A stretch of DNA of 23,103 bases from a virus: positions 1-23,103 of IMG/VR virus record IMGVR_UViG_3300042868_007957, one strand, 5' to 3'. Position numbers and translations under genes: made by a program. Under the pieces are notes generated by a model. It worked only from the letters and a program-made list of their open reading frames with translations. It had not been told where the DNA came from and did not search any database. How positions within the stretch are numbered: the stretch's first letter is position 1; each line of letters opens with the position of its first letter. Positions 1-23,103 of this stretch are shown one piece after another.

Positions 1-52
1 TTTCATATACTTCATTATCAATATATGAATTTAACTCGTTTTTATAATACAT
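1..52 (-). CDS. Start of an unidentified gene, cut by the window edge
   Basis: An ATG at 52 opens a frame that runs off the left edge after 17 codons (MYYKNELNSYIDNEVYE). A GGAG Shine-Dalgarno sequence at 61-58 sits five bases upstream, which supports this start. It lies only about 20 bases downstream of the terminator stem at 73-110, so that hairpin is in its leader and could control it. An overlapping ATG at 63 encodes only ten codons before TAA and is not favoured. Too little is visible to assign a function. Confidence 0.5.
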   Translation of the reverse strand, partial: MYYKNELNSYIDNEVYE

Positions 53-68
53 AAATACTCCATAAATT

Positions 69-110
69 AAAAAAACTCTTACAAGGTGTCGCACTTCCTT
101 ATAAGAGTTT
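69..110 (-). terminator. Rho-independent terminator, possibly an attenuator
   Basis: On the minus strand a 14-bp stem (5' arm at 110-97, 3' arm at 86-73) closes a 10-base loop, AAGTGCGACA, and runs straight into seven T residues. One pair is U-G on the minus strand but C-A on the plus strand, so the structure fits a minus-strand RNA. It ends the ThyX-side gene cluster. It also stands only about 20 bases before the ATG at 52, so it could be a conditional terminator for that gene rather than a simple operon end. Confidence 0.8.
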
Positions 111-175
111 ATTAGTTTGGTATAAAAAAATTATACCTATTAATTTTTGTAATTATTGAGTGCGACTTCAATAAT
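69..175 (-). promoter_or_regulatory. Three-hairpin RNA leader with complementary loops (kissing-loop candidate)
   Basis: In minus-strand order: hairpin A has stem ATTATTGA/TCAATAAT (175-168 and 159-152) with loop AGTCGCAC. Hairpin B has stem GGTATAA/TTATACC (137-131 and 125-119) with a T5 loop. Hairpin C is the terminator (110-97 and 86-73) with loop AAGTGCGACA. Loops A and C are complementary over GTCGCAC/GTGCGAC, extending to 8 bases if the closing pair of A opens. These are among the few GC-rich words in a very AT-rich stretch. Pairing could be a kissing interaction or an anti-terminator. I match it to no named riboswitch. The structure is seen in the sequence; the role is inferred. Confidence 0.5.
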
Positions 176-203
176 AGATTTATTTTTAATTTCAGTAATT
201 TAG

Positions 204-209
204 ATTATA
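204..209 (-). promoter_or_regulatory. Possible -10 box upstream of the structured leader
   Basis: The minus strand reads TATAAT at 209-204, a perfect sigma-70-type -10 hexamer about 30 bases before the first hairpin of the leader. I see no TTGACA-like -35 at 17 bases spacing, and AT-rich DNA produces such hexamers by chance, so this is weak. The rest of 176-277 holds nothing else I can support. Confidence 0.2.
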
Positions 210-277
210 AACGTAATTGCTTAACATTTATTTTACAAAAATACAAAATATTTCTGAAATAAAAAAAAATTATTTTA

Positions 278-403
278 CTAATATGTAATTAACATTATTA
301 ATAAAAAAATTAATATAGAAGCAAAAAACATATTGATTAACAGCGTTTTAAAGACTTCTGCGGGTCTTTTATGCTTGTCCTCATATAAGTATTTATCTAA
401 CAT
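278..403 (-). CDS. Small single-helix membrane protein (41 aa)
   Basis: A 41-codon ORF begins with ATG at 403 and ends with TAG at 278-280. It has a strong GGAGG Shine-Dalgarno site seven bases upstream, inside the end of the preceding gene, which it overlaps by 11 bases. The first 20 residues are charged (MLDKYLYEDKHKRPAEVFKT). Residues 21 to 40 are almost purely hydrophobic (LLINMFFASILIFLLIMLIT), giving one membrane helix close to the C-terminus. The good ribosome site and tight overlap make it a likely real gene. No family is recognised. A role in lysis or membrane modification is conceivable, but nothing in the sequence proves it. Confidence 0.65.
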   Translation of the reverse strand: MLDKYLYEDKHKRPAEVFKTLLINMFFASILIFLLIMLITY

Positions 404-857
404 TATTATCCTCCTGTGAGTACCTAAATATGTATTCTTTATTTTTGTATTTCTCTGGCATCGCTACATCTAAAAATTTTCTTACTTGCAATTCAATATC
501 CAACGCTTCATTCAATTTAACATAGTGCCTTGTTGTTGTATCTGAAGTGAATTTAATGCAATAATTTGCACTTGAATATTTCTCAGGGTTTGGATTTCTT
601 TTGATTACATTGATTAATTTATGCTTTTTATAATCCATTAAAACTTTATTATCTTTTACAATTATTTTCTTTTCAAAAAATGTATTGTAATTAAAATCGG
701 ATATTTCTAAATAATTTCTTTTACTACTTACTTTTACTATATCATTCTTGATTAATTCATTAATCCACAATCTAACTTCTTTGTCGTTAAAATCATTAAT
801 TGTTACAAATTTATCTTTAATTCTTTTTACGGTTTGCTGTTGTTTTTCTTTAGTCAT
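393..857 (-). CDS. Hypothetical protein (154 aa) downstream of thyX
   Basis: The start chosen is ATG at 857, giving MTKEKQQQTVKRIKDKF. A TTG four codons upstream (869) is less likely, because GGAG lies just between the two and is well placed for the ATG. The gene overlaps the end of thyX by eight bases, so translation is probably coupled. The protein is soluble, basic and Lys/Asn-rich. The first about 55 residues (VTINDFNDKEVRLWINELIKNDIV) could form a helical DNA-binding-like domain, but I recognise no family. Its place after thyX suggests a phage accessory or nucleotide-metabolism operon. Function unknown. Confidence 0.75.
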   Translation of the reverse strand: MTKEKQQQTVKRIKDKFVTINDFNDKEVRLWINELIKNDIVKVSSKRNYLEISDFNYNTFFEKKIIVKDNKVLMDYKKHKLINVIKRNPNPEKYSSANYCIKFTSDTTTRHYVKLNEALDIELQVRKFLDVAMPEKYKNKEYIFRYSQEDNNVR

Positions 858-1512
858 TATCTGCTCCAAATAAACTAATAAATTCTTTTGCTAATATCTC
901 TTTTATTGCATCTGCTATAATCCTATGTTCTTTTTGAGTTGCTTTATCGGCTCGCAATTCAATATAATGTAACCAACTTCTTAAATTACCTGTCATATAT
1001 AAAGTTGTTGAAGTGTTCTGGGGCAGTATAAACCGTGCCACTTCTTTAGCAATACCAAACGTTAGCATATCATTATATAATTGAACTGTGGTCGTTTGTA
1101 ACTGCTCTATTGCGTGTTTAAAATTGATTAACTTGTAACTTTGTAAATTACTTTCAATTTCTATACTATTTTGTCGGTTTTGATTATCTTGCATTCTAAA
1201 CTCAATCGGCTCAAACTCTAAATTGCTTTTTGAATATCTGCCAGAAAATTGTTGAAAAACAAATGAACGATGCCTTAAAATCTGCGTTGCTATTGCTAAT
1301 GATGTAGTTATCTCAAAAGTCATATTAATATGTTCAAATACTGACCAATGTTTATTCTTAATGCAATACTTTAATAATTTTGCACTTGTTAAGGTATTCA
1401 TTTGATTACTCGGATTACTTACCCTTGCAATATAGCTTAATAGTTGCTCGCTGTCAAAATTTTCTATTTCTTTTAAAATCGGTTTGGTGATGGATATAAA
1501 TTTAATATTCAT
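850..1512 (-). CDS. thyX: Flavin-dependent thymidylate synthase ThyX
   Basis: ThyX methylates dUMP to dTMP using methylene-tetrahydrofolate, FAD and NADPH, supplying thymidine for phage DNA synthesis. The ThyX signature RHR-X7-S is seen at residues 80-90 (RHRSFVFQQFSGRYS). Other family features are HWSVFEH at 55-61, the NTSTTLYMTGNLRSW block at 166-180 whose Arg contacts dUMP in known structures, and RADKATQKEHR near the C-terminus. The length of 220 aa is normal for phage and bacterial ThyX. The ATG at 1512 has no clear Shine-Dalgarno site and is preceded by a long hairpin at 1536-1596. The gene overlaps the next one by eight bases. Family assignment is secure. Confidence 0.97.
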   Translation of the reverse strand: MNIKFISITKPILKEIENFDSEQLLSYIARVSNPSNQMNTLTSAKLLKYCIKNKHWSVFEHINMTFEITTSLAIATQILRHRSFVFQQFSGRYSKSNLEFEPIEFRMQDNQNRQNSIEIESNLQSYKLINFKHAIEQLQTTTVQLYNDMLTFGIAKEVARFILPQNTSTTLYMTGNLRSWLHYIELRADKATQKEHRIIADAIKEILAKEFISLFGADND

Positions 1513-1535
1513 TTTAATTTTTTTTATTTATAAAT

Positions 1536-1596
1536 AAATAGGCAAGTTAGAAATTTTAAAAAGTAGTTAAAAAAGTATAAACTAACTTACCTATTT
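1536..1596 (-). promoter_or_regulatory. Long hairpin in the thyX leader
   Basis: On the minus strand AAATAGGTAAGTTAG (1596-1582) can pair with CTAACTTGCCTATTT (1550-1536) over all 15 positions, counting one U-G wobble, around a 31-base loop. The wobble is a C-A mismatch on the plus strand, so a minus-strand RNA structure is favoured. No T-tract follows, so it is not a standard terminator. The stem ends 24 bases before the thyX ATG. A weaker AT-only stem (AATTTGAA at 1662-1655 with TTCAAATT at 1624-1617) lies just upstream. A leader or RNA-processing element is the likely reading. Confidence 0.5.
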
Positions 1597-1681
1597 GCGT
1601 TAAAGAATTGTGAGTAAATTTGAAATTAATTGAAGTTTGCAATCTTATACTAAATTCAAATTATTTTTTTTATTTATTCAT

Positions 1682-1789
1682 TTATACTCCAGTTAAAGTT
1701 AAGTTATCTAAATAAGCACCTATTAAGAATGCTACTCCAAATATTGCTATCCAAAGCAATTCTTTTTTTGTAAATTTTTCTATTTTCAT
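1682..1789 (-). CDS. Small single-helix membrane protein (35 aa)
   Basis: A 35-codon ORF starts with ATG at 1789, one base after the stop of the preceding gene, and ends with TAA at 1682-1684. The N-terminus is basic (MKIEKFTKKE), followed by a hydrophobic segment (LLWIAIFGVAFLIGAYL) and a short polar tail ending TLTGV. By the positive-inside rule the N-terminus should be cytoplasmic. The near-zero spacing from the upstream gene supports translation. No family recognised. Very small phage membrane proteins can be holins, antiholins or toxins, but no specific evidence exists here. Confidence 0.55.
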   Translation of the reverse strand: MKIEKFTKKELLWIAIFGVAFLIGAYLDNLTLTGV

Positions 1790-1790
1790 T

Positions 1791-1988
1791 TTAAACATAC
1801 TCCATTAATAAATTTTCTAAAATTTGTTTTTTTTCTTGCAACTCTTCTATTTCACATCTTAAACAATGTAATTCAAAAGATGTTGATGACTTTTTTGATT
1901 TTTCTAATATTGAATAATCATAATAACAATTTTCTAATCTAATATTTAAAATTGCAATATCATTATTTATAACTTCGTTGCTATTCAT
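1791..1988 (-). CDS. Hypothetical coiled-coil protein (65 aa)
   Basis: Small acidic protein starting with ATG at 1988. The C-terminal half (about residues 38 to 64, with LHCLRCEIEELQEKKQILEN) has a heptad-like pattern of Leu/Ile with Glu/Lys and probably forms a coiled coil. Two Cys residues three apart (CLRC) are present, but no second pair, so a zinc site is unlikely unless it dimerises. Its leader, ATAGGTTACACAAATG, resembles that of the gene upstream at 2375. Function unknown. Confidence 0.65.
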   Translation of the reverse strand: MNSNEVINNDIAILNIRLENCYYDYSILEKSKKSSTSFELHCLRCEIEELQEKKQILENLLMEYV

Positions 1989-2010
1989 TTGTGTAACCTA
2001 TTATTGTGTT

Positions 2011-2034
2011 TAAAAAGTGGGCTGTTTCCAGCCC
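2011..2034 (-). terminator. Rho-independent terminator
   Basis: The minus strand has GGGCTG, a GAAA tetraloop and CAGCCC (2034-2019), followed by ACTTTTTAAA. The GNRA loop and GC-only stem in an AT-rich setting make this a strong terminator. It lies eight bases after the stop of the gene at 2043-2375. Confidence 0.9.
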
Positions 2035-2042
2035 TTAAAATA

Positions 2043-2375
2043 TTAATATTTTGTTTCTAAAAAATTGCCTTCTAAATCAAAAATAAATCTGCAATCAAAA
2101 CCATTTGTGCCACCATTCATATATGTAATTTTACTTTTATATAAAAATAATATTTTTGCTCCATCTGAATAATAACTTAATTCAAAAGTAGCATTTAATA
2201 GAAAACAATTAAAATTACCATTGTCTAATCTTAATTTTTCTTTAATAATTACAGCATTATGTAATTTATAATCGTTTGGAACTATCCACTCTATATTAGT
2301 GTTGGTTAATAAAGATAATTCTATCTTTGCTTTTGCATTGTTAGAAATTGCTATTGTGTTATTTGAGATATTCAT
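2043..2375 (-). CDS. Hypothetical protein (110 aa)
   Basis: The ATG at 2375 follows the leader ATAGGTTACAAAATG. The protein is soluble and predicted mainly beta, with alternating hydrophobic stretches (CFLLNATFELSYY, AKILFLYKSKITYM, FDCRFIFDLEGNF). It is flanked by terminators on both sides (2488-2524 upstream and 2011-2034 downstream), so it is probably a single-gene transcription unit. I recognise no domain. Confidence 0.7.
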   Translation of the reverse strand: MNISNNTIAISNNAKAKIELSLLTNTNIEWIVPNDYKLHNAVIIKEKLRLDNGNFNCFLLNATFELSYYSDGAKILFLYKSKITYMNGGTNGFDCRFIFDLEGNFLETKY

Positions 2376-2571
2376 TTTGTAACCTATAATTTAAAAAGTT
2401 TTTAAAAGTGCGTCATTTATTTATATACAATCTAAGAAATATTTTTATAAAATCCAAATAAATATAAAAATAAATTGAAAATAAATTAAAAAAAGTTACA
2501 AAAAATATTTCTAATCTTTGTAACTCTATATAAATTAAGCATTTAAAATAAATAAATAATTTTAAATAATT
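2376..2571. other. 196-bp gene-free spacer
   Basis: A very AT-rich gap between the distal tail genes and the small-gene cluster. It contains the terminator at 2488-2524. It also has an AT-only inverted pair, AGAAATATTTTT near 2434 and AAAAATATTTCT near 2501. A promoter for the gene at 2375 is expected here, but I cannot identify a convincing -35/-10 pair. Confidence 0.5.
2488..2524 (-). terminator. Terminator-like hairpin after the tail module
   Basis: On the minus strand GTTACAAA (2524-2517) pairs with TTTGTAAC (2502-2495) around a 14-base loop and is followed by seven T residues. It lies about 50 bases after the stop of the 162-residue gene, a sensible end for the late tail transcript. The stem is AT-rich, so it is weaker than the terminator at 2011-2034. 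Confidence 0.6.
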
Positions 2572-3060
2572 TTAAATAATTTGTGTATAATTTTCTATTT
2601 TTAGCAAAAAAGAATTTGCAGTTATTGCATATCCTATTTTTTGGATTAAATCTTCAGTGCCACTTGCAGTTGTTAATAATGTTTGTGAGTAGTTAGGATT
2701 GCCTGACCTTATGTAAATTGGACTATCTGGGTATGTTGTTAAAGTTAGTGAAGTGTTGATTATGCCTGTTAAAATTATAGTTGCTATGGCACCGTCTAAT
2801 ACCGTACTTTTAACAACTCCAACGGGCTGTAAATTATCTGAATTGAAATTAGTTGCTTTGTATGCTAAATTATCTTTAATAGCAACCAACCAACCTGCTG
2901 TTAAATTCATTCCTGCTTCAACTTCAATTTCACTATTTTGAATAATTGTAGGTGTATCATTTTCTGCAATATTGGTATAAACACTATTACTACTAACTTG
3001 CAATTCATTAATCATATTTCGTGTTGAAATTACATTATTTTCTAACCTATTAAGTGGCAT
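2572..3060 (-). CDS. Probable tail or fibre-associated structural protein (162 aa)
   Basis: The gene starts ATG at 3060 after CGAGGGGAATAA and abuts the preceding 592-residue gene. Residues about 45 to 105 show a compact beta pattern (EVEAGMNLTAGWLVAIKDN, then QPVGVVKSTVLDGAIATI) like small beta-barrel domains found in phage decoration and fibre proteins. There are no Cys residues and no membrane segment. As the last gene of the tail block it is likely a distal tail, fibre or adaptor component. This rests on position and fold impression, not on a recognised family. Confidence 0.65.
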   Translation of the reverse strand: MPLNRLENNVISTRNMINELQVSSNSVYTNIAENDTPTIIQNSEIEVEAGMNLTAGWLVAIKDNLAYKATNFNSDNLQPVGVVKSTVLDGAIATIILTGIINTSLTLTTYPDSPIYIRSGNPNYSQTLLTTASGTEDLIQKIGYAITANSFLLKIENYTQII

Positions 3061-4839
3061 TTATTCCCCTCGTATAAATAATTTTATTTTTGATATACCT
3101 GTTAATAAGTCAATTTCACAACTTGTTAAAACGTGATTTGTTGAAAAAAACCATTCTGAAGGTAAATTTAATATTGTGCTTAAATCTGAAACTATTTTAT
3201 CTCCTACATCTCTTGGCTTTATTAAATAATCTAAAACTTCGCATTCTAATAACATTGCTTTATCATTCATTATTGAAGCGTATGCTTTACTCTGTACGTA
3301 ATTTAAACCACTTTTATTATATCTTACATTTGCCCACTCAATTAATTTAGCCCTATTTATTTCTTTATTACCACTACTTTTATTATCTGCAGGGTCTATT
3401 GTATCGCCTGTAATGCTTTCATTATATATTGTTTTTGTAGTTTCAGTTCCTAACATTACACTACAATTTGCGTGAGTTAAATAAACTTCATTTGTTTCTC
3501 TTATATAAAATAATTGATTAATTAATATATAAGGTAATTCACCATAAATTGCATCTAAATAATTATTTAATTCTGGTACTTGAACGTTATTAGTAAAAAG
3601 TGCTTTATTATCAAAACTATCTTGTTTTAAACTTCCATAAACTTTATAAGTGTTTTTATTTTGATTTTGTTTATATGCTTTATAAGACACGGTACTTTCT
3701 GCTATTGCATAAACGCCTCTAATTAACTTTACTTCACCTGCTATGTTATCTGCACCTAAACTAATTGAACCACCTGCTAAACTGTCGTATGGTGCTTTAA
3801 AATTTAAGTTTAATCTAACACTATTCAAAGTATCATTTCTATTATATTTAAAAGTTAATTTGCTTATAAATTGTTCGCATAAACTATTTAATAAGTCATT
3901 ACAATTTTTAAATTGATAAAAACCTTCTTTTGATTTATCACTACACAAACCACCAACAGTAACACTATCTACAATTATACTACCAACCATTTTAATATCT
4001 GCATTACTTCCTAAACCTGCACCTTCTTGAGTAGTTAAATCGTATAATTGTTTTTTTAAAGACCAATTAGTTAAAAATGTATTTGTATTCCCAATAACTC
4101 CAGCATTAGAACTTGAAGTATCTTTTAATAACCAATTTCTTAATTTATATTGTGCAATTTCTGTAATAAAATCTAATAAATTAGTTGTAAATAAGGCTGG
4201 TGTAAATAATGAAAATGATTGTCTATTAAGTGCTGAGTAACTTGCAAGCCTTACTGTTTGCGAACCACTATTTACTCCTGAAAAATTTTGATAATTAACA
4301 ACTTGATTGCTTGTTATGCTTGCTCCGTTGTTGTAAAAATGGTCTGTTATCTTATTAAATATAAAATTTTCAATGCTTAATACTTTTAAATCAAAAGTTT
4401 GAGTTTCGCCAAATTTAAAAGTATATTCTTGTTCTGGTATAACATCTTGACAGCCCCAAAACTCTACTACATCATAAGTAACATCAGAAACACCACGCCC
4501 ATTATTGCTTAATATTCGCCATTGATTTGGATAAAATTCATTAGTAATAACTTGACCACCAATTAATATCCAATTTTTTAAAACAGTAAAATCACCTTGC
4601 AAAACTCCAAAATCAATTTTTAAATTTAATAAAGATGCTTTTTGCTTTCCAAATGGCAAACCCTCTTCAAAATCACTTAATATGCTAATTTCATCAAAGA
4701 ACATAGGCGGTAAAAATTCACTATCATAAGTACCAACTGCGGTATTAGAACCACGTAAAAACTCTAATTGAAAGTTCCACGCTTTATTACTTCTTGAACT
4801 GAAATTATATCTAAATATATTTGCATCATTTAAAGGCAT
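3061..4839 (-). CDS. Large distal tail protein, family not recognised (592 aa)
   Basis: Starts MPLNDANIFRYNF at 4839, with AAGAG upstream, 13 bases after the preceding gene. The downstream gene also begins MPLN. The protein is rich in aromatic and Asn residues and lacks membrane segments. Patterns such as DFEEGLPFGKQKASLLNLKI and FSLFTPALFTTNLLDFITEIA are typical of tail tip or baseplate-hub proteins, but I see no diagnostic motif. Position, two genes after the tape measure gene, is where siphoviruses encode the tail-associated hub protein. I see no peptidase or lyase motif. Confidence 0.75.
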   Translation of the reverse strand: MPLNDANIFRYNFSSRSNKAWNFQLEFLRGSNTAVGTYDSEFLPPMFFDEISILSDFEEGLPFGKQKASLLNLKIDFGVLQGDFTVLKNWILIGGQVITNEFYPNQWRILSNNGRGVSDVTYDVVEFWGCQDVIPEQEYTFKFGETQTFDLKVLSIENFIFNKITDHFYNNGASITSNQVVNYQNFSGVNSGSQTVRLASYSALNRQSFSLFTPALFTTNLLDFITEIAQYKLRNWLLKDTSSSNAGVIGNTNTFLTNWSLKKQLYDLTTQEGAGLGSNADIKMVGSIIVDSVTVGGLCSDKSKEGFYQFKNCNDLLNSLCEQFISKLTFKYNRNDTLNSVRLNLNFKAPYDSLAGGSISLGADNIAGEVKLIRGVYAIAESTVSYKAYKQNQNKNTYKVYGSLKQDSFDNKALFTNNVQVPELNNYLDAIYGELPYILINQLFYIRETNEVYLTHANCSVMLGTETTKTIYNESITGDTIDPADNKSSGNKEINRAKLIEWANVRYNKSGLNYVQSKAYASIMNDKAMLLECEVLDYLIKPRDVGDKIVSDLSTILNLPSEWFFSTNHVLTSCEIDLLTGISKIKLFIRGE

Positions 4840-4852
4840 TTTATTTACTCTT

Positions 4853-5353
4853 TTATATTAGTGGATATGCAGTTTCAAATTCTAAATTCCATTTATTTAA
4901 TCCTCCAGTGCTTTCAACTGCTCCTTTGCTTAAAAAAACTACTTGTAAAGCGTGAGTATCAATTTTAGCAGGGTCTGAATTATAAAAATTACTTAAATAA
5001 GGATAGTCATAATTTTCGGCTGTATTATGAAAAAACAAATAATGATATTTTTTCTTTAATAAATCAAAATTAAATCTATTAGCCGTATAGGTTGCTGGGT
5101 TTGTTTGCTTAATAAAGTTTTGATAAACCAATTCTAATGTATATTGCTCATAATTAATTTTACTAATTACTACTTGCCTTCCATTCAAATTCCTTGCAGT
5201 TTCAATGTCGTCACTTTGTCTCATATACAATCCCAAAACGTCAAAAGTTGTAACTACCTTATCACTTAAAGCATCTAAGGTGCTTTTAGTAACCAAAGCA
5301 TTGTTATTATTTACATCAGTACCATAAACTGTTACTTTATACCCTGCTATCAT
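4853..5353 (-). CDS. Probable distal tail protein (166 aa)
   Basis: The ATG at 5353 has AAGGGGG ten bases upstream. The gene sits directly after the tape measure gene, the standard place of the distal tail (Dit-like) protein or a small tail tip adaptor. The sequence is mixed alpha/beta, ends in GGLNKWNLEFETAYPLI, and shows no membrane segment. A Dit role is inferred from position only. At 166 aa it is shorter than typical Dit proteins (over 200 aa). Confidence 0.7.
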   Translation of the reverse strand: MIAGYKVTVYGTDVNNNNALVTKSTLDALSDKVVTTFDVLGLYMRQSDDIETARNLNGRQVVISKINYEQYTLELVYQNFIKQTNPATYTANRFNFDLLKKKYHYLFFHNTAENYDYPYLSNFYNSDPAKIDTHALQVVFLSKGAVESTGGLNKWNLEFETAYPLI

Positions 5354-5354
5354 T

Positions 5355-8300
5355 TTAACGCCCCCTTACTACTTTAATTGAACTTGAACTAACATTAAAT
5401 TTATTTACATTATTAATGCTTGGATTAAAGTTTTTACTTCTTAATAATTCATTATTTGTATATAATAAATTTTCAATGTTTTTTGTATTCATATTCATAT
5501 TAACTAATTTACTCATATCCCCACCATTATTTATAAATCTTAAATAAGGTTCATTCTGAGCCGTTGAACGTGCATTAATTACACTTTCACCCTTTGATAG
5601 CATTGCTGGTATGCTGTCGCTTGTAGAAGTCCCAGCACCTTGCAAATTAATTACACCGTCTTTAAAACTATTAACGTAAGCCCTACCAATACCAAGTAAA
5701 GCATTTGCACCTAACATATAAGCAGCGTATGTTAAAGCACCTGTACCAAAAGGCTTTTCAGTCATTTCTTTTACAAATAAAGCACCAGCCCAAGCATTAA
5801 CCATAGCAGTCGCTGCATCTATTGTATTAATTAATAATGATTTTAATAAATCTCTACCTTCTAATCCTGCTTGTGCAGTTGCTAACATTACACCACCTAA
5901 AGCAACTCCAATATTATCTGTAATATTTGTTGTAAATTGCTCTGAAGTTATTTCTAAATCCTGTAACTTTTTAGAATTTTCTTCAAAACTTTTTGATAAA
6001 CTATTACTAACCAACATATTTGAATTTTCAAAACTTAATGCTAATGTTTGATTTAAGCCATTTATAAACTCGCTGTTGCCTTCTTTTTGTGTTTCGCGTC
6101 TATTTCTATCAATCTCATTTAAACGTTCGCTATACTCTTCGTATGAGATTTCATTTTGTTGAAGTGAAGTTAATAAATTTGCTCGGTCTTCATTTAAACT
6201 TTCATCAAAAGCAGTTTCTTTTTTCTTGAATATTGAAGTGTAATCTATTTTATTAAAACCATCGATTATATTTTTTACACTATCTTTTATTAATTTATCA
6301 CTTTCAGTTTCTACTTCGTATGCCAATATTTCTGCTATATTTTCAGGTAATTCAATTTTAGGTAATTCTTTAAATGTAATTTCTTTTGGTCTTATTTCTA
6401 ACTCAATTTTAGTGTCGTCTATTGCCTTTTGTACTAACTTATTAACTCTTTCTTGATTTTTATCAATTTTTATTTCTGCAATTTCTGCTTCTGCTTTTAT
6501 TTTAACTTTTTTGGCTTTGCCTGTGCCACCAGTATCGGTTGTTTCTTCTGTTTTTTTATTTGCTATTCCGATTTCATAAATTTTCTTTTTTAATTCTTCA
6601 GCATTTGCACTTTTGATTTTACCTAATTTAACTTCGCTGTTAATTTCATTTGCCAAAGCATCTTGTTTTGCTTTTAATTCTTTATAAGTTAAATTATTGC
6701 TTTCATTTTTTAAAGTTACAATTTTTTCTAAATATTCACTTGTATCTTTAAATCCTTTTGTCATTTTATCGGTGCTTTTATCTTTTTTAATTAATCCAAA
6801 TTTGTCTAATAAACCACCAACAAAACCAACCGTTTTTTTAATTACATCTATTAAAGCAAAAAATCCATCTTTAATAAACTTTAAAAAATCTCCAACTAAT
6901 GTACCCTGACTTGCTAATTTTTTAAAATAATCAATAGCAATACCAACACCTTCATATAATAATGTATATACTTTAACAAGTGACCTTAATATCAATAATG
7001 ATGGCTGTAAAGCAATTTGAATAATAGTACCAATAACACTACCCAAAGTTTCAAAAACAATTCTTAATGTACCCAGTATATCCACACCACCACCTATACC
7101 GTCAAATAACGACATAAATGTATTATACATATTTTCTACTTCGTTTAATAATGGTGCTATTGCTTCACCAATACTATTAAATATTGTGTCAAAAAATGGC
7201 ACAACTGTATTGTTAAAAAATATAAATATTGCATCAAAAACCGTTGTAATAACTTCTTTGATATTTAAAAAAGATTTGATTAATATAGCATCTATATTTG
7301 CTTTTAATCGGCTCATACTTTCACTAAAACCCTGCATATTAATTTTTGCTTGTTCTAATCCACTTGCAGTACCTGTTGAAGCCTTTGTAAATTCTGTAAT
7401 TTGTTTTGTATTTTCTAATAACAAACCTGCAACCGTACTATTTTCTGCCCCAAATAATTGTAATATTGCTTGATTTTTTTCAGTTTGTGTGCCAAAATTA
7501 TTAAGTCCATTTTTAACCAAATCTAATGTTTTTGCAAGTCCATCTTTACCTAAACTATCACCGAGTTTTAAAGTAGTCAAACCCATTTTTTCTAATATTT
7601 TTTCGCCCTCACCACTTTGTTTTTGTAACAAACCTAAAACGTTTCTTAAACCTATCCCTGCTTCACTACCTTTTTTCCCACCAACTGCTAAACGTTGTAA
7701 AGCACCTGTTACTTCTTCAGCACCTATGCCAGCACTTTTTGCACTTACTCCAACTTGTAACATTGACGCTGTTAATTCAGGTATTTCAGCCGCACCTACT
7801 TTTGCTGAAGCGGCTAATAAATTCATAAACCTTGCACTTTCTTTTGCAACTTCATCAGCATTTGTAGTATCTACTCCAAATTGTAACATTGCGTCAGTCA
7901 AAGCGTTCATAGATTGTGTAGCGTCCATTCCACTTGCTTTTGCTAATAGATTTACGTTTTTTGTAACTTCACTTAACGCTTCTGGAGTGTTTGCAAGTTC
8001 CGCACCAAACTTTGATAATATCCCCTGAAACGCTCCTAACTGTGTGTTTGCGTCTCCACCAAATTGTTTAGATAATTCTAATGCACTTTCACCCAAATTG
8101 TCTAATGATTTTCCGCTTTGTCCAGTTATAGCACCAACTGCATTAAGTTGTTTTTCAAATTCACTGCCTTTTTCTATTGCTCGTGAAAAACCCTCTGCAA
8201 CTAAACTTAATCCTTTTTCAACTGCACCAGTTACCAAACCACCTGCAGAAAAATTTAATATTTGGCTCATATCAAAAGAACCTTTTAAATTGTTCTTTAA

Positions 8301-8483
8301 CTTGCCAAACATAGTTGTCGCTTCGGTTTCAATTTTCTTAAAATCAGAACTATCAACTTCAATTTTTAAACTATTATTAAATGCCTTATCAATATTATCA
8401 GCGGTTAATTTGCCTTGACTTTCTAACAACTTAAATGCTTTTAATAACTCGCTTGTATCTACGTTTATTTTGGTAGTAATCAT
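5355..8483 (-). CDS. Tail tape measure protein (1042 aa)
   Basis: Sets tail length and fills the tail tube before ejection. The region from about residue 75 to 380 is a TP901-type tape measure core (GSEFEKQLNAVGAITG, KASGMDATQSMNALTDAML, GIGAEEVTGALQRLAVGGKK). Hydrophobic segments follow near 410 to 540 (VFDAIFIFFNNTVVPFFDTIF). A Lys/Glu helical region comes next, then a C-terminal motif common in tape measures (SDSIPAMLSKGESVINARST). The start is set at ATG 8483 (MITTKINVDTSEL), with AAGG upstream. A GTG at 8513 would lie in the terminator loop. About 0.15 nm per residue would give a tail near 150 nm, an estimate only. Confidence 0.95.
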   Translation of the reverse strand: MITTKINVDTSELLKAFKLLESQGKLTADNIDKAFNNSLKIEVDSSDFKKIETEATTMFGKLKNNLKGSFDMSQILNFSAGGLVTGAVEKGLSLVAEGFSRAIEKGSEFEKQLNAVGAITGQSGKSLDNLGESALELSKQFGGDANTQLGAFQGILSKFGAELANTPEALSEVTKNVNLLAKASGMDATQSMNALTDAMLQFGVDTTNADEVAKESARFMNLLAASAKVGAAEIPELTASMLQVGVSAKSAGIGAEEVTGALQRLAVGGKKGSEAGIGLRNVLGLLQKQSGEGEKILEKMGLTTLKLGDSLGKDGLAKTLDLVKNGLNNFGTQTEKNQAILQLFGAENSTVAGLLLENTKQITEFTKASTGTASGLEQAKINMQGFSESMSRLKANIDAILIKSFLNIKEVITTVFDAIFIFFNNTVVPFFDTIFNSIGEAIAPLLNEVENMYNTFMSLFDGIGGGVDILGTLRIVFETLGSVIGTIIQIALQPSLLILRSLVKVYTLLYEGVGIAIDYFKKLASQGTLVGDFLKFIKDGFFALIDVIKKTVGFVGGLLDKFGLIKKDKSTDKMTKGFKDTSEYLEKIVTLKNESNNLTYKELKAKQDALANEINSEVKLGKIKSANAEELKKKIYEIGIANKKTEETTDTGGTGKAKKVKIKAEAEIAEIKIDKNQERVNKLVQKAIDDTKIELEIRPKEITFKELPKIELPENIAEILAYEVETESDKLIKDSVKNIIDGFNKIDYTSIFKKKETAFDESLNEDRANLLTSLQQNEISYEEYSERLNEIDRNRRETQKEGNSEFINGLNQTLALSFENSNMLVSNSLSKSFEENSKKLQDLEITSEQFTTNITDNIGVALGGVMLATAQAGLEGRDLLKSLLINTIDAATAMVNAWAGALFVKEMTEKPFGTGALTYAAYMLGANALLGIGRAYVNSFKDGVINLQGAGTSTSDSIPAMLSKGESVINARSTAQNEPYLRFINNGGDMSKLVNMNMNTKNIENLLYTNNELLRSKNFNPSINNVNKFNVSSSSIKVVRGR

Positions 8484-8500
8484 AATATATGCCTTATCAA

Positions 8501-8532
8501 TTAAAAAGCCCACACGCTTAATTTATGGGCTT
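8501..8532 (-). terminator. Terminator before the tape measure gene
   Basis: The minus strand has AAGCCCA (8532-8526), a 13-base loop and TGGGCTT (8512-8506), followed by TTTAATT. The 5' arm overlaps the stop codon of the upstream ORF. Such a leaky terminator would lower tape measure expression relative to the tube and chaperone genes upstream. Confidence 0.7.
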
Positions 8533-8827
8533 AATTCTTATAGTTTAAAACTAACTTATATAAATATTTAGTATATAATTCAATAATTGAGTATTTATTC
8601 AAAATTTGCTCTGCATAAAAATCATTATCAGAAACTAAATACATTGCTATTTTATAAATATTAAAATCAATAGAGTGGTCGTCAAATTCAATAGTAAATA
8701 AATCGGTTGTTTTTATTTCTTTAAAATTATCAATTTTATATTTGGATTTATTTTTAACTTTATTTTCTAAATCCTCTTTATTTTGAACTTTCCGATTATA
8801 AATATAAGTTGTATAATCACCTTCCAA
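8531..8827 (-). CDS. Probable frameshift extension of the tail assembly chaperone (T-like part)
   Basis: This frame lies between the chaperone ORF and the tape measure gene, where lambda-like phages encode the T part of G-T. The only conventional start is a TTG at 8827 with no ribosome site. There is no ATG before a Met deep inside the domain (KIAMYLV). The frame is open further upstream to 8914 (stop TAG at 8915-8917), overlapping the chaperone ORF by 50 bases. It is therefore probably made only as a frameshifted extension adding about 120 residues. The protein is Lys/Asp/Tyr-rich and helical. Assignment rests on position and missing start. Confidence 0.6.
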   Translation of the reverse strand: MEGDYTTYIYNRKVQNKEDLENKVKNKSKYKIDNFKEIKTTDLFTIEFDDHSIDFNIYKIAMYLVSDNDFYAEQILNKYSIIELYTKYLYKLVLNYKN

Positions 8828-8864
8828 AATAAAAAAGATTTCATTATTTAAAATCTTATTTATC

Positions 8865-8914
8865 TCAAATTCTTGATAGTTTTTTAACTTTACGAAAGTA
8901 AGTAATAAATTGCT
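8865..8914 (-). other. Predicted frameshift window of the tail assembly chaperone
   Basis: The two frames overlap only here. The downstream frame is +1 (equivalent to -2) relative to the chaperone frame. Two candidate slip sites lie in chaperone phase: TTT followed by C at 8897-8894, where a Phe tRNA could re-pair on TTC (+1), and an A6 run at 8885-8880 in GTT AAA AAA CTA, which could allow a -2 slip. Known G-T systems mostly use -1, with -2 in Mu and +1 in some others. A +1 slip at TTT-C would give a fusion of about 243 residues. Confidence 0.45.
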
Positions 8915-9263
8915 CTATTTTTTCTTTATCTTGTTCTAACCAAAAGTCCTCAACAAATTCTTGTTCAACTTCTAAATTATAATTAATTAATTTACAATAA
9001 ACTAAATAATTATGTAACTCTACATCTACATCAATTTCTCTTTGTTGTAATGCAAATAAATCTTTTATTAAATTAATATTTTCAGTTTCTTTGTATTCTA
9101 TTGCTTTTTGTGCTAATTCGGTTTCAACTTCACTTTGTTTTAAATCTCTTAATATTTTTAAACTTTCTGCATATACTTTTGCCGTAAAAATTCTTAATTT
9201 GTACTCTTTTAATTTACCATTAAAGTATAATTCAATACTTTTTAATTGTTCTAATTTTTCCAT
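8865..9263 (-). CDS. Tail assembly chaperone (G-like, 132 aa)
   Basis: Located between the tail tube and tape measure genes, the fixed place of G-like chaperones that bind the tape measure during tail assembly. The protein is almost entirely helical and charged (VYAESLKILRDLKQSEVETELAQK, NLIKDLFALQQREIDVDVELH), 132 aa, close to the usual 120 to 150. The start is ATG at 9263. It ends with TGA at 8865, beyond the frameshift window at 8865-8914. The call comes from position, length and the overlapping second frame, since chaperone sequences are poorly conserved. Confidence 0.75.
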   Translation of the reverse strand: MEKLEQLKSIELYFNGKLKEYKLRIFTAKVYAESLKILRDLKQSEVETELAQKAIEYKETENINLIKDLFALQQREIDVDVELHNYLVYCKLINYNLEVEQEFVEDFWLEQDKEKIEQFITYFRKVKKLSRI

Positions 9264-9281
9264 TATTTTTATCTAAATATA

Positions 9282-9310
9282 TTTTAAAAATAGGGGACAA
9301 AAAGTCCCCT
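9282..9310 (-). terminator. Rho-independent terminator after the tail tube gene
   Basis: The minus strand has AGGGGAC, a T5 loop and GTCCCCT (9310-9292), followed by ATTTTTAAAA. It lies 13 bases after the tube gene stop. It should uncouple high expression of the tube protein from the genes downstream. Confidence 0.9.
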
Positions 9311-9322
9311 TTTAATTGTTAA

Positions 9323-9901
9323 TTATACTGGGGTTGCACTTACCCATTCGCCATAAGAACCAGGAGCCAAAACTAATGCAGTTGAATATGTTACTCCCAT
9401 TGCTGTAAATGCAGTTGTAGGTACTGTAATTGTACTTTCAACTGCTATTGTAGTAAATTGTAGTGGTGTTTCGTTGAAAGCCCCTTGTGCAGTTGTTACT
9501 GAACCTGAGTCACCTGAAACTATACCTAAACCTACAAATACTCTTGTAGTTGCTTCTGCTTGTGGCTTTTTAAGCGGATATATAATAACATCACTTGTAA
9601 CACTTCCACTTGCTTGTGACTCTTGAATTTGCGAACCATCTTCAAATACTACTGAAACAGTTTCGGTTGAAGCCGTTGTAATTCTTGTATCTAAAAATGT
9701 AGCCATTGCCGAAGAGTTATCCCTTGCAGTTAAATCAATAACTACCGCTCCTTTATTTGGATGCCCTGTAATTGCTACACCTTCCAAAGTGTTAATTGTG
9801 ATTACTGGCGTTGTTGATGCATTACCACCTGTTACTCCAAATACTCCAAAGGCGTTGGTACCACTAAAACCAACCTTACTTAATACTGTTGTTGCACTCA
9901 T
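9323..9901 (-). CDS. Major tail tube protein (192 aa)
   Basis: Small, Ser/Thr/Val/Gly-rich, beta-rich protein without Cys. It is encoded just before the tail assembly chaperone and followed by a strong terminator, as expected for the highly expressed tube subunit. The region TSDVIIYPLKKPQAEATTRVFVGLGIVSGDSG and the closing GSYGEWVSATPV are compatible with the tube fold. The ATG at 9901 shares its A with the TAA of the glycosyltransferase gene (TAATG), so translation is coupled. The many Ser/Thr residues make it a plausible substrate of that enzyme. I do not recognise a named family by sequence; the call is from position, size and composition. Confidence 0.75.
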   Translation of the reverse strand: MSATTVLSKVGFSGTNAFGVFGVTGGNASTTPVITINTLEGVAITGHPNKGAVVIDLTARDNSSAMATFLDTRITTASTETVSVVFEDGSQIQESQASGSVTSDVIIYPLKKPQAEATTRVFVGLGIVSGDSGSVTTAQGAFNETPLQFTTIAVESTITVPTTAFTAMGVTYSTALVLAPGSYGEWVSATPV

Positions 9902-10599
9902 TATGCTAACTCCTTTTTAATTAATTGTTTCTTAATATTCTGTAATAAATCATTTGCTGTTAAATGGTCTTTTTGCATTTTGTTTATTGTTTTTGATTTC
10001 TCGTATAATGCAATATGATGATATTCCTCAATCTTTTGTGCCATACGTTCTTTAGGCACTTCATAACCAATATGATGTATAACCAAAGGTGTTGAATAAA
10101 TTATTTTATTTTTTGGTATTGATATATTTTCGTGTATATCACCTTGCCAAAAAGAGCCCTTAACAAATAACTTGCATTGTGGCATAACTTCGGTATCATA
10201 CAATCCATACTTATTTTGACAAAATGTTTTTACGCTAAAATTGTAAAACATAGCACCACCAAAATTATCTAATTTATCATATTCTAAAATATGTAATTTG
10301 AGTTGTTCGTGTTGGTGAATTAATAATCTCTCATCAGCATCTAAACTTAAAATAAATTTTTTATCACTTAATCTTAATGCTTGATTTCTCGCATAACAAA
10401 AACTAAATACTTCAGTATATTCTAAAATTGCATAAGTTTCATTTTCGTTATTTTCTAAAATTGTTAAAGTATCTTTATCAGAACTTTTAGTCATTACTAA
10501 AATTAACTTAGCAAAATTTGGTAATGATTTTCTCAAATCGTGTAAAAAATGCTTGTCTTCTTCTCTAAATATAACTACTACATCTAATAATTTAATCAT
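9901..10599 (-). CDS. GT2-family glycosyltransferase in the tail operon (232 aa)
   Basis: GT-A fold glycosyltransferase that should transfer a nucleotide-activated sugar. Seen in the sequence: the N-terminal strand LLDVVVIF, the block FCYARNQAL at 68-75, the metal-binding DADE at 87-90, the WQGDIHENI motif at 151-159, and VIHHIGYE at 173-180. This order (ARNxAL, DADE, G-x-HE, HxGY) is shared with SunS-like GT2 enzymes that modify peptides. The C-terminal about 40 residues are helical. It has no membrane segment, so it acts in the cytoplasm. Both ends overlap neighbours by TAATG, locking it in the tail operon. A virion protein, probably the tube, is the likely acceptor; this is inference. Confidence 0.88.
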   Translation of the reverse strand: MIKLLDVVVIFREEDKHFLHDLRKSLPNFAKLILVMTKSSDKDTLTILENNENETYAILEYTEVFSFCYARNQALRLSDKKFILSLDADERLLIHQHEQLKLHILEYDKLDNFGGAMFYNFSVKTFCQNKYGLYDTEVMPQCKLFVKGSFWQGDIHENISIPKNKIIYSTPLVIHHIGYEVPKERMAQKIEEYHHIALYEKSKTINKMQKDHLTANDLLQNIKKQLIKKELA

Positions 10600-11072
10600 T
10601 ACAACCTTTCATAAAAGCATTCAAAATTAATACCAAATTCGGCTATCCCTGCTGTTGTTGGTATTGTGTAATTTATACGTGGATTTTGTAATAACATTCT
10701 ATAATTTAAAGTAATATCCTCAACATCATATTCTAAATTATCAATAGTAATATTTTCTAAAATTTGCAAAACTTGATTTGCATATTCATATTTTATTTTA
10801 TCGGTTAATCTATTTTTAATATCTACTTTACTTTTAACTTTTGCATAAATAAATAATGAAATTGTACCCTGCAAAAAAGTATTAGTTTTATCTTCAAAAG
10901 AATTATATTGTGGATTATTATTTAATGCTGTTAAGTAAATTAAACATTTATTTTCTACTAATTTTTCATTATTAATATCATAACTCATAATAAAGTTATT
11001 GTCAGAAGTGTTATCAAAAACAAATCTGTCTTCAAGTGTATTAATTATATGTAATTCAATAGGATTAGACAT
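10599..11072 (-). CDS. Probable tail terminator or tail completion protein (157 aa)
   Basis: The start is ATG at 11072 (MSNPIELHIINTLED), eight bases inside the end of the preceding completion gene. In siphoviruses the gene between the gp10/gpS-like protein and the tube protein normally encodes the tail terminator, which caps the tube and joins it to the head. The length fits (about 130 to 200 aa), as does the alternation of helix and strand (FLQGTISLFIYAKVKSK, ANQVLQILENITIDNLEY). No motif is decisive. The stop overlaps the glycosyltransferase start. Confidence 0.65.
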   Translation of the reverse strand: MSNPIELHIINTLEDRFVFDNTSDNNFIMSYDINNEKLVENKCLIYLTALNNNPQYNSFEDKTNTFLQGTISLFIYAKVKSKVDIKNRLTDKIKYEYANQVLQILENITIDNLEYDVEDITLNYRMLLQNPRINYTIPTTAGIAEFGINFECFYERL

Positions 11073-11625
11073 CAAATACCACGCTGTTTATATATTCATT
11101 TAATCTTTTTTCTACATCATTCCACCACTTAGGCAAGCCCTCACGGTTAAACTCTGCTACAAATGGTGCAAAGTATGGTCTTGCTGGTATATTAACTCCA
11201 CCGTGTTTTAAAGCACTTAAAGCCATTATTGAATACGCTTCGTCTCCAGTTTCTTTATATTTTTTCATCAAACCACCAAACATACTAAACTTACTTTTTG
11301 ACTTAATAAAGCCACCGTATTCGTGTATATTTGCATAAACAATATTAGAACCTATCTGACCACTAAACACTCCATTAGAGTAGTTTATATCAAAAGTATC
11401 ACGTTCAAAAAAACTATATAATAAAGCACCAGTATTTGAACGTAAATGTTTAGTATTGTTTTTAGTTAATTTTGCAACTGAATTATCAGTTTTCCCACTT
11501 CTATAATCATCTGAAACTGAAACTTGTTCGCCAAATTGAAAACTTAAATAATTAAACATTAATTGTGCTAATTCTTGCTCACTATCTTTTAATATTCTAT
11601 GTAAATCTTTTGTTAAATCTGCCAT
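11065..11625 (-). CDS. HK97 gp10 / Mu gpG / gpS-like tail completion protein (186 aa)
   Basis: Resembles virion morphogenesis proteins that help join head and tail. Key features are RSNTGALLYSF near residues 63-73, the NIVYANIHEYGGFI block near 94-107 and NIPARPYFAPF near 145-155; the IHEYGG plus PARPF pair is typical of this family. The order connector, this gene, tail terminator and tube matches the standard siphovirus neck. Start ATG at 11625, directly after the connector gene. Confidence 0.85.
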   Translation of the reverse strand: MADLTKDLHRILKDSEQELAQLMFNYLSFQFGEQVSVSDDYRSGKTDNSVAKLTKNNTKHLRSNTGALLYSFFERDTFDINYSNGVFSGQIGSNIVYANIHEYGGFIKSKSKFSMFGGLMKKYKETGDEAYSIMALSALKHGGVNIPARPYFAPFVAEFNREGLPKWWNDVEKRLNEYINSVVFDV

Positions 11626-11626
11626 T

Positions 11627-12196
11627 TTATATTATAGATTTATAAGTATATTTTTTTAAAATTGAACGCCATACCGGTCGCATATCAATAAAAGAAGTAC
11701 CTATTGAAGTCCCTAAGTTTGCTTCACTAATATTAGATTTGCCAAGTATATCTTTACTTTGATTTCTATATGAAATATATACCATTTCTTTAGCAACCTT
11801 TTGTAAATCTGCTGGCACATCTGCCAAAGCAACCCCTTGAGACGTTACTATTTCATATTCATAATCTTTTTTAAGTACATCTTTAAAAACTATTGAATAC
11901 ATATTATTATTAGTTGTTAATATATATTCAGTATTTGCTAAAGTAGTCCAATTATCAAAAGCAGTTGCTCTATACTTAATTGTAGTAATACTATTAACTT
12001 TATAACAATTCAAATTATAAAATTTATAGCCATCACCTTTGAATTGAATAGTAACGCTTGCAGTTAATAATTTAGTTCTGCATTCATATTCAATAATAGC
12101 CGTACTATCATTAATAAATTGTTCAACTAAACTAACATCTGCCGTGTTTGAAGCGTCAATATTTAAGTATTGTAATGCTGTATCTATATTAATCAT
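11627..12196 (-). CDS. Head-tail connector, gp6-like (189 aa)
   Basis: Resembles gp6-type adaptor proteins that form a ring below the portal. The N-terminus is helical (DTALQYLNIDASN, then SLVEQFINDSTAIIEYECRTKL), followed by beta strands with YKFYNLNCYKVNSI, then VALADVPADLQKVAKEMVYISYRN. The VP-x-DL-x2-A helix before a short C-terminal segment is typical of the family. The start ATG at 12196 overlaps the stop of the 93-residue gene by four bases (ATGA). It is immediately followed by the gp10-like completion gene, as in HK97-like phages. Confidence 0.82.
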   Translation of the reverse strand: MINIDTALQYLNIDASNTADVSLVEQFINDSTAIIEYECRTKLLTASVTIQFKGDGYKFYNLNCYKVNSITTIKYRATAFDNWTTLANTEYILTTNNNMYSIVFKDVLKKDYEYEIVTSQGVALADVPADLQKVAKEMVYISYRNQSKDILGKSNISEANLGTSIGTSFIDMRPVWRSILKKYTYKSII

Positions 12197-12474
12197 TTTA
12201 TTATAATAAATTCGTTATTCAATTCATTATTATAAACAATTTCACTTGTTTTAATAATCTCTAATACATCAATTAAACTTAAATCAGTTTCAATTAATAA
12301 AATACCATTAAATCTAAGTTTATTATATGCGTCTTCAAGTTCTGTATAATCTGAAGTTTTAATTTTAATACCTGTTTGACTTGGCTTTATATTTGAATAA
12401 TACCAAACCACTTTTTGCCCATTAGCAAAGTATGCTCTATAAATATCGGTTGCTATTTTAATTAAGTTTTCCAC
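12193..12474 (-). CDS. Hypothetical neck-region protein (93 aa)
   Basis: The start is GTG at 12474, 13 bases inside the end of the peptidase gene. No ATG exists before the middle of the frame. The protein has a helical N-terminus (IKIATDIYRAYF), a strand-rich centre (QKVVWYYSNIKPS) and an acidic, hydrophobic second half. The four-base overlap with the connector gene suggests co-translation. Function not recognised; a small neck or assembly factor is possible. Confidence 0.6.
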   Translation of the reverse strand: MENLIKIATDIYRAYFANGQKVVWYYSNIKPSQTGIKIKTSDYTELEDAYNKLRFNGILLIETDLSLIDVLEIIKTSEIVYNNELNNEFIIIK

Positions 12475-12878
12475 GTTCTTTTTTTCCCCTGTATATCATA
12501 ATGAATAAATTTAAAAGGCCTATTTTTATAAAATGTAATACCACCAGCAATAATCTCTTCAGTATCAATCAATTCATTAATCAATACGTATAAGTGTTGC
12601 ATATATTCTTTTTCAACGTAAATATCACTTGCCATTGCTTTTAAATGATAACTATTTTTAGCACCACCTATTTTAGTATTATGGCTTGGTGTTCTATAAC
12701 CACTTGTAATTTTAATTGGTATATTTTTACCTATTTCTTCACACAATCTATCTCTAATAATTTGTAATTGCTCTGCAAGTTTCTGTACATTCGGCTCTAA
12801 TTCATCAGGTACATCTGAGCCGTCTTTGCATCGAAATTCACTTATATTAAAGTTCTTCGTTAATTGCTTCGTTTTCAC
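12462..12878 (-). CDS. M15-family peptidoglycan peptidase (endolysin), 138 aa
   Basis: A zinc D,L- or D,D-peptidase of the Peptidase_M15_3 type, cutting peptidoglycan stem peptides at lysis or on entry. It opens with the family N-terminus NFNISEFRCKDG, then KITSGYRTPSHNTKIGG at 57-72. Putative zinc ligands are His78 (SYHLK), Asp85 (ASDIY) and His126 (FIHYD). The usual Gly after His in H-x2-G-x-A-x-D is Ala here, but the metal ligands are kept. The start is GTG at 12878, overlapping the previous gene by 32 bases. There is no signal peptide, so as an endolysin it would need a holin. A virion-associated role cannot be excluded, as it sits next to neck genes. Confidence 0.88.
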   Translation of the reverse strand: MKTKQLTKNFNISEFRCKDGSDVPDELEPNVQKLAEQLQIIRDRLCEEIGKNIPIKITSGYRTPSHNTKIGGAKNSYHLKAMASDIYVEKEYMQHLYVLINELIDTEEIIAGGITFYKNRPFKFIHYDIQGKKRTWKT

Positions 12879-13038
12879 TTATAAAACCCATTTTGATTAA
12901 TAAATTTACTAAAAATTCATAACTTACATCGTCAAAATCATTAGTAGTTTGTTTAACTTTTTTCTTAGCAGTTTTAAGCAAATAAATTGCTATACTTTTT
13001 TTTGGTATCAACTCTAAAACTATACTTAAATAATTCAT
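12847..13038 (-). CDS. Hypothetical protein (63 aa)
   Basis: Start ATG at 13038, three bases after the preceding stop. The first 22 residues (MNYLSIVLELIPKKSIAIYLLK) are hydrophobic but interrupted by Lys, so an amphipathic helix is more likely than a membrane span. A basic patch (KTAKKKVKQ) and an acidic helical end follow. It overlaps the peptidase gene, so a role in lysis regulation is conceivable but unproven. Confidence 0.6.
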   Translation of the reverse strand: MNYLSIVLELIPKKSIAIYLLKTAKKKVKQTTNDFDDVSYEFLVNLLIKMGFISENEAINEEL

Positions 13039-13041
13039 TTT

Positions 13042-13614
13042 TTAACCTATAATTTTATAAGCAACCAAACCTGCTAATTGACTAATTTCGTTATTATCCA
13101 AATCATTAAATTCATTCATAATATTTTTGTAGTTTCTAAATGAACTATATCCAAAACTAAATGCTTCTGCATAATCAATACTTTTAGTTTCAATAACACT
13201 TTTTACAATATCAAATAAACTTTCAACAAATTTGCTTAACAATTCAATACCATAACTTTGCTTGTTTTCTTCGCTTTTAAGCAACTCTAATACATCAAAG
13301 GTCAATTTCTCTACTATATATGATTTAATGCCGTCTTGGTCAATTTCTGAAGGTATTTTGCCATAGTTAGTAACTATCTCAATCAAATAATTAAAATATT
13401 TGCTATATTCAATTGGCTCTTTTTTAACCATTGCACTCAACAACCCAAATACTGCATTATATACATTATTTATTGTTGTTGGTAAATCTTTTTCATTAGT
13501 CATTTTGCTAATTTTCTTTGACATCTTTACTTCCCTTAAATTTCTAATTTCTTTTACTTTTTCTTTTAAAAACTCTGTTTGTATTTTTATTTCTACTTTT
13601 GATATATCTTTCAT
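13042..13614 (-). CDS. Hypothetical helical protein (190 aa)
   Basis: Almost entirely alpha-helical, Lys/Glu-rich and without Cys or membrane segments. The N-terminal 45 residues (VEIKIQTEFLKEKVKEIRNL) look like a coiled coil. The rest may be a helical bundle (FVESLFDIVKSVIETKS, EISQLAGLVAYKII). It has no Shine-Dalgarno site and starts after a 10-base gap from the fibre gene. Possible roles include a chaperone for the fibre encoded just upstream or a host-interaction factor. No family recognised. Confidence 0.65.
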   Translation of the reverse strand: MKDISKVEIKIQTEFLKEKVKEIRNLREVKMSKKISKMTNEKDLPTTINNVYNAVFGLLSAMVKKEPIEYSKYFNYLIEIVTNYGKIPSEIDQDGIKSYIVEKLTFDVLELLKSEENKQSYGIELLSKFVESLFDIVKSVIETKSIDYAEAFSFGYSSFRNYKNIMNEFNDLDNNEISQLAGLVAYKIIG

Positions 13615-13624
13615 AAATTATAAA

Positions 13625-14233
13625 TTAAAGTGTATAATCAAAATATTCTACATCAACTACTAAACGAACATCATAAGCATAATCATTTGCACCATTAGTA
13701 TAATCAATAAAAAAATCTAAGTCCCCTGTTGTTGTATTGAAATTGAAAGCAGGATTAAATGGTATTTCTGTTGCTTCATTCCAAGGAGGTTGAACAAAGT
13801 TTAAAAAATTACCTTCTATTGTTGATTTATTTACTGTTCCGTTTCTATTGATTTTCTCTATTTGCACTTCATTATAATTATCTCTTAACAATGTATCATC
13901 ACTATCTTTAAACAATTTATATTTAAAATATAATACTCTTAATATTCCTGTTGGTGTATTTAATCTGCTATTTGGTACATTATCTTTATAAACATACATA
14001 TCAGTCGCTGGTGCTATTACGCCTAAAAATTGACACGTGCCACTTGCAACTGGTATGCTACTATTTACTCTTAACGTACTTCCACTAAATTCTAATCCAG
14101 CACCTAAACTAATTTGACTTACATTTGCCGTTGAACCTGTTGCATTGCCTAATAATCTACTGCCACTAATTTTTTGAACTTCGCTTAATGCTACATCATT
14201 ATCTAATAACGTTGTAAATGATAAAAATTTCAT
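13625..14233 (-). CDS. Fibre-like virion protein (202 aa)
   Basis: The N-terminal region contains a fibre-shaft segment seen in many phage fibres: SRLLGNATGSTANVSQISLG followed by AGLEFSGSTLRV (about residues 25 to 56). The C-terminal part is beta-rich (FNTTTGDLDFFIDYTN, YDVRLVVDVEYFDYTL) and may form a receptor-binding or capping domain. The start ATG at 14233 shares a base with the preceding stop (TAATG), and AGGGAGG lies six to seven bases upstream. The same shaft motif appears in the 429-residue fibre at 15477-16766, so the two probably belong to one appendage. Confidence 0.75.
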   Translation of the reverse strand: MKFLSFTTLLDNDVALSEVQKISGSRLLGNATGSTANVSQISLGAGLEFSGSTLRVNSSIPVASGTCQFLGVIAPATDMYVYKDNVPNSRLNTPTGILRVLYFKYKLFKDSDDTLLRDNYNEVQIEKINRNGTVNKSTIEGNFLNFVQPPWNEATEIPFNPAFNFNTTTGDLDFFIDYTNGANDYAYDVRLVVDVEYFDYTL

Positions 14234-14802
14234 TATGCCCTCCCTAAAATTATTACTCTATACTCACTCAATAATTCAGGCGTTACATCAAATTTAATTG
14301 TAATATTATTAGTATCAGTAACTTCTACATTTACAAAAACTTGTTGCTTACTTGCAACTTCCCAAATTTCTACAACTACATCTTTTGTTGCAAAGCCGTG
14401 ATTAATTGTAAAATTTAATGTTTCACCTGTGCCATATATTGAAGCCGTAAAACTTTTAGTTCTATAATTTTCATTTAAATTTAATACATTTGCAATTTCA
14501 GTAAATTGATTAGTATTGTGATTAATTTTTAATCCATTTGTATCATAACTTAAACTTGTGCTTGCATTTAATTTTATACTAATTTCATTTGAAATATTAT
14601 ATTGAATACTATCATTATCTAATAATGGAGTGCTGTCAAACTCTGCACTTAAATCAGTAATTGAAACTTTCTTTAAAGTATTAGATTGCTCAATTAACAT
14701 CAAATCGGTGCCTGTAATTGTGCCATTACTTGCTAAACTTGAAACGTTAATTATTTGCTCAACTCCACTAACATTATCTAATACTTTGATTTTCTTTGCC
14801 AT
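14233..14802 (-). CDS. Fibre or appendage protein (189 aa)
   Basis: Begins MAKKIKVLDNVSGVEQIINVSS and has repeated short strands separated by Asn/Thr-rich turns, as in trimeric fibre shafts. The C-terminal about 70 residues (TINHGFATKDVVVEIWEV, then ITIKFDVTPELLSEYRVII) match a domain I know from many phage tail proteins, where a H-x-x-x-T-x-DV strand leads to a final YRVIIxG strand. The ATG at 14802 has no ribosome site. It is coupled to the downstream fibre-like gene by TAATG. Confidence 0.75.
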   Translation of the reverse strand: MAKKIKVLDNVSGVEQIINVSSLASNGTITGTDLMLIEQSNTLKKVSITDLSAEFDSTPLLDNDSIQYNISNEISIKLNASTSLSYDTNGLKINHNTNQFTEIANVLNLNENYRTKSFTASIYGTGETLNFTINHGFATKDVVVEIWEVASKQQVFVNVEVTDTNNITIKFDVTPELLSEYRVIILGRA

Positions 14803-14807
14803 TATTA

Positions 14808-15107
14808 TTATTTTTTATTAATTAATAAATCTTTAATCTCATCAAGATTATTATATAAATGTAACATCTCTTGCTTAATATTATTATTAACGTGTGTAAT
14901 CTCTTGTCTAATATTTTCAAGTTCTAATTTCATTAATGCCTTATCTTGTTTAGATTGCTTTAACTCATCAATTTGTTTGCTAATATTATCTAAAGCACTT
15001 GTTAATTTATTTTCAATAGTTGATATTCTATTTTCGTTCTTTGTTAAAACTCCAATAATACCACCAATAAATACTGCAAATGTAATTATATCTTTTAAAT
15101 CAATCAT
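14808..15107 (-). CDS. Membrane-anchored coiled-coil protein, holin or spanin candidate (99 aa)
   Basis: One N-terminal membrane helix (about residues 6 to 21, IITFAVFIGGIIGVLT) is followed by about 75 residues of heptad-patterned coiled coil (ISTIENKLTSALDNISKQ through LHLYNNLDEIKDLLI). The topology suggests a short cytoplasmic N-terminus and a long coiled coil on one side of the membrane, as in some inner-membrane spanin or XhlA-like lysis proteins; XhlA has the reverse order. With the M15 peptidase 2 kb downstream it may be part of a split lysis set. The lysis role is inference. Confidence 0.65.
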   Translation of the reverse strand: MIDLKDIITFAVFIGGIIGVLTKNENRISTIENKLTSALDNISKQIDELKQSKQDKALMKLELENIRQEITHVNNNIKQEMLHLYNNLDEIKDLLINKK

Positions 15108-15127
15108 TTTAAATTTTAATTAAATAT

Positions 15128-15463
15128 TTAACAATTTTCAAAAAATTCTTCACTATAAAAATCACTTTCAGATTTCAAACTTAAATAAGCATAAGCAATT
15201 ATACTATCATATAAATTTGTACTGCCAACTGCTAAACCATTTGTTAAAATTACATCTTTTAAACCAGCACGATAACAAGTGTAACTATCTGTTTTCTTAA
15301 ATCTGCTATCAAATACACCATTTTTAAAATCAATTCTATCTTGCTCTGAACTATAAATTTCAATGCTTATAGTATCATATTCACTATTTACATTATTGAT
15401 TTTATGGTATTCGCCAATAACTTCATTATTTTCATTTTGTATTTTAATTCTTTTAAGTGCCAT
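15128..15463 (-). CDS. Hypothetical protein (111 aa)
   Basis: Starts with ATG at 15463 and has AAAGG upstream. Beta strands at the N-terminus (KRIKIQNENNEVIGEYHKI, YDTISIEIYSSEQDRIDF) are followed by a helical C-terminus with two Cys (CYRAGL and the final ENC). It lies between the large fibre and the membrane coiled-coil gene. I recognise no family; a small fibre-associated or chaperone protein is possible. Confidence 0.65.
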   Translation of the reverse strand: MALKRIKIQNENNEVIGEYHKINNVNSEYDTISIEIYSSEQDRIDFKNGVFDSRFKKTDSYTCYRAGLKDVILTNGLAVGSTNLYDSIIAYAYLSLKSESDFYSEEFFENC

Positions 15464-15476
15464 TTTGATTTACCTT

Positions 15477-16766
15477 TTATGCAATTCTTAAATCTAATAA
15501 TTCTAATTCTACACCCCAAGTCCAAGTCTCACTTGCATTACCTGTTACTTCTACTTTTAAAGCCTCGTTGGTATCATCTGCTGTTATAGTTAATACTAAT
15601 GTATTACCTGTGCCGTCAGAGTGTGTTAAAGTCGCTGTAACACCAACTAAAGTAGTATTGTTTGAACCGTCCCTTTTGATTAAACCCTCAATACTCCAAC
15701 GTGCTGAGCCTGTATAATCACTTCTATATGCAACTGCTTGACCTCTAAAACTTAAAACATTTTTTGCTTGTAAAACACATCTATTACTACTCACTCCTCT
15801 CAAAAATATTTCAGTAATTGTTGCATTTGTAGTTGTGCCACTAAATGCTATTTTTTCGCCGTTTAAAGAGGGGTTAGTTCCTGCGCTTGTAGTAGTATCA
15901 TATTTATAGGCAAAAGCGCCATAACGTCTGCCTGTAAGAAAATTACCTAATGCAACAAGCCAACTAAAACTATTAGTACTACTAAATGCACCTAACGCCA
16001 TAGCATCCGAAGAATTAGCACTTGCATTGCGTCCAAATGCCGATGATGATGATGCACTTGCACTTGAGTTATTGCCAAAAGCACTTGTACTATTAGCCGA
16101 TGCGGTAGAAGTATCTCCAAATGTGCAAGGATTAGATGCTCCACTTGCAGTAGCGTTTCTGCCAAATGCGGTAGCCGATGCGCCTGAACCAGATGCACTT
16201 TTGCCAAATACAGTCGCATAATTTGCCGATGCCACTGCAAAATGTCCAAATGCAGTTGCGTCCACCCCTGCTGTACTTGACAATAATCCAAATGTTGTTT
16301 TACTAAAAGAACCTGAACTTGTATTAAAAACACCACCACCACTCCAAACGTGCCAATTAGTGCCGTCAAATAAACCATTAATAATATTGCCACGATTATT
16401 ACTTATTGCACGTGTGCCTATTGTAACACTTACATCTCCACTTGAATTTTGGTCTATTAAAAGACAAATAAAATCACCATTGACAAAACCTGTATTACTT
16501 ACTGTAAATGTTCTTGTTGATGTATTATTTGTGCTCAACAATAAATGTGTTTTACCAGCAAAATCACTTTTAGCATAGGTTACGTTCCCACTTAAAGTAA
16601 CTGCACCATTTGGAGTGTATCCGATATTAACTTCACTAATATTTGCAGTTGAACCTGTAATATTTGCAAGTGTTTTATAAGCCCCAATTTGCTGAATTTT
16701 TGCAAGGGTTACTAAATTATTAGCAAAATTTGCAATATCTAAAACTAAAGTCTTTAATTTAAACAT
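15477..16766 (-). CDS. Fibre with YadA-like beta-roll repeats (429 aa)
   Basis: Receptor-binding or decoration fibre. Residues about 20 to 50 hold a fibre attachment or shaft motif (YKTLANITGSTANISEVNIG). A beta domain follows to about 150. Residues 159 to 274 form a repeat with F/L-G every 14 residues (159, 173, 187, 201, 216, 230, 244, 258, 273), rich in Ala/Ser/Asn, as in the left-handed beta-roll head of YadA-type trimeric adhesins. The last about 150 residues (WSIEGLIKRDGSN, TITADDTNEALKVEVTGNA, TWGVELELLDLRIA) match a beta-sandwich cap common at phage fibre C-termini. Trimeric assembly is expected. Whether it sits on head or tail is not shown. Confidence 0.85.
   Translation of the reverse strand: MFKLKTLVLDIANFANNLVTLAKIQQIGAYKTLANITGSTANISEVNIGYTPNGAVTLSGNVTYAKSDFAGKTHLLLSTNNTSTRTFTVSNTGFVNGDFICLLIDQNSSGDVSVTIGTRAISNNRGNIINGLFDGTNWHVWSGGGVFNTSSGSFSKTTFGLLSSTAGVDATAFGHFAVASANYATVFGKSASGSGASATAFGRNATASGASNPCTFGDTSTASANSTSAFGNNSSASASSSSAFGRNASANSSDAMALGAFSSTNSFSWLVALGNFLTGRRYGAFAYKYDTTTSAGTNPSLNGEKIAFSGTTTNATITEIFLRGVSSNRCVLQAKNVLSFRGQAVAYRSDYTGSARWSIEGLIKRDGSNNTTLVGVTATLTHSDGTGNTLVLTITADDTNEALKVEVTGNASETWTWGVELELLDLRIA
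15981..16289 (-). repeat. Coding tandem repeat, 14 residues (42 bp) per unit
   Basis: The stretch encodes about eight units of the pattern (S/A)-x-AFG-x-x-x-x-A-x-x-x, with a strict 14-residue spacing of F/L-G apart from two one-residue insertions (201 to 216 and 258 to 273). DNA units have diverged but keep the 42-bp phase and words such as TTGGCAA and GCAAGTGC on the coding strand. Such arrays can gain or lose units by recombination and so change fibre length. Confidence 0.8.
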
Positions 16767-16780
16767 TATTTATTAAGGTA

Positions 16781-17611
16781 TTAAGAATTTTGAGTGTCTG
16801 AATATTCTACTAAAACATAACCATTACCAGCACTTGAACTATCTGAAGTAATTGCTAAATTAACCACCCCAGCATTTGCACTCTCAACTAAATAAGCATC
16901 TAAACTTACATCAGTTGTTGTACTTTTTAAATCATTATCTGCTGTTGCTAATATAGGCAAATCGGTTGCACCATCAACTTTTATTGCAAGTGTCGGAGCC
17001 GTTCCATTAAACGCTACTAACTTAACAACTGTAATCTTATCAATTTGAGTTCCATTTGCTAAACTTGTAGTTGAATTAACAGAAGTATCAGTATAAGCAA
17101 AACTTAATTTAATTGCTTTTTTATTGCCTGTTCCACTACTTGCACCATCACCTTTTAAAGTCCAAGTACCTGCTTGTTTGTAATAAATACCATTCGCATT
17201 TAAAGATATTGTACCTGTAACTGCCGTTGAAGTTGCTAATTTAGTAACGTGCTTAACTTCTAATAATGCCGAACCTGTATCATAATATACAACCCCTTGA
17301 GTATAAGCACCACCAGTAGTATGACAAAAACCATACTTGCCAGTATTTGTGCCACCAGCAGGAGCCGAGCCACCACTAAAACTAAATTCAATTAATACAT
17401 CTGCACTTTTAACATCAAAAAATGTAACAACATCATTATCCGTTGGTGATGACGTGCTGTTTGCTTCCAAACTTCTAAATATTAAATAAGCACTATCGCC
17501 TGTATTTCTTAATTCTAAAACGCCACTATTATTTTTTAGTTTTGTTTTATTACTTTTACCTATTTCGTAGGACGTTTGTAACGTACCTAAAGTATTTGTT
17601 TTAACTGCCAT
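16781..17611 (-). CDS. Virion structural protein, appendage-like (276 aa)
   Basis: Ser/Thr/Gly/Asn-rich and beta-rich, without membrane segments. The start ATG at 17611 has a well-placed GAGG. Segments such as LELRNTGDSAYLIFRSLEA, YDTGSALLEVKHVTKLA and GYVLVEYSD resemble surface-exposed phage fibre or decoration domains. It precedes the YadA-like fibre gene by 14 bases, so it may be a partner or base of that appendage. No specific family recognised. Confidence 0.7.
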   Translation of the reverse strand: MAVKTNTLGTLQTSYEIGKSNKTKLKNNSGVLELRNTGDSAYLIFRSLEANSTSSPTDNDVVTFFDVKSADVLIEFSFSGGSAPAGGTNTGKYGFCHTTGGAYTQGVVYYDTGSALLEVKHVTKLATSTAVTGTISLNANGIYYKQAGTWTLKGDGASSGTGNKKAIKLSFAYTDTSVNSTTSLANGTQIDKITVVKLVAFNGTAPTLAIKVDGATDLPILATADNDLKSTTTDVSLDAYLVESANAGVVNLAITSDSSSAGNGYVLVEYSDTQNS

Positions 17612-17632
17612 TTCAACCTCAATTTATTTATT

Positions 17633-18040
17633 TTAATTATAATAGATAGTAACCGAACCACTTGAACTATTATTAGTAAAGTAAATATTAAAAGTTTCAT
17701 TTGTATTCATTAGTAAATTATTAACATTTACATACATATCTGCAACGCTTAAATCATTTTGACTTGCACTCATCAATATACCCTGACTTGCATTTGTGCC
17801 TATTGTAGCCGTTCCATTGCCTGCTGTTGTTACTTCTAATATAGTTTGATTAATTACTTTATTAATCGGCACCACGCCTATTTCTTTTATTGTATCAGTG
17901 CCATTAAAAGTAGTTCGGATATATCCCAAACTATCATCAATAACAGTATTAACATTATTCAATAAATTAATTTTAGTAATTGTTTGAATAGGATTAATTT
18001 TAGTTACTTTTTGCTCTACTTTAACCTTAGTTACTGACAC
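17633..18040 (-). CDS. Small structural protein (135 aa)
   Basis: The best start is GTG at 18040 (MSVTKVKVEQKV); there is no near ATG, and GAG lies upstream. The sequence is beta-rich with many Asn/Thr and ends in FNIYFTNNSSSGSVTIYYN, a pattern seen in appended Ig-like or fibre base domains. The N-terminal repeats of Val/Lys (VTKVKVEQKVTKI) may form a strand that docks into a partner. It lies five bases after the 105-residue gene in the appendage cluster. Function inferred from context. Confidence 0.65.
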   Translation of the reverse strand: MSVTKVKVEQKVTKINPIQTITKINLLNNVNTVIDDSLGYIRTTFNGTDTIKEIGVVPINKVINQTILEVTTAGNGTATIGTNASQGILMSASQNDLSVADMYVNVNNLLMNTNETFNIYFTNNSSSGSVTIYYN

Positions 18041-18044
18041 GTTA

Positions 18045-18362
18045 TTACTCTAAATTTGTTATTGTATTTTCAACTGTGATTATACCTTTTAAAATTAACT
18101 CTTCAACACCTGCAACCGATTGTATAATATCATAATAATAAGTTTCTAATTCTAAACTTTCAGTTGTTGCCTTACTTAATGCTAATTGTACAATATGATT
18201 TGTCGGCTTTGTCACTGTAAAATTTGCAATAAAATTACTATCCTTATCTCTTATTTTTGATGTAAAAGTATAAGTATTAATATTTAAAGTTTCAAAATCT
18301 AATTGATGTATAAAATTAGTATTTCTATAAATTATTAAGTTATCTACTGCTGGTATTCTCAT
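18045..18362 (-). CDS. Small beta-sandwich virion protein, appendage adaptor candidate (105 aa)
   Basis: The pattern of RNTNFIHQLDFE, TFTSKIRDKDSNFIANFTV, ESLELETYYYDIIQSVAG and LILKGIITVENTIT matches the general form of phage baseplate-upper or fibre N-terminal Ig-like domains. These pair an 'LETYxYDI' strand with a final 'G-x-I-x-V-x-x-x-IT' strand. The start ATG overlaps the upstream stop (ATGA). Such domains usually attach fibres to the virion. Confidence 0.7.
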   Translation of the reverse strand: MRIPAVDNLIIYRNTNFIHQLDFETLNINTYTFTSKIRDKDSNFIANFTVTKPTNHIVQLALSKATTESLELETYYYDIIQSVAGVEELILKGIITVENTITNLE

Positions 18363-18595
18363 TTTTTAACGCTTTTAGTTGTTCTTGCTGATTTTAAGGG
18401 CTTTTTATTATCTAATGCAATACTTATATCATTATCGGTTTGTAATTCGTTTAAGGGCTCTTCAGGTGCTTTAACTATACTTATTTCTTTTGCAATCCCT
18501 AAGTCAATTAATCTTTTGGCTTTTTTAGTTTCAATGCTAAATTCATCACCAGCATAAAAACCTAATCCACTACTAATTATTAATATTTTAATCAT
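18359..18595 (-). CDS. Small head-region protein (78 aa)
   Basis: The N-terminal half (ILIISSGLGFYAGDEFSIET, then KKAKRLIDLGIAKE) matches a small beta domain common in phage head modules, in which an AGD turn is followed by a helix with 'A-x-x-L-I-x-x-G-x-A'. The C-terminal 30 residues are disordered and basic (KKPLKSARTTKSVKK). It is the first gene after the terminator that follows the cement gene. A role in head completion or decoration is possible but not proven. Confidence 0.65.
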   Translation of the reverse strand: MIKILIISSGLGFYAGDEFSIETKKAKRLIDLGIAKEISIVKAPEEPLNELQTDNDISIALDNKKPLKSARTTKSVKK

Positions 18596-18604
18596 TTTTT
18601 TACT

Positions 18605-18632
18605 CTAAAAATAGGGGGCTTTTATACCCCCT
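18605..18632 (-). terminator. Rho-independent terminator after the capsid genes
   Basis: The minus strand has AGGGGG (18632-18627), an 8-base loop and CCCCCT (18618-18613), followed by ATTTTTAG. It lies eight bases after the stop of the cement gene, separating the abundant head proteins from the appendage genes. Confidence 0.85.
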
Positions 18633-18639
18633 TAATAAA

Positions 18640-19134
18640 TTAATATGTTACAACTGTATCGTATTGTGAAATAGGATTAACTGTTGAACCACCAAGTAAA
18701 GCACCAAAGGCAAATACTGCTGTATCTGTACCTGTGTGTGATAAATCAGGTGTTACACTTATTCTAAAATATTGTTCTTCAGGGCTTAATTGTAATCTAT
18801 AAGTCCATTGTCCATACTTATTAGTATCTGCACCAGTTTCTACTGTTTCGTAAGAACCAGTTGCACCAAATAAGAACTCTGGAGTACTCCAAGTTGAGTT
18901 ATTTGTAGAATATTCAATAGTTACTTTAAAACCTAAAGTTTTGTCCGCTGTTAAAGATGTTTTCCAATCTAAAACAACCAAAGCACTATCAACAAATCCT
19001 TGTTCAATTTGTCTATTAACTACATTTCCAACTACTTGAGTAGTGTCGCCTGTACCTGCTGCAACTGCACTACCCAAACCAATACCTGCTAATCTAACAT
19101 TAGCAAAGGCGTCTATTTTACTTGCGTATGACAT
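18640..19134 (-). CDS. Probable capsid cement/decoration protein, Bbp16-like (164 aa)
   Basis: Directly follows the major capsid gene and precedes a strong terminator, as expected for an abundant head protein. The layout resembles Bbp16-type cement proteins: an N-terminal segment with DAFANVRLAGIGLGSAVAAG, a VVLDWKTSLTADKTLGFKVTIEYS strand pair, and a C-terminal beta region (YRLQLSPEEQYFRISVTPD). AAGGA precedes the ATG at 19134. The family link is from pattern memory and needs a profile search; the head role is well supported by position. Confidence 0.7.
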   Translation of the reverse strand: MSYASKIDAFANVRLAGIGLGSAVAAGTGDTTQVVGNVVNRQIEQGFVDSALVVLDWKTSLTADKTLGFKVTIEYSTNNSTWSTPEFLFGATGSYETVETGADTNKYGQWTYRLQLSPEEQYFRISVTPDLSHTGTDTAVFAFGALLGGSTVNPISQYDTVVTY

Positions 19135-19165
19135 TTTTTAAATTCCTTATTATTTATTTTTATTA

Positions 19166-20452
19166 TTATAATGAGTATGCTACTTGTTCCATAATAGCAA
19201 CTGCACCACGATAAGATAGCATCATATCTTGTCTTGTTTCAATTCTAATTATAGTTTCGTCAGTATCTTTACCATATTTTAAACTACCGTTTGCGTCAGT
19301 ATATACATCATTTCTTGTAACTTCTAACTTCAATTCTTGTTGAATACCTTGCATAATTTTTGAGCCGTCAATTAACCAAATTTCAGATTTATCAGTTGAA
19401 ATAGTATTTGAAATTGTATTTGAAACTATTACCGGTATGCCGTAAATTGTGTTGCTTGAACTTAATTCAGTTGCTATTGTTGCGTTGTTACCTGTAGTTG
19501 TTGCTAAAGATAAAATGTAATAATAACTTCTTGATGACATTAATATTCTACATTGTGATAATTCAATATTTTGTGATAAAGCACTATCAATTTTATTGAT
19601 TAATTTTAGCATATCTGCAATTACATTTGTTAAAGATGTACCTGCAGAGTTAAATTTATTGCCACTTAATGCTTGAGTGTATAATCCTAAGAATGATGAC
19701 GCTCCACCTGTACCTTTTAAGAATTGAGCATCTACCATTAAAGATAATTTAGTTTGTAATTTTTGAACTAAATAAGGCAATACTTGATAATCTGCACTGT
19801 CAATTAATTCATTACCAACTGCTAAATGACCTTTAATAATTTTAGATTTTAATTCATAAGTACCAAATGAACTTAAATCAATAACACCACCTGCTTGTTG
19901 TAATTCAACGTAAGTAGGGTCACCACCTGCTATTGTATCATAAGGCAAAGTTAAAGCACCTTTGCTCATAGGTACTTTCATCGTAGGTATTTTGTCAAAA
20001 ATAGTTTTTTGAAATAAGTATGGTAAAATCTCTTCATACATTACATCAGAAACTAAATAACCACCGTCAGTCATTGATGTTAAGCCCAAAGATTTTTGTG
20101 CTGTTAAGTGTGCGTAAGCATTAATACCACTATCATTCTTAACGTTCTCTAATGCTTTTGCAACTGCATTTCTGTCGTTATTAGTGTTTAATGTTCTTTT
20201 ACCTTCAACTAAATATTTCATAACTCCAAGTGCTTTAACTGCTGGAGTTAATTTATCAATATTTGAGTTGTAATCATTAACAACTAAAGTGCTTTTTGCT
20301 ACACTTTCAGTAATTCTATTTTCTAAATTATTGTAATTTGTTTTCATTACATCTAATTCAGATTTAACCGTTTGTAATTCTACATTTAACGGCTCTATGC
20401 TGTTAGTAACTGCAGACTTTACCGCATTTACTACTTCATTATTTTGCTCCAT
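19166..20452 (-). CDS. Major capsid protein, HK97 fold (428 aa)
   Basis: Forms the capsid shell. The N-terminal about 65 residues are a coiled coil (VELQTVKSELDVMKTNYNNL), matching the scaffold-like delta domain removed by the protease. The shell domain starts near residue 120 with SLGLTSMTDGGYLVSDVMYE, then YLFQKTIFDKIPTMKVPMSKG, KGHLAVGNELIDSADYQVL and a C-terminal RIETRQDMMLSYRGAVAIM, all typical of HK97-type capsids. An ideal Shine-Dalgarno (AAAAGGAG, 20466-20459) lies six bases before the ATG, inside the end of the protease gene. That indicates very high translation. The mature N-terminus is probably near residue 100 to 120. Confidence 0.95.
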   Translation of the reverse strand: MEQNNEVVNAVKSAVTNSIEPLNVELQTVKSELDVMKTNYNNLENRITESVAKSTLVVNDYNSNIDKLTPAVKALGVMKYLVEGKRTLNTNNDRNAVAKALENVKNDSGINAYAHLTAQKSLGLTSMTDGGYLVSDVMYEEILPYLFQKTIFDKIPTMKVPMSKGALTLPYDTIAGGDPTYVELQQAGGVIDLSSFGTYELKSKIIKGHLAVGNELIDSADYQVLPYLVQKLQTKLSLMVDAQFLKGTGGASSFLGLYTQALSGNKFNSAGTSLTNVIADMLKLINKIDSALSQNIELSQCRILMSSRSYYYILSLATTTGNNATIATELSSSNTIYGIPVIVSNTISNTISTDKSEIWLIDGSKIMQGIQQELKLEVTRNDVYTDANGSLKYGKDTDETIIRIETRQDMMLSYRGAVAIMEQVAYSL

Positions 20453-21167
20453 ATAGGGCTCCTTTTATGATATTATTAATTTCTAATTCAAATTCTTTTA
20501 CATCAAAATAATTTTCATTTTTAACTTCAGGTTTTAATCCTGTTTCCATATTTGTTTTTTCTTCAATTGCTTCTATTTTGCTTTCCATTTCAGATAGCAT
20601 ACTATCAATTTCGGCTTTAATTAATCTAATTCTATCATAGTTCTTTTGTGATAAAACTCTACCTGCTTTTAATTCATTATCATTTTTAATAAATGTTTTA
20701 GGTTCGGCTGGGGTGGGTGTTAAACTTAATTCTCCGATTAGCCATTGCTTAATCTCATTATTTGATTTAATTACACTATGCCCAACCGCACCACTACTAA
20801 CACCTAAATTACCACTTTTAATCATATCTTTAATAGCGTCTAAATACTTTTGATTATCATCTATCTGCAACTCTTTCCATAGGTTTGGATTAAGTGCTTT
20901 TAACTCCGCTTCAAAACTCAAACCATAATCATCAATAGCATATTTAATAGTAGTTCCAATTGGTACTCTTTTTAATGTTTCATCTAAGCCGTGATTATAC
21001 ATTAATATTGTTTTGCTATCATTCTCAACGCCTAAAAAAGTATTCTTAGTAAAATATTCATTTTGCAAATCAACGCTATCAAAAACAACTGCATAACCTT
21101 TGATTATGTTATCATTAATTGTTAGTTTTGCTTTTACGTTATCTAAATATGTATTATCTATATTCAT
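20439..21167 (-). CDS. Prohead maturation protease, HK97 gp4-like (242 aa)
   Basis: Serine protease that cleaves the capsid delta domain during head maturation. Family features: IIKGYAVVFDSVDLQNEYF at 21-39, the catalytic His59 in MYNHG, then VPIGTTIKYAIDDYGLSFEAEL, the catalytic Ser in NLGVSSGAVGH (Ser124 or Ser125), and WLIGELSLTPTPAEP at 142-156, whose Glu146 is the likely third residue. The C-terminal about 70 residues are helical and charged and may interact with the scaffold-like domain. It overlaps the capsid gene by 14 bases. Start ATG at 21167 with GAGG nearby. Confidence 0.93.
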   Translation of the reverse strand: MNIDNTYLDNVKAKLTINDNIIKGYAVVFDSVDLQNEYFTKNTFLGVENDSKTILMYNHGLDETLKRVPIGTTIKYAIDDYGLSFEAELKALNPNLWKELQIDDNQKYLDAIKDMIKSGNLGVSSGAVGHSVIKSNNEIKQWLIGELSLTPTPAEPKTFIKNDNELKAGRVLSQKNYDRIRLIKAEIDSMLSEMESKIEAIEEKTNMETGLKPEVKNENYFDVKEFELEINNIIKGALYGAK

Positions 21168-21295
21168 TTTAAAACCTCAATTTCTTTTTTTTTCTTTTTT
21201 TTAATTTTCATAATCTTTGGATTATTCAAATTATTTGTAATTATATCATTTAAACTAAACAAATAAGTTTCATTATATTTTTTAGTTTTTTTCAA
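21164..21295 (-). CDS. Tiny Lys-rich ORF between MuF and protease (43 aa)
   Basis: An open frame fits exactly between the two genes. Its TTG start (21295) overlaps the TGA of the MuF gene (TTGA), and its TGA stop overlaps the ATG of the protease (ATGA). It encodes MKKTKKYNETYLFSLNDIIT followed by NNLNNPK and a poly-Lys tract (KIKKKKKKEIEVLK). The double overlap is the arrangement of translationally coupled genes. It may serve only to carry ribosomes to the protease start, or encode a basic peptide binding DNA or the acidic head proteins. The TTG start and A-rich content leave real doubt. Confidence 0.45.
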   Translation of the reverse strand: MKKTKKYNETYLFSLNDIITNNLNNPKIMKIKKKKKKEIEVLK

Positions 21296-21921
21296 TTTCT
21301 TATCCCACGTGTTACACATCTACAATTAACCGCTTCTTTTGCTGGCAATCCTGAGCCTGCTGGGTGCGGTGTTTCATAACCGCCTACACTAAACATACCC
21401 TTATCATTTTGCTTTTGTCCATCGGCTTTACGGTGGCTTATTCTTACTTTACTATCTCTTTGACTAATCCACATCAATTTAAACTTATATTTATCTGCAA
21501 TTACTCTTTTAGTATTTTCACTTGTATAGGTTGCAACCGTACGCCCTATTGCATTAACTCTGCTTGCCTTATATACCAAATCAAACTTATTATTAATAGT
21601 TTTAGCAATTTCTTTTGTAAGTTCCTCTTTGCTTAAATCTTTGCCTTGCTCTTTTGCTTTTTTAATAATTTCGTCAGTGTCTTTAATTAATGTTTCTAAA
21701 GTATCTTTGTCTAATCTGCCTGCATCTTTTAAAACTTTTGTAATTTCTTTTGCAAAGTCATCACCAGTTTTATCACTCAAATTAACTTCTTTTAAAAGTG
21801 CTTTTAATGTTTCCATAAAAAGTGAAGTTTTTAAACTTGATGTTCTTTTAGCAATCATACTTAAATAGTAATTCAAATCAAAGTAATAATTATATTCAAC
21901 TTTTATATTATCTTTTTTCAA
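21292..21921 (-). CDS. Mu F-like minor head protein (C-terminal and central part)
   Basis: Minor capsid protein of the Mu gpF / SPP1 gp7 family, bound near the portal and involved in head morphogenesis and ejection. The diagnostic C-terminal domain is present: WISQRDSKVRISHRKADGQ, GGYETPHPAGSGLPAKEA, then NCRC and VTR. The first in-frame start is TTG at 21921, without a ribosome site. The same frame is open upstream to 22083 and encodes MuF-like helical sequence (IWKAYDKTNSIYAKKLEKIY) with no ATG, GTG or TTG. The real protein is therefore probably longer, made by frameshifting from the portal gene or from a rare ATT start near 22065. Confidence 0.88.
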   Translation of the reverse strand: MKKDNIKVEYNYYFDLNYYLSMIAKRTSSLKTSLFMETLKALLKEVNLSDKTGDDFAKEITKVLKDAGRLDKDTLETLIKDTDEIIKKAKEQGKDLSKEELTKEIAKTINNKFDLVYKASRVNAIGRTVATYTSENTKRVIADKYKFKLMWISQRDSKVRISHRKADGQKQNDKGMFSVGGYETPHPAGSGLPAKEAVNCRCVTRGIRN

Positions 21922-22083
21922 AGGTTTGTTAATATTTCTAACTACATCTTTTTGAATTAAACTAAAAATGCTAATATAAATTTTTTCTAATTTTTTAGCA
22001 TAGATGCTATTAGTTTTATCGTATGCCTTCCAAATCTTTGTTTTTTCTAATTCGCTTAACTCAATACTTTTTTTTTTATACTT
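21922..22083 (-). other. Open N-terminal extension of MuF without a start codon
   Basis: In the MuF frame, codons from 22083 down to 21922 contain no stop and no ATG, GTG or TTG. They encode ELSELEKTKIWKAYDKTN and further helix (SIFSLIQKDVVRNINKP), which reads as genuine MuF N-terminal sequence. A TAA lies just upstream at 22086-22084. The segment overlaps the last 28 bases of the portal gene. It can be translated only by frameshifting, an unusual start codon, or after a sequencing correction in the A10 run. Confidence 0.7.
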
Positions 22084-23103
22084 TTACTTATTTCACTTTC
22101 AATTAAAGATTTTAATTTTTTAGTTTCATCATCGGCTTCATCAAGTTCGTCTATTTCATTTTCAGTTTCTATTTCGGTTTCCATTTCGGGTTCGGTTTCA
22201 GGTGTTTCAATTTCATTGTCATATTCGTCTTTAACTTCAAAATCAAATAATTCCCTTAATTCATTTTTGCCTATTGCTTCACCCATCCAAAGAGTTTGTG
22301 CAATTAAAACTTTGTCATTTAAACTTTCATACTTAAACGGTGTGTATTGTATTGAATATTCGCCATTATCATATTGCTTTAAATGTTTGTTTATTGCACT
22401 TAAAAATCTATTTGTGAGTGGGTCAATAGTTTGCTCATAAATAGTTGCTTTCATTTCTTTATAGTTACTTGTATATGCTGGGGTACCATTAACAAAATCT
22501 AACATCAAACCATACATTGAAGTAATTAGTTGCTTTAACTCTGTATTTAATCCACCTGCAAAGGCACCTGTATTTTGTGCAATAATGTTATTACCAATAT
22601 CCATACGTTCATACTTGGTATTTTGCTCACCAGCAAATACTATCGGTGCATATTTACCATAACGAGAGTTAAGTGCATCTTGCCAATTTATCTGCTCTTG
22701 TGGTGATATAGGGTCGTGGTCGTTAGTTAATACAATGTTTGGTACGCCTTGACGATTTAATTCGGTGTTTGCATTATCTAACATCGTATAATAAGCACCT
22801 AAAACATCTTTTAAAGCATTGTAATACTTTGATATACCTTTATAGTAGTAAGTAGGATTATCGCTATACGTTGGTATTGACATTGTTTTAATATGGCATA
22901 CTTCGGTTGCTGGTATAGTAATCCATTTATTATTTAATGTTAAACTATAACTATCAATTAAATTGTAACTACCTGCATTAATTTCAACTTCACGGCTCGG
23001 CAATAATATAATTTCAACTGGATATTTTGCTTTTGTGCCACCATTATAGTTACTTACTCTAAACCACAAATAAACATTACCTTCAATATAATACCAATAT
23101 GTT
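22056..23103 (-). CDS. Portal protein, N-terminus beyond the window
   Basis: The dodecameric portal forms the DNA entry channel. The frame is open to the right edge and reads YYIEGNVYLWFRVSNYNGG at its visible start; a GN-x-Y motif followed by strand and IILLPSREVEI is typical of HK97-type portals. Further portal features are CHIKTMSIPTYSDNPTYYYKG, the LNRQGVPNIVL segment, and the helical clip and wing region to about residue 270 of the visible part. The C-terminal tail is a very acidic, Glu/Thr-rich linker (PETEPEMETEIETENEIDEL) and then a basic helix ending SIKKKVLS. A TTG at 23069 is internal, not the start. The gene ends in the A10 run leading into MuF. Confidence 0.92.
   Translation of the reverse strand, partial: TYWYYIEGNVYLWFRVSNYNGGTKAKYPVEIILLPSREVEINAGSYNLIDSYSLTLNNKWITIPATEVCHIKTMSIPTYSDNPTYYYKGISKYYNALKDVLGAYYTMLDNANTELNRQGVPNIVLTNDHDPISPQEQINWQDALNSRYGKYAPIVFAGEQNTKYERMDIGNNIIAQNTGAFAGGLNTELKQLITSMYGLMLDFVNGTPAYTSNYKEMKATIYEQTIDPLTNRFLSAINKHLKQYDNGEYSIQYTPFKYESLNDKVLIAQTLWMGEAIGKNELRELFDFEVKDEYDNEIETPETEPEMETEIETENEIDELDEADDETKKLKSLIESEISKSIKKKVLS
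22068..22077 (-). other. A10 slippery run at the portal/MuF junction
   Basis: The minus strand reads AGT ATA AAA AAA AAA GTA TTG AGT TAA in portal phase. Ten A residues occupy 22077-22068, so A-AAA-AAA heptamers lie in the correct phase for -1 slippage of two Lys tRNAs. A -1 shift enters the MuF frame (AAA AAA AAA AGT ATT GAG), bypasses the portal stop at 22056 and gives a portal-MuF fusion. Homopolymer slippage by RNA polymerase would have the same effect, and a sequencing indel must be excluded. Confidence 0.55.

Follow-up and report, generated by a model that had tools for sequence, protein, structure and literature searches.

A conserved run of ten adenines where the portal and MuF frames overlap points to a probable slippage-made portal-MuF fusion in a phage family

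Where does translation of the MuF protein begin in a phage whose MuF reading frame opens inside the end of the portal gene? This question is raised by the minus strand of a 23,103-nt stretch of viral DNA (hereafter the window; IMG/VR record IMGVR_UViG_3300042868_007957). The window holds the 3' part of a portal gene (22056..23103, minus strand; 348 codons), the 5' end of which lies past the window edge. The encoded C-terminus is SEISKSIKKKVLS, followed by a TAA stop (22056..22058), and a short acidic stretch, ETPETEPEMETEIETENEIDELDEADDE, comes before the joint. The MuF frame is open from stop to stop over 263 codons (22083..21292, minus strand) and overlaps the portal frame by 28 nt. Inside this overlap is a run of exactly ten As (A10; 22068..22077), and the portal stop follows 9 nt 3' of it. 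The portal frame reads AGT ATA AAA AAA AAA GTA TTG AGT TAA across the joint, and the MuF frame, -1 relative to it, reads AAA AAA AAA AGT ATT GAG TTA AGC. The first-pass annotation had pointed out A_AAA_AAA in the portal frame; read in that frame, the run (22077..22068) presents it twice. A shift would enter the MuF frame within the AGT codon at 22068..22066 and continue over 21292..22067 to a TGA stop at 21292.

The portal and MuF identities given in that annotation were borne out by profile searches. The portal fragment matched the Pfam profile PF04860 (Phage_portal; E 5.9e-15, residues 2-285) across the portal core, as expected of an HK97-type portal, and the PHROGs portal family phrog_12 (E 2e-16; 3.7e-26 for the portal of a full-length relative). 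Portals are 465-468 aa long in the full-length relatives. The MuF frame continues after the joint with a helical N-terminal part and then a MuF core, which matched PF04233 (Phage_Mu_F; E 6.6e-9, residues 154-258) and carries the conserved C-terminal NCRC motif. A PDB profile search with MuF gave no match, and an AlphaFold model built with 11 sequences had a mean pLDDT of 60, exceeding 70 only in part of the C-terminal core. Known phages yielded no tblastn hit to the portal fragment and three weak hits to the full-length relative, and scanning a genome collection with the portal returned no relative and hence no host. The portal gene lacks an obvious ATG in L029 (4457), L030, L031 and L044 (5556), where the candidate starts are a conserved TTG and an in-frame GTG about nine codons on. 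Elsewhere, the window encodes a ThyX thymidylate synthase (850-1512; PF02511, E 1e-46) and, among the tail genes, a protein that looks glycosyltransferase-like by eye (9901-10599, minus strand).

The MuF frame contains no ATG, GTG or TTG before codon 54, a TTG at 21919..21921 in the window, or codon 38, a GTG in two relatives. The first-pass observation that this frame lacks an upstream start, overlaps the portal end and next offers the TTG at 21921 therefore holds. That TTG is unlikely to be the real start, since it is missing in two of the five relatives. Codons 10-36 lie ahead of the first start in every lineage and vary at 1, 1 and 5 sites in codon positions 1, 2 and 3, a third-position bias that rests on seven variable sites; up to codon 54 the counts are 4, 3 and 9. 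The head morphogenesis family phrog_2468 aligns from residue 28 of the 263-codon frame. The N-terminus (KTKIWKAYDKTN...) also aligns with residues 507-546 of L081 (pairwise E 1e-5), which form the linker-to-MuF segment of a natural portal-MuF protein encoded by one ORF. This match suggests that the MuF unit starts right at the joint.

MuF could instead be a separate protein, translated from a non-standard start (ATT, 22065..22063) or from an internal TTG, GTG or ATG, with initiation coupled to portal termination. The ATT is conserved in all contigs, and two distant relatives do have separate MuF genes whose own start overlaps the portal end (TTG in L021, ATG in L036). However, no Shine-Dalgarno sequence precedes the ATT, and initiation at ATT is very uncommon. 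Lineages do not share the same first standard start, and TTG54, GTG38 and a conserved ATG75 would all cut the conserved N-terminal segment. None of the close relatives has an ATG-started MuF covering the same N-terminus. Separate initiation would also leave the conserved A10 unexplained, and we consider it improbable.

We searched for relatives of the window by MuF, portal and junction-DNA scans. Five other IMG/VR contigs, from five other datasets (3300042549, 3300027212, 3300020043, 3300027956 and 3300009170), span the joint. All five have exactly A10 in the same phase, followed by the same portal stop, so that A_AAA_AAA is rightly phased ahead of the 0-frame stop in each, as expected of a programmed recoding site. 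The contig from 3300042549 is identical to the window across 8.1 kb, while the others share 83-97% DNA identity with it over the aligned stretches and vary in the flanks of the joint. Because these relatives are few and close, some of this conservation will reflect shared descent. Nevertheless, a 59-nt block holding the A10 and the portal stop (22027..22085, minus strand) shows no difference among the five distinct lineages (window, G001, G002, G003 and G005) and is the longest invariant block in portal and MuF. An invariant run of at least 57 nt was reached in 3.2% of codon-column shuffles, a modest test. Pairwise alignment shows other A/T runs of at least 7 keeping their length in two of six cases (G001) and eight of 14 (G005), compared with four of four distinct lineages for the A10. 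Neither of the outcomes that the first-pass annotation had named as refuting the frameshift, an ATG-started MuF with the same N-terminus or a run of A9 or A11, was observed in these contigs. A scan with the major capsid protein added one further contig, L126, which ends before the joint.

No run length other than A10 was found in a scan of 2.9 million viral contigs that tolerated 6-16 As. The only extra match, L011, is unrelated and was discarded as a chance pattern match. This bears on phase variation, in which the run would change length in the DNA at replication and switch the phage population between split and fused genes. A run of ten has the length for frequent mutation, and poly-A/T runs are known sites of phase variation (PMC3711429). 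Yet every consensus reads A10, with neither A9 nor A11 in the scan, which makes such switching very improbable.

A related possibility is that the gene is truly fused by an A11 and that one A was lost in every assembly, leaving no recoding to explain. Homopolymer indels can indeed mimic a split gene, and an apparent precedent for a portal-MuF frameshift, Brevibacillus phage Emery, is a case in point. The first-pass annotation had stated that no well-described portal-MuF frameshift is known; we found one prediction, a slippage in the 'head morphogenesis' gene of Emery (gp4/gp5, KC595516), which its authors did not recognize as portal-MuF (PMC4168068). In that record (L128, 3171-5350), gp4 is portal-like (Portal_T4, E 5e-4) and the extension is MuF (E 3.8e-12). 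Five related prophages with 60-91% protein identity to Emery have a single uninterrupted ORF of 725-751 aa, and its two closest relatives have T7 where Emery has T6. The predicted slip in Emery is thus probably a one-T indel that arose either in the phage itself or in its record. We therefore rejected Emery as a supporting precedent. The same comparison gives the opposite answer for the family of the window, where the split is conserved: all six contigs, each from a different dataset, have A10, and A11 appears in none. A plain fusion would need neither the stop 9 nt on nor the invariance of the 57-59 surrounding nt. We regard a lost A as a shade less probable than separate initiation. The Emery case cautions that an isolated prediction of a portal-MuF frameshift can turn out to be an indel; comparison with relatives tells the two apart.

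Selection also seems to act against long A runs in this phage, the portal-MuF joint excepted. We compared the 24 larger genes of the window with 400 shuffles of their synonymous codons. Runs of at least seven As occurred seven times against 20 expected, and runs of at least eight once against 8.0 expected; none of the 400 shuffles was as low in either count. Runs of at least nine occurred once against 4.0 expected (P 0.025). The sole run of eight or more in these genes lies in the 28-nt portal-MuF overlap, which makes up 0.15% of the coding sequence. The depletion of A7+ and A8+ runs in the minus-strand genes suggests selection against slippage in an AT-rich phage. Two very small ORFs, each holding an A8, were excluded from the count. 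A lysine-rich ORF of 51 aa (21164-21319, minus strand) overlaps the MuF end and the prohead protease start (ATGA overlap) and contains runs of A8 and A9; this region is unaligned in G001 and G002. Taken together, the conserved run, phase and stop, the avoidance of A runs elsewhere and the coding-like N-terminus make it unlikely that the joint arises from a sequencing error or from a MuF N-terminus that is never read.

The arrangement is best explained if the portal and MuF frames together encode a single protein unit, from which slippage makes a minority fusion of about 724 aa (probability around 0.8). Most transcripts or ribosomes would hold the A10 frame and yield a portal of about 468 aa ending in KKKVLS. 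In a minority, RNA polymerase slippage would add one A to the mRNA (A10 to A11) or drop two, or alternatively the ribosome would shift -1 on A_AAA_AAA. The slipped product would consist of portal, acidic linker and MuF. Whether the frame shifts by -1 or one A is added, the joint peptide would be SIKKK-SIELSELEK, which contains SIKKKSIELSELEK and has three lysines, not the four of the peptide predicted earlier (SIKKKK-SIELSELEK). To our knowledge, no conserved portal-MuF recoding has been described before.

Which agent would slip? The first-pass annotation had proposed a -1 frameshift. The joining of the frames at the A10 is supported by the run, phase and stop in all five relatives, but the ribosome need not be the agent, as RNA polymerase may act. 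Runs of more than seven As are a transcriptional slip motif, while A_AAA_AAA is a ribosomal motif and among the consensus prokaryotic heptamers (PMC3711429). Slippage by enterobacterial polymerase has been reported from nine As or Ts upward (PMC6260861), a length that the A10 attains. E. coli RNA polymerase slips more readily on runs of T than of A (PMC6260861), a point against slippage at the A10. A precedent is Citrobacter rodentium tssM1: a stop lies 28 nt after an A11 there, and slippage of RNA polymerase on this run, unaided by stimulators, yields about 20% of extended product (PMC4256274).

A shift by the ribosome alone, with no share for RNA polymerase, would agree with the portal phase, which sets the heptamer correctly twice, and with the tail chaperone pair of the same phage, which likewise overlaps in a shifted frame. 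Seven As would suffice for it, however, yet ten are kept. The three kept AAA codons are weak evidence either way, since AAA makes up 84% of the lysine codons. No upstream Shine-Dalgarno (AGGAG-like) element was seen, and the downstream RNA, folded as pseudoknot-free structures, does no better than shuffles (z -0.7 to 0.3). The joint thus appears to differ from dnaX-type ribosomal frameshifting, which combines an upstream Shine-Dalgarno sequence with a downstream hairpin or pseudoknot, and efficient ribosomal shifting is not supported. A purely ribosomal shift seems to us possible but rather unlikely. Given the tssM1 precedent and the missing stimulators, we judge RNA polymerase about twice as likely (roughly 2:1) as the ribosome to be the slipping agent.

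The tail ORF pair (8531-9272, minus strand) lies just upstream of the tape-measure gene. The two ORFs overlap by 50 nt (8914..8865), and the second is in a shifted frame (+1 or -2) without an early start, in a stretch that is kept in G005. Neither has a PHROGs match. They probably represent a tail-assembly-chaperone frameshift near GTTAAAAAACTA.

A slippage-made fusion would have consequences for the head. The portal is a 12-mer ring set at a single capsid vertex, so infrequent slipping would place MuF inside the head on just one subunit, or a few, of each ring. That slippage occurs, at what rate, and that it fixes the ratio of MuF-bearing to plain portal subunits is what we infer from this arrangement. 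We see about an even chance that MuF is dosed per capsid by transcriptional slippage, with the fusion co-assembling with plain portal in one ring. If so, the MuF copy number in the head would be set by the slip rate and not by a binding equilibrium. We know of no explanation for how only one or two MuF copies are placed at a twelve-fold portal, and a fusion that depends on slippage would offer a simple means of dosing. MuF on only some of the 12 subunits would be in line with SPP1, where each capsid contains one or two copies of the portal-binding MuF protein gp7 (PMC5576092). MuF is the proposed carrier with which temperate phages bring cargo domains into their heads (PMC5576092, PMC6316719), so its dosing would bear on cargo loading.

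Finally, we compared the joint with known systems. Portal and MuF form one gene in some phages, as the first-pass annotation had noted. Bacillus phage Silence encodes such a protein of 700 aa (portal 52-379, MuF 579-693), and single-gene fusions are also found in Microbacterium phage clusters EA3, EA5, EA8 and EB (PMC7302621). A terminase panel of 80 contigs contained four or five single-ORF fusions (L066, L081 and L111; L116 is weaker) and a few separate MuF genes, and no second homopolymer-linked pair of portal and start-less MuF. The phage family of the window thus appears to stand between two known layouts, the fused gene and the separate genes. Like the single-gene fusions (phrog_2662, Silence, Microbacterium phages), the slipped product would join portal domain, linker and MuF domain in one chain, encoded directly after the large terminase in a similar gene order and of similar length (700 versus about 724 aa). 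Those fusions are made from every transcript in one frame, whereas here the portal half and the MuF half match phrog_2662 separately, and a stop and a -1 offset at the A10 lie between them, so that slippage is needed. The adjacent SPP1 genes for gp6 (portal) and gp7 (MuF) resemble the pair described here, but their separate products are joined by binding and not by a shared chain. In lambda G/GT, the major head proteins of phages A2 and T3, and SPP1 gp17.1*, a minority of the product gains a C-terminal domain by frameshifting, which sets a ratio; these are tail chaperone, capsid or tail-tube proteins, and none is a portal receiving MuF. The joint resembles C. rodentium tssM1 in its long A run shortly before a stop, in the C-terminal domain that becomes accessible with one added A, in the lack of stimulators and, if slippage occurs, in two length variants made in a set ratio. 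tssM1 is a bacterial secretion gene in which slippage was measured, whereas the portal-MuF joint is known from its sequence.
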